Program-made: the position numbers and the translations under genes
Notes under the pieces: model-generated
The model's input: the letters and a program-made list of their open reading frames with translations, nothing else
The model's database searches: none
What the model was told of the DNA's origin: nothing
In this document: positions 1 to 64,000 of the stretch, piece after piece
Layout: each line of letters opens with the position of its first letter
Position numbering within the stretch: position 1 is the first letter of the stretch
Source: Mucilaginibacter empetricola
GTDB lineage: Bacteria; Bacteroidota; Bacteroidia; Sphingobacteriales; Sphingobacteriaceae
Length of the DNA stretch: 64,000 nt
Direction of reading: 5' to 3'
Assembly (NCBI RefSeq): GCF_024808665.1
Contig: NZ_JANUBZ010000001.1
Location: 434,001-498,000 of the forward strand

Positions 1-1
1 G

Positions 2-1513
2 GATAACCTATCGGCCGATTTAAAATGGTATAACACCCTTATTGTACAGCTAACCGATGCCGATTTTAATAATTCGCAGATTATTGATTTCATCAACACT
101 AATCAAAAAGTAAAAAATGTGGTAATTGCCTTATCGGGCAATAGCAATAGTCTGGCAAAACTAAATTACGTTACCGTACCTGTTATCTGGACAGAACGTG
201 TTTCACCGGTAGCCGCGCTGTGGAGTGCACAGGCCATATTTGGCGGCGTGGCCATCACCCAAAAACTAAAAAACAATATTTCATATGCCTACAAAACCAA
301 TATGGGTTTTGTAACTACAAAAAGCCGACTGCAATATACCGTTCCCGAAGATGCGGGGATAAACGCCAACAACTTAACCGAAATTGACAACATTGCCAAT
401 GAAGCTATGCGCGAAAGGGCTACCCCAGGCTGCGTGGTGCTGGTGGTTAAAGATGGCAAAGTAATTTTTAACAAAGCCTACGGCTATCATACCTACGATA
501 AAACAATGCCCGATAAGCTGAATGATATTTTTGATCTGGCATCAATGACCAAAATATCGGCCACCACTATGGAGACCATGCAGCTGGTTGACCAGGGGAA
601 ACTCAACGTTGATTCAACAGTGGGGGCTTATTTACCCATAACCCACAATACCAATAAAAGCGGCTTGCTGGTGCGTGAGTTATTGGAGCATCAGGCGGGC
701 CTGATACCCGATATTCCTACCCTGGAAGCTATAAAATCTGCTGACAAAAGCACCGATTCATCTGCGGCCTATCCTACCAAAGTAAATGAGCGTTATTATT
801 TAAGGAAAGATTATTTTAAAGATGTGATGTGGCCCGAGATGCTGAACTCCACCCTTAAAACCCGTGGGCAATATGTGTATAGCGACTTGAGCATGTGCTA
901 CATGCAGCAAATTATTGAAACTATTACCCAAACGCCCGAAAACGTTTATACACAGCAGCAGTTTTACAATCCGTTGGGCATGCAAACCGCTGGGTTTTTA
1001 CCGCTTTACCGTTTCCCGGCCAGCCGGATAATTCCTACAGAAGATGACCAGGTTTATCGCCATGCCCTGCTGGATGGTTATGTTCACGACCCTACAGCGG
1101 CCCTGATGGGTGGCGTGGCAGGTCATGCCGGCTTATTTGCCAGTGCCAATGATGTGGCTATTTTATACCAAATGGTGCTCAACGGCGGCAGCTATGGTGG
1201 CGTGCAATATATTAAGCCCGCAACGGTGGCCCAGTTTACAGCCAAACAATCGCCGGTTAGTAGACGTGGCCTGGGCTTTGATCGTTGGGACCCCGATCTG
1301 GATCATCACTACCCCTCAAAACTGGCATCAGACCAAACCTACGGGCATACCGGCTTTACCGGCACCTGCGTTTGGGTCGACCCGAAATATAACCTGGTTT
1401 ACGTTTTTCTATCCAACAGGGTACATCCTAACCTGGGTAGTAAATTATCCAGTTTAAATATCCGCCCGAGGATACAGGATGTGGTTTATGAGGCGATACA
1501 AAAGGGAATGTAG
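2..1513 (+). CDS. C-terminal part of a GH3 / serine beta-lactamase-like hydrolase fusion (5' truncated by window edge)
   Basis: The reading frame is open from base 2, so the gene begins outside the window and 503 residues are visible. The first ~95 residues resemble the end of a GH3 C-terminal alpha/beta domain; the rest is a class C beta-lactamase/penicillin-binding-like serine hydrolase. Its catalytic landmarks are S181-x-x-K (SMTK), a Y-S-D triad at about residue 293 in place of Y-x-N, and an H-T-G box at about residue 449 in place of K-T-G. In Bacteroidota, GH3 beta-N-acetylhexosaminidases are often fused to such an esterase/peptidase-like domain, and a cell-wall or glycan role is usual. 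The exact substrate is not visible. No partner gene follows in the same direction within 100 bp. Confidence 0.8.
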   Translation, partial: DNLSADLKWYNTLIVQLTDADFNNSQIIDFINTNQKVKNVVIALSGNSNSLAKLNYVTVPVIWTERVSPVAALWSAQAIFGGVAITQKLKNNISYAYKTNMGFVTTKSRLQYTVPEDAGINANNLTEIDNIANEAMRERATPGCVVLVVKDGKVIFNKAYGYHTYDKTMPDKLNDIFDLASMTKISATTMETMQLVDQGKLNVDSTVGAYLPITHNTNKSGLLVRELLEHQAGLIPDIPTLEAIKSADKSTDSSAAYPTKVNERYYLRKDYFKDVMWPEMLNSTLKTRGQYVYSDLSMCYMQQIIETITQTPENVYTQQQFYNPLGMQTAGFLPLYRFPASRIIPTEDDQVYRHALLDGYVHDPTAALMGGVAGHAGLFASANDVAILYQMVLNGGSYGGVQYIKPATVAQFTAKQSPVSRRGLGFDRWDPDLDHHYPSKLASDQTYGHTGFTGTCVWVDPKYNLVYVFLSNRVHPNLGSKLSSLNIRPRIQDVVYEAIQKGM

Positions 1514-1553
1514 GAGGAGGGTTTGCGCCGCCGCTAAAGCTAAGGCGCACGAG

Positions 1554-1577
1554 GTCGGAATGTCGATTGCGGAATGA
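1554..1577 (+). repeat. 24-bp direct repeat, left copy
   Basis: This 24-base stretch recurs perfectly, in the same orientation, at 3000-3023. The two copies bracket the AraC-family gene and the membrane-protein gene. The left copy is non-coding; the right copy encodes the last seven residues and stop codon of the second gene. The bases either side of the repeat differ, so the match stops sharply at 24 bp. Confidence 0.85.
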
Positions 1578-1654
1578 AGTGAATAATTTTGAATGTGGAA
1601 TTTGATGTGAGGGTGAAAAATTTTTGAAATGAGGTTAAATGGCCGACAAAGTGT

Positions 1655-2455
1655 ATGGATATTACTGCTTACCCACCAACGGAATTATTAAGGCCCTTTG
1701 TTAAGACATATCTCATCATAGAGAGTCGGAATGAATTGGGGGATTTAGTAAATACAGTAATTCCGGACACGTCAATTGTTATGGCTTTCAGATACAAGGG
1801 AGGCATAAATTATATTACCGATAAAAATAGAGGAACAACTCCTTCTTCTTCATTATCGGGTTTAATAAAGTCGGCACGTTTATTCAATTATGCAAAAGGC
1901 ACCGGGAATATTCTGGTAATATTTAAAGAGGGAATGGCTGCTGCATTCCTTAAAGAGCCTCTTCAGGGAATATTTGAAGAAATCGTTTCTCTTGACTATT
2001 TCTTTGGCAAACAGGTTTCATCAATTATAGAAGAACAATTGGCCGAAAGCACTAACAATGAACAAAGGATTGCTTTAATTGAAAGATTCTTATTGACGAG
2101 ATTACATCATAAACCTGATAAATTAATTTCAATTGCCCTGCAAAAAATTCACGCTGCAAAGGGCATAATCAAAATCAAAGATTTAGCAGCGATGCTTTAT
2201 ATAAGCCAGGATGCTCTTGAAAAACGTTTCCGGCAAACAGTTGGCACATCGCCAAAGCAATTCTCATCCATCGTACGGATGAGAGCTATAATTAATAGCA
2301 ACAACCAGAGCGAAAAGCTTCCCAAAATAGTACTGGATGCCGGTTATTATGACCAGCCACACTTCAATAAAGACTTCAAGTTATTTACAGGACAAACACC
2401 TACTGATTTTTTTAAATCCGGCTCCTTTCTGCAAATCAATGATTTTTTACAATGA
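1655..2455 (+). CDS. AraC-family transcriptional regulator with DUF6597-like N-terminus
   Basis: This 266-residue protein has an N-terminal domain of about 150 residues resembling the DUF6597 module of Bacteroidota AraC regulators. It is followed by two helix-turn-helix motifs (about residues 165-260). The first runs through KIKDLAAMLYISQDALEKRF and the second contains the typical GYYDQPHFNKDF and TGQTPTDF signatures of the AraC recognition region. It probably controls the small membrane protein gene 46 bp downstream, with which it forms a two-gene unit enclosed by 24-bp direct repeats. The ligand is unknown. The ATG start is the only good start and lies 141 bp after the previous gene. Confidence 0.85.
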   Translation: MDITAYPPTELLRPFVKTYLIIESRNELGDLVNTVIPDTSIVMAFRYKGGINYITDKNRGTTPSSSLSGLIKSARLFNYAKGTGNILVIFKEGMAAAFLKEPLQGIFEEIVSLDYFFGKQVSSIIEEQLAESTNNEQRIALIERFLLTRLHHKPDKLISIALQKIHAAKGIIKIKDLAAMLYISQDALEKRFRQTVGTSPKQFSSIVRMRAIINSNNQSEKLPKIVLDAGYYDQPHFNKDFKLFTGQTPTDFFKSGSFLQINDFLQ

Positions 2456-2501
2456 TTTGTTTTTGTTTGTCGAGAGCTTTGGATAAAAAATCAATCGGAA
2501 A

Positions 2502-3023
2502 ATGAAAAGCAAATTATTTAACAATCTACTACTATATTCTCTTTTTGGGGTTAGTCTTGGTTTTTTTGGGGTTCTTTACGAGGGCGTTGTTATCGGGCCA
2601 AAAATGTTAGATCATTCCGCTAATCGGCTGCTTTTTTGGAAAGATTTCTATGCAATTATAAGTCCCATAGTTTATTATATTCCCGTTGTTCCATCCGCAA
2701 CACTTTTATTATTGGTTTTATATTTCAATACATCAAGGGAAAAAATCGAACTAAAAAAAGAATTGAAACTGGCAAGTATACTCCAGGTGTCTTCTTTGCT
2801 AATGACACTTTATATCGTTACGCAAATTAATCTGAAATCAGCTTTCAGCAGTCCCGATCAGCATGCAACTGAAATTCCTTTTAAAGTTATTCTTTTTAAT
2901 ATTTTAAGTGTTATCAGGATAGTATTGACGGCAATGGGTTTACGTTCTATTTTCAGGGCTTATATTCAAAATGAAAGATTTATTGGAAAGAATGCGGAAG
3001 TCGGAATGTCGATTGCGGAATGA
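2502..3023 (+). CDS. Four-helix integral membrane protein (DUF1772-like), unknown function
   Basis: The 173-residue protein has four predicted membrane segments at roughly residues 8-28, 50-72, 88-108 and 128-150, with a charged loop (about 75-88) between helices 2 and 3. The size and topology resemble DUF1772/anthrone-oxygenase-like membrane proteins; this is a fold-level guess, not a firm family call. It follows the AraC regulator by 46 bp and is probably co-transcribed with or controlled by it. The last residues (VGMSIAE) and stop are encoded by the right copy of the 24-bp direct repeat, so its natural C-terminus may have been replaced. Confidence 0.6.
   Translation: MKSKLFNNLLLYSLFGVSLGFFGVLYEGVVIGPKMLDHSANRLLFWKDFYAIISPIVYYIPVVPSATLLLLVLYFNTSREKIELKKELKLASILQVSSLLMTLYIVTQINLKSAFSSPDQHATEIPFKVILFNILSVIRIVLTAMGLRSIFRAYIQNERFIGKNAEVGMSIAE
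3000..3023 (+). repeat. 24-bp direct repeat, right copy
   Basis: Identical to 1554-1577. It overlaps the 3' end of the membrane-protein gene, including its TGA stop, and marks the right boundary of the AraC/membrane-protein module. Confidence 0.85.
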
Positions 3024-3135
3024 GTGTGTAAATTAATAGTAGAATGTGCTTCAGGATGCCTTAAATGCTCGCCATTTTACAAATCCCCACCTAAATGTCA
3101 TAATTCCAAAATCAAATACTACATTTGTGCCATAA

Positions 3136-3347
3136 TTCTCAAGGGGTGCCTTGCTTTGGTCGCAAAATAAACTGCAGATTATTTTACCAAACTGAAAGAC
3201 AGGCTGAGATCAAACCCGTTGTTTTTTAGTCGAAGGACATAAGCTCTAAGGTTAAACTGGATGCAACTACGCACCAATGACCTAATGACTAATGACCCAA
3301 TGACCGAAAACATACACCTGATCCGGGTAATGCCGGCGTAGGGAGAG
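3136..3347 (+). promoter_or_regulatory. TPP (THI-box) riboswitch with a large insertion
   Basis: Hallmarks of the thiamine pyrophosphate aptamer are present in order: GGGGTGCC (3143-3150), GGCTGAGAT with a following ACCC (3202-3217), and ACCTGATCCGGGTAATGCCG with CGTAGGGA (3316-3344). P1 can form between TTCTC (3136-3140) and GAGAG (3343-3347). P3 can form between GCCT and AGGC, with a TTTGGT/ACCAAA extension. About 95 nt separate ACCC from the ACACCTG segment, where known aptamers have only a few bases; this stretch contains near-repeats of AATGACC. It lies 73 bp upstream of a TonB receptor gene and is expected to shut down thiamine uptake genes when TPP is abundant. No clear intrinsic terminator was seen, so control may act on translation. 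Confidence 0.9.
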
Positions 3348-3420
3348 GTAACAAGTTAAGTGTACTGCGTATTCGCCCTGATGCGGCAGATGGTTTAACT
3401 ATTTTATTGTTTAATTTATT

Positions 3421-5823
3421 TTGAAAAATTTACTTACGGCGGTTTTCGCCTTGCTGCTGCCTGTCCTGGCATCGGCCCAATTCTCTATTTCCGGTAAAAT
3501 TACCGACCAGCAAACCGGCGAAACACTGCCCGGAGCAACCATTAGCCTTACCGGAACGCACACTAGCGTAGCCGCAGATGTATCCGGCATTTACCAGATT
3601 AACGGCTTGCAAGCTGGCAATTACACCATCAAGGTATCGTACATCGGCTATCAGGTGGTAACAAAAAACATCGTGCTTAACAGCAATCAAAGCTTTGACT
3701 TTAAGCTGAGCAAATCTAATTTGCTAACCGAAGAGGTTACTGTAACGGCTACACGTGCATCGGCCAATTCGCCTATCGCTTTTACCAATTTAAATAAGAA
3801 CGATATTGCGCCGGACAACACGGGCAGGGGTTTTGAATACCTGTTAGATCAAACACCATCGGCAGTAGTATCATCAAATGCCGGTGCCGGTGTAGGCTAT
3901 ACAAGTGTACGGATCCGCGGTTCGGACGCTACCCGTATCAACGTAACGCTAAATGGTATCCCATTAAATGATGCCGAAGATCAGGGTGTTTATTTTGTTG
4001 ATTTGCCCGATTTAGCATCATCTGTCGATAATATTCAGGTGCAGCGCGGTGTAGGTACATCCACCAATGGTGCGGGCGCTTTTGGCGCAAGCATCAATAT
4101 CCAAACCACCACCCGCCGGGATACAGGCTATGTGGAATTGAACAATTCGGCTGGTTCTTATGGTACCATAAAAAACACCGTTGCTTTAGGTACCGGCTTA
4201 TTAGATGGTCATTTTTCTGCCGATGCCCGCTTTTCGGATATTAATTCTGACGGATATATCGACCGTGCTTTTTCTCACTTAAAATCGTTCTTTTTAACCG
4301 GTGCCTATTATGGCAAGAACAGCGTTTTACGCCTCAACGTATTTTCGGGCTATGAGCGTACTTACCAGGCCTGGAATGGTGTACCGCAGGATAGCGTACT
4401 GGCGGGCAATCGCCGGTATAATCAGTTAGGATCTGAGAATGTTAATGGCACGGCGCCGTTTTATGGAAATCAGACGGATAACTATACTCAAAACTATTAC
4501 CAGTTATTGTACGATCAAAAATTATCTGATAAGCTTTCCTTTAGCGGTGCCTTGCACTTTACCAAAGGTTATGGCTATTATGAGGAGTACGTAATAAACG
4601 ATTCATTAAAAAATTATGGGCTTAAACCGGTAACAGTAGGCGGTACCACTATTTCGGCAACCGACCTTACGCGACAACTATGGTTGAGCAATAATTTTTA
4701 TGGAGCCACTTATAGTTTCAATTATCACCCTCAAAAAAATGCCACGTTTATATTAGGCGGCGCTTATAATGAATATGATGGCGACCATTACAATAACATA
4801 CAATGGACGGCTCAAAGCGCCGGCATTACCCCTGGTTATCAATATTCGGAAAATACGGCGCAAAAGAACGATTTCAATATTTTTGCCCGGGCCGAATACC
4901 ATTTAGGTAAGTTTTTGTTGTATGGAGACATGCAATACCGCCATATTTACTACTCATTTTTAGGGTTCGATGAATTTTTGAACAATGTACAGCAACAGGT
5001 TAATTTAAATTTCTTCAATCCCAAAGCCGGTATTACTTATCAGTTGACAGATCGCAGTAATGTTTACGCGTCGTTCTCAGTTGGTAATCATGAGCCAGAT
5101 CGAAACGACTACACACAATCAACCCCAACAAGTAGACCCAAGCCAGAGACTTTAGACGATTGGGAAATAGGCTATCGTACCCATTCTTCTATTTTTAGTG
5201 GTGGCATTAACGGGTTTTATATGCATTATGATAATCAATTGGTATTAACCGGCGCATTGAATGATGTTGGCGCAGCCATCCGCAGTAACGTAAAAGACAG
5301 CTACCGCGAAGGTATTGAGGCTGATGGTAAGCTGATTATTACCAAGCAATTAAGCTGGGGACTTAATGCCGCCATCAGCAGTAACAAGGTTTATAACTTT
5401 CAGCAATATTTAACTGATTATGATAATGGTGAAACGGTTTTGTACAAGCAGTATGCTAAAACGGATATTGCCTATTCGCCGAGTTTTGTAGGCGGTAGTA
5501 CGATCAGCTATCACCCAACATCGCATGCCGAAATTGCTTTTATCAGCAAATATGTAGGCAGGCAGTATCTGGATAACACCTCTGATGTTTCGCGCTCGCT
5601 GGACGCTTACTTTGTTAATGATATTCGCCTGAATTATAATTTCAGTATAAAAGGCGTCAAAAATATTGGTATAGGCTTGTTGATTAACAACATTTTCAGC
5701 GAGAAGTATCAGTCGGACGGGGCAACCTATCCGGATATTGAAGGTGGTAAGGTGGTTAACTATAATTACTTTTTTACTCAGGCGCCAATCAACTTTTTGG
5801 CATCGCTTAACTTGAAATTTTAA
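3421..5823 (+). CDS. TonB-dependent outer-membrane receptor, probably for thiamine
   Basis: The 800-residue outer-membrane protein starts at TTG, since no ATG gives the signal peptide. It has a signal peptide (about 1-20, ending SAQ) and a CarboxypepD_reg-like beta-sandwich (about 22-105). A TonB plug (about 110-230) includes RIRGSDATRINVTLNGIPLN, and a 22-strand-type barrel ends in a terminal aromatic residue (LNLKF). It would import a substrate across the outer membrane using TonB/ExbBD energy. The substrate inference comes from context: a TPP riboswitch lies directly upstream and a PnuT-like permease downstream, the arrangement known for thiamine uptake in the CFB group. Haem or siderophore transport cannot be excluded from sequence alone, but the riboswitch makes it unlikely. 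Confidence 0.88.
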   Translation: MKNLLTAVFALLLPVLASAQFSISGKITDQQTGETLPGATISLTGTHTSVAADVSGIYQINGLQAGNYTIKVSYIGYQVVTKNIVLNSNQSFDFKLSKSNLLTEEVTVTATRASANSPIAFTNLNKNDIAPDNTGRGFEYLLDQTPSAVVSSNAGAGVGYTSVRIRGSDATRINVTLNGIPLNDAEDQGVYFVDLPDLASSVDNIQVQRGVGTSTNGAGAFGASINIQTTTRRDTGYVELNNSAGSYGTIKNTVALGTGLLDGHFSADARFSDINSDGYIDRAFSHLKSFFLTGAYYGKNSVLRLNVFSGYERTYQAWNGVPQDSVLAGNRRYNQLGSENVNGTAPFYGNQTDNYTQNYYQLLYDQKLSDKLSFSGALHFTKGYGYYEEYVINDSLKNYGLKPVTVGGTTISATDLTRQLWLSNNFYGATYSFNYHPQKNATFILGGAYNEYDGDHYNNIQWTAQSAGITPGYQYSENTAQKNDFNIFARAEYHLGKFLLYGDMQYRHIYYSFLGFDEFLNNVQQQVNLNFFNPKAGITYQLTDRSNVYASFSVGNHEPDRNDYTQSTPTSRPKPETLDDWEIGYRTHSSIFSGGINGFYMHYDNQLVLTGALNDVGAAIRSNVKDSYREGIEADGKLIITKQLSWGLNAAISSNKVYNFQQYLTDYDNGETVLYKQYAKTDIAYSPSFVGGSTISYHPTSHAEIAFISKYVGRQYLDNTSDVSRSLDAYFVNDIRLNYNFSIKGVKNIGIGLLINNIFSEKYQSDGATYPDIEGGKVVNYNYFFTQAPINFLASLNLKF

Positions 5824-5838
5824 AGGGCGGTAATCTAC

Positions 5839-6025
5839 CCATAACGATGGGTTTTAAACTAAGAGTGTTCGAAACATGAGTTTTATTACGAAATATGATA
5901 GGGATGTCACCATGAGGCACTCGAAGGGTGAGCGCAGAGGCCTTTGCCCACATGCTTCGAGTGCCTCAGCATGACACCCTTTTTTAATGTTTCGAACACT
6001 CCTAGTTTAAAACCCATCGCTATGG
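5839..6025. repeat. 187-bp foldback (MITE-like) element with 37-bp terminal inverted repeats
   Basis: Arms 5839-5875 and 5989-6025 are reverse complements at 35 of 37 positions. A second perfect 14-bp pair, TGAGGCACTCGAAG at 5913-5926 and its complement at 5955-5968, is nested inside. The element has no coding capacity and fills the gap between the TonB receptor and permease genes. It could act as a terminator or RNA-processing site in addition to being a non-autonomous mobile repeat. Confidence 0.85.
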
Positions 6026-6047
6026 AAATAAATAGCTTGTTAATACC

Positions 6048-6674
6048 ATGCATAGCTGGATAAAATTATTTGAAGAACAATTACAGCAAACCACTCTATT
6101 GGAGTGGCTTGCTGTAATTTTAGGCGTAGCCGAAGTATTGCTGGCGCGAGTTAACAACGTATGGCTTTACCCCACAGGCATAGCGGGCACCTTAATTGGT
6201 ATCTATTTGTTACTGATAGCGGGACTTTATGCCGAATCAGCACTGAATGTTTATTATTTGGTGATGAGCGTTTACGGATGGGTTTTCTGGCTCTCAAAAA
6301 GTGGCAAGCAGGAAGTAAAAATCTCCTGGAGCACTAAAAGAGAATGGACCATTACTTTGCTCATTGTTTTTGTGGGCTGGGCGATATTGTATGTGCTGCT
6401 TAAAGAATTTACTACATCAAACGTACCTTTCTGGGATTCATTTGCCTCGGCCACGGCCTGGGCGGGTATGTGGTTATTGGCTCGCCGTAAAATTGAGAAC
6501 TGGATATTGCTAAACATCAGTAATGTGGTGGCTATGCCTTTATTGTTTTATAAAAAACTGCCCATGTTAGCCTTATTAACGCTGTTTTTGTTTGTGATTG
6601 CTTTTTGGGGTTATTTTGAATGGGCTTCCATCTACAAAAAAGAAAATCGGGAGCCGGAGCCTGCTTTAAGCTAA
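6048..6674 (+). CDS. pnuT: PnuC-family permease, probably thiamine transporter PnuT
   Basis: The 208-residue membrane protein has six to seven hydrophobic segments and the aromatic VYGWVFW motif of the PnuC vitamin transporter family. PnuC proteins facilitate diffusion of a vitamin that is trapped by phosphorylation inside. In Bacteroidota, copies placed behind a THI-box and TonB receptor are called PnuT and carry thiamine. This copy fits that layout and would work with the thiamine pyrophosphokinase-like protein encoded at 10312. The stop codon overlaps the next start (TAATG). Nicotinamide riboside transport is the alternative, but no NAD gene is adjacent. Confidence 0.8.
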   Translation: MHSWIKLFEEQLQQTTLLEWLAVILGVAEVLLARVNNVWLYPTGIAGTLIGIYLLLIAGLYAESALNVYYLVMSVYGWVFWLSKSGKQEVKISWSTKREWTITLLIVFVGWAILYVLLKEFTTSNVPFWDSFASATAWAGMWLLARRKIENWILLNISNVVAMPLLFYKKLPMLALLTLFLFVIAFWGYFEWASIYKKENREPEPALS

Positions 6675-7768
6675 TGAACCACAAGCATATCCCACATCCA
6701 TCGGCCTTTATTGAGCAGGATTGGCAGCAGCAGATACGCCAAACCGCCGCCGAAGCCGAGCATATGGGCAAACTGCATCCGAAGCAACTGGAATTGATTT
6801 ACCGCCAAAAATGGTTTAAAGCACTAATGCCAACCGCTTACGGCGGCCTTGATTTAACCATCCCTCAATTAGTCCGTTTGCAGGAGGGTTTAAGCTGGGC
6901 CGACGGTAGTTTTGGCTGGGTATTTACCCTTTGCTGCGGTGCTGGCTGGTTTGCCGGTTTTATTGACCCCGAACTAGCTACTGATTTATTTGCCGGGGAG
7001 CAAACCTGTTTGGCTGGCAGCGGCGCCTCAACCGGCGAAGCTGTTATTTTGCCTGACGGCTACCTTTTAAACGGTGTTTGGAACTATGCCAGCGGCGCTT
7101 ACCATGCAACGCATTTTACAGCTAACTGCATTATCAAAAATGGTGGTGAAACGGTGCTGAATCCAGATGGCAGTCCGCTGATATTGCCTTTTATAATTGA
7201 TAAAAAAGAGGTAGAACTCCTGGACACCTGGAAATATGTGGGTATGGTAGCTACCGGCAGTAATTCTTTTAAAATAGAAAATGTAAAGGTTGATAAAACC
7301 CGCTGTTTTAAGATAGATGCCGATGCGGTAACACTTCAAAGTAAGCTGTACAAATACCCGTTCAGGCAATTGGCAGAGGCTACCCTGGCGGCTAATATAA
7401 TGGGTATGGCTATCCACTTTGTTGATTTGGCGGAGGAAATTATTAGGCAGAGAACAGAACTGGGGAAGTTTACCGAGGCTCAGCAAATTTTCTTAAACAA
7501 CAAACTGGCTAATGCAAAAACTGAAATAAATATTATCCGCGAGCGGTTTTACAAAGCGGTTGATGAATCGTGGGAACTCAATATCCAACCGGCGTTGAAC
7601 CAGGTAAGCATTACCAGCCGCAAGCTGGCACAAACTGCCCGCCTGCATGTTGACGACCTATATTCGTATTGTGGCCTCATGGCGGCATCGCCTGATACAG
7701 AGATCAACAGGGTTTGGCGCGATGTGCATACCGCAAGCCAGCATACCTTGCTCACCTTCGAAAGTTAA
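6674..7768 (+). CDS. Acyl-CoA dehydrogenase-like flavoprotein
   Basis: This 364-residue protein has the acyl-CoA dehydrogenase fold: an alpha-helical N-domain (1-110), a beta-domain (about 115-225) with GYLLNGVWNYASGA where ACADs have G-x-K-x-x-I-S/T-N, and a helical C-domain (230-364). The chosen ATG overlaps the pnuT stop (TAATG); a longer frame starting inside pnuT was rejected. It lacks a clear catalytic glutamate and resembles the two-component flavin monooxygenase branch (HsaA/DszC-like) as much as true dehydrogenases. Translational coupling to pnuT suggests expression under the TPP riboswitch. A role in thiamine metabolism is only an inference. Confidence 0.7.
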   Translation: MNHKHIPHPSAFIEQDWQQQIRQTAAEAEHMGKLHPKQLELIYRQKWFKALMPTAYGGLDLTIPQLVRLQEGLSWADGSFGWVFTLCCGAGWFAGFIDPELATDLFAGEQTCLAGSGASTGEAVILPDGYLLNGVWNYASGAYHATHFTANCIIKNGGETVLNPDGSPLILPFIIDKKEVELLDTWKYVGMVATGSNSFKIENVKVDKTRCFKIDADAVTLQSKLYKYPFRQLAEATLAANIMGMAIHFVDLAEEIIRQRTELGKFTEAQQIFLNNKLANAKTEINIIRERFYKAVDESWELNIQPALNQVSITSRKLAQTARLHVDDLYSYCGLMAASPDTEINRVWRDVHTASQHTLLTFES

Positions 7769-7854
7769 TTCTGGGTTATCATTCCGTTAACGCAAACATT
7801 ATATTATATTTTGTTTGCTTTATAGATATTTGCGCTTAATTAAATTCATCTCAA

Positions 7855-9552
7855 ATGAGGATCAGACACTTACTTTTAATAACATTAGCTTTTGCTACAG
7901 TATCAGCATCGGCACAAATAAAAAAGAAAAAACCGGTTGCACAGACAGCTGCACCAGCCCCAGTTTCTACTGCATTGCCACGCCCTAAGTTGGTGGTTGG
8001 CCTGGTGGTTGATCAAATGCGCTGGGACTATTTGTACCGTTTTTATGATCGTTATCAAAGCAATGGCTTTAAGCGTTTATTAAACGAAGGTTTTAGCTGC
8101 GAAAATACCCAGGTTGATTATATTCCAACAGTAACCGCCGCCGGCCACACGTGTATCTATACTGGTTCGGTACCCTCATTAACCGGCATTGCGGGTAATG
8201 ATTTTATTATTCAGGCTACAGGCAAATCGGTGTACTGTACCGAAGATACTACTGTGCAAACAGTGGGCAGTACTTCAAAAGCAGGACAAATGTCTCCTCG
8301 TAATTTGTTAACTACCACGGTTACTGATGAGTTGAGGCTTGCTACCAATTTCCGCTCAAAGGTTATTGGCATTGCTTTAAAAGACCGCGGGGGTATTTTA
8401 CCTGCCGGACATACCGCCAACGCTGCTTACTGGTTTGATGACAAAAGCGGCAACTGGATAACCAGCACTTATTATATGAACGATCTGCCGCAATGGGCAA
8501 AAGATTTTAATGATGAGAAACTGGCCGAAACTTATTTAAAGCTTGATTGGACACCCCTTTATCCGATAGATACTTACATCCAAAGCTCACCTGATAGTAA
8601 TCGCTATGAAGGTAAATTTAAAGGGATGACTGCTCCGACTTTGCCTGTTAAAACATCGGCCATTTATAAAGGCAACTTAGGTTTGATCCGCTCAACTCCG
8701 TTTGGAAATACTTTTACGCTTGATTTTGCAGTAGCAGCCATTAATGCAGAGCAATTGGGCCAGCATGATGTAACAGACTTTTTGGCCATCAGCTTGTCTT
8801 CTCCAGATTATATCGGTCACCAGTTTGGTATTAACGCGGTTGAAATAGAAGACAATTATTTAAAGCTTGACAGAGACATCGCCAACTTTTTAACCTACCT
8901 GGATGCCAAAGTAGGCAAAGGAAATTATACCATATTCTTAACTGCCGATCATGGTGCTGCACATAATACCGCGTTTTTAAATGATCACGGTATCCCGGCC
9001 GGCGTATGGGATGATGGCGATGCCCTGAAAGATTTGAATAAGTTTTTGCTGGATAAATACAAAGTTGATGGCCTGGTGCTAAGCCTAACCAATTACCAGG
9101 TGAACTTTAACTATAAAACGGTAAACTATTTACACCTGAGCGAAGACAGCCTGAAAAAAGATTGCATTAGCTTTCTTGAAAAACGCCCGGAAATTGCTTT
9201 TGTGGTAGATATGAAAAAGGCAGCAACCGCAGCTATTCCTGAAGCATTGCGTACCCGTATTGTTAATGGCTACAACGCCAAAAACAGCGGCGAAATTCAA
9301 ATTATTTTAAACCCGGCCTGGTTTACCGGCCATGGTTCTGGCGATAGCGGCCCAACGGGAACAACGCACGGTACCTGGAATCCTTATGATAACCACATTC
9401 CATTGGTATTTATGGGCTGGGGTATTCAGCATGGGAGCGCCGTTCGCGAAACACACATGACAGATATTGCTGCAACCGTAGCAGCTCTATTGCACATACA
9501 AGCGCCAAACGGTTGCATAGGTCAGCCTATAAGCGAAGTGTTTAAAAAATAA
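7855..9552 (+). CDS. pafA: Alkaline phosphatase PafA
   Basis: The 565-residue exported enzyme of the alkaline phosphatase superfamily hydrolyses phosphate monoesters in the periplasm. It has a signal peptide (1-21, ASAQ), the metal-binding VVDQMRWDYLYRFYDRY segment (about 51-67), and the nucleophile region PTVTAAGHTC with T94 the likely nucleophile. GIAGND follows, and the second metal site is TADHGAAHNT near residue 365. The arrangement is that of PafA of Elizabethkingia/Chryseobacterium rather than PhoA. The start ATG directly precedes the signal peptide. The gene stands 86 bp after the flavoprotein gene and may have its own promoter in the AT-rich gap. Confidence 0.88.
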   Translation: MRIRHLLLITLAFATVSASAQIKKKKPVAQTAAPAPVSTALPRPKLVVGLVVDQMRWDYLYRFYDRYQSNGFKRLLNEGFSCENTQVDYIPTVTAAGHTCIYTGSVPSLTGIAGNDFIIQATGKSVYCTEDTTVQTVGSTSKAGQMSPRNLLTTTVTDELRLATNFRSKVIGIALKDRGGILPAGHTANAAYWFDDKSGNWITSTYYMNDLPQWAKDFNDEKLAETYLKLDWTPLYPIDTYIQSSPDSNRYEGKFKGMTAPTLPVKTSAIYKGNLGLIRSTPFGNTFTLDFAVAAINAEQLGQHDVTDFLAISLSSPDYIGHQFGINAVEIEDNYLKLDRDIANFLTYLDAKVGKGNYTIFLTADHGAAHNTAFLNDHGIPAGVWDDGDALKDLNKFLLDKYKVDGLVLSLTNYQVNFNYKTVNYLHLSEDSLKKDCISFLEKRPEIAFVVDMKKAATAAIPEALRTRIVNGYNAKNSGEIQIILNPAWFTGHGSGDSGPTGTTHGTWNPYDNHIPLVFMGWGIQHGSAVRETHMTDIAATVAALLHIQAPNGCIGQPISEVFKK

Positions 9553-9572
9553 ATATGTTAGTCCCGCAGGAG

Positions 9573-9647
9573 GGAAAGTCCGAAAGAGGCAGAGACGAGA
9601 TTGCAGAAAAATAGCGTCATTTGTAAAAACAATCTTTCGGACTTTCC
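9573..9647. repeat. 75-bp foldback with perfect 15-bp arms
   Basis: GGAAAGTCCGAAAGA (9573-9587) is the exact reverse complement of 9633-9647, with a 45-base loop. It sits between pafA and thiE, ending 11 bp before the thiE start codon. It has no T-run, so it is more likely a repeat element or mRNA-processing hairpin than a terminator. Confidence 0.75.
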
Positions 9648-9658
9648 AAACCCGGGCC

Positions 9659-10285
9659 ATGAAAAAATACATCTCCAAATTCCACTACCTCACCCAGGAT
9701 TTGCCTAACCGCAGCCACACCGAGCAGGTTATTACGGCTTGCGAGGCTGGAGCCAACTGGATACAATACCGGTGCCTTATCAAGACCGATGATGAATTGA
9801 TAGCTGAAATTAACCAGATTGCTGTTATTTGCGACGATTGGGGCGCTACGCTCATTTTGACCAATCATTACCACCTGCTCAGCGAAGTTGACGCCCAGGG
9901 TGTACACATGGAAGATTTTGATGCTGATTTAAAAGCCATCCGTTTAGCCATTGGCGATGACAAAACCATCGGCGCATCAGCCACTAACATTGCCGGCTTA
10001 TTAAAAATACAGCAAACCGGGGTAGTTGATTACTGCGGATACGGCCCGTTTGCACATACCGAAACAAAAGCAAATCACTACACTTTGCTGGGTTTTGATG
10101 GCTATCGCGAATTACAAAAGCATCCGGACATTGAATTACCCGTTATAGCTGTTGGCGGCATCAGGATAAATGATGTGGAACATTTGCTGGGAACAGGCAT
10201 TTATGGCATTGCGGTATCATCAGGCATTAACTTGGCCGCAGATCCGGCACGTGCTTTGAAGGAATTTTATCAGCAGATATATTAG
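9659..10285 (+). CDS. thiE: Thiamine phosphate synthase (ThiE family)
   Basis: The 208-residue TIM-barrel protein joins hydroxymethylpyrimidine pyrophosphate and the thiazole phosphate to make thiamine monophosphate. ThiE-type features in order are WIQYRCL (residues ~32-38), the loop DAQGVHMEDFD in place of the canonical G-x-HxGQxD, GASATN, GYGPFAHTETKANH and the phosphate-binding PVIAVGGI near the C-terminus. The canonical Gln in HLGQ/D is replaced (VHMEDFD), so it is a divergent member and could act as a TenI-like salvage protein. It is followed 26 bp later by the pyrophosphokinase-like gene, which supports a thiamine role. Confidence 0.82.
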   Translation: MKKYISKFHYLTQDLPNRSHTEQVITACEAGANWIQYRCLIKTDDELIAEINQIAVICDDWGATLILTNHYHLLSEVDAQGVHMEDFDADLKAIRLAIGDDKTIGASATNIAGLLKIQQTGVVDYCGYGPFAHTETKANHYTLLGFDGYRELQKHPDIELPVIAVGGIRINDVEHLLGTGIYGIAVSSGINLAADPARALKEFYQQIY

Positions 10286-10311
10286 TACATTTACTATCCA
10301 ATAATCAGCCC

Positions 10312-10881
10312 ATGTCATCACACCATGTAGTCCGCGAAAAACAGGAACCGGCACTCCTTGTACTGGGGATGGATAGTTTTGACGATGAAATGCTTGGGCA
10401 ATTACTGGAATGGAGCCCCACTGTTATTACCACACAGCAAACCGCCGAAAAACTAAATACTTACGGTATTAAAATAGACTGGATGATTACCAGCGGCGAT
10501 GATGATGAACTGCAATCAGACATCAAGCTCATGTCGCCCGGCGACGACAACCTGACAGATGCCGCGCTTAAATACCTCATTGGCTATGAATATCCTGCCG
10601 TTAACATTATAACCGATAAGCTGAACCTGAAGGATTACGAACATTTTGCCAACCAGATTGACCTCGTAATATTCCACAATCAGCATAAAATTTACCCGGT
10701 TAACCCCGGTTTCAGCAAATGGAAACCCGCTGGCGAAATAATTGAGCTATTAAGCCCCGTAAGCAACCTGCATTATGCCGGGCTTGAACAACTGAAAGAT
10801 CATCAGTATAAAACCACTCACGACGGCTTTTTTAGCCTGCACTTTGACGAACCCTTTGTGTTTATTGCCGAAGAGATATAA
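10312..10881 (+). CDS. Divergent thiamine pyrophosphokinase
   Basis: The 189-residue protein matches the thiamine pyrophosphokinase layout, which converts thiamine to TPP with ATP. An N-terminal Rossmann-like half (about 15-100) holds SGDDDE where classical enzymes have GDFDS, and DDNLTDAALKYL corresponds to the D-K-T-D motif. A C-terminal beta-sandwich (about 125-189) carries the W-K-x-x-G-E pattern. The first motif is clearly degenerate, so activity is not assured. Its position 26 bp after thiE, in the same region as a TPP riboswitch and PnuT, supports trapping of imported thiamine. Confidence 0.7.
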   Translation: MSSHHVVREKQEPALLVLGMDSFDDEMLGQLLEWSPTVITTQQTAEKLNTYGIKIDWMITSGDDDELQSDIKLMSPGDDNLTDAALKYLIGYEYPAVNIITDKLNLKDYEHFANQIDLVIFHNQHKIYPVNPGFSKWKPAGEIIELLSPVSNLHYAGLEQLKDHQYKTTHDGFFSLHFDEPFVFIAEEI

Positions 10882-11135
10882 CGAAACCTGGGTAATATCT
10901 ATTTTACATTATCACGCAACCTTATTGCAATAAATTTCGTATTTTTAGTATAACCAAATAGCATAAAAACCATTATTGATAGCATTCTGTAACATTTGTG
11001 GTTCAATAAAAACATTACCGTTTTTTTAATTATTATTATCAATAATTTATTGCACATTAAACCGTTAAACACAACACTAGTCTAAATAGTACAAAATCAA
11101 TAACATGGTCATTGGTTTTGTTAAAAAAAGTCATC

Positions 11136-12161
11136 ATGAAAACGATATACAGAAATACAATCCACATTGCTTTAAGCGTACTTTGCTGCGTGTTTTTAGC
11201 AATACCAGCCAGTGCGCAGCGTACCGGCAGCGGTAGTAGCGGCAGCAGCAGCTCAAGTGGTGGCAGCAGGTCATCATCAGGCGGTGGTGGCGGTGGCGGT
11301 TCAAGGCCATCAGGCGGTGGCGGCGCAAGCGCCCGCCCGGCCGGCGGTGCAAATTTTTCACATCCTGGCGGCGGTGCGGGAGTTGGCAACCAGCGTGGTG
11401 TTCAGGCGGGCAGAGGCCCGGTTTATGTTGATCGCCAGGGAAATATTATTCATAACAACGTTGGTGTACAGCGCACAGGTGTTGTTGCAACACAACATGG
11501 TTTTTATGCGCCCGGTGCTGGTGTAAGAGGCCCGGTAGGTACAGGTGTTCAAAGCTATCGTAATTCGCCTGCAATAGGTTATGGTCGTGGCCCGGCAGGA
11601 TATTGGGGTAATCATGGGTATTATTATAATAATCATGGTTATTACGGCACCTATTATTTACCACGACTTGGTTTTACCTGCAGCGTATTGCCTTATGGTT
11701 ACTATCCGTTTTACTTTGGCGATTACCAGTATTTTTATAGCGATGGTTTGTACTATCAGTATGAAAATGATCAGTATACGGTAGTTGAGCCGCCAATTGG
11801 TGCACAGGTTACTACATTGCCGGCTAATGCACAGTCAATTATGATAAATGGTCAGCAATACTATGAGCTGAATGGTGTATACTACCAGCCGGTTACAAAA
11901 GACGATGGCAGCATAGTTTATATGATTGCCGGTAAAGACGGTGTTTTAAATACGCAGGATGACCAGCAACAACCACAAGGTCCGCAAATTGGTGATATAG
12001 TAACCCAATTGCCTCCCGATTGCAGAAAAATAACTGTTAACGGCGCTAAGCTTTACGTGTCTCCTGATGGTACTTATTATCAGCAACAGGTTGATCAAAA
12101 TGGCGGTACTACTTACAAAATTGTTGGCTTACCGTCAGACGAACCTGATCAAAACCAATAA
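11136..12161 (+). CDS. Secreted DUF6515-family protein with Ser/Gly-rich region
   Basis: The 341-residue exported protein has a signal peptide (1-27, ending ASAQ), a Ser/Gly-rich low-complexity segment (about 30-75) and a Gly/Tyr/Asn-rich middle (about 135-200). The C-terminal half holds two similar units beginning VTTLPANAQSIMINGQQYYE and VTQLPPDCRKITVNG, each ending in a tyrosine pair. This matches Bacteroidota DUF6515 proteins, whose function is unknown; a surface or envelope location is inferred. The ATG at 11136 is preferred because it directly starts the signal peptide; an upstream ATG at 11112 would add eight residues. A clear terminator follows. Confidence 0.8.
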   Translation: MKTIYRNTIHIALSVLCCVFLAIPASAQRTGSGSSGSSSSSGGSRSSSGGGGGGGSRPSGGGGASARPAGGANFSHPGGGAGVGNQRGVQAGRGPVYVDRQGNIIHNNVGVQRTGVVATQHGFYAPGAGVRGPVGTGVQSYRNSPAIGYGRGPAGYWGNHGYYYNNHGYYGTYYLPRLGFTCSVLPYGYYPFYFGDYQYFYSDGLYYQYENDQYTVVEPPIGAQVTTLPANAQSIMINGQQYYELNGVYYQPVTKDDGSIVYMIAGKDGVLNTQDDQQQPQGPQIGDIVTQLPPDCRKITVNGAKLYVSPDGTYYQQQVDQNGGTTYKIVGLPSDEPDQNQ

Positions 12162-12175
12162 AATATAAATTTTAT

Positions 12176-12210
12176 AAAAAAGGCGGATGAGTAACTTATC
12201 CGCCTTTTTT
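12176..12210 (+). terminator. Intrinsic terminator after the DUF6515 gene
   Basis: A perfect 13-bp stem (AAAAAAGGCGGAT with ATCCGCCTTTTTT) and a 9-base loop end in a run of six T residues, 15 bp beyond the stop codon. Confidence 0.9.
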
Positions 12211-12306
12211 ATGCGCTATCGGTTTATAAAAATCAATCAAATGCTAATATAATATTGATGTGCTGCCTTTATAATTCTCTACTTTTACTTTGTTAATGCT
12301 ACCTAT

Positions 12307-13389
12307 ATGATCAAACGCCTTTTTTGCCTGCTTCTGCTGATATTGTTGAGTAATTTATACGTAAGTGCTTCAAACAAGCCAGGCGATTTAAAGCTATTTA
12401 ATGGCGATGATCCGCATGTTCAATATAACGGTAGAATATCATTAAAAAATCCTCATATACCAAGGATATGGGCACCTGGCGTTTATATTAAGGCGAAGTT
12501 TAAAGGCAGTAAGTTTGAGCTCTTAGTCAACGATGAAGTGCCCGGCGATAACAATCATAATTACCTGGAGATAGTAATTGATGGTAAAAATCCCTACCGC
12601 ATCCAACTAAAGAATAAAACCAATGTAATCAGCGTGTCCGATAGTCTGTCGGATGCTGAGCACACGATATTAATTTGCAAGGATACCGAATCAAACATAG
12701 GCTATATTGATGTAGTAGGTTTTAGATGTGAGGCGCTTTTGCCTTTACCAGCCAAACCTAAGCGACAAATTGAATACTTTGGCGATTCAATTACAAGCGG
12801 CGCCGGGATGGATCTGTCCGTAATTCCATGCGATAAGGGGCAGTGGTATGATCAACATAATGCTTATATGAGCTACGGCGCACGCACATCGCGCAGTCTG
12901 GATGCACAATGGCAGCTAACCTCGCTGGCTGGTATCGGCCTGATACATAGCTGTTGTAATATGGACGTGGTGATGTCCCAGGTTTATGATAAAGTATTTT
13001 TACGCAACGATTCTATTAAATGGGATTTTAAAACTTACCACCCGGATGTGGTTACCATCTGCCTTGGGCAAAATGACGGGCCCGATCAAGATTCAACCAA
13101 ATTCTGCACCGCTTATGTTAACCTGGTAAAAGCCTTAAGACAGCATTACCCTAAGGCCGATATTATTTGCCTTACCAGCCCTATGGGCGATAATAAACTC
13201 ACACCCATTTTGAAGCGTTACATCACGGCAGTAACTAATAATCTGAATGCATCGGGCGATAAAAAGGTTACCAAATATTTTTTCTCCCGCCAGTATCACA
13301 ATGGCTGCGGTGGCCACCCGGATATGGCCGAGCACGAGCTCATTGCCAATGAGCTCACGGCCTATATTAAACAGTTGAAGGGGTGGTAG
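12307..13389 (+). CDS. SGNH/CE2-type carbohydrate esterase
   Basis: The 360-residue secreted esterase has a signal peptide (1-21), an N-terminal jelly-roll of about 115 residues, then an SGNH hydrolase domain. Catalytic motifs are GDSITSGAG (Ser at about residue 160), CLGQND (about 253-258) and GGHPDMAEH (His near residue 338). The two-domain order matches CE2 acetyl-xylan/cello-oligosaccharide esterases, which remove acetyl groups from plant polysaccharides. It stands alone, with its own upstream gap after a terminator and convergent with the next gene. Confidence 0.82.
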   Translation: MIKRLFCLLLLILLSNLYVSASNKPGDLKLFNGDDPHVQYNGRISLKNPHIPRIWAPGVYIKAKFKGSKFELLVNDEVPGDNNHNYLEIVIDGKNPYRIQLKNKTNVISVSDSLSDAEHTILICKDTESNIGYIDVVGFRCEALLPLPAKPKRQIEYFGDSITSGAGMDLSVIPCDKGQWYDQHNAYMSYGARTSRSLDAQWQLTSLAGIGLIHSCCNMDVVMSQVYDKVFLRNDSIKWDFKTYHPDVVTICLGQNDGPDQDSTKFCTAYVNLVKALRQHYPKADIICLTSPMGDNKLTPILKRYITAVTNNLNASGDKKVTKYFFSRQYHNGCGGHPDMAEHELIANELTAYIKQLKGW

Positions 13390-13398
13390 ATTGCATCT

Positions 13399-14928
13399 TT
13401 AGTCCTTCTTAAAATCATACGGGTCATATTCCACAAAATCGGCTACTTTAACACGTACGCCGGTTATCTGTCCGTTTTTTACAGCGAAAGGAAATACTGC
13501 TTTGCCATAAGTAGGATCGCTGAAGATTACGTAAAATCTGTTGCCGCCCAAGGGTTGCAGATGCGCATACATGCGCGGATGATGCTCAAAACGGATCTCC
13601 AGGTCGTTATTGGTGCCCTGGGTAATGGTTAAATGTCCGTATAGCGAATTGCTGTATTTACCCAAATACGCGGTAACAGGCAGCGCAGGTAAGGGGTTTA
13701 AAGCCACCGAGTCGCGTAGTTTTTTATCAACTTCCTGTTCTTTGGCCTGGTCGGCTTTAAATCTTTCCAGGTAAATGTCGCTGTAGTTGCGGTAAGGCAA
13801 TTTAAAGTAAGCATCTAAAATCTCCCATCGCAAAGCTTCATATAGTGCATTCTGATCGGTATTGGTTAAAATAATAATGCCCAAATGTTCATCGGGCACC
13901 AAAGTAACTGACGACAGGTAGCCATTCACTCCACCATCGTGCATCACCAATGCCATGTTATCATATTGCTGCAAAAACCAGCCAAGGCCGTATAACTGGT
14001 AGCCGTTTTCGCCATTCAGATGGTGCGTTTGCCCTACTATGTCCTGCGGCTCGCGGGTGGCTTTTATGGCGGCCAGGGGTATTACCTGTCTCGCGCCTAC
14101 CTTGCCGTCATTTAGCAAGGCTAGCACCCATTTGCTCATATCATTTACAGACGAGCTGATAGCACCCGCCGGCGCCAAACCATCAATCTGCGCATACGGA
14201 ATAGCCGATAGTCGGCCGTCAATCAGCGTATGCGGTACCGTGCGGTTAAGTTGTTTGGGCATACTGGCAGTAAGCGCAATGGTGTTAATCATCCCCAGCG
14301 GGGCAAAAATGGTTTCTTTGAGATATATTTCCCATGGTTTATTGGTAACCACCGGAATAATTTGCCCTGCCGTTAAAAATGCCGAATTGGTATACCCCCA
14401 TTTGGTGCGGAACGGATAGGCTGCCTTTACCTCGCCCAGCTTTTCAATAATTTGATCGCGGGTTAAATCAGTATTATAAAAGGTAAAATCGCCTTGAAAG
14501 GTTTGCAGGCCCAGTCTGTGGCATAACAAATCGCGAATGGTGGCCATTTCGCCGGCAGGTTTATTTTCCAGTTTAAAATTGGGCAGGTATTTGGTCACCT
14601 TATCATCAAGCGACAATTTATTTTGTGTTTGCAGCATGGCCAGCATGGTTGCGGTAAACGCTTTGGTATTGCTGCCTATCATAAAAAGGCTGTTGATATC
14701 AACCTTGGCCGGATCGCCCAGCTCTTTAATACCATAGGCCTTCATCAGCACAATCTTGTTGTCCTTTACAATACAAACCGCCGCACCCGGGATGCGCCAA
14801 TTGGTAAGCGCGCGGTTGATGTAATAGTCTAAACTATCTTTAACAAACTTGCTCCTGTCGACACGTTGAGCATACCCTTGGGTAATGCAACAGTACAACA
14901 GGGTTAAAAACAGAAGTATCTTTTTCAT
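13399..14928 (-). CDS. Secreted serine hydrolase (beta-lactamase/PBP4-like) with C-terminal lipocalin-like domain
   Basis: The 509-residue protein has a signal peptide (1-21) and a class C beta-lactamase-like domain with S86-N-T-K89, Y179-T-N181 and an H-D-G-G motif near residue 340 in place of K-T-G. A C-terminal beta-rich domain (about 415-505), as in DUF3471 proteins, follows. Such proteins are esterases or D-aminopeptidases more often than true beta-lactamases. The substrate is unknown. The gene is convergent with the CE2 esterase, ending 10 bp from it. Confidence 0.82.
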   Translation of the reverse strand: MKKILLFLTLLYCCITQGYAQRVDRSKFVKDSLDYYINRALTNWRIPGAAVCIVKDNKIVLMKAYGIKELGDPAKVDINSLFMIGSNTKAFTATMLAMLQTQNKLSLDDKVTKYLPNFKLENKPAGEMATIRDLLCHRLGLQTFQGDFTFYNTDLTRDQIIEKLGEVKAAYPFRTKWGYTNSAFLTAGQIIPVVTNKPWEIYLKETIFAPLGMINTIALTASMPKQLNRTVPHTLIDGRLSAIPYAQIDGLAPAGAISSSVNDMSKWVLALLNDGKVGARQVIPLAAIKATREPQDIVGQTHHLNGENGYQLYGLGWFLQQYDNMALVMHDGGVNGYLSSVTLVPDEHLGIIILTNTDQNALYEALRWEILDAYFKLPYRNYSDIYLERFKADQAKEQEVDKKLRDSVALNPLPALPVTAYLGKYSNSLYGHLTITQGTNNDLEIRFEHHPRMYAHLQPLGGNRFYVIFSDPTYGKAVFPFAVKNGQITGVRVKVADFVEYDPYDFKKD

Positions 14929-15129
14929 AATGGCAGTTTTGTATAACAGGGCAGCAATTGTACTAATTTATATGAATTTAGACTATTATGATGGGGTTGT
15001 CACTTTTAATTCGCGTAAATCGCATAAATTCGTATGCCGTTAGCGTTTCTCAACGCTAATTTAAAGGAAAACTACCGCAGGTTTTACTTTAAGGAAAATA
15101 AAAACACGAAACTAAAAAACTATTAACTA

Positions 15130-17319
15130 ATGAATTTAAAATTTTACCGTTCAGCATTATTCTCTATTGCTTTTTCGCTGCTGATGCTTACGCAGGTGGC
15201 AGTAAAGGCCCAACGGGGCAAAACGCATTGGGCTGCCGATGGCTACCAGTATTATCGTGCCCAGGGTGGCGATATTGTGGAGCTTGATATTCGTGATGCC
15301 AGTAAAAAAACTGTTTTAGCCAGCAAAGAGGCACTTACACCCGCCGGAGGTCAGCCGCTTTCGGTTGCCAACTTTGTTCTTTCAAACGATGGGCAAAAGA
15401 TTTTAATATTTACCAATACCAAACGCGTTTGGCGCTACAATACCCGCGGCGATTACTGGGTGTATGACATAGCCGCCAAAACCCTTAAACAAATTGGCGC
15501 TGGGAGGCCTGCCACATCGCTGATGTTTGCCAAACTATCGCCGGATGGTGCAAAAGCAGCTTATGTGAGTGAGCACAATTTGTTTACCGAAGATTTGGCT
15601 ACGGGAACTATTAAACAATTAACTTTTGATGGTACCGATAAACTCATTAACGGCACATTCGATTGGGCTTATGAGGAAGAGTTCGACTGTCGTGATGGAT
15701 TTCGGTGGTCGCCGGATAGTAAGTCTTTAGCTTATTGGCAGATAGATGCCAGCAAAATAAAGAAATACGAGATGCTTAACACTACCGATTCTATTTACCC
15801 CTATGTGGTTCCGGTTGAGTATCCTGTTGCCGGCGAAGATCCAAGCTCGTGCAAAATTGGGGTGGTTGATATCAGCACCGCTAAAACTACCTGGTTAAAT
15901 ATTCCCGGCGATGCAGTGCAGCACTATATTCCGCGCATGGAGTGGACAACCGAACCTAACGAGGTTATTGTGGAGCAATTGAACCGCGCACAAAACGAGA
16001 GTAAAATATTTATTGCCAATGTATCAGGCGGAACTGCCACTTTAATACACCAGGAACAGGATAATGCCTGGATAGATGGTAAATCGCGCTGGAATGGCGG
16101 CGACCCTACCGGCTGGGAATGGATAGAAAAAGGAAAGTCCTTTATTTGGGTAAGCGAAAAAGACGGCTGGCGCCATATCTACAAAATTAACCGCGATGGT
16201 AAAGAAACTTTGATCACAAAGGGCAATTACGATGTAATAAGCCTCACACTGCTTGATGAAACAGGTGGTTATATTTATTTTTCGGCTTCGCCGGATAATG
16301 CCACACAAAAATACCTGTATCGCATTAAAATAAAAGGAGGCAATGCCGAACGCTTAACGCCGGCCGATCAGCCTGGTACGCACAGCTATGAGCTATCGCC
16401 TACCGGCAAAATAGGTTTACATACCTTCTCTAATAGTTACACGCCACCGCAAAACGAGGTAGTAAGCCTGCCCGAGCATAAACATTTAAGCGGTACGGAT
16501 ATTAAGCTGAATAAAGACGCTAAAAATAAGCCCGAATTTTTTAAAGTAACCACAGTTGACGGTGTTACCATGGATGGATGGATGGTTAAACCAACCAATT
16601 TTGATTCAACCAAAAAATACCCGGTAGTATTTTACGTGTACAGCGAGCCTGCAGGTGCTACTGTTACCGATAGCTATGGCAGCAGCCGCAACGGCGAATA
16701 TGTGGGTAATATGGCCGATGATGGGTATATCTACATCTCACTAGATAACCGCGGTACACCTGCGCCAAAAGGAGCAGCATGGCGCAAAGCTATTTACAAG
16801 AATATAGGTATTGTAAATATTCAGGATCAGGCAATGGGTGCCAAAGAGATATTGAAATGGCCATTTGTTGATACCAGCCGTGTAGCAGTATGGGGATGGA
16901 GCGGTGGGGGCTCCTGCACGCTTAACCTAATGTTTCAGCATCCGGAAATATACAAAACCGGTATTGCTGTGGCAGCGGTGGGCTGGCAGTTAACCTACGA
17001 CAATATTTACCAGGAACGCTACATGGGCGTGCCGATAGATAGTGCAGGCAGGGCGGTATTTATAAAAGGATCGCCGGTTACTTATGCCAAAAACTTACAG
17101 GGTAATTTGCTGTATGTACATGGTACGGGCGATGACAACGTTCACTATAAAAATGCCGAAATGCTGATTAACGAACTGGTGAAGTACAACAGGCAGTTTC
17201 AGCTGATGTCGTACCCTAACCGTACGCATGGCATATTTGAAGGGCCGGGAACTACCCAGCATTTGCGCACACTTTATACGCAGTATTTAAAAGATCATTG
17301 TCCCCCGGGAGCGAAATAA
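15130..17319 (+). CDS. S9 family dipeptidyl peptidase IV
   Basis: The 729-residue exported protease has a signal peptide (about 1-28), an eight-bladed beta-propeller (about 45-490) and an alpha/beta hydrolase domain. The catalytic triad is S591 (GWSGGGS), D668 (TGDDNVH) and H700 (RTHG); the 32-residue Asp-His spacing equals that of human DPP-IV. The DWAYEEEF segment provides the paired glutamates that bind the substrate N-terminus. It removes X-Pro or X-Ala dipeptides from peptides in the periplasm. It is monocistronic and followed by a strong terminator. Confidence 0.93.
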   Translation: MNLKFYRSALFSIAFSLLMLTQVAVKAQRGKTHWAADGYQYYRAQGGDIVELDIRDASKKTVLASKEALTPAGGQPLSVANFVLSNDGQKILIFTNTKRVWRYNTRGDYWVYDIAAKTLKQIGAGRPATSLMFAKLSPDGAKAAYVSEHNLFTEDLATGTIKQLTFDGTDKLINGTFDWAYEEEFDCRDGFRWSPDSKSLAYWQIDASKIKKYEMLNTTDSIYPYVVPVEYPVAGEDPSSCKIGVVDISTAKTTWLNIPGDAVQHYIPRMEWTTEPNEVIVEQLNRAQNESKIFIANVSGGTATLIHQEQDNAWIDGKSRWNGGDPTGWEWIEKGKSFIWVSEKDGWRHIYKINRDGKETLITKGNYDVISLTLLDETGGYIYFSASPDNATQKYLYRIKIKGGNAERLTPADQPGTHSYELSPTGKIGLHTFSNSYTPPQNEVVSLPEHKHLSGTDIKLNKDAKNKPEFFKVTTVDGVTMDGWMVKPTNFDSTKKYPVVFYVYSEPAGATVTDSYGSSRNGEYVGNMADDGYIYISLDNRGTPAPKGAAWRKAIYKNIGIVNIQDQAMGAKEILKWPFVDTSRVAVWGWSGGGSCTLNLMFQHPEIYKTGIAVAAVGWQLTYDNIYQERYMGVPIDSAGRAVFIKGSPVTYAKNLQGNLLYVHGTGDDNVHYKNAEMLINELVKYNRQFQLMSYPNRTHGIFEGPGTTQHLRTLYTQYLKDHCPPGAK

Positions 17320-17340
17320 TACTTTAGTATTTGATAAAAC

Positions 17341-17374
17341 AAAAGCCGTCTGAAAATTAATCAGGCGGCTTTTT
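17341..17374 (+). terminator. Intrinsic terminator between dpp4-like gene and ssb
   Basis: AAAAGCCGTCTGA and TCAGGCGGCTTTT form a 13-bp stem with one G-U pair and a 7-base loop. The flanking A- and T-runs allow termination in both directions, serving the convergent ssb gene too. Confidence 0.88.
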
Positions 17375-17393
17375 ATTTGGATTTAAAATTGAT

Positions 17394-17798
17394 TTATAGT
17401 GGAATATCTTCGCCGTTATTGCCTGTTTTTAATGATGGGCGTATAGCTGCAATATCAGCATCGAAATCTGTTTTGCGGCCAAGCAGGGTAAAATTCTCAG
17501 CTACTACTTCGGTAGTGTATTTTTTTATGCCCTCTCTATCGTCAAATGTCCGGGTTCGTAATTTACCTTCAATATAAACCAATCGTCCTTTTTGTAAATA
17601 TTTGGCGGCAACATCGGCCAATCCCCGCCACATCACTATGTTGTGCCATTCTGTTTGTTCAACCTTGTGCCCATCTTTATTAAATGTTTCTGAAGTTGCC
17701 AGCGGGAAACTTACTACCGATACACCACCCTCCAGCGACCTCGCTTCAGGATCTTTCCCTAAGTGACCCACCAATATTACTTTGTTTACACCTGACAT
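17394..17798 (-). CDS. ssb: Single-stranded DNA-binding protein
   Basis: The 134-residue protein is an OB-fold SSB: NKVILVGHLGKDPEARSLEG at the N-terminus, EQTEWHNIVMWRGLADVAAKYLQKG in the centre and VYIEGKLRTR. The C-terminal tail is short and ends EDIPL, a variant of the DDIPF tail that recruits partner proteins. It covers ssDNA during replication, repair and recombination. It is transcribed downstream of mutY (gap of 26 bp), a repair-themed pair common in Bacteroidota. Confidence 0.95.
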   Translation of the reverse strand: MSGVNKVILVGHLGKDPEARSLEGGVSVVSFPLATSETFNKDGHKVEQTEWHNIVMWRGLADVAAKYLQKGRLVYIEGKLRTRTFDDREGIKKYTTEVVAENFTLLGRKTDFDADIAAIRPSLKTGNNGEDIPL

Positions 17799-17824
17799 AT
17801 ATATTTCAAATCAACAAAATTATA

Positions 17825-18871
17825 TTACAAATTAAAAATATTTTTTAGAAATATAAAAACGATTTTTGGCAATGCTAATTTTTGAAGATTTTCAATAGGG
17901 GTAAAGAAATATTGTTCTTTTAATTTAACGGGTTGATTATTAAGTATAATAAGCCGAACATGCAGGCGCTGATGCGTAAGAATATGTTTTTTCAGGGGTA
18001 AAATTTCTACTAATTTAATATCCGTTCCGAAAATTTCTTTAACCATTGGTAAATAAAATAATTCTTCGGGTGTAAGTAGTGTGTCTGTCTCTACCAGCGG
18101 CAGGTCGTACATATTGGCCCAGATGTCTTTGTCGTCGCGCTTGTTCATCAAAATATTATCACCATCGGTCACTAAAAAATAATTAAAATAGCGGTCGCGC
18201 ACTTTAACCTTGTTTAGTTTTACAGGTAAACTATTAACGGCATTATGTAAAAAAGCATAGCAACCTTCCCGTACCGGGCAAATACCACAAGCCGGATTTT
18301 TAGGTTTACACAACATGGCACCAAACTCCATCATGGCCTGGTTGTGCAGCCCAGGCTGTTGCTTGTTAAGCAATTCGTTAGCGGTTTGCTGAAACAGTTT
18401 TTTGCCTTTCGGGCTGTTAATGGGTTCATCAATCCCAAAGTAACGGGCCAGCACACGGTACACGTTTCCATCAACCACAGCTTTTGCTTCGTTAGCCGAA
18501 AATGATGCTATCGCGGTTGCTGTATACTCACCAATACCCTTTAATTTGATCAGGTCGTCATATTTTTGTGGAAAACTACCATTATAGTTATCGACCACCG
18601 TCCTTGCGGTTTTAAGCATGTTGCGCCCACGCGAATAATAGCCCAGTCCCTGCCATAATTTCAGTATATCATCTTCAGCGGCAGCGGCAAAACTCAGCAC
18701 ATCAGGATACTGTTCCAGAAATCGTTGAAAGTATGGTAAACCCTGTTCTACACGTGTTTGCTGCAAAATAATCTCCGAAAGCCATATAATATAAGGGTTA
18801 GAAGTATGGCGCCAGGGCAGATCGCGTTTGTTTTGCTGATACCATTTTAACAGTTCGTTCGAAAAGCTCAT
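17825..18871 (-). CDS. mutY: A/G-specific adenine glycosylase MutY
   Basis: The 348-residue base-excision repair enzyme removes adenine mispaired with 8-oxoguanine. It has LPWR near the start, the catalytic-Glu motif LQQTRVEQG (about 35-43), the helix-hairpin-helix LKGIGEYTATAIASF (about 110-125), VDGNVYRVLARYFGI with the catalytic Asp, and a 4Fe-4S cluster site C-x6-C-x2-C-x5-C (about 188-204). A NUDIX-like 8-oxoG recognition domain fills residues ~225-345. It precedes ssb in a likely two-gene operon. Confidence 0.95.
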   Translation of the reverse strand: MSFSNELLKWYQQNKRDLPWRHTSNPYIIWLSEIILQQTRVEQGLPYFQRFLEQYPDVLSFAAAAEDDILKLWQGLGYYSRGRNMLKTARTVVDNYNGSFPQKYDDLIKLKGIGEYTATAIASFSANEAKAVVDGNVYRVLARYFGIDEPINSPKGKKLFQQTANELLNKQQPGLHNQAMMEFGAMLCKPKNPACGICPVREGCYAFLHNAVNSLPVKLNKVKVRDRYFNYFLVTDGDNILMNKRDDKDIWANMYDLPLVETDTLLTPEELFYLPMVKEIFGTDIKLVEILPLKKHILTHQRLHVRLIILNNQPVKLKEQYFFTPIENLQKLALPKIVFIFLKNIFNL

Positions 18872-18968
18872 TTATGCAAAAAGTAAGCGTCAAATCACGC
18901 CATTTTTTTACGAAATAAGCTTGTACAAAGTCACATTTTTGTGAGGAATAAAAAAAATATGTTAATTA

Positions 18969-19000
18969 TTTCAATCTTTAGGAATAAAGAGATACTTTTG
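18969..19000 (+). promoter_or_regulatory. Candidate Bacteroidota promoter for the HU gene
   Basis: TACTTTTG (18993-19000) matches the -7 consensus TAnnTTTG exactly. TTTC (18969-18972) lies 20 bp upstream in place of the -33 TTTG. The HU start codon is 51 bp downstream of the -7 box. Confidence 0.5.
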
Positions 19001-19050
19001 CAACCCCAAAACAGTTAAGTAATTATATAAAAAATAAAAGAAAATCAGAT

Positions 19051-19344
19051 ATGACTAAGGCAGAAATTATAACTGAAATCTCATCCAAAACAGGCATTGA
19101 GAAAGTGGACGTGCAGGAAACTGTTGAGGCGTTTTTTAAAGTTGTTAAAAACTCCATGGTTGGCGGCGAAAACGTTTATGTAAGAGGTTTCGGAAGTTTT
19201 GTTGTAAAGAAAAGAGCTAAAAAAACAGCGCGTAATATTTCAAAAAATACTGCCATTATTATTCCTGAGCACTTCGTGCCAAGCTTTAAACCAGCTAAAA
19301 CTTTTGTTGACAAGGTTAGAACCGGTAATAAAGTAAGCAAATAA
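19051..19344 (+). CDS. HU/IHF-family DNA-binding protein
   Basis: The 97-residue protein is a typical HU-family histone-like protein: TKAEIITEISSKTGIEKVDV forms the helical base and VYVRGFGSFVVKKRAKKTAR the start of the beta-arm. IIPEHFVPSFKPAKTFVDKV completes the fold. It bends and compacts DNA as a dimer. The arm proline is present in the IPEH segment. It heads a cluster (TPR protein, mS38-like protein, RNase G) with an 8-bp gap to the TPR gene, suggesting co-transcription. Confidence 0.93.
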   Translation: MTKAEIITEISSKTGIEKVDVQETVEAFFKVVKNSMVGGENVYVRGFGSFVVKKRAKKTARNISKNTAIIIPEHFVPSFKPAKTFVDKVRTGNKVSK

Positions 19345-19352
19345 TTAAGGAC

Positions 19353-20225
19353 ATGCAGAAAAAACAAATAATCGTAGTGGTAATAGTATTTGCTATTATG
19401 GGTTATTTGTTTTTTTTGCCTGTAAAAGGAATTGTAAAACACAAAGAAGCAGACGGGCATACTAATAGTGCCGCCCCGGCGCGACAGGCCGCCAATGTAA
19501 CTGTCGAAATGGTTTCGGCAGCGGCAAAGGTTACCATAGGCCCGGCGCTTTCGGCACAGATAAATGACGCTGAAAATCAGTTAAAGAATACCAGCGATGA
19601 GGCTGCAAAGTTAGCTTTGCAAAAGAAACTAGCCAAGCAGTGGGATGATGTGAATCAGCCTGCACCGGCAGCATTTTATTACCAGGCAATTGCCGGTACT
19701 GAAAATACTTTCGACGATTGGTCAATTGCGGGTACCCACTTTAACGATGCTTTTAAACTTACACAAGACACTGCAGCGCAACCGGCATTTGTAAATAATG
19801 CTATTGCCTGTTTTAAAAACGCAACTAAGCTAAAACCCGAAGACCTGAGTGCAAAAACAGGATTGGGAATTGCTTATGTAAACCAAACGAGTTTAGGTAT
19901 TACCGATCCGGATGGAGGTTCGCCAATGCAGGGCATTATGTTATTGCTTGATGTTGTTAAGCAAGATCCTAATAACCGCAATGCGAATTTAAGTTTAGGT
20001 TTGTTTGCCATGAAATCGGGCCAGTACCAAAAGGCCGTGCAAAGGTTTAAATCTATCATTGCACAAAAACCCGAAGTTGAACCGTACTTTTACCTTGCTG
20101 AAAGTTACAAACAACTGGGGATGAAAAAAGAAGCTATTGAAGCTTATCAAAAATGTAAAGACATGATGCCCGATGCGGCATTTGATCAGCGCATTGATGA
20201 GTATATTAAGGAATTGAAAAATTAA
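19353..20225 (+). CDS. Membrane-anchored TPR protein
   Basis: The 290-residue protein has one N-terminal membrane segment (about 5-23), an Ala-rich linker, and TPR-like helices from about residue 105 to 285. The clearest repeats are RNANLSLGLFAMKSGQYQKA and EPYFYLAESYKQLGMKKEAI. It is probably a periplasm-facing scaffold in the inner membrane. The function is unknown. It lies 8 bp after the HU gene and 24 bp before the tiny ribosomal protein gene, an order that suggests a shared transcript. Confidence 0.75.
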   Translation: MQKKQIIVVVIVFAIMGYLFFLPVKGIVKHKEADGHTNSAAPARQAANVTVEMVSAAAKVTIGPALSAQINDAENQLKNTSDEAAKLALQKKLAKQWDDVNQPAPAAFYYQAIAGTENTFDDWSIAGTHFNDAFKLTQDTAAQPAFVNNAIACFKNATKLKPEDLSAKTGLGIAYVNQTSLGITDPDGGSPMQGIMLLLDVVKQDPNNRNANLSLGLFAMKSGQYQKAVQRFKSIIAQKPEVEPYFYLAESYKQLGMKKEAIEAYQKCKDMMPDAAFDQRIDEYIKELKN

Positions 20226-20249
20226 GTAACAAATTAAAAAATTAGTATT

Positions 20250-20339
20250 ATGCCGAGCGGTAAAAAACGTAAAAGACACAAAATGGCTACCCACAAACGT
20301 AAAAAACGTTTAAGAAAAAACAGACATAAAAAGAAATAA
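20250..20339 (+). CDS. 29-residue AURKAIP1/COX24 (mS38-like) ribosomal protein
   Basis: This small ORF encodes 29 residues, 18 of them Lys, Arg or His. It contains the H-K-M-x-x-H-K-R-K-K-R-L-R-K-N pattern of the COX24 C-terminal/AURKAIP1 family, homologous to mitochondrial mS38 and actinobacterial bS22 in the small ribosomal subunit. It starts MPSGKKRKRHKM. Near-identical tiny proteins are, from memory, found across Bacteroidota upstream of RNase G genes. It is short enough to escape many gene finders. Confidence 0.85.
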   Translation: MPSGKKRKRHKMATHKRKKRLRKNRHKKK

Positions 20340-20444
20340 GCTGGTACCCCAGGCTTATACATCTGTTTTAAGGACAGGTAATTTTGTTTTTTACCCACTT
20401 ATTAACGTGCGGCTTTTTAGTCGCTTTAAGAAATGGAGTAGCAG

Positions 20445-21995
20445 TTGATAAAAGAATTAATTATCGATTCATCCCCCAGCGGGACTACTATTGCATTATT
20501 ACAGGATAAACAGCTTGTAGAACTTCATAAAGAGCAGGTTACCAACAATTATACGGTTGGTGATATTTACCTTGGCAGAATCAAGAAGATTATGCCAGGG
20601 TTAAATGCTGCCTTTGTGGATGTAGGCTACGAGAAAGATGCCTTTTTGCATTACCTTGACCTTGGCCCGCAGGTACAAAGCCTGCTTAAGCTAACCAAAC
20701 AGGTGCGTACAGGAGGTTATCAATCAAAGCTTTTAGATAATTTTAAGCTGGATGCTGATATTAATAAGGGAGGAAAAATCTCTGAATTACTATCAAAAAA
20801 CCAACTTATACCTGTTCAGATAGCTAAGGAGCCTATTTCAACAAAAGGCCCCCGCTTAAGTTCAGACCTGTCAATAGCCGGTAGATATGTAGTATTAGTA
20901 CCTTTTTCGGAAGTTACCTCTATCTCAAAAAAGATAAAGAGTAACACCGAACGTAACCGCTTGCGCAAAATCGTAGAAAGTATTAAACCCAAGCATTTTG
21001 GTGTAATTATCCGTACCGTTTCAGAAGGTAAGGGTGTTGCTGAATTGCAGAAGGATTTACTCGATCTGATTTCGAAGTGGGAATCATTTATTACCCGTTT
21101 GCCTTCTGTTGAGCCCGCAAAAAAAGTGCTGGGTGAAATTGATCGTACATCAACCTTGTTGCGTGATATTTTGAATCCTGATTTTCAGCATATTTATGTA
21201 AACGATAATGGTTTACATGAGGAAATTCGCTCATACATTCACGAGATCTCTCCCGAAATGGAGAATATTGTGCGTTTGCATAAAAACAGCGTGCCTATAT
21301 TTGAACATTATGGGGTTGATAAGCAAATAAAATCGGCCTTTGGCAAAACGGTTAACCTGGCAGGCGGCGCCTATCTGGTAATTGAACATACCGAAGCGCT
21401 GCATGTTATTGATGTAAACAGCGGTAACCGTACAGCAAGCAAAGAAAACCAGGAAGAAAATGCCTTCCAGGTAAATAAAGAAGCTGCCAAAGAAATTGCC
21501 CGCCAATTGCGCCTGCGTGATATGGGTGGTATTGTGGTGATTGACTTTATTGATATGCATAAGCCGAATAATCGTAAAGATTTATTCGACTACCTGCGAT
21601 CTGAAATGAGTCACGACAGAGCTAAGCATACTATTTTACCACCAAGTAAATTTGGCCTGGTACAAATAACACGTCAGCGTGTGCGGCCCGAAATGAATAT
21701 TGTAACCAGTGAAGTTTGCCCAGCCTGTAACGGTACAGGAACTATAAGGCCAACTATATTACTGCTTGATGATATTGAAAATAACTTCAATTACATTTTG
21801 GTTGAACAGAATGAAAAGAGCATTACGCTTACCGTTCACCCTTATATTGAGGCGTACATTAAAAAAGGCTTTATAAACCGCCAAATGAAGTGGTTTTTAA
21901 AATATGGCCAATGGATAAAGGTAAAAAGCAACCCAGCTTACCAAATTACCGAATTCCATTTTTTCTCCTCTAAAGACGAAGAAATTAAGCTATAA
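20445..21995 (+). CDS. rng: Ribonuclease G/E family endoribonuclease
   Basis: The 516-residue protein has an S1 RNA-binding domain (about 35-125, starting YTVGDIYLGRIKKIMPG) and the RNase E/G catalytic core. Metal-binding HVIDVNSG and GGIVVIDFIDM lie near residues 325 and 365, and a zinc-link CPACNGTG near 425. It is RNase G length, without the RNase E scaffold. The start is TTG: the only nearby ATG (20433) is followed in frame by TAG after one codon. It matures rRNA and starts mRNA decay. It ends the HU-TPR-mS38-rng group, pairing rRNA processing with a ribosomal protein. Confidence 0.93.
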   Translation: MIKELIIDSSPSGTTIALLQDKQLVELHKEQVTNNYTVGDIYLGRIKKIMPGLNAAFVDVGYEKDAFLHYLDLGPQVQSLLKLTKQVRTGGYQSKLLDNFKLDADINKGGKISELLSKNQLIPVQIAKEPISTKGPRLSSDLSIAGRYVVLVPFSEVTSISKKIKSNTERNRLRKIVESIKPKHFGVIIRTVSEGKGVAELQKDLLDLISKWESFITRLPSVEPAKKVLGEIDRTSTLLRDILNPDFQHIYVNDNGLHEEIRSYIHEISPEMENIVRLHKNSVPIFEHYGVDKQIKSAFGKTVNLAGGAYLVIEHTEALHVIDVNSGNRTASKENQEENAFQVNKEAAKEIARQLRLRDMGGIVVIDFIDMHKPNNRKDLFDYLRSEMSHDRAKHTILPPSKFGLVQITRQRVRPEMNIVTSEVCPACNGTGTIRPTILLLDDIENNFNYILVEQNEKSITLTVHPYIEAYIKKGFINRQMKWFLKYGQWIKVKSNPAYQITEFHFFSSKDEEIKL

Positions 21996-22106
21996 ATATG
22001 CAAATTCCGGATGTACTGATGTACTACCGAAATTTGTATATTTATGATTAATAAATACATGCTGCTTTTTTGATAAATTTGGCGCAAATTGTATTCCCCC
22101 TGATAT

Positions 22107-22910
22107 ATGAACGGAACTTTGGCTTTGCTCATAGCATTAATTTCCTATGGAAATGAATATTTGTCCAAAGGTGTTTCTTTTCATCAGCTCGACTTCAACA
22201 ACTCTACACTTTTATACTGTAATACAATAGAATTTAACAAAAGCGATTCATCGTTAAATGTTGTAACGGTTGCCGATAATCCGCAACGCTGGTTCGAATT
22301 TTTGAAAAAAGAAGGCTGCAAAAAATTACGGATTTGCTACCGACAATCAAACAGCGCATCGCATGTAAGGGATTATCAGTCCGATAGTTTTTTGGGTGGT
22401 GGCGGCCATTGGCTAATTGAAGCTATTTACAATAACTATTCCGGCTATTGGTCGTTTGACCAACGTGTAACCCGGCCGGATGCTGTCGACAAAAGAATAT
22501 TATCCGTTAGCCTTACCGCTATACAAGAAAAATCGCCGCAACTGCAACCTGTGCTGCCGATAGAAAAAGCGCGACAGGACTTATCGGCAGCTTTGGCCAG
22601 CATTGAAGAATTTGCTACCAATAGCAAACAGGACCGCTGGGCCAGTATATTCAAAAAGGCACTGGATGCCCTAAATAACCCCAAACCCAATATAGATTAT
22701 TATAAGGATTTTATAATAAGTGAACAATATTCCTTGCCCAGAAAACAGTTACTATTTTCGGCAAGCCTGGCCGATGTTTTTGGCGGCATAGGTTCGTGGA
22801 ATGATATCCTTTTCTCAAACATCGAAGCAAACAAAGTAAACATTCAACTTTCGGCTGATTTATATGATAAAATCAATGCTGCGGTGATGGCGGCAGTGAA
22901 TAGTAATTAG
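22107..22910 (+). CDS. Conserved hypothetical protein
   Basis: I do not recognise this 267-residue protein. There is no signal peptide or membrane segment of convincing strength. It has an alpha/beta-looking N-half with paired tryptophans (WLIEAIYNNYSGYW SFD) around residues 100-115, and a helical C-half (about 155-260). It lies between rng and radA with gaps of 111 and 89 bp, so it may be monocistronic. The gene shows no coding bias that differs from its neighbours. Confidence 0.6.
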   Translation: MNGTLALLIALISYGNEYLSKGVSFHQLDFNNSTLLYCNTIEFNKSDSSLNVVTVADNPQRWFEFLKKEGCKKLRICYRQSNSASHVRDYQSDSFLGGGGHWLIEAIYNNYSGYWSFDQRVTRPDAVDKRILSVSLTAIQEKSPQLQPVLPIEKARQDLSAALASIEEFATNSKQDRWASIFKKALDALNNPKPNIDYYKDFIISEQYSLPRKQLLFSASLADVFGGIGSWNDILFSNIEANKVNIQLSADLYDKINAAVMAAVNSN

Positions 22911-22999
22911 ATTCCCATCAGCAAGACCAATACTAACAATATTAGTATTTTAGAAATTTAATCCGCACATTTGCACATCACTAATCTGCACATCCCAAA

Positions 23000-24418
23000 A
23001 TGGCCAAAACTAAATTCGCGTATTTCTGTCAAAGTTGTGGTCATGAATCGGCCAAATGGCTGGGCAAATGTCCTTCATGCTCTCAATGGAACACTTTTGC
23101 CGAAGAAATTCTGGAAAAGGCTAACACATCTGTGCCTAACTGGAAAACAGCCTCCACCAGCCTGCAAAGGGCAAATAAACCCGTTGAGGTGGCGGACATT
23201 ACCTTTACCGAAGAACAACGACTCCTAACGCCTGATAATGAGTTTAACAGGGTACTAGGAGGCGGCATTGTAGCCGGCTCACTGGTGCTGATTGGTGGTG
23301 AGCCCGGCATTGGCAAATCAACCTTGATGCTGCAACTGGCGCTGAATATGCCGGGACAAAAAGTTCTGTATGTATCGGGCGAGGAAAGCGAACGGCAGAT
23401 AAAGATGCGGGCGGAACGACTTACCCCCCTGCCCCCTGAAGGGGGAGTTTTTGGAAAAGGTTGTTATATCCTTACTGAAACATCAACCCAAAACATATTT
23501 AAACAGATAGAGCAATTGCAGCCCGACCTGGTGGTGGTTGACTCGATACAAACCCTCCATTCGGCGCATATTGAATCAACACCGGGGAGTGTATCGCAGG
23601 TGCGGGAGTGTACGGCTGAGTTGCTGCGCTTTGCCAAAGAGAGTTCTACGCCGGTATTTTTGATAGGCCATATCACTAAAGATGGTATGATTGCCGGGCC
23701 AAAAATACTGGAGCACATGGTAGATACCGTTTTACAGTTTGAGGGCGATAGACACCATGTTTATCGCATATTACGTACGGTTAAAAACAGGTTTGGATCG
23801 GCATCCGAACTCGGTATTTACGAAATGCTGGGCGAGGGTTTGCGCGAGGTATCCAATCCATCAGAAATACTATTGTCACAGCGGGACGAAGCTTTGAGCG
23901 GTATTACCATATCTACCACGCTGGAAGGCATGCGGCCTATGATGATTGAAACCCAGGCGCTGGTGAGTACATCACCCTACGGAACCCCGCAACGGACTGC
24001 AACCGGTTTTGATACCAAACGCATGAGTATGTTATTAGCAGTGCTCGAAAAACGCTGCGGTTTTAGTCTGGGTAATAAGGATGTGTTTCTGAACATTACC
24101 GGCGGCATCAGGGTAGAGGACCCTGCCATTGACCTGGGACTGGCGGCGGCTATTATCTCGTCGCATCAAGATATTCCTATTCCTTTTAAAACATGTTTTG
24201 CTGGTGAAATAGGTTTATCGGGCGAGATAAGAGCCGTGAACAGGGTTGAACAGCGTATTGCCGAAGCACAAAAGCTGGGCTTTGAACAGATATTTATATC
24301 CAAATATAACCTTCCATCGGGTGGGCACGACAGAAAAAGCATCGACCTGTCTCGTTATAAAATTGATATTAAAGTTGTAAGTCGTATAGAAGAGGTTTTT
24401 GAATTGCTGTTTGGGTGA
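23000..24418 (+). CDS. radA: DNA repair protein RadA (Sms) with an in-frame repeat insertion
   Basis: The 472-residue RecA-like helicase has a four-Cys zinc finger (C-x2-C...C-x2-C, about 10-27), Walker A GGEPGIGKST (about 92-101), Walker B LVVVDSIQTLHS, the RadA-specific KNRFGSASELG motif and a Lon-like C-terminal domain from about residue 300. It drives branch migration in recombination. Residues 142-149 (TPLPPEGG) are encoded by a 26-bp palindromic repeat at 23423-23448 that also occurs around trpG and trpC. The reading frame is kept, and this segment is a loop that varies among RadA proteins. Confidence 0.94.
   Translation: MAKTKFAYFCQSCGHESAKWLGKCPSCSQWNTFAEEILEKANTSVPNWKTASTSLQRANKPVEVADITFTEEQRLLTPDNEFNRVLGGGIVAGSLVLIGGEPGIGKSTLMLQLALNMPGQKVLYVSGEESERQIKMRAERLTPLPPEGGVFGKGCYILTETSTQNIFKQIEQLQPDLVVVDSIQTLHSAHIESTPGSVSQVRECTAELLRFAKESSTPVFLIGHITKDGMIAGPKILEHMVDTVLQFEGDRHHVYRILRTVKNRFGSASELGIYEMLGEGLREVSNPSEILLSQRDEALSGITISTTLEGMRPMMIETQALVSTSPYGTPQRTATGFDTKRMSMLLAVLEKRCGFSLGNKDVFLNITGGIRVEDPAIDLGLAAAIISSHQDIPIPFKTCFAGEIGLSGEIRAVNRVEQRIAEAQKLGFEQIFISKYNLPSGGHDRKSIDLSRYKIDIKVVSRIEEVFELLFG
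23423..23448. repeat. 26-bp palindromic repeat inside radA
   Basis: The copy reads CCCCCTGAAGGGGG at its core (23432-23445) with a further CCCCCC upstream and ends in AGT. It is the same unit as at 47585, 47659, 48243 and 48332. It encodes residues of the RadA loop without breaking the frame. Confidence 0.8.
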
Positions 24419-24432
24419 TTAATTAACAGTAA

Positions 24433-24549
24433 TGTCATTTCGACGAGGTACGAGGAGAAATCTTGTACGCCAAGTACAGCGAACCATGCTATTCATACAT
24501 GGCGTGAATGTACATTGTATAAGATTTCTCTCTGTCGTTCGAAATGACA
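24433..24549. repeat. Palindromic repeat unit A (117 bp)
   Basis: The unit begins TGTCATTTCGACGAGGTACG and ends TCGTTCGAAATGACA, its near reverse complement. The AGAAATCTT / AAGATTTCT inner arms pair as well. The middle (about 60 bp) varies. Units B and D are alike, and the two ends of unit C lie either side of the GIY-YIG gene. Confidence 0.85.
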
Positions 24550-24562
24550 ATTTTTGTTTGGG

Positions 24563-24684
24563 TGTCATTTCGACGAGGTACGAGAAGAAATCTTGTACAC
24601 TACGCATAGCGAACTATGCCCATTCGTCAATGCACTAGCGGGAATGCACGTAGTATAAGATTTCTCACTATCGTTCGAAATGAC
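24563..24684. repeat. Palindromic repeat unit B (122 bp)
   Basis: Same ends as unit A, in the same orientation, 13 bp after it. Differences between A and B are concentrated in the centre. Confidence 0.85.
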
Positions 24685-24702
24685 AAGAGTTTTATTTTTC
24701 GG

Positions 24703-25168
24703 TGTCATTTCGAACGAGGTACGAGGAGAAATCTTATACGCAATGGATAGCGAACTATGCTATCCTTTCGTGCACTAGCGAAGTAATATTAGCGTTTATT
24801 TTTATGTGGAATTATAACTTTCATGTTTACATCACAACTAACCCAGAGAAAACCGTCCTATATGTCGGTGTAACAAATGATTTAGACAGACGTCTGTTTG
24901 AACATCATGAAAATAAAGGGAATCCTAAAACTTTTGCCGGTAAATACTACTGCTATAATTTAGTTTATTATGAACATTTCTCAAACATCAACCACGCCAT
25001 TGAAAGGGAAAAAGAAATAAAAAAGTGGCGGCGGGAAAAGAAAGAAGCATTAATAGACTCTTTTAATCCCAGTTGGAAGTTCTTAAATGATGAGTGAGCT
25101 AATAATCCGGAAGTAGCATGGCGTGAATGTATTTCGTATAAGATTTCTCTCTATCGTTCGAAATGACA
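24703..25168. mobile_element. Palindromic repeat unit C carrying a GIY-YIG nuclease gene
   Basis: The left half (24703 to about 24790) matches the left halves of units A, B and D. The matching right half (about 25117-25168) lies after the nuclease gene and ends in the same GAAATGACA. The unit therefore looks like a full repeat opened in its centre by, or built around, a 97-residue GIY-YIG ORF. The three gene-less units nearby would be its non-autonomous counterparts. Mobility is inferred, not shown. Confidence 0.7.
24804..25097 (+). CDS. GIY-YIG single-domain endonuclease (UPF0213/COG2827 type)
   Basis: The 97-residue protein is a stand-alone GIY-YIG nuclease domain: HVYITTN (the GIY-equivalent strand), VLYVGVTNDLDRRLFEHHE with the YVG (YIG-equivalent) motif and catalytic Arg, and IEREKEIKKWRREKK with the metal-binding Glu. 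The fold nicks or cleaves DNA near repeats or junctions. The ATG at 24804 is chosen because the frame upstream is repeat DNA without homology to the domain. It is embedded within palindromic repeat unit C, so its likely substrate or partner is that repeat. Confidence 0.85.
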   Translation: MWNYNFHVYITTNPEKTVLYVGVTNDLDRRLFEHHENKGNPKTFAGKYYCYNLVYYEHFSNINHAIEREKEIKKWRREKKEALIDSFNPSWKFLNDE

Positions 25169-25202
25169 TTTTTTTGAAGGGGTACGAGGAGCCATTTTTC
25201 GA

Positions 25203-25319
25203 TGTCATTTCGACGAGGTACGAGGAGAAATCTTATACGCCACGCATAGCGAACTATTCATTGATGCATTGGCGGGAATATTTGAAGTATAAGATTTCTC
25301 ACTATCGTTCGAAATGACA
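25203..25319. repeat. Palindromic repeat unit D (117 bp)
   Basis: Same terminal sequences as units A and B. A degenerate fragment with GGTACGAGGAG (about 25181-25191) lies between unit C and this one, suggesting a further decayed copy. Confidence 0.85.
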
Positions 25320-25351
25320 AGAGTTTTTATTCAACGCCGGCAAGAGCTTTA

Positions 25352-25810
25352 TTATTCCACGCAATTATCTTTTCGCCGGGTGTCAACAATGTAAATGATC
25401 TTCCAGCCGTCGGTGGTTTTTAGCAGTTGGAATACATCCACACCGCAATGGCTGAATTTATCGCCCAGGTAAAATTTATAGGGGGCCCATACGCTGGCTA
25501 AATCGCCATCAATGTTAACGGTTCCAAAGGTGATGCGCTCGTCGTAAATGGCAGTATGCGGCGTACCCACAACCTTCAAAAAATCGTTTATATTTTCCGT
25601 CGTTATTATTGCTTTCCCGGTTTTGTCGTTTGCAACGCTTTGCAATATCATATCTTTTGCAATAACGGAGCGAAATAACGTGGTATCGCCTTTGCGCATA
25701 CCATCAAACATTGTAATAACGACTTGTTTAACAGCATCAGTTGCGGATTGTTGGGCAAAAAGGCCAACGGAAAAAGTTAGCAGTAAGCCGGTAATTAGCA
25801 GTTTCTTCAT
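25352..25810 (-). CDS. Secreted NTF2-like protein
   Basis: The 152-residue protein has a signal peptide (1-20, GLFAQ) and an NTF2/SnoaL-like cone fold of about 125 residues. These include VVITMFDGMRKGDTTLFRSV and the final strand GWKIIYIVDTRR. Members bind small hydrophobic ligands or hydrolyse them, but most Bacteroidota versions are uncharacterised. The function here is unknown. It follows a small gene and aspS on the same strand, 27 bp away, and is separated from the repeat cluster by 33 bp. Confidence 0.7.
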   Translation of the reverse strand: MKKLLITGLLLTFSVGLFAQQSATDAVKQVVITMFDGMRKGDTTLFRSVIAKDMILQSVANDKTGKAIITTENINDFLKVVGTPHTAIYDERITFGTVNIDGDLASVWAPYKFYLGDKFSHCGVDVFQLLKTTDGWKIIYIVDTRRKDNCVE

Positions 25811-25837
25811 ATCAATATTTATTACAAGATAAAGAAA

Positions 25838-26011
25838 TTACACCAGCTCTGCTACCTCGTTCGCTTCTTTTTCTTTTTCGGATTTAGCTTTATTTAAAGC
25901 CTCCAGCTCATCATCATTTATCATGGTGATGGATAAGCCCATTTTTTCGGCAATGGATACTAATAGCTGAAAGTCTTTTTCTGATTTACCTGATACAATA
26001 GCAGCTGCCAT
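25838..26011 (-). CDS. 57-residue conserved hypothetical protein behind aspS
   Basis: This short frame has a good ATG 12 bp downstream of the aspS stop. It encodes an acidic helical protein beginning MAAAIVSGKSEKDFQLLVSI, with a MGLSITMINDDELEALNKAK centre and a Lys/Glu-rich tail. It resembles small antitoxin- or regulator-like proteins in size, but no toxin gene is adjacent. The close spacing implies co-transcription with aspS. It is too small for certainty. Confidence 0.55.
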   Translation of the reverse strand: MAAAIVSGKSEKDFQLLVSIAEKMGLSITMINDDELEALNKAKSEKEKEANEVAELV

Positions 26012-26023
26012 TTTTTATTATCC

Positions 26024-27769
26024 TTATAAAACGGTTTTAATCTTCAATTCATTCATCTGTGCCTCTGCAATGGTTGATGGTGTATCAATCATCACATCGC
26101 GGCCCGAGTTATTTTTAGGGAACGCAATCACATCTCGGATAGAATCTAAACCTGCAAAGATTGAACACAAACGGTCAAATCCTAATGCTAAACCACCATG
26201 TGGAGGTGCACCATACTCAAAGGCATCCATCAGGAAGCCGAATTGTTTTTGTGCCTCTTCGGGCGAAAAGCCCAGGTGTTTAAACATCAACGCTTGCAAA
26301 GTACGGTCGTGGATCCGGATAGAGCCCCCGCCAATTTCAGAACCGTTGAGTACTAAATCGTATGCATTGGCGCGTACATCACCCGGTGCGGTATCCAGCA
26401 GCGCAATATCCTCAGGTTTTGGCGAGGTGAACGGGTGGTGCATAGCATGGTAGCGGCTTGATTCTTCGTCCCATTCCAATAGCGGGAAATCCAGCACCCA
26501 TAATGGTGCAAAAGTATTTTTATCGCGTAAGCCCAAACGGTTTCCCATCTCCAGGCGAAGCTCACTTAATTGCTTGCGTACTTTATCGGCTTGTCCGGCT
26601 AAAACAAACATAATATCCCCCGGCTCGGCTTCAAATGCAGCTGCCCAGTTGGTTAAATCATCCTCGGTATAAAATTTATCAACTGATGATTTTAAAGTGC
26701 CGTCGGTATTATAGCGGCAATAAATCATGCCAGTAACACCAATTTGCGGGCGCTTTAACCATTCGGTAAGCTCATCAATTTGTTTACGGGTATATTCGGC
26801 ACAACCTTTAGCGTTGATACCTACTACCAGTTCGGCATTATCAAAAATGCTGAAACCGTTGCCTTTTACAATATCATTCAACTCAACAAACTGCATCCCG
26901 AAACGGATATCCGGTTTGTCTGATCCATACAAACGCATTGCGTCAGCATATTGCATACGCGGGAAGTTATGCAGATCGATCCCTTTTATGGTCTTGAACA
27001 AATGACGGGTTAAGCCTTCAAAAATATTCAGGATATCTTCCTGTTCGATATAGGATAGCTCACAATCTATTTGCGTAAATTCAGGCTGACGATCAGCTCT
27101 TAAATCCTCATCCCTAAAACATTTTACAATCTGGAAATAACGGTCAAAACCGCTCACCATCAATAATTGCTTAAAGGTTTGCGGCGATTGCGGTAAAGCG
27201 TAAAACTCACCCGGGTTCATACGGCTTGGTACCACAAAATCGCGAGCACCTTCGGGAGTTGATTTAATCAATACCGGGGTTTCAACTTCAATAAAGTTTA
27301 ATCCATCCAGGTATTTACGTACTTCCTGTGCCATTTTATGGCGAAGCATCAGGTTGTTGCGGATAGGGTTACGGCGCAAATCCAGATAGCGGTATTTAGC
27401 ACGAAGCTCTTCACCACCATCAGTTTCATCCTCAATCATAAAAGGAGGAATTTTAGATGGATTCAGTACTTCAATATCTTCCACAACAATCTCAATTTCG
27501 CCGGTGGACAGCTTTGCATTTTTACTGGTACGCTCAATTACAGTACCAGTAACTTTTATTACAAACTCACGACCAAGACCACGGCTTTTTTCGCGCAGCG
27601 AAGCATCAGAATCCGTATTAAAGATCAGCTGGGTTAAACCATAACGATCGCGTATATCAATAAAGGTTGTTCCGCCAAGGTCGCGTGATTTTTGCACCCA
27701 ACCGCATAAGGTAACCGTTTTGCCTAAATGGCTGATATTTAATTCGCCGCAAGTATGTGTTCTGAGCAT
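26024..27769 (-). CDS. aspS: Aspartyl-tRNA synthetase
   Basis: The 581-residue class IIb synthetase charges tRNA-Asp. It has an OB-fold anticodon-binding domain (about 1-105, [20 protein letters not shown]), motif 1 around residue 145, and motif 2 [18 protein letters not shown] near residue 216. A bacterial GAD insertion domain (about 290-410) and motif 3 ALGFDRL near residue 536 follow. The size and GAD domain show the bacterial type. The start codon follows a 166-bp divergent gap shared with the RsmI-like gene. Confidence 0.96.
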
Positions 27770-27935
27770 GGTACTGATTTATAAAGTTTGCAAAAGTACA
27801 TTTTTGAGCCGAAAGGTGAAATATTTAATGCAGGAAGGAGTATTATTCACACTATATTATTAAACCGGCAATAAACCAGTTTTCAATTATCCTTTCTATA
27901 GTATTATTTAAAACAAAAAACAGCAATTTTGCAAT

Positions 27936-28646
27936 ATGCCATTAGGAACGCTCTATTTAATACCAGTCCCGCTTGCCGAAGAGGCATCGGCCAAATCATT
28001 TACGCCATATTTGGTTGATACCATCAACAGCATAAAAGAATATATTGTTGAAAATGAAAAAACTGCCCGCAGGTTTCTTAAAGAAGCCGGCCTTAAAACG
28101 CCGCAAAGCGAGTTGATTGTTCATGATTATGGCAAACATAACCGTGCGGATGGTAATGCAGAATTTTTTAAAGGTTTACAAGCCGGCAATAGTGTAGGGC
28201 TGATGAGCGAAGCTGGTTGCCCCGGCATAGCCGATCCGGGTGCTGAGATTGTGGAGAAAGCACATCGCATGGGGATTAAAGTAGTGCCATTGGTTGGGCC
28301 GAGTTCCATTTTGCTGGCGCTGATGGCATCGGGGTTTAATGGGCAAAGTTTTACTTTTCATGGCTATTTGCCCATTGATAAGGTTTTGCGAACCAAAAAA
28401 ATAAAAGAACTGGAAAGTATCACTGAAAAACTGGATCAAACACAGTTATTTATCGAAACGCCTTTCCGCAACAACTCCTTGCTAGACGATATTTTAAAAA
28501 GCGCAAATCCCAAAACCCGTTTGTGTATTGCATGTGATTTAACTGCCGCTACCGAATTGGTACAAACAAAAACCATCGCCGAATGGCAAAAAAAAGTACC
28601 CGAGCTGCATAAACGGCCAACTATCTTCTTACTATTTCACCGTTAA
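27936..28646 (+). CDS. RsmI-like SAM-dependent methyltransferase
   Basis: The 236-residue tetrapyrrole-methylase-fold protein is related to RsmI, which methylates C1402 of 16S rRNA. The signature GLMSEAGCPGIADPGAEIV is present (about 87-105) with VVPLVGPSSILLALMASG following. The N-terminal LYLIPVPLAE differs from the canonical GTPIGN, and the protein is shorter than RsmI (~280). It is a known Bacteroidota variant, and the rRNA target is an inference. It is followed 6 bp later by an FAD monooxygenase gene. Confidence 0.8.
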   Translation: MPLGTLYLIPVPLAEEASAKSFTPYLVDTINSIKEYIVENEKTARRFLKEAGLKTPQSELIVHDYGKHNRADGNAEFFKGLQAGNSVGLMSEAGCPGIADPGAEIVEKAHRMGIKVVPLVGPSSILLALMASGFNGQSFTFHGYLPIDKVLRTKKIKELESITEKLDQTQLFIETPFRNNSLLDDILKSANPKTRLCIACDLTAATELVQTKTIAEWQKKVPELHKRPTIFLLFHR

Positions 28647-28652
28647 TGCTGA

Positions 28653-30251
28653 ATGACCCTTTCTGAGACGCATACCAAAGTATTGATTGTTGGCGCGGGT
28701 CCTTCGGGACTGATGATGGCGGCACAATTACTGCGGCATGGCGTTCAGCCGGTTATTATTGACATTAAACGGGGACCAACAGATGAGTCAAAAGCATTAG
28801 CTGTACAAGCCCGCTCGCTGGAGATTTACCGGCAAATGGGCATTATTGACAAGATATTGAAGGATGGCAAACAAGCCCAGGCCGTTTCGTTTAACCGTAA
28901 TGGCAAACAGATTGCCCAGCTGCAATTCAGCCATGTTGGCGAAGGGCAAACCTTGTTTCCGTTTATTCATTTGTATCAGCAAAGCAAAAATGAACGATTG
29001 CTGCTTGAATTCTTAACCCTTAATTGCTGCCCGGTTTACTGGGAAACTAATTTAATCTCCATAAAACAAACTACAGATACGGTAACAGCCGAAATTCAAA
29101 ATAACAACAGCATATTAACCCTGCAATGCGATTATGTGGTGGGTGCCGATGGCGCGCATAGCGTAGTACGCAAACAATCGGGCATTGCTTTTAGCGGTGA
29201 TACTTATCAGCATGAATTTTATTTGGCTGATGTTGAATTGGATAATGATACATTTAATGACAATGAAGTACAGCTTTTTTTAGAAAAGAAAGGCTTTTCG
29301 GTCTTTTTCCCAATGCCTGAACCCAACCGTTTCCGCATAATTGGCAATCTGCCGGAGAATCTTAATAAAAAGGAAGATCTGGTAATAGAAGACGTATTGC
29401 CTTGTTTAAATTCCATAACTGGTTTATCCGTAAATATCTCCCATAATTATTGGTTTACCACCTACCGTTTACATCACCGCATGGCTGATAAATTCAGACA
29501 GCAGCGTTGTTTTTTAGTGGGCGATGCCGCGCATATCCATTCGCCGGTTGGCGGCCAGGGGATGAACACTGGCTTGCAGGATGCTTACAATTTGGCATGG
29601 AAGCTGGCAGGCGTGGTCAATAATCAGCTTAACCCATCCATACTGGATAGTTATAGTATAGAAAGAATGCCTGTTGCCAAAGATCTGTTAAGCACAACCG
29701 ATAGGGTTTTTAGCTTTGTTATGTCGGGTGGCATTTTTGCCAATCTATTTAAAAAATGGCTGCTACCTGCGGCACTCAAATGGGTTTGGAGTAAAGAGAA
29801 TATAAGGGAAGAGTTTTTTAAGCGGGTATCGCAAATTGGCATCAGTTACCGGGATAGCGCTATTAATTTAAATGTAAGTCAATCCACCCAAATAAAAGCC
29901 GGCGACAGGCTGCCCTATCTCAAAGTTTTTGATGAAAAAAAACAATTGGAAACCGATTTACACGAGTGGTGTAGCAAGCCTGGTTTTACGCTTATTGTTG
30001 TAGGGAAATTGGCCGAGCTTGATCTGTTTACACTGGCCAAATGGATAACACAAAACTATCAGCCGGCGCTTAATTTCTTTTACCTGCCACCATCGGCAAA
30101 AAACCAGCCTGTTTTTGATGCTTTTGAAATAAAAGCCAACCAGGCCAAATCATTAATTGTACGCCCTGATATGTACATCGGCTTTATTAATGATAAGGTG
30201 GATATGGTGTTAATGGATAATTATTTGAGAAATATAGTTGGTGTAAATTGA
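28653..30251 (+). CDS. FAD-dependent aromatic monooxygenase (PheA/TfdB family)
   Basis: The 532-residue flavoprotein has a dinucleotide-binding motif VLIVGAGPSGLMMAAQLL (about 9-26), GADGAHSVVR (about 165-175), and GDAAHIHSPVGGQGMNTGLQ (about 290-310), the FAD ribityl site. A C-terminal thioredoxin-like domain (about 400-530) completes the class A hydroxylase architecture of phenol and polyketide hydroxylases. The substrate is unknown. It is 6 bp after the RsmI-like gene, which is probably incidental co-transcription. Confidence 0.87.
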   Translation: MTLSETHTKVLIVGAGPSGLMMAAQLLRHGVQPVIIDIKRGPTDESKALAVQARSLEIYRQMGIIDKILKDGKQAQAVSFNRNGKQIAQLQFSHVGEGQTLFPFIHLYQQSKNERLLLEFLTLNCCPVYWETNLISIKQTTDTVTAEIQNNNSILTLQCDYVVGADGAHSVVRKQSGIAFSGDTYQHEFYLADVELDNDTFNDNEVQLFLEKKGFSVFFPMPEPNRFRIIGNLPENLNKKEDLVIEDVLPCLNSITGLSVNISHNYWFTTYRLHHRMADKFRQQRCFLVGDAAHIHSPVGGQGMNTGLQDAYNLAWKLAGVVNNQLNPSILDSYSIERMPVAKDLLSTTDRVFSFVMSGGIFANLFKKWLLPAALKWVWSKENIREEFFKRVSQIGISYRDSAINLNVSQSTQIKAGDRLPYLKVFDEKKQLETDLHEWCSKPGFTLIVVGKLAELDLFTLAKWITQNYQPALNFFYLPPSAKNQPVFDAFEIKANQAKSLIVRPDMYIGFINDKVDMVLMDNYLRNIVGVN

Positions 30252-30265
30252 TGACTGACTGTTAT

Positions 30266-32191
30266 CTACCTTACTACCAACACCCAGCCCGAATATTTAT
30301 GCCCGTTTTTAAGATCAATTAAATAATAATAGGTACCAATTGGTACATTTTTATTATTATAGGTTCCATTCCAGGCCTTGGCGTAGCCGGTGCTGGCAAA
30401 TACCACGCTCCCATAACGGTCAAAAATCTGTGTAAGCGATTCCGGGTAAGTATCAAGTGCTGTAATATCCCAGGTATCATTTACCCCATCGCCATTTGGC
30501 GTAAATGTATTAGGAATCGTTATTTCTTTATAAACCCTTATAAATACGTCAGCCGTGGCATCACTACCACAACCTACCGTTGGCGTTACATGTAACGTAT
30601 AGGTTATATCAGCCGGTGGGGTAGCAACCGGATCAAGTACCGTACTGCTGCTCAAATACGTATCCGGCGTCCAGTAATAAGTTACGTCTGTTCCTTTTGC
30701 CGTTCCATTAAGCGTTACGGATTGTCCCTGGGTTATTTCCTTATTTGCGCCGGCATTTGCTACCGGCTTTTTAAGCACATTTACCATTACCGTATCCGTA
30801 GCGGTGCAAGCATTGCTGTTACTAACCGTTACCACATAAGCCGTTGTATCCGTTGGGCTCGCTATTGGATCGGCTATAGTCGGGTCTGATAAATCTTTGG
30901 TTGGCGACCAGCTATAGGCCGTACCACCGCTGGCATTCAGGGTGGTATTGTCGCCTTCGCAAATGGTTACGTCAGCTCCTGCATTCGCTACCGGCTGGGC
31001 ATATACATTAACCGTTACAGCCGCACTTGAGGAGCAATTGCCCGAGGTAACCACTACACTATAATCTCCGGCAGCAGCCGCGGTTATATTATCTATTGAT
31101 GGATTTTGAATGGATGATGTAAAGCCATTGGGCCCGGTCCAACTATAACCTGTTCCGGTTGATGCAGTAAGATTTAAGGTATTGCCGACACATAAAGGTG
31201 TATTTGCAGTAGCCGTGGAAGATGGCGTATCGTTAATAACAATGGTAAGTACGTTAGAAACTACCCGGCAACTGGCCGAACTGATATTGCTGGTTTCGGC
31301 ACTGGCCAGCCGGTATTCATAAGTCCCCACAGCTGTAGGATTAGCGGTATAAGATAAAGAGGTTGCTCCCGGAATATCAATCCAGCTTGTGCCATTATTA
31401 ATTTGCCATTGATAAGCCGGGCTTGTATAACCGCTTACCGGCGCTACCGTTAAGGTATATGGTGTTGTTTGCCCCGCGCATGCGCTTAATGAACTTAATG
31501 ACGATGAACTAAAGCCGGCAACAAGCGAGGGACCATATGGCCTGAAGGTAATATCGTCCAAAGCCAGATCATTAGCCGGTGCACCACCGTTGCTGTTATT
31601 GGTCATTTTTATGATGACGTTTGATACATTTGCCGGAAGGGTAAAGTCAAATAAAAACTGGATCCACTTAAATGCATCTTTTCGTTGGGCAATGGACCCG
31701 GTATCATAACTCTGTATAACCGTACCATCTGTTGTTTCGATAGAAAAGATAATATCCGGCGGACTCAGGTCGCTATATCTTAACAGATTCCCTATCCAGG
31801 CACCGAATTGGTAAGTTGTTCCTCCGCATAAACCATCTACTTCTCTTTTATAAAAGTAATCTGTTTTTGAAACGCTGGCATTTACCACCATCATATAGCC
31901 ACCGGTATTCCCGGTATGATCGGTAGTTGTCCACCAAACATTCGGGCTATTGGTTGTATTCTCAATGGTATAGTAACCATCTTGAGGAAAATCAGCCGAA
32001 GTATAAGTATAACTGGTTGAACCGGAGTCGGCAGACAATGCACCCGAGTGAGTGGCAGTGCCCGAACCAAATGTAATATCAACAACAGGATCGCCCAGGC
32101 TTTGTGCCATGCTGTTTTTGATGTTCAAACAGACCATTAATACGATAGTTAATAATAGAACCTTACCTTTTATGCTTTTACTTTTTTCCAT
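30266..32191 (-). CDS. Secreted multi-domain protein with T9SS type B sorting domain
   Basis: The 641-residue protein has a signal peptide (about 1-29), a beta-sandwich N-terminal domain (about 30-215), and several Ig/PKD-like domains (about 220-545) rich in Ser/Thr/Ala. A gliding motility-associated CHU_C domain closes it, with TIPNTFTPNGDGVNDTWDI (~558) and GTYYYLIDLKNGHKYSG (~620). The CHU_C tail directs export and surface attachment by the type IX secretion system. It is probably an adhesin or carbohydrate-binding surface protein. It has no adjacent catalytic gene, so its ligand is unknown. Confidence 0.88.
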   Translation of the reverse strand: MEKSKSIKGKVLLLTIVLMVCLNIKNSMAQSLGDPVVDITFGSGTATHSGALSADSGSTSYTYTSADFPQDGYYTIENTTNSPNVWWTTTDHTGNTGGYMMVVNASVSKTDYFYKREVDGLCGGTTYQFGAWIGNLLRYSDLSPPDIIFSIETTDGTVIQSYDTGSIAQRKDAFKWIQFLFDFTLPANVSNVIIKMTNNSNGGAPANDLALDDITFRPYGPSLVAGFSSSSLSSLSACAGQTTPYTLTVAPVSGYTSPAYQWQINNGTSWIDIPGATSLSYTANPTAVGTYEYRLASAETSNISSASCRVVSNVLTIVINDTPSSTATANTPLCVGNTLNLTASTGTGYSWTGPNGFTSSIQNPSIDNITAAAAGDYSVVVTSGNCSSSAAVTVNVYAQPVANAGADVTICEGDNTTLNASGGTAYSWSPTKDLSDPTIADPIASPTDTTAYVVTVSNSNACTATDTVMVNVLKKPVANAGANKEITQGQSVTLNGTAKGTDVTYYWTPDTYLSSSTVLDPVATPPADITYTLHVTPTVGCGSDATADVFIRVYKEITIPNTFTPNGDGVNDTWDITALDTYPESLTQIFDRYGSVVFASTGYAKAWNGTYNNKNVPIGTYYYLIDLKNGHKYSGWVLVVR

Positions 32192-32606
32192 TTTTTATGC
32201 TGGCCGCAATAGTTTAATGCATTTCATAAAATAGGTGCCTGCACTTAACATGCAGACACCCGGGCTGATAAAACGAACTCCTTTAATTGGGGAGAACTAT
32301 GATTGATAATTAAGGGACATTATTATATCGTTAATAGCAAAGAGACATTTATATACAGGTGATACATCCTGAGTACAAAATCAAATTGACTGATGTAAAG
32401 CTATTGAGGGAGGGTGATTTTAAATAAATAGTATCGGTAAACAATGGTTTTGTACCGATAAACAAGCTACGTCCATCAGCTTAGGGGCAAAAGCCATATA
32501 GCTATCGCTGACAGGCAGCTCTGCTGCATCTGATTGCGTTGCTATTCAAAATAACAATGGAATAATAAATTGATAGGATAGGGGTTTGTGTAGACAAAGG
32601 GGTTAA
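32192..32606. other. 415-bp intergenic region with two hairpins
   Basis: No ORF of note lies here. Two hairpins are visible: 32234-32260 (GGTGcCTGCA with TGCAGaCACC) and 32432-32460 (TATCGGTA with TACCGATA). The left part is the upstream region of the leftward T9SS protein gene, the right part lies beyond the 3' end of miaE. Nothing else was recognised. Confidence 0.6.
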
Positions 32607-33206
32607 TCAACCATGTATGGTTTCTGCCTTGCCATAATTCTGAATAATCTCCGCTTCAAAAGCCAGGCATTCTTTCCAGCGGGTTTCTACATCAATATCG
32701 CCACAATATTTTCTAGCAAGGCGGATAAACATGGCATAATGTGTGGCTTCGCTGATCATCAGTTCGTGATAAAAAACAGACAGCTCTGCGTCATTAATAT
32801 TTTCGGATAATACTTTAAAACGTTCGCAACTGCGTGCTTCAATCATCGCCGAAAAAAGCAACCGGTCAACCAATTGAACGGTTCGGCCGCCGCCAATAAC
32901 TACAAATTTGCGCAATTCATTTACGTAATTGTCCTTCCGCTCGCGGCCAAGTACAAAGCCTCGAGCCAATATAATGTCATGTACTCTTTTAAAATGATCC
33001 ATTTCTTCCTGCACCAATAGGGCCATTTCCTGCACCAGGTCTGACAGGTTTGGATTTTGAACAATAAGGGTAATGGCATTGCTGGCAGCCTTTTGCTCGC
33101 AAAAAGCATGATCGGTTAATAACTCTTCAATATTGCTTTCCACCACGTTTTTAACCCATAGCGGGTCTGTAGGTAATTGCAGTTTAAGAATGGTTTTATC
33201 GCTCAC
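32607..33206 (-). CDS. miaE: tRNA-(ms2io6A37) hydroxylase MiaE-like
   Basis: The 199-residue helical protein carries the two E-x(n)-E-x-x-H motifs of a ferritin-like di-iron hydroxylase: EEMDHFKRVHDI (about 67-78), EARSCERFKVL (about 117-127) and ISEATHYAMFI (about 151-161). MiaE hydroxylates the isopentenyl group on adenosine 37 of tRNA using O2. No miaB or miaA lies in the window. The identification follows motif order and length; substrate specificity is inferred. Confidence 0.85.
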   Translation of the reverse strand: MSDKTILKLQLPTDPLWVKNVVESNIEELLTDHAFCEQKAASNAITLIVQNPNLSDLVQEMALLVQEEMDHFKRVHDIILARGFVLGRERKDNYVNELRKFVVIGGGRTVQLVDRLLFSAMIEARSCERFKVLSENINDAELSVFYHELMISEATHYAMFIRLARKYCGDIDVETRWKECLAFEAEIIQNYGKAETIHG

Positions 33207-33329
33207 AGTACAAAGATAGTTTTTTGATGGGGAAAGGTAAAAGACTAAGTGTTTCGGCAGTGTATCAGTTTGAATTTTATTTTATGTGATTGTAGCATTA
33301 ATGTGTATTTCGCCGTAATATCTATAAAA

Positions 33330-33656
33330 ATGAAAACATTTATTTTCATCGCTTGCATAGGTTTGATTTTTGTTTCCTGCAAAAAAACCGGTGTGCCCCC
33401 TTATCAAAGTCAGGGAGTTATAACCGGCTATGATCCCAGAACATGCCAAACGTGTGGCGGCCTTTTTATAACAATCAACAACGATACCACCAAAAATGCT
33501 CCACCACATTACGATATTAATGAAAGCTTACAACAGTTAGGGATCAACCCAAATGCTAAATTTCCAATAAATGTTAGCCTTAATTGGATGCATGATACAA
33601 CTGCATTGGGAAGATACGGTTATATCATAGTTACCAAAATAAAAGTCATTAACTAA
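33330..33656 (+). CDS. Small lipoprotein, unknown function
   Basis: The 108-residue protein starts at the ATG that gives a lipoprotein signal (MKTFIFIACIGLIFVSC, Cys at 17). A longer frame from 33249 has no signal and was rejected. A conserved-looking C-x-x-C (RTCQTCGG, about 42-49) follows, then a beta-rich region. It is probably anchored on the outer or inner membrane. I do not recognise the family. No close partner gene is in view. Confidence 0.55.
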   Translation: MKTFIFIACIGLIFVSCKKTGVPPYQSQGVITGYDPRTCQTCGGLFITINNDTTKNAPPHYDINESLQQLGINPNAKFPINVSLNWMHDTTALGRYGYIIVTKIKVIN

Positions 33657-33914
33657 GGTTGCCAATCAGCCAATTTCACAATATCCTTAATCCTCATCGG
33701 AATCTTAGTTAACCCAACCAGTGCTTTGCGAAAAGTCAACACCGTATTTTTACCCTAAAAAATACCGTTAAAGTACGGCTTGTGGGGAAAAGACAACCAC
33801 TACCTTAGCATTGATTTATAATCGCACCTAAACCTTATCACAGTTAATAAAATGGCGTTTGCTGAAAAGCCTGCAACAGAGTAAGCACCTAAACCTTTTT
33901 TTATCCTAAATATC

Positions 33915-34352
33915 ATGACTAATCCATTAACCCTGTACGTACCTATCAAACAGGATGACGCATCGCAAAAAATAGCACAAACAGTACACGATACTTTTGT
34001 AGCCACTGTTAAAGCCGGTCTTGATTCATCAGAAATTGTACACTATGCGCGTGTTTCGCTGATTCCTAATGCATCTGGCGAAGGCATTAACGCGCTTATG
34101 CTAATGACCGAATTTGATGGCCCAATGAACCCGTACCTTAAATTTTTCTGGGACAATCCGGGCACTCAATTTGCTTTTTCAACCATAGCTGGCATTGCTT
34201 TAACGCCGCCAAACCCTCCGGTAAAAGATCTTACAGGTTTTGAGAATTTTATTAATAACAATAACCTTAACGAGGCCGGCGATATGTACGCTGCATATCC
34301 GCAAACGGTAAAAGAAATTGAGAAAGCTTTTAGCAAAGAAAAAGCACACTAA
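33915..34352 (+). CDS. Hypothetical protein linked to a Dyp-type peroxidase gene
   Basis: The 145-residue cytoplasmic protein has a mixed alpha/beta composition. The core is LYVPIKQDDASQKIAQTVHD followed by YARVSLIPN and MLMTEFDGPMNPYLKFFWDN, a ferredoxin-like arrangement reminiscent of the Dyp N-terminal half-domain. It is 67 bp upstream of the Dyp peroxidase gene, so it may be a partner or regulator. No catalytic residues for haem binding were seen. The function is unknown. Confidence 0.6.
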   Translation: MTNPLTLYVPIKQDDASQKIAQTVHDTFVATVKAGLDSSEIVHYARVSLIPNASGEGINALMLMTEFDGPMNPYLKFFWDNPGTQFAFSTIAGIALTPPNPPVKDLTGFENFINNNNLNEAGDMYAAYPQTVKEIEKAFSKEKAH

Positions 34353-34419
34353 GGCTTTTAAATTGATCTATCAGCCGGGCTCTCCGGCTGATAATTTTTA
34401 CTTCTTTAATTTTTAAGCC

Positions 34420-35778
34420 ATGCCTGCAACTAATTCTTCTCAACCAGACAAAAACAATGTACAGGGCATGATTATGAGGGGCTATACGCACCCATGGTCT
34501 TGTCACCTGATATTTAAATTTGCAACCCAGCCGGGGGCAAAAGAATTTATCAAAACCATACTACCCTACGTGCAATCAGCCGCTGATTGGGGCGACAACA
34601 AGCCCGAAATAATGCTGAACATAGGCTTTACATTCACGGGGCTTAAATTAGTAAGTAAACTTACCACAAGTGACCTCGCTGGATTTCCACCAACGTTTAA
34701 GCAGGGCCCGGCTTCGGCAGGTTCTCAACAATCATTGAATGATTTTGGCACAAGTGCTCCTAATACCTGGGTATTTGGACAAACAGGCAAACAAGTTGAT
34801 TGTGTAGTGCACGTGTATGGAATGGACGAACCTGCACTTAATAAACTGGTTAAAATAGTGGCCGATGCTGCAGTTGCCGGTGGCCTAACCGAATATCTGC
34901 CTATTGCCAACGGCACAAAAAGACTGGAAGAATACGCTACCGTACCGCGTAACAGTATTCATTTTGGTTATCTGGACGGCATTGATCAACCCGCGCTTGG
35001 CTGGGGTAGCCCGAGTGATCCGGCAGATTTAAGTGCATTCCTTATCGGCTATCCCAATAAAACTTCACAGCCCGGCCCATCGTATGGAAACGCAGGGATC
35101 TTTGCAAAAGATGGCTGTTATAACGCCTTCCGGATGTTATACCAGGATGTAAATGTATTTGACACCTTTTTGGAGACCAATGCAAAGGCAATAGCTCCCA
35201 AAATCGGTAAATCTGTTGAAGATACCATAGCATGGCTGGCCGCAAAGCTAAACGGGCGCTGGTTAAACGGATCGCCGCTTGAATTATCGCCTGATGCACC
35301 CGATCCTAAAACCAGCCACGCAACTGCTTTTGGATATTCAGGCGATACTACCGGTATGAAATGCCCCTTTGCTGCGCATAACCGGGTTGCCAATCCGCGC
35401 GACGAGGAGTTATCAGAACAAGGACCGCCGCCACGACTGATAAGAAGAGGCATGGCTTATGGTCAGCCCTTCAACTCAAAAACAGCAAGTGAAGACAGGG
35501 GATTGATCGGCTTATTTTTATGCGGATCATTATCCAACCAGTTTGAGCTGCTTTACTCCTGGATCAACACAACCAATTTCAGTAACCTATTTCCATCTCA
35601 ACAAGGGCAGGATGCTTTAATTGCCAACAGGAGTATGCCCGGTGCTGATACTTCCTTCACCATTCCTACCCCGGCTGGACCTGTAGAAATAGAAAGTCTG
35701 CCGCAATTTGTGGTAGCGCGCGGAACAGCATATTGCATATTACCAGGTATCAGTACTTTAAAAAGTATTGTAGAATAA
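34420..35778 (+). CDS. Dyp-type haem peroxidase
   Basis: The 452-residue protein has the dye-decolourising peroxidase signature GYLDG (about 185-189, FGYLDGIDQPA) with its catalytic Asp. The haem-binding CPFAAHNRVANPRD (about 311-324) carries the proximal His. It oxidises phenolic or dye substrates with peroxide. There is no Tat or Sec signal, so cytoplasmic or encapsulin-type location is possible, although no encapsulin gene is nearby. Preceded by a small partner-like gene, followed by a strong terminator. Confidence 0.87.
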   Translation: MPATNSSQPDKNNVQGMIMRGYTHPWSCHLIFKFATQPGAKEFIKTILPYVQSAADWGDNKPEIMLNIGFTFTGLKLVSKLTTSDLAGFPPTFKQGPASAGSQQSLNDFGTSAPNTWVFGQTGKQVDCVVHVYGMDEPALNKLVKIVADAAVAGGLTEYLPIANGTKRLEEYATVPRNSIHFGYLDGIDQPALGWGSPSDPADLSAFLIGYPNKTSQPGPSYGNAGIFAKDGCYNAFRMLYQDVNVFDTFLETNAKAIAPKIGKSVEDTIAWLAAKLNGRWLNGSPLELSPDAPDPKTSHATAFGYSGDTTGMKCPFAAHNRVANPRDEELSEQGPPPRLIRRGMAYGQPFNSKTASEDRGLIGLFLCGSLSNQFELLYSWINTTNFSNLFPSQQGQDALIANRSMPGADTSFTIPTPAGPVEIESLPQFVVARGTAYCILPGISTLKSIVE

Positions 35779-35791
35779 TTTCGTTTTTAAG

Positions 35792-35825
35792 TAGCCGCCG
35801 TATAATCTAACGGCGGCTATTTTTC
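35792..35825 (+). terminator. Intrinsic terminator after the Dyp peroxidase gene
   Basis: TAGCCGCCG (35792-35800) pairs with CGGCGGCTA (35811-35819), loop of 10 bases, followed by a run of T. Confidence 0.9.
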
Positions 35826-35945
35826 TTTACTTTCCTCCAATTCTATTTGTAATATATTAATGATAAAAGCCAGCAAGTTTTGCCAGGCATGGTTTACTCA
35901 AATCATTTTATTTAACTTGCCTGTCTAACAGACAATTTATTTAAA

Positions 35946-38663
35946 ATGAAAAAGATCCTCTTCTTATTCCTTGCCTTACACCTGGCGGGATTGGGTTTTG
36001 CGCAGGTAAAAGTTGAACATCTGCTAACCGAAAATCAGTCTAACCCCATCAGCATTGATATTTCGACACCCCGGTTTAGCTGGCGCATATGGGAGGATAA
36101 TAAACGGGGCGTAATGCAATCGGCTTACGAAATAAAAGTAAAAAACGGCAAACATGAAGCATGGAGCAGCGGTAAAGTTGTATCCGATCAATCCATGTAT
36201 GTGCCTTATAAAGGTGAAGCGTTGCTATCTGGCCAAAAATATAACTGGCAGGTAAGGGTTTGGGACAATTTTGGCAATGCATCTACTTGGAGCACGCCGG
36301 CCAGCTGGCAAATGGGCTTGCTTTCACCAACCAACTGGAAAGCACAATGGATAACTCCCGGTTTTGTAGAAGATTCTGTAAAGAGGCCAAGCCCCTTGTT
36401 TCGCAAGGAATTTTCACTCGGCAAAAAAGTAGCATCAGCTACGGCCTATATTACAGCACATGGCTTATACGAGGCGCAAATAAACGGGCATCGCGTAGGT
36501 AACGCTTATTTAACGCCGGGATGGACAAGCTACAACAAACGCCTGCAATACCAGGCTTATGATGTTACCGCCTTGTTGCAACAGGGTAAAAATGCTGTAG
36601 GCGCCGAATTAGGCAATGGCTGGTACCGGGGCTATTTTGGCTATAACCCAACACCAAACTTATATGGAAAAGACATAGCCCTGCTGCTACAGATTGAAGT
36701 GACCTTTACCGATGGCACCCAAACAACCATTTTTACCGACGATAGCTGGAAATCATCAACAGGCCCTGTACGTTTTGCGGAGATTTATTACGGCGCCACT
36801 ATTGACGATCGTATGCAGCAGAAAAATTGGTCGACATCAAATTTCGATGATAAAAACTGGGATGGCGTAACTATAAAAGATTTCAGAAAAGATATTTTAA
36901 TAGCAACCTATAACGAGCCGGTACGCAAACACGAAACTTTTAAACCGGTAAAAATATTTACCACCCCCAAGGGCGAAAAAGTAATTGACTTTGGCCAGAA
37001 CCTGGTAGGCTGGGTACAGATGAAGGTAACCGGTAAAGCAGGCGATAAAATCACCCTGTCGCATGCAGAAGTAATTGATAAGACAGGTAATTTTTATACT
37101 GATAACTTAAGGACGGCCCGCTCACAAGACACTTACATCCTTAATGGCGAAGGCGAAGAAACCTTTGAGCCACAATTTACATGGCAGGGCTTTAGATATA
37201 TTAGAGTTGATGGCTATCCGGGCGAGTTAAAGCCTGAAGATTTTACAGCCATCGCTTTATATTCTGACATGGCACCTACCGGAACTTTTAATTGCTCTAA
37301 TACACTCATTAACCAATTACAGCACAATATTCAATGGGGACAAAAAGGCAACTTTTTAGATGTACCAACTGATTGTCCGCAACGAGATGAGCGCCTGGGC
37401 TGGACAGGTGATGCGCAGGTTTTTTCGCGTACGGCAACCTATAATATGAACGTGCATAATTTTTTTGCCAAATGGCTTAAAGATGTAGCTGCCGATCAAT
37501 ATGAAAGTGGCAGCGTGCCTTTTGTTATCCCGAATGTAATTGCACAGGGACGCAAAACGGGACCGGGAGCAAGCACTGGCTGGGCAGATGTATCAACCAT
37601 TATTCCATGGAATATGTATTTGGCCTATGGCGATAAGAAGATATTGGAAGATCAGTACAGCAGCATGAAAGCCTGGGTTGATTATATGCAGCATCAAAGC
37701 AAAAATTATTTATGGAATACGGGAGAACATTTTGGCGACTGGCTTTTTTATAGCGAAAACGACGATAATGGTGGTAATTCGGCCATTACCAGTAAATACC
37801 TGATAGCGCAGTGCTTTTATGCCTATTCAACCCAACTACTTATTAATGCGGCCACTGTTTTAGATAATACAGAAGATGTTGCCTATTATACCAACCTTTT
37901 AAGTGAAATAAAGGGAGCTTACTTAAAAGAATATGTAACACCCAATGGATTAATCTCGTCAGACACACAAACAGCTTATGTACTTGCCTTGCAATTTGAT
38001 ATGCTGCCCGAAGGATTAAGGCAACAGGCAGCTGATAGGCTGGTAATCAACATCCATCGATATAACAACCATTTAACCACTGGCTTTTTAGGCACGCCGT
38101 ATCTTTGTCATGTTTTAAGTCGATTTGGTTACGCCGATGTTGCTTACCGTTTATTGTTGCAGGATACTTACCCATCATGGTTATACCCCGTAAAAATGGG
38201 CGCTACTACCATATGGGAAAGATGGGATGGTATAAGGCCTGATGGCACATTCGAAACCCCAACCATGAACTCCTACAACCACTATGCCTACGGAGCCATT
38301 GGCGATTGGATGTACCGCGTAATTGCCGGTATTGACACTAAAACTGATGGTCCTGGATATAAACAGATCACCATAAAACCAACTATAGGCGGCAAACTGC
38401 AATATGCAGCAGCCGATTACGAAACCAATTATGGCAAAGTAAGCTCGCACTGGAAACTGGATAATGGCAATTTATTGCTGGATGTTGAAATACCAGCCAA
38501 CACCACAGCAACTATTTACATTCCGGTGGGCACAAACAATAATGTTTTGGAAAGCGGCAAATCAATTGCTGCCGATGCGGACATTAAATTAGCAGAGCCT
38601 GCGCCCGGATACATGGTTGTAAACATAGGCTCGGGCAACTATCATTTTAGCGCGCCGTTGTAA
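35946..38663 (+). CDS. GH78 alpha-L-rhamnosidase
   Basis: The 905-residue secreted glycosidase has a signal peptide (1-19), Ig-like and beta-sandwich N-terminal domains (about 25-335), and an (alpha/alpha)6 catalytic barrel (about 450-785). In the barrel, DCPQRDERLGWTGDAQ (about 477-492) carries the GH78 acidic residues. A C-terminal jelly-roll (about 800-905) closes it. It removes terminal rhamnose from plant polysaccharides or flavonoid glycosides by inversion. It is not in a SusCD-type locus within this window. Confidence 0.93.
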   Translation: MKKILFLFLALHLAGLGFAQVKVEHLLTENQSNPISIDISTPRFSWRIWEDNKRGVMQSAYEIKVKNGKHEAWSSGKVVSDQSMYVPYKGEALLSGQKYNWQVRVWDNFGNASTWSTPASWQMGLLSPTNWKAQWITPGFVEDSVKRPSPLFRKEFSLGKKVASATAYITAHGLYEAQINGHRVGNAYLTPGWTSYNKRLQYQAYDVTALLQQGKNAVGAELGNGWYRGYFGYNPTPNLYGKDIALLLQIEVTFTDGTQTTIFTDDSWKSSTGPVRFAEIYYGATIDDRMQQKNWSTSNFDDKNWDGVTIKDFRKDILIATYNEPVRKHETFKPVKIFTTPKGEKVIDFGQNLVGWVQMKVTGKAGDKITLSHAEVIDKTGNFYTDNLRTARSQDTYILNGEGEETFEPQFTWQGFRYIRVDGYPGELKPEDFTAIALYSDMAPTGTFNCSNTLINQLQHNIQWGQKGNFLDVPTDCPQRDERLGWTGDAQVFSRTATYNMNVHNFFAKWLKDVAADQYESGSVPFVIPNVIAQGRKTGPGASTGWADVSTIIPWNMYLAYGDKKILEDQYSSMKAWVDYMQHQSKNYLWNTGEHFGDWLFYSENDDNGGNSAITSKYLIAQCFYAYSTQLLINAATVLDNTEDVAYYTNLLSEIKGAYLKEYVTPNGLISSDTQTAYVLALQFDMLPEGLRQQAADRLVINIHRYNNHLTTGFLGTPYLCHVLSRFGYADVAYRLLLQDTYPSWLYPVKMGATTIWERWDGIRPDGTFETPTMNSYNHYAYGAIGDWMYRVIAGIDTKTDGPGYKQITIKPTIGGKLQYAAADYETNYGKVSSHWKLDNGNLLLDVEIPANTTATIYIPVGTNNNVLESGKSIAADADIKLAEPAPGYMVVNIGSGNYHFSAPL

Positions 38664-38667
38664 AAGT

Positions 38668-38735
38668 CTCACCCTGCCCTTCCCTAAAAGACTTACCTTT
38701 TTCAGAACCCTCTCCTTTGGAGAGGGCAGGGTGAG
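38668..38735. repeat. 68-bp foldback (CTCACCCTGCCCT arms)
   Basis: CTCACCCTGCCCT (38668-38680) is the exact reverse complement of 38723-38735. A nested CCTCTCC/GGAGAGG hairpin lies in the right part. It sits right after the GH78 stop codon and may act as a terminator substitute. Confidence 0.8.
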
Positions 38736-38746
38736 GCGAACCTGGC

Positions 38747-38908
38747 TTATTTCCTAAACAAGGATATGATCCAGATAATTACAGCGATAACTACAATAAC
38801 CGAAATGATGCCAACTACGGCACCGGCTTTAAATATGCCGGCAATTACAGAGCAGCTGCTCAGGCATAAAACCAACAGGATTACTGATAAATATGATAGC
38901 TTTTTCAT
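38747..38908 (-). CDS. 53-residue small lipoprotein
   Basis: The frame encodes a lipoprotein-like signal (MKKLSYLSVILLVLCLSSCS, Cys at 19) followed by one strongly hydrophobic segment (residues 31-50) and a basic end (LFRK). Very similar tiny proteins occur in Sphingobacteriaceae, often mislabelled in databases. The function is unknown. It faces away from the GH78 and mutase genes, with a foldback downstream. Confidence 0.7.
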   Translation of the reverse strand: MKKLSYLSVILLVLCLSSCSVIAGIFKAGAVVGIISVIVVIAVIIWIISLFRK

Positions 38909-38974
38909 AGTGGTGTTTTAATTTGAATAGTATAATATCAAAAAGCCCAAATAAGTTTTACAGCAGCTCATTTC

Positions 38975-39003
38975 ATAGCGTAGGGTTTAAAACCCTACGC
39001 TAT
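38975..39003. repeat. 29-bp perfect palindrome
   Basis: ATAGCGTAGGGTTT and AAACCCTACGCTAT are 14-base perfect arms around a single central A. It lies 70 bp upstream of the cobalamin-binding gene. The motif GGGTTT(T)AAA is shared with the ends of the foldback at 5839-6025. Confidence 0.85.
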
Positions 39004-39073
39004 TTGTTGGCGCAGCAAAATAACACATGCTCATATTTTCTTACTACTTTTACTTTTTGCAACCCAATTATTA

Positions 39074-39493
39074 ATGAGCCAATCATTTAATCGCCCTATA
39101 CGTGTGTTAGTTGCCAAAGTGGGCCTTGATGGTCACGATCGCGGTGCCCGTATTATTGCCACTTCGCTGCGCGATGCCGGTATGGAAGTAATTTATACCG
39201 GGCTGCGTCAAACACCCGAAATGGTGGTAAATACCGCCTTACAGGAAGATGTGGACGCCATAGGCATATCCATACTTTCGGGCGCTCACATGACTGTTTT
39301 CCCAAAAATCATCAACCTGATAAAAGAAAAAAAAATGGATGATGTGCTGGTAACCGGCGGCGGCATTATCCCAACAGATGATATGAACGAGCTAAAAAAG
39401 ATAGGCGTGGGCGAGCTTTTTCCACCAGGCACCAGCACGCAGGATATTGTGGCTTATATAACTCAATGGGTGCATCAACACCGTAATTTCTAA
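39074..39493 (+). CDS. Methylmalonyl-CoA mutase small (B12-binding) subunit
   Basis: The 139-residue stand-alone cobalamin-binding domain has the base-off/His-on motif [10 protein letters not shown] (about residues 17-26, with the Co-ligating His), SGAHM (about 69-73) and a GGG loop near 95. It supplies the adenosylcobalamin half of a two-chain mutase; its large subunit is not in the window. It is 16 bp upstream of an enoyl-CoA hydratase gene, implying a shared operon. Other two-subunit mutases (isobutyryl- or ethylmalonyl-CoA) are alternatives. Confidence 0.88.
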
Positions 39494-39509
39494 ATTTCAA
39501 GAAAAGAAT

Positions 39510-40292
39510 ATGTCATTCCAAAATTTACTGATAGAACATAAAGAGCGCATACAATACATTATCATCAATCGCGAAAGCAAACTCAATGCGCTCAATAAAG
39601 CCACTATTGCCGAGCTGCATACGGCCTTTAATGAAGCTTTTAATAATCCGGCAGTTGGCGGTATCATCCTAACAGGTGCTGGGCCAAAAGCATTTGTTGC
39701 CGGGGCTGATATAGCTGAATTTACAGAGCTGAATGGAGAGTCAGGGCGCGAACTGGCCCGATTGGGGCAGTCAACCGTTTTTGATTTTATTGAAAATGGC
39801 AGCAAGCCGGTTATTGCTGCTATAAATGGTTTCGCCTTAGGCGGAGGATTGGAATTGGCCATGGCCTGCCATATACGCGTTGCCGCCGAAACTGCCAAAA
39901 TGGGACTTCCCGAGGTTACCCTGGGATTACTGCCGGGTTATGGTGGCACACAACGTTTAACCCAGTTAGTAGGTAAAGGAAAAGCCCTGGAAATGATTAT
40001 GACTGCCGATATGATTACCGCTGCCGAAGCGTATCAATACGGACTGGTTAATTACGCTGTAAGTCCGGCTGATTTACTTTCAAAAGCCGAAGAAATACTA
40101 AATAAAATACTATTGCGCGCCCCATTGGCAATAGCAGCGGCCATTACTGCAGTAAATGCGGGGACTAAAGATGGCGTAAATGGCTTCGAAACCGAGATAG
40201 AAGAATTTGGAAAATGCTTTAAAACAAAAGATCTGCAGGAGGGAATTGCAGCATTTTTGCAGAAGCGAAAACCAGAATTTAAGGGTGAGTAA
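39510..40292 (+). CDS. Enoyl-CoA hydratase/isomerase
   Basis: The 260-residue crotonase-fold protein has the oxyanion-hole segments KAFVAGADIAEF (about 64-75) and GFALGGGLELAMAC (about 106-119). Glutamates at the usual catalytic positions lie in LPEVTLGLLPGYGGTQRL (about 132-149). It hydrates enoyl-CoA in fatty acid or branched-chain amino acid degradation. Its pairing with the B12-dependent mutase subunit suggests a role in acyl-CoA catabolism. Confidence 0.88.
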   Translation: MSFQNLLIEHKERIQYIIINRESKLNALNKATIAELHTAFNEAFNNPAVGGIILTGAGPKAFVAGADIAEFTELNGESGRELARLGQSTVFDFIENGSKPVIAAINGFALGGGLELAMACHIRVAAETAKMGLPEVTLGLLPGYGGTQRLTQLVGKGKALEMIMTADMITAAEAYQYGLVNYAVSPADLLSKAEEILNKILLRAPLAIAAAITAVNAGTKDGVNGFETEIEEFGKCFKTKDLQEGIAAFLQKRKPEFKGE

Positions 40293-40462
40293 GTGTTAAT
40301 ATTACACTACGTTGACCATTAGACCCATATAGTCAAAAATTATCTTATTGTTAATCAAACGATTGAATATTCGTGACAAAAGGATGAAAAAAGATAAATG
40401 ATTTGTGCTGTTACTTTGTTCCGTGTTTTAACAAACACATAATAATTTAATAACATACAATC

Positions 40463-41068
40463 ATGAAAAGTTCATTTAAAATTTCAGCTTTAATCTTAGC
40501 ATTTGCAGGTTTAAGCTTTGGTGCTAAAGCACAAACAGCTACCACTACTACTAAAACTTCAACTTCATCAAACGGAGTAATTTTAAGCATAGGTGTTGAC
40601 GCGGGTTTACCTACAGGTAGCAGCTTTAAAGATGCTTACAAGTGGAATTTAGGCGGTTCGATACAAGCCGACATCCCGGTTATTTCAAACTCGCTTTATG
40701 TTACTGTTAACGCAGGTTATGACAACGTATTTGGCAAAAAAAATATTGATGGCCTGGGTATTGACGCTACCAACGTTCAGTTATTACCGGTAAAAGCAGG
40801 TTTAAAATACTTCATCGTTCCTCACTTTTATGTACAAGGTGAAGCAGGTGCATCATTCTTATTAAACAAATCTGACTTAAATGCTGATAAAACAGCTGCC
40901 TTTGTTTATGCTCCTCAGGTAGGTTATCAGTTTCCATTGGGTGGCAAAAGCTATCTTGATGCAGGTGTAAGATACGAAGGTAACAGCAGTTTTTACAATA
41001 CTGGCGATAACGCTCCTAAATTTAACTTTGTTGGTTTACGCGTAGCTTATGCATTCTCTACAAAGTAA
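40463..41068 (+). CDS. Outer-membrane beta-barrel protein
   Basis: The 201-residue exported protein has a signal peptide (1-23, GAKAQ), a Thr/Ser-rich linker, then alternating amphipathic strands consistent with an eight-strand barrel. It ends in AYAFSTK, with typical OMP_b-brl residues such as LKYFIVPHFYVQGEAG. The role is unknown; abundant porin-like or structural proteins of this type are common. It is monocistronic with a strong terminator. Confidence 0.78.
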   Translation: MKSSFKISALILAFAGLSFGAKAQTATTTTKTSTSSNGVILSIGVDAGLPTGSSFKDAYKWNLGGSIQADIPVISNSLYVTVNAGYDNVFGKKNIDGLGIDATNVQLLPVKAGLKYFIVPHFYVQGEAGASFLLNKSDLNADKTAAFVYAPQVGYQFPLGGKSYLDAGVRYEGNSSFYNTGDNAPKFNFVGLRVAYAFSTK

Positions 41069-41090
41069 AAATTTTACCCATAGTTAAACA

Positions 41091-41117
41091 AAAAAGGAGG
41101 CTTAGGCCTCCTTTTTT
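41091..41117 (+). terminator. Intrinsic terminator after the beta-barrel gene
   Basis: AAAAAGGAGGC (41091-41101) pairs with GCCTCCTTTTT (41106-41116) around a TTAG loop, with a T-run. Confidence 0.9.
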
Positions 41118-41318
41118 GTTTATTACAACTTTTTGTTGCTTTAAAACGTATCAGAGGATTAAATTTATAAATTAGCAAATTAGTATGTTTATATTCGTAT
41201 AAAACCTTTATTTGTAAACTTTAAGGGCTAAATTGAAACTATCCGGAGTAACAAACCGGGCTCATCGGATAGAAATCAGGGCAGCTTATATCTCGCTTAA
41301 AAATAATTCTGATACTAA

Positions 41319-42725
41319 ATGAAAAAAATACTCATCATTGATGATGAAGTTAATGTTGCGTTATTACTCTCAAAATTTTTAACGCGAAACGGATTTGATG
41401 TTACTACCGCGTCAACCGGAACAATTGGGATGGAGTACCTGAAAAACGGGGACTTTAATCTTGTTTTGTGCGATTTTAGGCTGGAGGATACGGATGGGCG
41501 CGAAATGCTTAAAAATATTAAAACGCAATATCCAAAAACCGGGGTTATTATTATTACAGGATACTCAGATATAAAAATGGCCGTTGAGCTCATCAAAATG
41601 GGCGCATATGATTATATCACCAAACCCTTATATCCTGATGAAATATTGAATACCATAACCAAGGCAATTGAAACTCATTATGCCCTGGTTGAAAATGTTG
41701 TAGAAACGGTAACCCACGATAAATCAAGCCGCGAGGTAAAGAAACAAGCTTTTGCCACCGAATTTGTTGTTGGCACCAGTAAAGCGTCAAAAGAACTGTT
41801 AAGACAAATTGAGTTAGTAGCGCCGACGAACTACAGCGTAATTATTTTAGGCGAAAGCGGCACCGGTAAAGAATCGGTAGCAAAAAGCATCCATTTAAAT
41901 AGTCCGCGTTACAACCAGCCTTTTATCGCGATGGATTGCGGTTCGCTTACCAAAGAGCTGGCAGCAAGTGAATTTTTTGGTCACGAAAAAGGATCGTTCA
42001 CCGGCGCTTTATATACCAAAATAGGGCACTTTGAAATGGCCAACGGTGGTACCCTGTTTTTAGATGAAGTTGGAAATCTTTCATACGAGATACAGGCAGC
42101 CCTTTTAAGAACCGTACAGGAGCGTAAAGTAAAAAGAATAGGCAGTACCAAAGAGATTAACCTTGATGTACGCATTATTATAGCAACTAACGAGAATTTG
42201 CAGGAGGGTATACAGAAAGGCAAGTTCCGCGAAGATTTATATCACCGCTTTAACGAGTTTAGTATTTATATACCACCACTGCGCGAGCGCGGTAATGACA
42301 TTATGCTGCTTGCCGACCACTTTTTAAGGTTGGCCAATCATGAACTAGATCGTAATGTAACCACCTTTTCGCCCGAAGTGACAGAATGCTTTATGAACTA
42401 TCGCTGGCAGGGAAATATACGCGAGTTAAAAAATGTGGTACGCCGGGCTACTCTGCTTACTGAGGGTAATGAGATTTTGATGAAGGCTCTGCCGCTCGAA
42501 ATCTCGAATTTTAAAATACCGGTATATGATTACTCGTACCATCCGGAAGCATCTGAACCGAAAGAAAATAAACACGATTTAAAAAATGCCGCGCTTGAAG
42601 CCGAATATGAAACCATTTTAAAAGTGCTGCGCGAAGTAAACTTTAATAAAACCAAAGCAGCAGAGATCCTAAACATCGACCGAAAAACGTTATATAATAA
42701 AATGAAGGCTATTAATATAAAATGA
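41319..42725 (+). CDS. Sigma-54-dependent response regulator (NtrC family)
   Basis: The 468-residue protein has a CheY-like receiver (1-118, phospho-acceptor Asp in LVLCDFRLED near residue 51) and an AAA+ sigma-54 activator domain (about 148-380). The latter carries Walker A GESGTGKE, GSFTGALYT (the sigma-54-binding GAFTGA loop with Ser in place of Ala), and FLDEVGN. A Fis-like HTH closes it (NKTKAAEILNIDRKTLYNKM, about 445-464). It activates sigma-54 promoters after phosphorylation. Its 3' end overlaps a short gene with a DHp-like helix, and no full sensor kinase lies nearby. Confidence 0.93.
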   Translation: MKKILIIDDEVNVALLLSKFLTRNGFDVTTASTGTIGMEYLKNGDFNLVLCDFRLEDTDGREMLKNIKTQYPKTGVIIITGYSDIKMAVELIKMGAYDYITKPLYPDEILNTITKAIETHYALVENVVETVTHDKSSREVKKQAFATEFVVGTSKASKELLRQIELVAPTNYSVIILGESGTGKESVAKSIHLNSPRYNQPFIAMDCGSLTKELAASEFFGHEKGSFTGALYTKIGHFEMANGGTLFLDEVGNLSYEIQAALLRTVQERKVKRIGSTKEINLDVRIIIATNENLQEGIQKGKFREDLYHRFNEFSIYIPPLRERGNDIMLLADHFLRLANHELDRNVTTFSPEVTECFMNYRWQGNIRELKNVVRRATLLTEGNEILMKALPLEISNFKIPVYDYSYHPEASEPKENKHDLKNAALEAEYETILKVLREVNFNKTKAAEILNIDRKTLYNKMKAINIK

Positions 42726-42952
42726 TAATGAAAGGATTCGCAGAAGATAACGATACAAACAAGAATGATGTCGGGACAGACACTTTGCGAAACCTTAGGC
42801 ATGACATTAACAACCAGCTTTCCAATATATTTTTGGCGTTAGAACAACTACGCTACGAAATACCCGAGGCATCAGAAGATTGCGACTTTTACCTGGAATC
42901 TATATCCATGAGCGCATCCCGGATAAACAATTTGCTAAAAGCAACGGAGTAA
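42722..42952 (+). CDS. 76-residue stand-alone DHp/HisKA-like protein
   Basis: The ATG overlaps the preceding stop (ATGA), so translation is coupled to the sigma-54 regulator; an alternative ATG lies 6 bp on. The helix TLRNLRHDINNQLSNIFLAL (about 22-41) looks like a histidine-kinase dimerisation H-box with H-D-x-x-N. A second helix (about 52-74) could complete the hairpin. There is no HATPase domain. It could be a phosphotransfer protein, a dimerising partner or a decoy for the regulator; the histidine is not proven to be phosphorylated. Confidence 0.6.
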   Translation: MIMKGFAEDNDTNKNDVGTDTLRNLRHDINNQLSNIFLALEQLRYEIPEASEDCDFYLESISMSASRINNLLKATE

Positions 42953-43072
42953 TTTTATATCCGTGTTTAATGCTTTCTTTTATACTCCAAGGCAGGCATA
43001 AATTTATTGTAGTTTAACGCCAAACCTTTTTTTGATTTTTTTCTTTAATAGATAAAAATAATCTGAGTATTA

Positions 43073-44122
43073 ATGTCAATTTTTAACTACAAACAGCGTA
43101 ATAATATTATACTGGCGAGCATCGTCATATTGGGTTGCTTTATTCTTTTTGCATTAAGCGGATTATTCAGTTCTATTTTAGGTGCCATTGTACTTTTCAC
43201 CATATTCAGGCCCGTTTACAAATATTTTGTTGAAAAAAAGCAGTGGAATAAAACGGCGGTTACCTTATTAATTATCCTTGTTTCATTAATTGTAATTGTT
43301 ATCCCCTTAATGTCGTTAAGCATTATGGTAGTTGATAAAATTGGCAGTATTAACCACAACACCTTTAATTTGCAAGAGTGGGTTGAGAAAATTGATGATT
43401 ATGCAGGCTATAATTTTAACCAGCCGCACATAGCCGAAAACACGCTGCAAAAACTAGGCGCATATGCTACGGAGCTCTTCCCTTCTATTTTAGGCAGTGC
43501 TGCCGCTATCCTTATTACCTTGCTGGTAATGTATTTTCTGCTTTATTTTATGTTTACACAAATAAAAGAATTTGAAGCAGGATTACTTAAATATGCACCG
43601 TTTAGAGAGCAGCACGCCTTACGATTTGCTATTGCGCTGCGCGATGCTACCTATTCAAATGTATTAGGGCAGGGCATTATTGCTTTGGTACAGGGTACGC
43701 TATTAGCTATGGGTTTTTACGCATTTCAATTGCCCGACCCGATCTTCTGGGGCGTTGTGGGTGCTTTTATTTCATTTTTACCTGTGGTAGGCGCACCAAC
43801 ACTTACCATACCCGCCGCTATTATTTTAATAGCCGAAGGGCATTCATTGAAAGGAATATTACTACTTGCCTACGGCCTAATTTTTATAGGCAATATTGAT
43901 AACGTGCTGAGAATGATCATCAACAAACGCATTGCCAATACGCATCCCCTGATAACTATTATAGGTGTTTTTATAGGCATACCACTTTTTGGAATTTTAG
44001 GGTTGGTTTTTGGCCCCTTATTATTATCTTACTTCCTGTTATTGCTGGAAATATATGAAACTAACCGGATGGCAGCCGACAGACTGGAACGAATACATAC
44101 AGGCCCCGACAACCAGAGCTGA
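43073..44122 (+). CDS. AI-2E family transporter
   Basis: The 349-residue membrane protein has about eight hydrophobic segments. The family's C-terminal signature is AYGLIFIGNIDNVLRMIINK, with the preceding GAFISFLPVVGAP. The AI-2E family includes autoinducer-2 exporters and many Na+/H+ antiporter-like members, so the substrate is uncertain. The start lies 121 bp after the DHp-like gene, and no obvious operon exists. Confidence 0.87.
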   Translation: MSIFNYKQRNNIILASIVILGCFILFALSGLFSSILGAIVLFTIFRPVYKYFVEKKQWNKTAVTLLIILVSLIVIVIPLMSLSIMVVDKIGSINHNTFNLQEWVEKIDDYAGYNFNQPHIAENTLQKLGAYATELFPSILGSAAAILITLLVMYFLLYFMFTQIKEFEAGLLKYAPFREQHALRFAIALRDATYSNVLGQGIIALVQGTLLAMGFYAFQLPDPIFWGVVGAFISFLPVVGAPTLTIPAAIILIAEGHSLKGILLLAYGLIFIGNIDNVLRMIINKRIANTHPLITIIGVFIGIPLFGILGLVFGPLLLSYFLLLLEIYETNRMAADRLERIHTGPDNQS

Positions 44123-44268
44123 CAGTTGTTTATATTTGCAACAGGTTTAATTTTCATGTTTTAAACCCACAGATGTAACAAAATAGACAAATAGTCCGTT
44201 TGGTAACAATTGGCAGGATATTTAATCATATTGAAAACAATTAATCAACTTTAAAATTTATATACTAT

Positions 44269-44535
44269 ATGAACGATAACTCAAAAGTATTTGTCGCATT
44301 GCTGGTAGGGCTGGCGGCAGGAGCAGCGTTGGGTGTGCTATTTGCGCCTGATAAAGGAAACGAAACACGTGATAAACTTGCTGAATCATTGAAAAATCTT
44401 GGTGATTCTATAAAAGAAACTGCCTCTGCAGAAATTGATAACCTGCTTAATTTAAAAGATAAGGTTGTTGGTAACATCAAAACAAAAATAAACGGCGCTG
44501 AACAAGAATACCAGGACGACCTGGAACACGCATAA
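44269..44535 (+). CDS. YtxH-domain protein
   Basis: The 88-residue protein has one N-terminal membrane segment (VFVALLVGLAAGAALGVLFA) followed by PDKGNETRDKLAESLKNLGD, typical of YtxH stress-related proteins, and an amphipathic tail. YtxH proteins are general-stress proteins of unclear role. It precedes two further small membrane-associated genes, separated by a symmetrical hairpin at 44552-44586. Confidence 0.8.
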   Translation: MNDNSKVFVALLVGLAAGAALGVLFAPDKGNETRDKLAESLKNLGDSIKETASAEIDNLLNLKDKVVGNIKTKINGAEQEYQDDLEHA

Positions 44536-44612
44536 ACATAAAATCAATAGTTTTTAGTCCATTTTTTTATAAAACGTGGACTAAAAGCTGAAGATTAAAC
44601 ACACAAACATCT

Positions 44613-44948
44613 ATGGAAAACGAAACTCCGCCACCTATTATAGATCAGCTGAAGGATTATGCCGAAACCCGCATAAAACTGGCAAAATATCAGGCTATTG
44701 AAGGTGGTACATCTATTGCCGCCGGCTTAATAGCTGATGTAGTTGTATTTTTATTCAGTTTGCTGGCGTTTATTTTCGCCAGTTTCACTTTAGCCTATTT
44801 ATTGGGGAGCTTACTGGGTGCCGTATGGATTGGTTTTGGCTGCGTTTCGGTTATTTATTTAATAATTGCACTGGTTGTAAAAGCTAAAAAGCAAAGTCTG
44901 GAATCGCCAATTGTGAACGCTATTATCCGCAAAATATTTAAAGACTAA
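44613..44948 (+). CDS. Phage holin-like/DUF1469 membrane protein
   Basis: The 111-residue protein has an amphipathic start (QLKDYAETRIKLAKYQAI) and two membrane segments (about 35-62 and 65-88) in holin-X/DUF1469 arrangement. These are found with YtxH proteins in many Bacteroidota. It is not evidence of phage. Only 4 bp separate it from the next gene. Confidence 0.7.
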   Translation: MENETPPPIIDQLKDYAETRIKLAKYQAIEGGTSIAAGLIADVVVFLFSLLAFIFASFTLAYLLGSLLGAVWIGFGCVSVIYLIIALVVKAKKQSLESPIVNAIIRKIFKD

Positions 44949-44952
44949 CAAA

Positions 44953-45384
44953 ATGGATGCACCTATCAGAACAATAGACGATTTGCGAGCCGAAATTTTC
45001 CGTTTAAAAGGCGAGGAAAAAGTAAAAAGTGTTGCCCTGGGGCAGCGATTCAGAAATCCATCTGCGTTGTTTTCGACTTTAATGACGTTGTTCCCCAAAC
45101 CAACCAATGCTGATGGCACAAAAAGTGCTGGTTTTTTTGAGCAGGATATTGTTGGTTTGATATCGCGTTTCATTTTACCTTTTGCCTTAAACAAAACGAT
45201 TTTCAAAAATTCAAACTTCATTATTAAAACATTGGTGGGGCTTGTTTCGCAAAAAGCATCGCATTTCATTACCGAGGATAACCTGGTTGGCATTTGGGAT
45301 AAAGTGACATCATTTTTTAAAAGCAAAACGAAAGAAGAGCCCCCAATTCACAAAGGGGTGCCGCCATTGAGCGAAACCTATTAA
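44953..45384 (+). CDS. Hypothetical protein in YtxH-holin cluster
   Basis: The 143-residue protein has a helical N-terminus and two hydrophobic stretches (about 66-80 and 90-105) that could be weak membrane helices, with a Lys-rich tail. The gene follows the DUF1469 gene by 4 bp, so both are probably translated from one transcript. I do not recognise it. Confidence 0.55.
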   Translation: MDAPIRTIDDLRAEIFRLKGEEKVKSVALGQRFRNPSALFSTLMTLFPKPTNADGTKSAGFFEQDIVGLISRFILPFALNKTIFKNSNFIIKTLVGLVSQKASHFITEDNLVGIWDKVTSFFKSKTKEEPPIHKGVPPLSETY

Positions 45385-45516
45385 TTTTTCTGCCCTCTTT
45401 CCAATTGCCGGCTTGGCATGTTATCTTAATCAACGCTTAAGTCATTTTTAATGGCTTTCTGTTTGGTGCTATTGACTTAGTGCTTAGAATTGTATATTCG
45501 GGAAATATTTTTAGCA

Positions 45517-45960
45517 ATGAACGCATACGAATTTTTCAAGGACCTGCACTCTGGTTTCAGGTACGTGGTATTTATTATGGTAGTATTGGCCATCATTCAG
45601 TCGTTACTGGGCTGGCTGGGTAAAAAACCATATACCGAGGTTAACCGCCGTGTTAATTTATTTGCCCTTATATCGGCACATACCCAATTGCTTATTGGCA
45701 TAGTGCTTTATTTTTTAAGCCCCAATGTTCAGTTTAACAGTGGCACCATGAAAAACGATGTTACCCGTTACTTTACTGTTGAACATTGGGTTATGATGAT
45801 TATCGCTATTGTGTTAATTACCATTGGGCATAGCAAATCAAAGAAAGCTATCCTGCCAGAGGTAAAGCATAAAACCATTGCAATATTCTATATTATAGCA
45901 TTTTTAATAATCATTGGAGCTATTGTGGCCGGCCATTTACCGGTAATTGGATCAAACTGA
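45517..45960 (+). CDS. Cytochrome b-like four-helix membrane protein
   Basis: The 147-residue protein has four membrane segments (about 14-34, 48-68, 91-107, 123-143) and His residues in HSGFRY, ISAHTQ, VEHWVM and GHLPVI that could bind haem. Starting at the ATG at 45517 avoids a non-homologous extension from 45490. Similar Bacteroidota proteins are labelled cytochrome B. The function is unknown. Confidence 0.65.
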   Translation: MNAYEFFKDLHSGFRYVVFIMVVLAIIQSLLGWLGKKPYTEVNRRVNLFALISAHTQLLIGIVLYFLSPNVQFNSGTMKNDVTRYFTVEHWVMMIIAIVLITIGHSKSKKAILPEVKHKTIAIFYIIAFLIIIGAIVAGHLPVIGSN

Positions 45961-45979
45961 TAAAAAAATGCAGAAAAAA

Positions 45980-46009
45980 TTTGCTAATTCAATTTTCTTT
46001 ATAAATTTG
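45980..46009 (+). promoter_or_regulatory. Promoter of the trp leader
   Basis: TTTG (45980-45983) and TAAATTTG (46002-46009) match the -33 and -7 boxes of the Bacteroidota housekeeping promoter, spaced by 18 bp. The expected start lies at about 46013-46017, just before the leader ATG at 46018. Confidence 0.7.
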
Positions 46010-46017
46010 TGACCGCA

Positions 46018-46098
46018 ATGATCAAAATCAATCATAATACAAGCTGGTGGCACCAATTAAATTTGGCAGCCGGAGATATATTTGATCTGAACGATTAA
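46018..46098 (+). CDS. trpL: trp leader peptide with tandem Trp codons
   Basis: A 26-residue frame begins MIKINHNTSWWHQLNL; residues 10 and 11 are consecutive tryptophans (TGG TGG at 46045-46050). Trp is rare, so two in a row ahead of trpE is the hallmark of an attenuator leader peptide. The TAA at 46096 is followed by a terminator hairpin. A ribosome stalled at the Trp codons could free GCCGG (46069-46073) to pair with CCGGC (46124-46128) and block the terminator. This pairing is inferred. Translation would begin within a few bases of the predicted transcript start. Confidence 0.75.
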   Translation: MIKINHNTSWWHQLNLAAGDIFDLND

Positions 46099-46120
46099 TC
46101 AATTGTAAACCTAGATAGGA

Positions 46121-46153
46121 AACCCGGCGAACCTCATTCGTCGGGTTTTTTTG
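46121..46153 (+). terminator. Attenuator terminator ahead of trpE
   Basis: AACCCGGCGAA (46121-46131) and TTCGTCGGGTT (46138-46148) form an 11-bp stem with one G-U pair and a 6-base loop, followed by eight T. It ends 23 bp before the trpE start codon. Confidence 0.85.
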
Positions 46154-46175
46154 TTTTAAGACATTTTTAAAGAAT

Positions 46176-47585
46176 ATGAAAAAATATAAAATTATAACCA
46201 CCCATAAAAAGCTGCTGGCAGATACCACTACCCCGGTAAGCATTTATTTAAGACTAAGGGATGTTTTCCCTAACTCACTGCTGCTGGAAAGCTCAGACTA
46301 TCATAGTCGCGAAAATAGCATGAGTTATGTTTGCTGCGAACCAATAGCTGGTTTACTACTGAATGACGGTATTTTAAAGCTAAACTATCCCGATGGTACC
46401 GAAGAAAATTACCAGGCTGGGGAGTTTGACCTTGTTGACATGGTAAACAATTTCATAAATAGTTTTGATACGACGCCCCATCCCGGCAAAATAATATCAA
46501 ACGGATTATTTGGCTATTTTACTCACGAAGCGGTTGAGCATTTTGAAACCATCCGCCTAAAGAAAAGCGACGATGAGAGTCGTAAGATTCCGGTAATGCA
46601 GTACCATGTTTACCGCTATATTATTGCTATAGATCATTTTAAAAATGAACTATATATTTTCCATAATCAACCAGATGGCGAGGCGGACAATAACGGCCTA
46701 GAAAAAGTAGCTGACCTTATTAAAAACAAAAACTTCCCCGAATATCATTTTGAAAGCAATGGCGACGAGCAGTCAAACCTTACCAATGAGGAATTTATTG
46801 CCGTGGTTGAAAAAATGAAACAACATATCTATCGGGGCGATGTGTTTCAAATTGTTCCGTCCAGGGGTTTTTCCAGAAAGTTTTTAGGCGATGAGTTTAA
46901 CGTTTACCGGGCCCTGCGTTCTATCAACCCGTCGCCTTATTTGTTTTATTTTGACTATGGCGATTTCAGGATCTTTGGTTCATCGCCGGAGGCACAAATC
47001 ACCGTAAAAAATGAAACCGCCAATATATTCCCAATAGCAGGCACCTTTAAACGCAGCGGCGACGACGAAAAGGACGCCGAAATTGCCCGCAATCTGGAGA
47101 ATGACCCCAAGGAATCGGCAGAGCACGTGATGCTGGTTGATTTGGCTCGTAACGACTTGAGCCGCCATTGCGGAGAGGTAACGGTGAAGGCTTTTAAAGA
47201 GGTACAGTATTACTCGCACCTTATTCACCTGGTATCGCATGTGAGCGGCAAATTGCTGCCTGGCGTACCCTCATTTAAAGTAGTGGCCGATACTTATCCT
47301 GCTGGTACATTAAGTGGTGCGCCTAAATATCGCGCCATGGAAATCATCGATGAAAATGAAAAAACCAAACGCAGCTTTTATAGCGGGGCGATTGGTTTTC
47401 TGGGTTTCAATGGTGATTTTAACCATGCCATTATGATCCGTTCGTTTTTAAGTAAAAACAACACGCTGCATTACCAGGCAGGCGCCGGCATTGTAGCCGG
47501 CTCGGTAGCCGAAAGCGAGCTGAAAGAAGTTGATAATAAAATAGCGGCGTTAAGAAAAGCCATTGAACTGGCGGAGGAACTGTAA
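46176..47585 (+). CDS. trpE: Anthranilate synthase component I
   Basis: The 469-residue chorismate-binding enzyme converts chorismate and ammonia to anthranilate. LLESSDY (about 31-37) is the Trp-feedback LLES motif; catalytic-core features are VFQIVPSRGF, GSSPEAQI, FPIAGTFKRSG, LVDLARNDLSRHCG and GTLSGAPKYRAMEIID. It partners TrpG, whose gene follows. Expression is probably governed by the attenuator at 46018-46153, and the enzyme is feedback-inhibited by Trp. Confidence 0.95.
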   Translation: MKKYKIITTHKKLLADTTTPVSIYLRLRDVFPNSLLLESSDYHSRENSMSYVCCEPIAGLLLNDGILKLNYPDGTEENYQAGEFDLVDMVNNFINSFDTTPHPGKIISNGLFGYFTHEAVEHFETIRLKKSDDESRKIPVMQYHVYRYIIAIDHFKNELYIFHNQPDGEADNNGLEKVADLIKNKNFPEYHFESNGDEQSNLTNEEFIAVVEKMKQHIYRGDVFQIVPSRGFSRKFLGDEFNVYRALRSINPSPYLFYFDYGDFRIFGSSPEAQITVKNETANIFPIAGTFKRSGDDEKDAEIARNLENDPKESAEHVMLVDLARNDLSRHCGEVTVKAFKEVQYYSHLIHLVSHVSGKLLPGVPSFKVVADTYPAGTLSGAPKYRAMEIIDENEKTKRSFYSGAIGFLGFNGDFNHAIMIRSFLSKNNTLHYQAGAGIVAGSVAESELKEVDNKIAALRKAIELAEEL

Positions 47586-47685
47586 CCCCCCAGCCCCTGA
47601 AGCGGGGAGTAAAATTTAAATTACGATAGATATGAACGACAATAAAAATATAAATAATTCCTCCCCCTTCAGGGGGTCGGGGGGT
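47585..47685. repeat. Inverted pair of the 26-bp palindromic repeat around the trpG start
   Basis: A forward copy (47585-47610) and an inverted copy (47659-47685) of the CCCCCTGAAGGGGG unit pair over about 25 bp. The enclosed 48 bases contain the trpG ATG (47632). Each copy also folds on itself. The inverted copy is coding and gives residues SSPFRGSGG of TrpG. Confidence 0.85.
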
Positions 47686-48270
47686 ATTTTGATCATCGAT
47701 AACTACGATTCCTTTACCTACAACCTGGTACATTTGGTTAACGAAATTGGATTGCAATGCGAGGTATGGCGTAATGACAAGTTTGCCATAGGCGATGTGG
47801 ATGCTTTTGACCGCATTATTCTTTCGCCGGGACCGGGTATCCCGTCTGAGGCTGGGTTGTTGCTGGAAGTAATTGAAAAATATTCGCCAACAAAAAGTAT
47901 TTTTGGAGTATGCCTTGGCCAACAGGCCATTGCCGAAGCTTTTGGCGGTAAGTTGTACAATTTAAGTCAGCCCATGCATGGTATTGCCACGCCAATAAAG
48001 GTTACCGATAAAAGCGAAAGGCTTTTTGCGGGTTTACCTGAAAGCTTTAAGGTTGGTCGTTATCACTCATGGGTAGTTGATGAAAAGACGATACCCGATG
48101 TATTGGAAATTACTGCTATTGATGAAGAAGATAACTCGGCAATGGCGCTAAGACATAAACATTATGACGTAAGAGGTGTGCAATTTCACCCGGAATCGAT
48201 ATTAACTGAGTTTGGAAAAGAAATGATGCAGAATTGGTTAACACCCCCCAACCCCCTGAAGGGGGAGTAA
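47632..48270 (+). CDS. trpG: Anthranilate synthase component II (glutamine amidotransferase)
   Basis: The 212-residue class I amidotransferase supplies ammonia to TrpE. The catalytic Cys lies in FGVCLGQQAIAE (about residue 90) and the His-Glu pair in GVQFHPESI (about 183-191). TrpG proteins normally start just before ILxIDNYDSF; here 17 extra residues (including SSPFRGSGG) precede it and the C-terminus is TPPNPLKGE. Both ends are encoded by palindromic repeat DNA. The ATG at 47632 lies inside a foldback. Confidence 0.94.
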   Translation: MNDNKNINNSSPFRGSGGILIIDNYDSFTYNLVHLVNEIGLQCEVWRNDKFAIGDVDAFDRIILSPGPGIPSEAGLLLEVIEKYSPTKSIFGVCLGQQAIAEAFGGKLYNLSQPMHGIATPIKVTDKSERLFAGLPESFKVGRYHSWVVDEKTIPDVLEITAIDEEDNSAMALRHKHYDVRGVQFHPESILTEFGKEMMQNWLTPPNPLKGE

Positions 48271-48363
48271 CTTGGTTAGGGCAAATGAACGAAGTAGAAA
48301 CATTTGAAATGAACAAAATAGCACATCAAAAACTCCTCCGCCCATTGGCGGAGGCTGGGGGGT
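48243..48363. repeat. Inverted pair of the palindromic repeat around the trpC start
   Basis: A forward copy (48243-48268) encodes the TrpG tail and its stop; an inverted, diverged copy (48332-48363) encodes LLRPLAEAGGS of TrpC. The outer 11 bases pair with one mismatch. Both ATG candidates for trpC (48285 and 48309) lie between them, as with trpG. Confidence 0.8.
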
Positions 48364-49145
48364 CAATCCTCGATAAAATAGTTATCAATAAAAAAAAGGA
48401 AGTGCGTTATGCTAAAAGCCGTACCTCTTATACTAAACTGGAAGAATCTGATTTTTTTCACAGGGACTGCTATTCGTTTAAAGATTTTTTGCTCGATCCG
48501 GCAAGGACAGGCATTATAGCTGAATTTAAGCGCAAATCGCCCTCAAAAGGAATAATAAACGATAAGGTGAGCGTTAAAGCAGTGACTAATGCTTATGCAG
48601 ATGCCGGGGCTTCGGCCTTATCCGTTTTAACCGATAGGGATTTCTTTATGGGCAAAAAAGCCGACCTGATCGCAGCACGGCTGGCCAATACTATTCCGGT
48701 TTTGCGGAAAGATTTTATGATTGATGAATATCAGATTATTGAGGCAAAATCATTAGGCGCCGATATTATTTTGCTGATAGCCGCTATTTTAACACCCGAT
48801 GAAATACAAACACTGGCATCGCTTGCCAAAAGCCTGGGCCTAAATGTATTGTTGGAAGTGCATAATCTGGAAGAATTGCAGCGAAGCATTAACCCCAATC
48901 TGGATGCTATTGGCGTTAATAACCGCAACCTGGCCGATTTTACAGTTTCTGTTGAAACTTCTTATCAATTAGCCCCGCATATCCCTGCTGAATTTTTAAA
49001 GATATCAGAAAGCGCTATAAGCAATCCCGAAACTATTAAACAATTAAAAACTGCTGGCTTTCAGGGTTTTTTAATCGGCGAAAACTTTATGAAACAAGAA
49101 GATCCGGGTGAAGCGATCAGGCGTTTTGTGAGCCAGCTAAAGTAA
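48285..49145 (+). CDS. trpC: Indole-3-glycerol phosphate synthase
   Basis: The 286-residue TIM-barrel enzyme closes the indole ring. Its family start is ILDKIVINKKKEV; EFKRKSPSKG with the catalytic Lys, SVLTDRDFF, LRKDFMIDEYQI and IGVNNRNLADF follow. The start is uncertain: 48234 overlaps trpG and translates repeat DNA, and 48309 is also possible; 48285 is chosen because it avoids the overlap with trpG. About 27 residues before ILDK are extra and partly encoded by the inverted repeat. No trpD lies between trpG and trpC, and trpF, trpB and trpA do not follow. Confidence 0.9.
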   Translation: MNEVETFEMNKIAHQKLLRPLAEAGGSILDKIVINKKKEVRYAKSRTSYTKLEESDFFHRDCYSFKDFLLDPARTGIIAEFKRKSPSKGIINDKVSVKAVTNAYADAGASALSVLTDRDFFMGKKADLIAARLANTIPVLRKDFMIDEYQIIEAKSLGADIILLIAAILTPDEIQTLASLAKSLGLNVLLEVHNLEELQRSINPNLDAIGVNNRNLADFTVSVETSYQLAPHIPAEFLKISESAISNPETIKQLKTAGFQGFLIGENFMKQEDPGEAIRRFVSQLK

Positions 49146-49220
49146 GTTTTTTGTTATATTTTATTTAATTGAGGACGCAGCATTACATTTTTGAATAAAT
49201 TGCTGCTTAATTATCTTATC

Positions 49221-49742
49221 ATGAAAAAAATTATTTTTATAGCGGCACTTATTGCCATTACTATCCAGGTGAAAGCACAAACAGCAGCCGCTGTTATAAA
49301 ACCAACTGATACCACCAAACTTTATAACCCTGCTGCTGATGCAAGTGCCGAAGTTGCCATCGCCGTAAAAAAAGCTGCTGCCGAGCATAAAAATGTATTA
49401 CTGCAAATAGGTGGCAACTGGTGCATCTGGTGTATACGGTTTAATGACCTGGTTACTAAAGATCCCGACCTAGATAAATATGTGCGCGAAAACTACGTTA
49501 TAGTGCATGTTAATTACAGTAAGGAAAACAAAAACGATGCTTTATTGGCTCAGTTAGGGTATCCACAGCGTTTTGGTTTCCCGGTATTTGTAGTGCTTGA
49601 CGATAAAGGCAACCGCATACATACGCAAAATTCAGGCTATCTGGAAGAAGGCAAGGGTCATAGCAAAGACAAGGTAATGGAGTTTTTTAAAGATTGGTCG
49701 CCTATGGCAATTGATCCTAAAACTTACGGAGACACTAAATAA
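49221..49742 (+). CDS. Secreted thioredoxin-like protein
   Basis: The 173-residue protein has a signal peptide (1-20, VKAQ) and a thioredoxin fold with a WCIWC motif (C-x-x-C, GGNWCIWCIRF). FGFPVFVVLDDKGNRI carries the cis-Pro. It is probably a periplasmic disulfide reductase or cytochrome-maturation helper of the DUF255/thioredoxin_7 type. The ATG at 49221 gives the signal peptide; a frame from 49191 was not used. It interrupts the expected trpFBA order. Confidence 0.82.
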   Translation: MKKIIFIAALIAITIQVKAQTAAAVIKPTDTTKLYNPAADASAEVAIAVKKAAAEHKNVLLQIGGNWCIWCIRFNDLVTKDPDLDKYVRENYVIVHVNYSKENKNDALLAQLGYPQRFGFPVFVVLDDKGNRIHTQNSGYLEEGKGHSKDKVMEFFKDWSPMAIDPKTYGDTK

Positions 49743-50265
49743 TTCTTGTCGGTTGTCGTAGTAAAGTATTCCTGTAGCTGCTATCTATTAACGCCCCGTT
49801 AACTTAAAAATAACAATAATTAAACCATTCGCCCGTTGTTATAGTCTTATCTAAAAAGAAGATTGACAAAATTGACGGCTATGAAGATTTTAAGAATTTA
49901 TTGGGATTATTATTTTGCCAACCTGGATAACCTATTTTTAAAGGTTTGTATGGCGGAGGTATATTAAGTTTGGTTGATTGGGTTTATAAAGTTGATTAAG
50001 TGAGTAGTTAGGAAATTTAAAACCTAATCAACCATTCACTTAATCAACTCAATCAACCAATATATTAAGTGAGTAGCTAGGAAATTTAAAACCTAATCAA
50101 CCATTCACTTAATCAACTCAATCAACCAGTATATTAAGTGAGTAGTTAGGAAATTTAAAACCTAATCAACCACTCACCTAATCAACTCAATCAACCAGTA
50201 TATTAAGTGAGTATTAGGAAATTTAAAACCTAATCAACAGCTCACCTAATCAACTCAATCAACGA
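49743..50265. other. Intergenic region with tandem repeat and a possible short ORF
   Basis: The left part (49743-49990) is AT-rich and holds a 28-residue frame starting MKILRIYWDYYFANLDNLFL (49881-49968). Nothing confirms that it is translated. The right part is the 69-bp tandem repeat that abuts the pyk stop. Confidence 0.6.
49998..50263. repeat. Tandem array of a 69-bp palindromic unit, about four copies
   Basis: Units begin AAGTGAGTAG at 49998, 50067, 50136 and 50205, so the spacing is 69 bp each time. The last unit is slightly shorter. Within each unit CCTAATCAACC and CACTTAATCAACTC are close to the complement of TTGATTAAGTGAG, giving hairpins. The array stops 2 bp before the pyk stop codon. 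Confidence 0.92.
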
Positions 50266-51705
50266 TTATTCAATAACAGTAACCTTCAACATATTAGTTT
50301 TACCTTGTTTTGAAATTGGCACTGAGGCAGTATTAATTACTACATCGCCAGCTTGAATAAGGTTTTCTGCTTTTAATATGTTGTTTACATCGCTAATGGT
50401 TTGATCTGTGCTTTCTAAGTGATCGTAATAGAAAGTTTTAACACCCCAAAGTAGGCTCAATGCATTTAACAAATGCTTGTTTGATGTAAAGATATAAGTA
50501 TGAGCCTTAGGCCTGTAGCTTGATATCTCGAACGCGGTGTAACCGGTACGGGTCATAGATACAATACCAGCCGCATTAGTATGCTCGGCCAGATATACTG
50601 CTGATCCGCAAACGGCATCAATCAAATAATCAGGAGATGAAGGATCTGTGTTGGTTTCTGCTTTATTCGCATTATACGGATAACCTAATTCCTCAACGTT
50701 ACGCACAATTTTAGCCATTGTTTCAATAACAATTACCGGGAACTCACCAACAGATGTTTCACCGCTAAGCATTACAGCGTCAGCACCATCCAGTACAGAG
50801 TTAGCAACGTCATTTACCTCAGCACGGGTTGGGCGCGGGGTAGTGATCATTGATTCAAGCATCTGGGTAGCTACAATTACAGGTTTTGAGGCCTCACGAC
50901 ATTTGCGGGCAATCATTTTTTGTAGAAGAGGTACTTCTTCTAAAGGCATTTCAACACCCAGGTCACCACGGGCAACCATTACGCCATCGGTAGCAGCAAT
51001 AATGGCGTCAATATTATCAATTGCTTCAGGCTTTTCAACTTTAGCAATTACTTTGGCGGCTTTACCGCTTTTTTCAATAATACGTTTTAAATCTAAAATA
51101 TCTTCGCCGGTACGTACAAATGAAAGACCTATCCAATCTACATCCCAATCCAATGCATATTGTAAGTTTTCCAGATCCTCTTCTGTTAAGCTTGGGATCG
51201 ATACTTTGGTATTTGGCAGGTTAACTCCTTTACGTGATGTTAAGATACCACCATGCACAATTTCGCAAACAACAGTATCAACACGGTTGGTTTCAATAAC
51301 CCTCATTTGAATTTTTCCGTCATCCAGCAAAATAATTTCATCTGGCTGTACATCCTGCGGAAAAGTTTCATAAGTAATATAAATCTGGTTATCGTCGCCG
51401 ATTAACTCATGAGTAGTTATATTAATATGTGTTCCGTTTACCAGGTGAATACCGCCATCTTTTACCAAACCGATACGAATTTTCGGACCTTGTAAGTCGG
51501 CTAAGATGCCCACATTGGTTTTATATTCGGCATTAATTTCGCGGATGGTATCAATCACGGCTTTGTGGTCCTGCGGTTTTCCATGTGAAAAATTAAGGCG
51601 GCAAATGTTAACGCCGGCTCTAATCATCGCTAATAAAACTTCTTTTTTAGCAGATGCAGGCCCCATTGTGGCAACAATCTTGGTTCGATTATAATATAAT
51701 TTCAT
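50266..51705 (-). CDS. pyk: Pyruvate kinase
   Basis: The 479-residue glycolytic enzyme transfers phosphate from phosphoenolpyruvate to ADP. It has the ATMGPAS start, NFSHGKPQDH, the metal-binding KVEKPEAIDNID, and the MVARGDLGVEMPLEEVPLLQ active-site stretch. A C-terminal allosteric domain follows from about 350. The mRNA 3' end runs into the tandem palindromic array, which would act as its terminator region. Confidence 0.96.
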   Translation of the reverse strand: MKLYYNRTKIVATMGPASAKKEVLLAMIRAGVNICRLNFSHGKPQDHKAVIDTIREINAEYKTNVGILADLQGPKIRIGLVKDGGIHLVNGTHINITTHELIGDDNQIYITYETFPQDVQPDEIILLDDGKIQMRVIETNRVDTVVCEIVHGGILTSRKGVNLPNTKVSIPSLTEEDLENLQYALDWDVDWIGLSFVRTGEDILDLKRIIEKSGKAAKVIAKVEKPEAIDNIDAIIAATDGVMVARGDLGVEMPLEEVPLLQKMIARKCREASKPVIVATQMLESMITTPRPTRAEVNDVANSVLDGADAVMLSGETSVGEFPVIVIETMAKIVRNVEELGYPYNANKAETNTDPSSPDYLIDAVCGSAVYLAEHTNAAGIVSMTRTGYTAFEISSYRPKAHTYIFTSNKHLLNALSLLWGVKTFYYDHLESTDQTISDVNNILKAENLIQAGDVVINTASVPISKQGKTNMLKVTVIE

Positions 51706-51772
51706 ATTTTTTTTGTTAAAACAGGCTTATCAGCTTACAATAGTGTAACGATAACACTCAAAAAATTTTGCG

Positions 51773-52198
51773 CTAAAATAGTAGATTTTCGCGTGATTTA
51801 ATTTTTTTTGGATCAATCTTTACAGCTGTTACAATTTCAGTTATTTTATTCAGGCTTATTATCAGACCATCAAGGTCGGTTTCGTCTATATAATTCTTAA
51901 TCATTAAAAAATAATCGGCTTTTTTCATTTCGGGCACTAAGTAGCCTTCAGAGCCTTTATTGGCAATAAAATAAAAATCCGTTTCAGTAGTTTCCCAATT
52001 ATAATGGTATAATGAAAATAAAACGTGATTGCCGCCGGGATAAATATCAACAGAAAGATCGGGAATTTTGACAAAATTAAAGTTTAAAGACTTGTTAATA
52101 AGGTAACAAATACGATAGTCTTTAAGCGAAGTTGTCACCGCGATCAAAACAAAATCAAGATCGATCTCAAACTTTAAGAATTTCCTGTTCAAAATCAT
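51773..52198 (-). CDS. IPExxxVDY family protein
   Basis: The 141-residue protein matches the IPExxxVDY family of Bacteroidota with a degenerate motif, VPEMKKADY, near residue 95. The family is of unknown function and usually lies beside pyruvate kinase, as here (67 bp upstream of pyk on the same strand). The ATG at 52198 is preferred to an upstream start at 52264, because the first 22 residues of the longer form look unrelated. Confidence 0.8.
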   Translation of the reverse strand: MILNRKFLKFEIDLDFVLIAVTTSLKDYRICYLINKSLNFNFVKIPDLSVDIYPGGNHVLFSLYHYNWETTETDFYFIANKGSEGYLVPEMKKADYFLMIKNYIDETDLDGLIISLNKITEIVTAVKIDPKKIKSRENLLF

Positions 52199-52342
52199 TA
52201 CTTTTGCGGCGGTAAAAATACAAATCGAAACTCTTGCAATAAAATATTGTTGCACATTATACAAAAGTTTTTAGATTTGATATTTAACAGAATTTATTTT
52301 TCTTTGCACAGAATTTTTATTAATCATTAAAACTATACAACT

Positions 52343-52579
52343 ATGTCTGATATCGCTTCAAGAGTAAAAGCTATTATCGTAGAAAAATTAGGTGTTGACG
52401 AAAGTGAAGTAACACCCGAAGCTAGCTTCACCAATGATCTTGGTGCTGACTCGTTAGACACCGTGGAATTAATCATGGAGTTTGAAAAAGAATTTAACGT
52501 GGCTATCCCTGATGACCAAGCTGAAACTATCGGCACTGTAGGTCAGGCTGTTGCTTACCTTGAAAAAAACGTTAAATAA
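52343..52579 (+). CDS. acpP: Acyl carrier protein
   Basis: The 78-residue acidic four-helix protein carries phosphopantetheine on S37 (GADSLDT). [19 protein letters not shown] forms helix II-III. It shuttles fatty acyl chains. It heads the acpP-fabF-rnc operon: 20 bp to fabF and then 8 bp to rnc. Its divergent neighbour is the IPExxxVDY gene. Confidence 0.97.
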
Positions 52580-52599
52580 GAACTCCCCAAAGCTATTAA

Positions 52600-53853
52600 A
52601 TGGAGTTTAGAAGAGTTGTTGTAACCGGGCTTGGAGCACTCACCCCAATTGGCAATACCGTTCCTGAATATTGGAATTCGTTGATAAATGGTGTGAGTGG
52701 CGCTGCCTTGATTAAAAGTTTTGATACAGAAAAGTTCAAAACTAAATTTGCATGCGAGGTAAAAAACTTCGATGCCGATGCCTTTTTGGGCCGAAAAGAT
52801 GCCAGGAAGCTTGATCCCTTTGTTCAATACGCGCTGTTTTCGACAGAAGAAGCCGTAAAAGACGCCGGATTAAATTTCGATCTACTGGATACCAGCCGTA
52901 TTGGTGTTATCTGGGGTTCAGGAATCGGAGGGTTAAAAACATTTTTGGATGAGGTGGTTAACTTCGCTAAAGGCGATGGTACACCCCGTTTTAATCCGTT
53001 TTTTATCCCTAAAATGATTGCTGATATAGCCCCGGGTCATATCTCTATTAAATACGGACTGCGCGGACCAAACTTTTCAACCGTATCTGCCTGTGCTTCA
53101 TCAAACAATTCGCTTATTGATTCTTTTAACTATATCCGTTTGGGTAAAGCTAATATGTTTATAAGCGGTGGTTCTGAGGCTATTATTAATGAGGCCGGTA
53201 TAGGAGGATTTAATGCGATGCACGCACTTTCAACACGTAACGATGATCCGGCAACGGCTTCGCGTCCGTTTGATCTGGACCGCGATGGATTTGTCGCAGG
53301 CGAAGGTGCAGGTACCATTATTCTGGAAGAACTGGAGCATGCTAAGGCGCGTGGTGCAAAAATTTATGCCGAAATGATTGGCGGCGGCATGAGTGCCGAT
53401 GCTTATCACATGACGGCTCCGCACCCCGAAGGACTTGGCGCTGCCCTGGTAATGAAAGCAGCCCTTGAAGATGCAGGTATTTCGGCATCTGATATTGATT
53501 ATGTAAATGTTCACGGAACATCAACCCCAATTGGTGATCCACAGGAAATTAAAGCTATAACGGATGTTTTTGGTGATGATATTTATCGCATAAATGTCAG
53601 TTCAACTAAATCAATGACCGGGCACTTATTAGGTGCAGCCGGTGCGGTTGAAGCCATTGCAGCCATATTAGCTTTAAAAAATGATATTGTTCCTCCAACA
53701 ATTAATCACTTTACTGATGATCCGGCTTTTGACCCTAAAATAAATTTTACATTTAATAAGGCTCAAAAACGTGTAGTAAATATTGCGCAAAGCAACGGCT
53801 TTGGATTTGGCGGACACAATGCTTCTGTAATATTTAAAAAATACGAAGAATAA
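52600..53853 (+). CDS. fabF: 3-oxoacyl-ACP synthase II
   Basis: The 417-residue condensing enzyme elongates acyl-ACP with malonyl-ACP. The catalytic Cys is C165 (STVSACASSNN), with His residues in VNVHGTSTP and SMTGHLLGAAG. NGFGFGGHNASVIFK closes the protein. Its order after acpP and before rnc is the usual Bacteroidota arrangement. Confidence 0.96.
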   Translation: MEFRRVVVTGLGALTPIGNTVPEYWNSLINGVSGAALIKSFDTEKFKTKFACEVKNFDADAFLGRKDARKLDPFVQYALFSTEEAVKDAGLNFDLLDTSRIGVIWGSGIGGLKTFLDEVVNFAKGDGTPRFNPFFIPKMIADIAPGHISIKYGLRGPNFSTVSACASSNNSLIDSFNYIRLGKANMFISGGSEAIINEAGIGGFNAMHALSTRNDDPATASRPFDLDRDGFVAGEGAGTIILEELEHAKARGAKIYAEMIGGGMSADAYHMTAPHPEGLGAALVMKAALEDAGISASDIDYVNVHGTSTPIGDPQEIKAITDVFGDDIYRINVSSTKSMTGHLLGAAGAVEAIAAILALKNDIVPPTINHFTDDPAFDPKINFTFNKAQKRVVNIAQSNGFGFGGHNASVIFKKYEE

Positions 53854-53861
53854 CATACTGG

Positions 53862-54587
53862 ATGCCCATTAGTCGTTTTTACAAGCTATACATATCGCCC
53901 AATAGAAAATACGTCAAGGTTTTAAAGAATTTGCTCGGTTTCGTACCGGGCAATTTGTCTTTATACCGGATGGCTTTTCGCCATAAATCTGTTGCCCAAA
54001 ATGTAAAAAAAGGAGTAAAAAACAGTAATGAGCGATTGGAGTTTTTGGGCGATGCCGTTTTAGGCAGTGTAGTGGCCGAAGTGCTCTTTAAACTCTACCC
54101 ATATGAGGATGAGGGCTTTTTAACCGAGCTGCGTTCAAAAATAGTAAGCCGCGTAAACCTAAACCAGCTTGCCCGCAAGCTTGGGTTCGACAAGTTAATT
54201 GAATATGATAGCCGCATGCTTAATTCATCGCGCCAGGGTTCATTACTGGGCGATGCTTTTGAGGCATTGGTGGGTGCCGTTTACCTGGATAAGGGTTACG
54301 ACTTTACCCGAAACTTTTTGGTAAACCATATCATCAAATCGCATATTGATATCCACACGCTTGAGCAAACCGAAACCAATTTCAAAAGCAAATTAATTGA
54401 GTGGTGCCAGCGCCACAGCAAGGATATTAGTTTTGATTTGATAAGCAACGAAGAGGGCGAAAACATTAAGCTTTTCACCGTTCAGGCTATGATTGATGGC
54501 GAGATAATGGGATTGGGAAAAGAATTCAGCAAAAAAAATGCGGAAAAACTAGCCGCCGAAAGAGCCTGCGAATCGCTGGGTATTTAA
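53862..54587 (+). CDS. rnc: Ribonuclease III
   Basis: The 241-residue dsRNA endonuclease has the signature NERLEFLGDAVLGSVVAEVL (about 51-70) with the metal-binding Glu/Asp set completed by GDAFEALVGAVYLDKG. A C-terminal double-stranded RNA-binding domain (about 170-240) follows. It processes rRNA and structured RNAs. The stop is directly adjacent to the end of a convergent gene. Confidence 0.96.
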   Translation: MPISRFYKLYISPNRKYVKVLKNLLGFVPGNLSLYRMAFRHKSVAQNVKKGVKNSNERLEFLGDAVLGSVVAEVLFKLYPYEDEGFLTELRSKIVSRVNLNQLARKLGFDKLIEYDSRMLNSSRQGSLLGDAFEALVGAVYLDKGYDFTRNFLVNHIIKSHIDIHTLEQTETNFKSKLIEWCQRHSKDISFDLISNEEGENIKLFTVQAMIDGEIMGLGKEFSKKNAEKLAAERACESLGI

Positions 54588-55370
54588 TTAATGATCTTTT
54601 GATAAATCAACCGGATCCTGTTTGGTGCCGGGTTTAACCAGTGGCGGCAATACTATCTGCCGCAAATTGTCTTTATCCTTGGTTTTATCGTAAAAATCAT
54701 AATTGGTATGGATGTGCTGTATCAGTTGGTAATCGTTCCATTCCTTCAAATCTTCAAAGGATGGTGTATAATATTCCATAAACTTTTTGGCCACCGTATC
54801 TGATGCATTGGTTACCCGTTTTACGAGGGCCAAATTATACCGCCTGTGCACTTCAGAGAATTGAAGCTCCTCTTTTGAATTAGCCGCAAAACGACGCGCC
54901 CGTCCCGGTGTTGCTCCAAAAAGTTCGTACAAGCCGGTTATGGGCGAGGTAAGGAACGATAATACCGGTGGCTTGCCATCATAAAACGTTCCCTGTTTTT
55001 TATAATCGGCCATAATATCATTCAATTCCTGCTTTTTTGTTTGGCCGGTAATGGTTACCTGGTTAAGGGTAATAACAGGTTCCATAAAAACCGGAATATC
55101 GCCGGTGTTTACAATAGCAATTTTTTGAGGAACATAATCCTGCTTGGTGAATAGCAAAGTATCACCAATAGATGCTTTTATAGAAAACCAGCCCAGTTCA
55201 TCGCTTTCCATAATATCCCTGGTTTTAAGATTGGTAATTATCACCTGCGCTATCCGGGTTCCGCTCAAATTACGGGATGTAACACCTCTAACTGTAAAAA
55301 CCTGCTGCGCCGAAAGCCTTGAAACAAAGCAAAAAAGGATTAAAATGATTAAAATATACCTGTGGCGCAT
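54588..55370 (-). CDS. Secreted CarboxypepD_reg-like domain protein
   Basis: The 260-residue protein has a signal peptide (1-21, RLSAQ), a carboxypeptidase regulatory-like beta-sandwich (about 22-110, VRGVTSRNLSGTRIAQVIIT onward) and a charged C-terminal region. There is no barrel. Such proteins occur with TonB systems or stand alone as envelope proteins. The function is unknown. It is convergent with rnc. Confidence 0.75.
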   Translation of the reverse strand: MRHRYILIILILFCFVSRLSAQQVFTVRGVTSRNLSGTRIAQVIITNLKTRDIMESDELGWFSIKASIGDTLLFTKQDYVPQKIAIVNTGDIPVFMEPVITLNQVTITGQTKKQELNDIMADYKKQGTFYDGKPPVLSFLTSPITGLYELFGATPGRARRFAANSKEELQFSEVHRRYNLALVKRVTNASDTVAKKFMEYYTPSFEDLKEWNDYQLIQHIHTNYDFYDKTKDKDNLRQIVLPPLVKPGTKQDPVDLSKDH

Positions 55371-55430
55371 TGAAAAATTAAAAGTGTAAACTTAAAAATA
55401 GTATTCCACTGTAAATGTAAAAAAATGTTA

Positions 55431-55577
55431 ATTGTTGGAGATTAGTGATTGGTGACAAGAGCTAAGTGAGTAGAGGTTGGAGATTGGTGATCAGAGGTTG
55501 GAGCTTTGCTATTGGAAATTAGTTGAGCTGGCCTCTCAAAAAACTACCCTCCAACCTCTAATCGCTAATCGCTAAAA
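55431..55577. repeat. Foldback repeat region ahead of yicC
   Basis: Several copies of GGTTGGAG and GATTGGTGA/GATTAGTGA lie at 55431-55513. They are complemented by CTCCAACCTCTAATCGCTAA near 55551-55570. The stretch folds back on itself imperfectly and has no coding signal. Confidence 0.65.
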
Positions 55578-55592
55578 TTGCTATCTTTGCAC

Positions 55593-56468
55593 ATGATAAA
55601 ATCCATGACCGGCTATGGAATTGCCAGTTTCGATTCGGGCAATACAAAATATACCGTTGAGTTAAAATCGCTTAACAGTAAATTCCTGGAGTTGTCCTTA
55701 CGCTTGCCAAAAGCTTTTTCCGAAAAAGAATTTCAGTTGCGTAATGATTGCAGCAAGCAAATTGAACGCGGCAAAGTAAATCTATCCATCAACGTTGAAA
55801 AGGCAAGTTCAACTGTTAGTGCTGCCGGCATAGATAAGGAATTGCTTAAACATTATTTTGAGCAGCTAAAAGCCGTTAGCGTCGATCTTAACGAACCCAC
55901 CAATAATCTATTACAATTGGCATTAGGCTTGCCTGAAGTGGTAAAGTATGATGAAGAAACAGTATCAGAAGAAGAGTGGAAAATTGTTGAGAATACCTTT
56001 AAACAGGCCATGGCTGCCTTCCAAAAATTCAGAAGTGATGAAGGGAATGTACTGGAGCAGGATGTAAAATACCGCATCGGCATTATTCTTAAAAACCTGG
56101 AACTGGTTGAAGTTGAAGAACCTAAACGTGTGCCTGTAATAAAAGAACGTTTAAACCAGTTTTTAAGCGAGGCTGTTGGTCGCGAAACTATTGACCAAAA
56201 CCGCTTTGAGCAGGAGTTGATTTATTATATCGATAAGCTGGATATAACTGAAGAAAAAATCCGCCTTAAAGCGCATTGTAATTACTTTGTTGAAACATTG
56301 GCTAATGACGATGCCAACGGCAAAAAATTGGGCTTTATATCACAGGAAATTGGTCGCGAGATCAACACCCTCGGCTCAAAAGCCAATGACGCCAACATCC
56401 AAAAGCTGGTAGTGGGCATGAAAGAAGAGCTTGAAAAAATAAAAGAACAACTACTTAATGTATTGTAG
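55593..56468 (+). CDS. yicC: YicC/YloC-family endoribonuclease
   Basis: The 291-residue protein begins IKSMTGYGIASFDSGNTKYT (after the initial Met) and contains LKSLNSKFLELSLRLPKAFS, FLSEAVGRETIDQNRFEQEL and the C-terminal GKKLGFISQEIGREINTLGS. All are YicC/YloC landmarks. These proteins cleave RNA and are usually next to gmk, as here. The ATG at 55593 fits the family start better than the upstream 55578. Only gmk (90 bp further) follows in the same direction. Confidence 0.93.
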   Translation: MIKSMTGYGIASFDSGNTKYTVELKSLNSKFLELSLRLPKAFSEKEFQLRNDCSKQIERGKVNLSINVEKASSTVSAAGIDKELLKHYFEQLKAVSVDLNEPTNNLLQLALGLPEVVKYDEETVSEEEWKIVENTFKQAMAAFQKFRSDEGNVLEQDVKYRIGIILKNLELVEVEEPKRVPVIKERLNQFLSEAVGRETIDQNRFEQELIYYIDKLDITEEKIRLKAHCNYFVETLANDDANGKKLGFISQEIGREINTLGSKANDANIQKLVVGMKEELEKIKEQLLNVL

Positions 56469-56475
56469 TTTATTG

Positions 56476-56563
56476 GTTCATTTGTTCACTGGTTCATTAG
56501 TAATATGCTGAAGAACTATCACGCAAATGCACCAACGAACAAATGAACTAGTGAACGAATGAC
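56476..56563. repeat. Foldback overlapping the gmk start codon
   Basis: GTTCATTTGTTCACTGGTTC (from 56476) is complementary at nearly every position to AATGAACTAGTGAACGAATG (56542-56561). The gmk ATG (56559) lies in the right arm. The hairpin could mask the start region. Confidence 0.75.
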
Positions 56564-57128
56564 CAAAGAAGGTAAACTCATTATATTTTCAGCGCCATCG
56601 GGGGCGGGTAAAACTACCATTGTGCATCATTTGCTTGGTAAAATACCCGACCTTGAATTTTCTATTTCGGCCACTACCCGGCCGGCGCGGGGCGATGAGC
56701 AACATGGAAAAGATTATTATTTTATAAGCAAAGAAGAGTTTTTGCACCGCATTGCCAAAAAGCAGTTTGTTGAATTTGAAGAAGTTTATAGCGGCACTTT
56801 TTACGGTACGTTGCGTACAGAAATTGAACGCATATGGGAACAAGGTAAAACCGTAATATTTGATATTGATGTTGAGGGCGGCATGCACCTTAAACGTAAA
56901 TATGACGGACAGGCGCTGGCCATCTTCGTTCAGCCGCCGTCATTAGAGGTGCTTATTGAACGTTTAACCGGCAGGGGCACCGATAGTGAGGAAAAATTAA
57001 AAGAGCGCTTTATAAAGGCCGAAAAAGAGCTGAACTACGCCCCTCAATTTGATATTATCCTAAAAAATTACGATCTTCAAACGGCATGCAAAGAGGCAGA
57101 GGATTTGGTGACGAATTTTCTTGGGTAG
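56559..57128 (+). CDS. gmk: Guanylate kinase
   Basis: The 189-residue enzyme phosphorylates GMP to GDP. The P-loop is SAPSGAGKTT (about 9-18); GMP-binding ISATTRPARGDEQHGKDYYF and EFEEVYSGTFYGT follow, with IFDIDVEGG near 105. The start codon lies within a foldback (56542-56563), although no better ATG exists. Its order after yicC is standard. Confidence 0.96.
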   Translation: MTKEGKLIIFSAPSGAGKTTIVHHLLGKIPDLEFSISATTRPARGDEQHGKDYYFISKEEFLHRIAKKQFVEFEEVYSGTFYGTLRTEIERIWEQGKTVIFDIDVEGGMHLKRKYDGQALAIFVQPPSLEVLIERLTGRGTDSEEKLKERFIKAEKELNYAPQFDIILKNYDLQTACKEAEDLVTNFLG

Positions 57129-57130
57129 AT

Positions 57131-57606
57131 AACAGTTTGCAGTATTCGGTTTGCAGTTTGCAGGTTTATAATGGGCACTTATCGCGATTTGATATTATAT
57201 AAAAAGAGCTTCAGTCTTGTTATGGAAATATTTGTGTTAACAAAGCGTTTTCCCAAAGAAGAAACTTATTCGTTAACTGATCAAATCCGCCGTTCATCGC
57301 GATCTGCAAATATCTGCACAATTGAGGCTTACAGAAAAAGGAGATACCCAAATCATTTTGTAAGCAAATTAACCGATGTGGATATGGAGAACAGTGAAAC
57401 ACAGGGCTGGTTGGAATTTGCGAAAGAATGCAATTATATTTCAAAAGAGATTTATGATAAGTTATTTGCCTTATCTGATGAGGTAGGAAGACTTGTTCAA
57501 TACATGATTGACAACCCCGGAAAGTTTGGCGCCGGATAATGATTATTAAGGATAGTCCATTGTCAGTTTAAAACTGCCAACTGCTAACCAAAAGCTGCAA
57601 ACTGTT
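57131..57606. mobile_element. Cassette: four-helix-bundle gene between perfect 12-bp inverted repeats
   Basis: AACAGTTTGCAG (57131-57142) is the exact reverse complement of CTGCAAACTGTT (57595-57606). Further GTTTGCAG/CTGCAAAC copies lie just inside each end. The gene-bearing segment separates gmk from nadD, and the flanks contain nothing else. Mobility is inferred from the architecture. Confidence 0.6.
57171..57539 (+). CDS. Four helix bundle protein (23S rRNA IVS-like family)
   Basis: The 122-residue protein is the four-helix bundle family known from 23S rRNA intervening sequences: YRDLILYKKSFSLVMEIF, then LTDQIRRSSRSANICTIEAY and SDEVGRLVQYMIDNP. It forms a pentameric helical bundle in relatives; the function is unknown. 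It occupies nearly the whole of a cassette with inverted ends, unlike the surrounding housekeeping genes. Confidence 0.88.
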   Translation: MGTYRDLILYKKSFSLVMEIFVLTKRFPKEETYSLTDQIRRSSRSANICTIEAYRKRRYPNHFVSKLTDVDMENSETQGWLEFAKECNYISKEIYDKLFALSDEVGRLVQYMIDNPGKFGAG

Positions 57607-57618
57607 AACTGCAAACTA

Positions 57619-58191
57619 ATGAAAATAGGACTACTATTCGGTTCATTTAATCCTATACATGTGGGCCATTTAATTATAGCTAATTATATGGCCAATTATA
57701 CCACGCTGGATAAAGTTTGGCTGGTAGTATCTCCTCAAAATCCCTTAAAAAAATACGGCGACCTCATTAACACTTATGATCGCCTGGAAATGGCCAAGCT
57801 GGCTACCGATAATTCCATTAAACTGGAAGTGAGCGATGTAGAACTAAAGCTACCACAACCATCCTATACCATTGACACTTTAGCTCATTTAAAAGAAAAA
57901 TATCCGCAGCATGAGTTTGCCATTATTATGGGCTCGGATAACCTGGTATCGTTACCCAAGTGGAAAAACTACAAACTGATTTTGCGCGACTACCAGATAT
58001 TTGTTTACCCCCGCCCCGGATATGAAAACACCGAACTGGCCACGCACCCGTCAGTAACCATTACCATGACGCCCATGATGGAACTTTCGGCCACATTTAT
58101 CCGCCAATCCATCGCCAACAAGAAAAACGTTCAATTTTTTGTGCCCGACGCGGTTTTGAATTTTATTGAGAGTAAGAACCTGTATAGATAA
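57619..58191 (+). CDS. nadD: Nicotinate-nucleotide adenylyltransferase
   Basis: The 190-residue nucleotidyltransferase makes nicotinate adenine dinucleotide in NAD biosynthesis. GSFNPIHVGHL (about 8-18) holds the HxGH motif, and ELSATFIRQSI is the S-x-T/S-x-I-R motif near the C-terminus. The start codon lies 13 bp beyond the inverted repeat of the cassette. Confidence 0.95.
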   Translation: MKIGLLFGSFNPIHVGHLIIANYMANYTTLDKVWLVVSPQNPLKKYGDLINTYDRLEMAKLATDNSIKLEVSDVELKLPQPSYTIDTLAHLKEKYPQHEFAIIMGSDNLVSLPKWKNYKLILRDYQIFVYPRPGYENTELATHPSVTITMTPMMELSATFIRQSIANKKNVQFFVPDAVLNFIESKNLYR

Positions 58192-58223
58192 GGTTCGCGG
58201 GTTGGATCAATCTGTAACCGAAG

Positions 58224-58403
58224 AGAGACCTGAATGTTCAAGAAGTGCTTTTTTATAAAATTTAGATTATTAAAAATAAATGGTCTATGTCCAATGGGGA
58301 CATTTGGTCGGTAGAAGCATAAACAAGCACGAGGCGTTCCTATAGGAACACTTGGTGAATCGCAAATTAATATTCTACCAACGAAATGTGCCTAACGGCA
58401 CAT
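58224..58403. repeat. Multi-hairpin intergenic repeat, copy 1 (about 180 bp)
   Basis: Shared with 61523-61673. It ends with TTCTACCAACGAAATGTGCC and TAACGGCACAT, and contains AAGCACGAGGCGTTCCTATA followed by GGAAC. Hairpins visible are TGTCC/GGACA, GTTCC/GGAAC and GTGCC/GGCAC. It lies downstream of nadD; the spacing and the loops differ between copies. Confidence 0.85.
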
Positions 58404-58422
58404 GTGAAATAGGGTTTATTCA

Positions 58423-58710
58423 TTATAGAAATTTCAATACCAACTGCTCCCATTCCTCTTCTAAAGATAGGTTCGGGCGTATTTGTTGTGCTTTGCTATA
58501 CCAATAATCAGCATTCCCAATATCACCTTCTTTGCGGTGCAAATAGGCATGTACCCATGCCGATTCCCGATCTCCCAAATGGTCAACTTGAGCATGCGCC
58601 TGATGCCAATCACCTTTACCATCATACCAAAGGCTTTTTAACTGCACGGAGAACTCGCCAGGAGGCTGGTCTAAATTCAATGATTTTTTTAATTCGGCTA
58701 AAGTTTTCAT
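58423..58710 (-). CDS. Hypothetical protein with TPR-like helices
   Basis: The 95-residue protein begins MKTLAELKKSLNLDQPPGEF. DWHQAHAQVDHLGDRESAWV and KEGDIGNADYWYSKAQQIRP resemble one TPR-like helix pair. The ATG at 58710 is used rather than 58743, since it gives a plausible start. The family was not recognised. Confidence 0.6.
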   Translation of the reverse strand: MKTLAELKKSLNLDQPPGEFSVQLKSLWYDGKGDWHQAHAQVDHLGDRESAWVHAYLHRKEGDIGNADYWYSKAQQIRPNLSLEEEWEQLVLKFL

Positions 58711-58791
58711 TTGGGTATTTTTTTGACAGTATGCATTAAACATAAGCAGTACTTCCTAAAAATACGCAAAGTCATTCGGTTTTTTTACGCC

Positions 58792-58815
58792 CCCGTTGGT
58801 GTTGTCACCAACGGG
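58792..58815. terminator. Hairpin between two leftward genes
   Basis: CCCGTTGGTG and CACCAACGGG (58792-58801, 58806-58815) form a perfect 10-bp stem around TTGT. A TTTTAAAA segment follows on the + side. It may be a terminator or another repeat copy. Confidence 0.6.
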
Positions 58816-58854
58816 TTTTAAAACCTTATCAGCAAGATATGGTAATCCTGCTGT

Positions 58855-59247
58855 TTAAACCGCTCTTTTGCTTTTAAAAACTGCCCTGGCTATCAGCCCC
58901 GCAATTAACCCGATAATGGCGGCAGATATGATCACAAACATGGCTGTACCTATCCAAACTTCGACTGTGGGGTTATTGTTAAGGCCGCCGGTATTGGCAT
59001 GCAGTATCACGGAGAGTCTCCAGCCTATTGTGGCATCAAAAAGTCCTATGGCGGTTGCAGTTGCTACCCCGGTTATCAGGTCTTTTTTTGCTGTCGCGAT
59101 AAAGGCAAAGGCGCCGTAAATGATAAATGATCCTAAAGTAAGCAACGCATAATTAAAATTAAATTGCCTTGAAGCAATTGAACCGGCCGTATCAAACGCA
59201 GCGGTGATAATTATAGCTAATAAAAGTATTCTGTATTCGGGTTTCAT
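58855..59247 (-). CDS. Small integral membrane protein, unknown function
   Basis: The 130-residue protein starts MKPEYRILLLAIIITAAFDT, giving the first of four membrane segments (about 4-22, 35-52, 59-76, 98-124). The longer 155-residue frame has a polar, unlikely N-terminus. The topology resembles small Bacteroidota membrane proteins of no known role. Confidence 0.6.
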   Translation of the reverse strand: MKPEYRILLLAIIITAAFDTAGSIASRQFNFNYALLTLGSFIIYGAFAFIATAKKDLITGVATATAIGLFDATIGWRLSVILHANTGGLNNNPTVEVWIGTAMFVIISAAIIGLIAGLIARAVFKSKRAV

Positions 59248-59404
59248 AATGTTATAGCTAAAATAAGCGTAATATTGATTACTGCAATATTTTTTATACT
59301 TATTTGTTGTTGTATTTACCATCCCTTAATATACGCAGAGTACTTCCTTCGCTTTTTCAACAACCTACTCAAATTCCCTTTGATTGTGCTAACATTGTAA
59401 TACG

Positions 59405-61393
59405 ATGGAAGCAATGAACCCGGTGATGCAGTTGGCTTATGATTACCTTGAACAGACTAATACCATAGTCTTTTTAACGGGTAAAGCGGGTACAGGCAAA
59501 ACAACTTTTTTACAACGCATACGGCAGCAGCTTAAAAAGAAACTGGCCGTGGTTGCCCCCACCGGTGTGGCAGCCATCAACGCTGGCGGAATGACTATCC
59601 ATTCGTTTTTTCAGTTGCCCTTCGGACCATTGTTGCCTAACAGTGAGGAGCGGCCGGAGGTACATTATAGTCCGGAGAAAAAGGATCTGCTTTTAAACCT
59701 GGAGCTGCTAGTTATTGATGAGGTGAGTATGGTTAGGCCGGATGTACTGGATCGTATCGACCTGATATTAAGAAACATAAAAGGATCGACTCATCCGTTT
59801 GGTGGGGTACAGCTTTTATTAATCGGTGATCTTTCGCAGTTAAGCCCCATCATCAGGGACGAAGAATGGGGCATGCTTAGCCGGCATTATGCTACGTCTT
59901 ATTTTTTCAGCAGTTTGGTAATACAAAAAGCATCCTATGTACGCATTGAGCTTGACCATGTATACCGGCAAAAGGACCAGGATTTTGTAGATATCCTGAA
60001 TGAAGTCCGCAATCAATCCATCAGTGCCACAAATTTGGCTTTGCTGAACGACCGTTATGTGCCCAACTTCAGGCCCACCGCCGAAGATCCGTATATCACC
60101 CTCACCACCCACAACAGCATCGCGCAGCAGCTAAACCAGGAATTTTTGGAATCGTTAGCCGGCGAGGAACTTGAGTTTAATGCAACTATCCGTGGCGAGT
60201 TTCCGAAGGATGCCTATCCTACAGAATCTGTATTGAAATTAAAGATTGGGGCGCAGGTGATGTTCGTGAAAAATGACAGCTCGGCCGAAAAGCTATTTTA
60301 TAATGGCAAAATAGGCACCATCACCCAAATTGCCGGCGGCACCGTTTTTGTTCAGTGCAGTCCAGCCGACCGCGAAATTGCCGTTGAGGCAGTAGAATGG
60401 ACCAATGTAAAATATCAACTGGATGGCGAGGCAATTAATGAAGCTAATGCGGGTAGTTTTGCACAAATTCCGCTAAAACTGGCCTGGGCCATTACTATTC
60501 ATAAAAGCCAGGGGCTAAGTTTTGATAAGGCCATAATTGATGTGAGCGAAGCCTTTGCCTACGGACAAGCCTACGTGGCTTTAAGCCGCTGTCGCAGTTT
60601 GGCAGGCATGGTACTGCGCAAGCCAATTGCCGCGACCAATATTATCAGCGACCCGGCGGTAACCCATTTTAGTGAGCAGGCCAAAGCATTACAGCCCGAC
60701 CGGGAACGATTGGAACACGACAAGGAATTGTACCGCTTGTACCTGTTGAAAGAGTTGTTCAATTTTTATTCGCTGCAAACTAAAGCTAAAAATTTTGAGG
60801 CGCTGCTGCCCAATTTGCAGGGTGAAGTTTTTGATGTTGCAGAAAAATACACGCGCCAAAGCAAGCCGGAACGGAGCCAGCAGGCGGCTGCCTATTTTTT
60901 TGAAAAACTGCAGCATGCCATTGATGTTCTGCATCAGCAATTGCCCATGTACATAGGCCAATCAAAAGAGAAAGCGGGTAAGGCCGATCAGTTGATTATG
61001 TGGCTGATGAACCGGGTGCGCCTGTTGGAACATTTTTCCGCAAATCCGTTTACAACGGCCGCTTGCTTGGAACTGGAGGAAAATAAGTTAAAATTGTTCG
61101 ATAAATCATATTTAAAAACGCTGAATGCCCTCCCTAACGAAAAGCTGTACGAACAAATATTAAGCTGGCGCGAAACCAAAGCAACACAAGAGGGCATTAT
61201 GCCCAACATGATATTGTCAGAAAAAACAGCCGCCGCCATAGCCGAAAAGCTACCAGCTACCTTAAAGGCTTTGGGTGGTGTTAAAGGCGTTGGTGCACAA
61301 AAGGCAGCCCAATATGGTGTAGAAATCATCGGTTTTATCCGCGCTTATCAGCAATCATCCGGCGATGGAATAGAGCAAAGCGCTTTATTTTAG
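59405..61393 (+). CDS. Pif1-like SF1B helicase with C-terminal HRDC-like region
   Basis: The 662-residue helicase has Walker A GKAGTGKTTFL (about 27-37), Walker B LLVIDEVSMV (about 100), GDLSQLSPI (motif III), and IAGGTVFVQCS plus KLAWAITIHKSQGLSFDKAI (motif V-VI, about 355-375). VALSRCRSLAGMVL is the final helicase motif. A C-terminal helical region (about 440-655) includes an HRDC/helix-hairpin-like end. It unwinds DNA 5' to 3' and may help with G-quadruplex or recombination intermediates. Confidence 0.9.
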   Translation: MEAMNPVMQLAYDYLEQTNTIVFLTGKAGTGKTTFLQRIRQQLKKKLAVVAPTGVAAINAGGMTIHSFFQLPFGPLLPNSEERPEVHYSPEKKDLLLNLELLVIDEVSMVRPDVLDRIDLILRNIKGSTHPFGGVQLLLIGDLSQLSPIIRDEEWGMLSRHYATSYFFSSLVIQKASYVRIELDHVYRQKDQDFVDILNEVRNQSISATNLALLNDRYVPNFRPTAEDPYITLTTHNSIAQQLNQEFLESLAGEELEFNATIRGEFPKDAYPTESVLKLKIGAQVMFVKNDSSAEKLFYNGKIGTITQIAGGTVFVQCSPADREIAVEAVEWTNVKYQLDGEAINEANAGSFAQIPLKLAWAITIHKSQGLSFDKAIIDVSEAFAYGQAYVALSRCRSLAGMVLRKPIAATNIISDPAVTHFSEQAKALQPDRERLEHDKELYRLYLLKELFNFYSLQTKAKNFEALLPNLQGEVFDVAEKYTRQSKPERSQQAAAYFFEKLQHAIDVLHQQLPMYIGQSKEKAGKADQLIMWLMNRVRLLEHFSANPFTTAACLELEENKLKLFDKSYLKTLNALPNEKLYEQILSWRETKATQEGIMPNMILSEKTAAAIAEKLPATLKALGGVKGVGAQKAAQYGVEIIGFIRAYQQSSGDGIEQSALF

Positions 61394-61522
61394 GGCGATG
61401 ATTAAATAACCGATCTTTGCTTTAGGCATTCTCCTTCCGCTGTCCGAATGTCTCTGACTTCGGACAATTATGCCTGTAGATTGCATCTACAGTAAAACAA
61501 AAAAAGCTTTTGGCAGCCAACA

Positions 61523-61673
61523 AGAGACCCGACCTCTCAAGAAGCGCTTGTTAAATGTCCCGTCGGGGCATTTGGTTGGTAGAAATGCATAAATAAGCAC
61601 GAGGCGTTCCTATAGGAACGCCTCGTGAATCGCAAATTAATCTTCTACCAACGAAATGTGCCTAACGGCACAT
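61523..61673. repeat. Multi-hairpin intergenic repeat, copy 2 (about 150 bp)
   Basis: Matches copy 1 at 58224-58403, with the same CTACCAACGAAATGTGCCTA core at its end. In this copy GAGGCGTTCC pairs with GGAACGCCTC perfectly, and TGTCCC pairs with GGGGCA. It lies directly before the ppnP 3' end. Confidence 0.85.
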
Positions 61674-61686
61674 ACGATGTTATTTT

Positions 61687-61992
61687 TTATTGATAATAGC
61701 AAATATACGCTACGTCCGTTTCGCAATTAATATCAAATACAATACCGGCGGGAGCAACAAGGGTATCCAGTTTATTATGTTTTTGCCATTCGACGCCAGG
61801 TAATTTGGTGCTTACGGTGCCTTCAATAAAAACAATGGTTTCCTGTGTGCTGGTATCAAACTGATAAATCCCTTTTTTCATAACGCCTAAGGTAGCTCGG
61901 CCCTTTTCGGTTTCGAGGCCAAGGCTTTGAACTTTACCACCAAAATAGGTGTTATGCGATACTACTTCATTATTTTGTGATGAATTGCTCAT
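61687..61992 (-). CDS. ppnP: Pyrimidine/purine nucleoside phosphorylase PpnP
   Basis: The 101-residue single-domain cupin is the YaiE/PpnP family that splits nucleosides with phosphate. VSHNTYFGGKVQSLGLETEK, GVMKKGIYQFDTSTQETIVF and VAPAGIVFDINCETDVAYIC are all present. The ATG at 61992 is preferred to 62022. It faces the SDR gene, with an 80-bp divergent gap. Confidence 0.9.
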   Translation of the reverse strand: MSNSSQNNEVVSHNTYFGGKVQSLGLETEKGRATLGVMKKGIYQFDTSTQETIVFIEGTVSTKLPGVEWQKHNKLDTLVAPAGIVFDINCETDVAYICYYQ

Positions 61993-62072
61993 ATAAATAC
62001 TGGTTATTTTTAATGGGCTCAAAACTAATATTTTATTAATTTAGAACAACCTTCATTCAAGGAAATATCACC

Positions 62073-62876
62073 GTGGACAAATACTTCAACAACAAAATTA
62101 TATGGATTACCGGTGCCTCTTCGGGCATTGGTGAAGCACTGGCCTGGGAGTTGTCACGCCGGGGCGCTAAATTGATCTTGTCGAGCCGGCGGATAGCTGA
62201 ATTAGAACGGGTAAAGAATAACTGTGCCCATCCTGATAATGTACACATCCTCCCACTCGACCTTACCGACAGCGCTAATCTGGAAGCGAAAGTGCCCCTC
62301 GCCATAGCACTATTCGGGCATATCGACATTATGGTACATAATGGTGGCATTTCACAACGTGCGCTCGTTGCTGAGACCGATATTGCTGTCCATCGCGAAG
62401 TGATGGAGCTTAACTATTTCAGTTATATTACATTAACCAAAGCGCTTTTGCCACATTTTATAGCGCGGGGATCGGGTTATTTTGTAGTGACCAGCAGCGT
62501 AATGGGCAAAATAGGAACACCGATGCGTGCGGCCTACGCAGCTGCCAAACACGCATTGCACGGCTATTTCGATTGTCTCCGCGCCGAGGTGGGCCAGTAC
62601 GGCATCAAAGTAACCATACTTACGCCCGGCTATATCCATACGCCAATAGCAACAATATCCGGCGATGGAAGTTTTACCAGCAATAAATCTGAACACATCA
62701 ATGCCGGGTTTTCGGCCGATAAAGCTGCCTTACAAATTATAAAGGCCATACAAAATGAAGCGTATGAGCCCTATATCGGCAAATTTATAGGCGAAGAAAG
62801 ACTGGCGCTTTTTGTTAAACGCTTTCTGCCGGGATTGTTTACCAGGCTGATTTCACGTTTCGGGACACCGAAATAA
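62073..62876 (+). CDS. SDR-family oxidoreductase
   Basis: The 267-residue short-chain dehydrogenase starts at GTG (no ATG gives the strand). It has TGASSGIGEALAWEL for NAD(P), the NGGI motif, the catalytic S-Y-K set (TSSVMG and Y-A-A-A-K in AAYAAAKHALHGY) and a conserved tail. It reduces a carbonyl or oxidises an alcohol on an unknown substrate. It precedes an AraC sensor gene in the same direction by about 25 bp. Confidence 0.87.
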   Translation: MDKYFNNKIIWITGASSGIGEALAWELSRRGAKLILSSRRIAELERVKNNCAHPDNVHILPLDLTDSANLEAKVPLAIALFGHIDIMVHNGGISQRALVAETDIAVHREVMELNYFSYITLTKALLPHFIARGSGYFVVTSSVMGKIGTPMRAAYAAAKHALHGYFDCLRAEVGQYGIKVTILTPGYIHTPIATISGDGSFTSNKSEHINAGFSADKAALQIIKAIQNEAYEPYIGKFIGEERLALFVKRFLPGLFTRLISRFGTPK

Positions 62877-62899
62877 TAACTATTGACTTATTTGATACT

Positions 62900-64000
62900 T
62901 TGAATCCGTATACATTCCATATTAACCTCTATGACCTCGCCTTCCTGGGAGTAATATTTATTGGATTCAATTTTATATTATTCTTATGGTTTACCAAGGG
63001 GATAAACCGGGCAGCAAACCGGTTTCTTGCCATGGCGCTGATCACTATAGTTTTATGGATAGCCTGGATATTGGGTATTGATATCGGATTATCAACCTAC
63101 GTTCCCCATTGGAGCAGGCTGCCATTCCAATTCTCGCTGGCACTTGGTCCGCTGATCTTCTTTTATGTCCTTAAAATAACCCGGCCTGAATATAAATTCC
63201 GCCGCATGGATCTCCTGCATTTCAGTCCCTTGTTGCTTCAGCTTGGCGCCCATGTGTTTGAAGTTAAAGAAAGTGCAAGAACAGGGGCGGCTATCTACAA
63301 TACACTGTCCTTTCAACAATTGCACCCGGTGTTACAGTTGCTGGCATTTATTTCGGTTGGCACCTATCTGTACTGGTCTCACAAACTAATAGAGCGATTT
63401 TACCGGCGACTAAAATTTCATGGCGGCGATAGACACCGGTACCAATTGCGTTGGCTGCATAATTTGCTGACAGCTTTCGGCTTTTTATGGTTATTGTGGA
63501 TACCATTTACAGTAGTAGATTATTTTTATTACCATAATCAATCTGGCATACAGTTATATTATCCTTTATATCTTCTTTTAGCCGTAATGTCCATCTGGAT
63601 GGCGGCTGTAGCCTTTTTTAGGCCCGAAGTTAGTGTAGCTGTAAATGCGCCTTCATTTTTAAAACCATCACCACCTGCAGAATTAAAGCAAAAGGGCATT
63701 TGGCTAAAGAGGGTCGTAAAAACCAATCTCTATTACCAGGATCCGGAACTCAATTTAAACTCGCTGGCTGAAAAGCTTGACCTCACCCCTCACGAATTAT
63801 CCCGGATCATCAATACTGCCATCAAAAAAAACTTTCATGATTTTATCAGTGGCTATCGCGTTGCTGATGTAATTGAGAAAATGCAGGACCCTGCATATGA
63901 CCATATAACTTTGCTGGGCATTGCCTACGATTCTGGCTTCAACTCAAAAAGCGCCTTCAATCGTATTTTTAAAGAGATGACGGGTAAAAGCCCCGTGGAA
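62900..64000 (+). CDS. Membrane-anchored AraC-family regulator (3' truncated by window edge)
   Basis: The frame stays open to the end of the window. Residues 12-240 include about six to eight hydrophobic segments (HINLYDLAFLGVIFIGFNF, then IVLWIAWILGIDIGL and others). A C-terminal AraC HTH pair begins around residue 280, with LNLNSLAEKLDLTPHELSRI and HITLLGIAYDSGFNSKSAFN followed by RIFKEMTGKSP. No ATG fits; TTG at 62900 is used, and ATT at 62882 would add six residues. It senses an unknown signal at the membrane and may control the neighbouring SDR gene. Confidence 0.85.
   Translation, partial: MNPYTFHINLYDLAFLGVIFIGFNFILFLWFTKGINRAANRFLAMALITIVLWIAWILGIDIGLSTYVPHWSRLPFQFSLALGPLIFFYVLKITRPEYKFRRMDLLHFSPLLLQLGAHVFEVKESARTGAAIYNTLSFQQLHPVLQLLAFISVGTYLYWSHKLIERFYRRLKFHGGDRHRYQLRWLHNLLTAFGFLWLLWIPFTVVDYFYYHNQSGIQLYYPLYLLLAVMSIWMAAVAFFRPEVSVAVNAPSFLKPSPPAELKQKGIWLKRVVKTNLYYQDPELNLNSLAEKLDLTPHELSRIINTAIKKNFHDFISGYRVADVIEKMQDPAYDHITLLGIAYDSGFNSKSAFNRIFKEMTGKSPVE

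Follow-up and report, generated by a model that had tools for sequence, protein, structure and literature searches.

A short GIY-YIG nuclease gene between inverted TGTC/CGTC-tagged hairpins: a probable mobile element and a candidate enzyme for CGTC REPs

A gene for a short GIY-YIG nuclease sits between inverted, TGTC/CGTC-tagged hairpins (REPs) in many bacterial phyla; the type of repeat is matched to the clade of the nuclease, and at syntenic sites the gene is present in some genomes and absent from others. The locus that exposes this arrangement belongs to a 64,000-nucleotide stretch of Mucilaginibacter empetricola DNA, the whole of which is called the window here. It is probably a selfish “GIY-YIG REPtron” with its own hydrolytic nuclease, of which the gene-less REP dimers are derivatives, and the nuclease is the strongest candidate for the enzyme, so far missing, by which CGTC REPs spread. 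We infer that this enzyme, and not another, would spread the REPs by recognising and cutting them, and we infer a route by which they may be copied. The original prediction of an autonomous element with gene-less derivatives, resembling REP/RAYT systems but built on a different nuclease family, is supported by repeat-flanked relatives and by empty sites.

Four palindromic units with shared ends occupy the gap (24419..25351) that separates radA (23000-24418) from a small opposite-strand gene (25352-25810), as had been predicted (Table 1). The lengths of 117-122 bp first given for units A, B and D are right for A and D and slightly short for B, and the fourth, split unit does contain the predicted 97-residue GIY-YIG nuclease. 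Each unit consists of two inverted hairpins with their tags outside, giving eight hairpins in the cluster, all of which combine a TGTC tag, an outer stem ATTTC...GAAAT and a CTT tail. Exact copies of TGTCATTTCG number eight in the window, every one at a unit end; at up to one mismatch there are 11 sites, against a mean of 4.05 and a maximum of 8 in shuffled sequence. Units A, B and D fold into long hairpins of -41.5 to -48.5 kcal/mol (RNA parameters). A further dimer, of another repeat type (T5, see below), is nested in a 39-nt inverted repeat (window 5839-6025, 95% complementary), which resembles the target palindromes that the available text of PMC3733652 describes for some REP dimers.

Table 1. 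Positions of REP units, hairpins and the nuclease gene in the window
Feature	Position	Length	Strand	Details
Unit A, gene-less head-to-head REP dimer	24433..24549	117 bp		REPs 24433-24461 and 24524-24549
Unit B, gene-less head-to-head REP dimer	24563..24685	123 bp		REPs 24563-24591 and 24660-24685
Unit C, gene-bearing	24703..25168	466 bp		encloses intact 97-aa GIY-YIG ORF
Unit C left REP	24703..24732		+	tag TGTC outside
GIY-YIG nuclease ORF	24804..25097	97 aa	+	Pfam PF01541, E=1.2e-15
Unit C right REP	25143..25168		-	tag TGTC outside
Unit D, gene-less head-to-head REP dimer	25203..25319	117 bp		REPs 25203-25231 and 25294-25319
REP dimer, type T5	5904..5977			one end TGTCATGCTGAGGCACTCGAAGCATG; nuclease with T5 flanks (L004) elsewhere in same genome

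The tag places these hairpins in a known superfamily, which the original prediction had not mentioned. CGTC-tagged REPs are defined, in the available text of Di Nocera et al. 2013 (PMC3733652), by an unpaired tag CGTC (often TGTC) at one hairpin end; their stem almost always begins with AT, they mostly form head-to-head dimers, and they are known from five phyla, Bacteroidetes and alpha-Proteobacteria included. Neisseria dRS3 and Rickettsia RPE-4/-6 are counted among them (PMC3733652). The repeats described here have the same tag, AT-start stem, head-to-head dimers and occurrence in Bacteroidetes and alpha-Proteobacteria. All eight window hairpins have the form TGTC-ATTTC...GAAAT, and all four window units are head-to-head dimers; two loci of another genome discussed below (L321/L322) are not. 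The four CGTC families reported in the same source have stems of 8-9 bp, loops of 4-5 nt with exceptions, and a CCA-like tail. Window hairpins have a 5-bp outer stem, a longer loop and the tail CTT, and in the genus as a whole outer stems are likewise shorter and loops longer than in those families; they are therefore placed in the CGTC superfamily by tag and arrangement, and in no family.

According to the available text of PMC3733652, CGTC REPs seem to have no transposase of their own; it suggests that their enzyme may have been lost and names no enzyme. Its survey met no tyrosine transposase gene with CGTC REP flanks, and its count of intragenic REPs excluded hypothetical proteins shorter than 120 aa. 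Unlike the CGTC REPs so described, the repeats here have a GIY-YIG gene between them. The term “GIY-YIG” is absent from the text of PMC3733652, and a GIY-YIG-REP link appears neither in the available text of PMC12306157 nor in any paper, later ones included, among the matches listed, a scope outside which bioRxiv and most subscription papers lie.

The nuclease barely exceeds its domain, the PF01541 match covering residues 6-80, and an NCBIfam scan gives only a match below the family cut-off. Its AlphaFold2 model has a mean pLDDT of 93.4 and a pTM of 0.84. The nearest solved fold is UPF0213 (1zg2, E 4.4e-4), which a sequence search also recovers together with 1ywl; the next nearest are entries of Slx1, a branched-DNA nuclease, at a weak E of 0.075 and weaker. 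UPF0213/Slx1-like GIY-YIG nucleases are thus the closest solved folds to the window protein. Slx1 itself differs in being a repair nuclease that works with a partner, Slx4. Across a 38-row alignment Y9, Y20, G22, R30, H34 and E69 are invariant, and with its PF01541 match and its invariant R30 and E69 the protein has the superfamily's core with Arg and Glu. Some of the invariant residues are presumably catalytic, Arg and Glu being the catalytic residues of the GIY-YIG core.

The window's own genome has seven relatives, the gene in the window (L001) counted in. One (L002) lies between the arms of another palindrome, GTCATGCCGAACTTGTTTCGGCA; a second (L004) is preceded by an arm of a third palindrome type, TGTCATGCTGAGGCACTCGAAGCATG, and followed by a full unit of it; a third (L003) adjoins a TGTCATTTCG unit; beside the three most distant (L005-L007) no such repeat is visible. 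With up to three mismatches allowed, this genome has 17 copies of the right-hand end of the window unit and 0 of the reversed pattern. As a separate observation, the distant relative L005 lies amid repeated tRNA-like sequences in a stretch that contains a run of N.

Within the genus, 58 of 61 genomes hold relatives. A set of 76 loci was assembled from the own-genome relatives and high-scoring ones among the matches listed, for the most part intact and clear of contig ends; removal of L005-L007 to serve as controls left 73. Inverted repeats between the 200-bp flanks (score of at least 14) are found at 64/73 loci and at 0/280 shifted intervals, so that nine of the 73 genes fail this test; with 150-bp flanks 61/73 pass, and with 300-bp flanks 66/73, against 3/280 shifted. 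A strict REP detector, requiring REPs on both sides within 160 bp, accepts 39/73 loci in the genus, 17/27 in wider Bacteroidota and 35/78 in other lineages, against 1/683 shifted intervals, and 67 of the 91 loci with REPs on both sides have the head-to-head arrangement. REP density is 5.1-8.5 per kb close to the nuclease gene and 0.19-0.29 past 500 bp, a count that includes three same-genus loci (L144, L145, L148) excluded from the phylum counts. Among neighbouring genes, 9/320 have REPs on both sides and 7/320 have inverted flanks; together with the shifted intervals this rules out chance or intergenic clustering. The idea that any GIY-YIG gene shows REP flanks is also ruled out: in the distant L007 family (22 loci fetched, 2 of them too short) a REP lies within 160 bp at 0/20 loci, and 3/20 reach the inverted-flank score.

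The repeat ends of the genus fall into a small number of types. The hairpin stem is complementary in every one of them, a feature that the type detector demands and that is hence no proof of compensation on its own. The stems are TTTC/GAAA in T1; TCCT/AGGA, TTCT/AGAA or TGCT/AGCA in T2; TGCC/GGCA and relatives in T3; TTGC/GCAA in T4; and TGCT/AGCA, with a different loop, in T5. On a tree of 72 proteins these types, with uncorrected labels, need 10 label changes, against 40.5 when shuffled (0/200 as low); one protein (L053) was omitted for its shortness and assigned to a clade by similarity. Three loci that a loose regular expression had caught as T2 (L070, L077, L082) were relabelled by hand as T3, after which type and clade, the clades being read off the tree by hand, agree at 69/73 loci (T1 22/22, T2 14/14, T3 13/13, T4 19/23, T5 1/1). 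The four discordant loci all carry T4-clade genes, three of them without a typed repeat and one with T1; the last is L003, the gene beside a T1 unit in the window's own genome. Nucleases of several clades can coexist in one genome and still each keep their own type of repeat, as in the window's (L001 with T1, L002 with T3, L004 with T5), so host ancestry alone is an insufficient explanation. The suspected link between nuclease and repeat is thereby supported.

Repeat counts per genome were transcribed by hand; those of T1 go with the T1 nuclease. T1 ends have a median of 15.5 in the 20 of 61 genus genomes with a T1 nuclease (broken ones included) and of 1 in the other 41 (one-sided p=0.0012, shared ancestry ignored); for T4 ends, the same division by T1 nuclease gives medians of 38.5 and 38 (one-sided p=0.24, shared ancestry ignored). 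Two genomes (G012, G027) have a T1 nuclease and no match to the T1 pattern, a search pattern that passes over long loops. Across 296 Bacteroidota genomes the nuclease is present in 58/65 with the T4 pattern and 118/231 without it (odds ratio 7.9, one-sided p=5e-9, shared ancestry ignored). Repeats widespread in genomes lacking the gene, which would have told against the prediction, are thus mostly not what is seen, and there are exceptions: at 1e-10 seven Bacteroidota genomes with the T4 pattern have no nuclease, among them G062 with 392 copies, and at 1e-6 none is found in G017 (460 T4 ends) or G040 (28 T1 and 14 T4 ends). In such REP-rich genomes either the enzyme was lost while the repeats persist, or it is not needed.

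The arrangement extends beyond the genus. The weakest result comes from a wider Bacteroidota sample, in which 12/27 loci pass the inverted-flank test with 300-bp flanks, against 2/53 shifted intervals. A genome scan with three alpha-proteobacterial query proteins, of which the best 80 of 491 matches were kept and 2 proved too short, gives inverted flanks at 57/78 loci, against 0/291 shifted. The groups that pass, named from record titles and transcribed by hand together with their scores, include alpha-, beta-, gamma- and delta-Proteobacteria, Nitrospirae, Bacteroidetes, Ignavibacteria, Planctomycetota, Cyanobacteria, Omnitrophota, Margulisiibacteriota, Edwardsbacteria, UBP14 and Roizmanbacteria; single loci of Cloacimonadota, Myxococcota, BMS3Abin03 and Rickettsiales and two loci of Chloroflexi do not pass. 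Many proteobacterial loci (e.g. L227, L256) have the full CGTC form, with an 8-bp stem, a 4-nt loop and a CCA tail. Homologues of the nuclease are therefore mostly not found without repeat ends, as predicted, in the genus and in these other lineages, and in wider Bacteroidota the expectation holds for only the 12 of 27.

Plasmids carry the gene as well: 32 records have a relative, and eleven of them were opened. REP-like inverted hairpins flank 8 of the first 10 loci; none lie at the gene in Photobacterium (L178) or R. tumorigenes (L183). In the eleventh, from Neisseria gonorrhoeae (L346), the gene lies within an array of 13 CGTCATTCCC-type REPs in 1673 bp, which we read as dRS3 from the form of that repeat. 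The available text of PMC3733652 equates dRS3 with the CGTC-1 elements found in Neisseria. At a Planktothrix locus (L174:1-2676) the nuclease gene and REP-like repeats have an MmeI-like restriction enzyme gene on one side and the DISARM gene drmA on the other.

How the gene and its repeats come to lie together might be explained differently. A free-standing homing endonuclease might target the REP dimer and insert its own gene there, the REPs themselves being spread by something else; this is unlikely, yet it is a serious rival, since the gene does lie inside a palindrome and GIY-YIG is a classic homing-endonuclease fold. Sites in relatives bear on it in both directions. In a relative whose RadA is 98% identical (G023), the gap after radA has, by eye, neither a unit nor a nuclease gene. 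The sufB-sufC interval of Azospirillum lipoferum 4B contains the gene and four REPs; in eleven other Azospirillum records both flanks match with a query coverage of just 68-78%, and in the five that were read (L214-L218) the nuclease gene is missing and no CGTC REP is visible by eye, although L216 carries a different palindrome at the suf site. Empty sites, about which the original prediction had asked, therefore exist, and at these two places gene and REPs came or went together, which argues against homing into existing repeats.

Other sites, in Sphingobium and Sinorhizobium, favour the homing explanation. Seven Sphingobium plasmids cover 99-100% of the query, one of them (L222) with a one-base gap inside the nuclease gene, and four cover 74-85%; among the three of the latter that were read, a bare REP hairpin is present in L220 (imperfect) and L223, and none in L221. 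In Sinorhizobium, L176 has the gene and the tail of a second copy, and L219 has REP hairpins only. Against homing stand the tracking of T1 REP number with T1 nuclease presence and the scarcity of transposases beside the repeats: 49/50 Y1 transposase loci that were read are without them, and no transposase accompanies CGTC REPs in the 2013 survey, as far as its available text goes. One REP dimer differs in presence between Sphingobium plasmids: TomTYG73 has it, gene-less (L348:21348-21432), and a script finds no REP at the corresponding place in L347, L349 or L350, where the junction is unreadable. No target-site duplication can be read at the window, Azospirillum, Sphingobium, Sinorhizobium or TomTYG73 sites.

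Copies within one genome give some view of element ends. G134 has two copies of the nuclease, separated by 6.4 kb (L304/L305), with a common block whose start is at a TGTCAT tag in each copy and whose end falls two bases past an ATGACA tag; both copies lie in REP arrays, and the left end could be one array repeat, which makes the case suggestive only. In G247 (L321/L322) the shared block starts at the tail side of a REP, with tags facing the gene, unlike the window, and these ends run against the simple picture. Altogether 20 regions were compared, most pairs being too diverged. A pair in G184 was discarded, since it is one stretch met twice near both contig ends and probably an overlap.

A function for the host is improbable. 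The nuclease might trim or resolve REP hairpins or cruciforms that stall replication, and the gene would ride in REPs for that reason; the weak likeness of its fold to the branched-DNA nuclease Slx1 fits this, as do the sister genes L003 and L065 of two close species, of which L065 is without a typed REP and L003 has only a unit of another type. Such a function agrees poorly with genes that are often multi-copy and sometimes broken, with their presence and absence between close relatives, and with genomes in which there are hundreds of REPs and no such gene was found. It is most improbable that RAYT/IS200-type transposases move the repeats with the GIY-YIG genes as bystanders: Y1 transposase genes do occur in 50/61 genus genomes and RAYTs are regarded as the likely movers of GTAG, the other REP superfamily (PMC3733652, available text), but a genuine unit lies near only 1/50 Y1 loci among the matches listed (L135, ~840 bp off), a second REP detector gives 10 matches in their 175,870 bp, the 2013 survey in its available text met no CGTC REPs flanking a tyrosine transposase gene, and bystander genes would not match repeat type to clade.

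The reading preferred here, a selfish element with its own nuclease, suggests the following mechanism. The nuclease, encoded between its two inverted REPs, would recognise the hairpin of its own REP type, presumably exposed as a cruciform or as single-stranded lagging-strand DNA, and would cut there. GIY-YIG chemistry is hydrolytic, and the enzyme alone is unable to join DNA strands, so the simplest route is a cut at the hairpin followed by copying through host repair, which might carry REP dimers, gene-bearing or gene-less, to other places. Unit C would then be the coding copy, and units A, B and D gene-less derivatives.

Such an element would resemble REP/RAYT REPtrons and REPINs, in which an enzyme gene also lies beside or between inverted tagged hairpins and gene-less dimers occur elsewhere. 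The REP/RAYT enzyme is a Y1 HUH transposase, unrelated in fold and chemistry to the GIY-YIG (PF01541) nuclease; its hairpins are tagged GTAG and those here TGTC/CGTC; and, unlike in REPtrons, the Y1 genes examined here are nearly all without these TGTC/CGTC repeats. Free-standing GIY-YIG homing endonucleases share the domain and the habit of a selfish gene interrupting a possible target, but the present protein, at 97 aa, has little beyond the domain, and its tagged hairpin flanks recur at many unrelated sites. For REP/RAYT systems, enzyme and repeat types are said to coevolve (PMC6006769, available text).

If this reading is true, there is a class of mobile element that dispenses with a transposase and relies on a hydrolytic nuclease together with host repair, and GIY-YIG enzymes would be a second solution, unrelated to RAYTs, to the same problem. 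What moves CGTC REPs is left open in the available text of PMC3733652, and the matched nuclease gives a directly testable answer; the repeats are found beside it here in more groups than the five phyla reported there. On balance we lean, by a modest degree, towards the wider view that CGTC REPs throughout bacteria, Neisseria dRS3 and perhaps the palindromic elements of Rickettsia among them, derive from one ancient selfish class mobilised by small GIY-YIG nucleases, each reading the stem of its own hairpin. The large natural set of nuclease-hairpin pairs would also serve studies of DNA hairpin recognition.

Other repeats occur in the window. The radA gene contains an in-frame palindrome, ACCCCCCTGCCCCCTGAAGGGGGAGT (23423-23448, peptide TPLPPEGG), which is also present in G023 (L185); at its protein position L188 and L189 have other inserts, and similar copies lie at 47585, 47661 and 48243. 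A tandem array at 49990-50296 has four copies at a spacing of 68-69 bp, with 62-100% identity to the reference. Finally, two 87-nt copies (58317-58403 and 61587-61673), 3.3 kb apart, are 94% identical.
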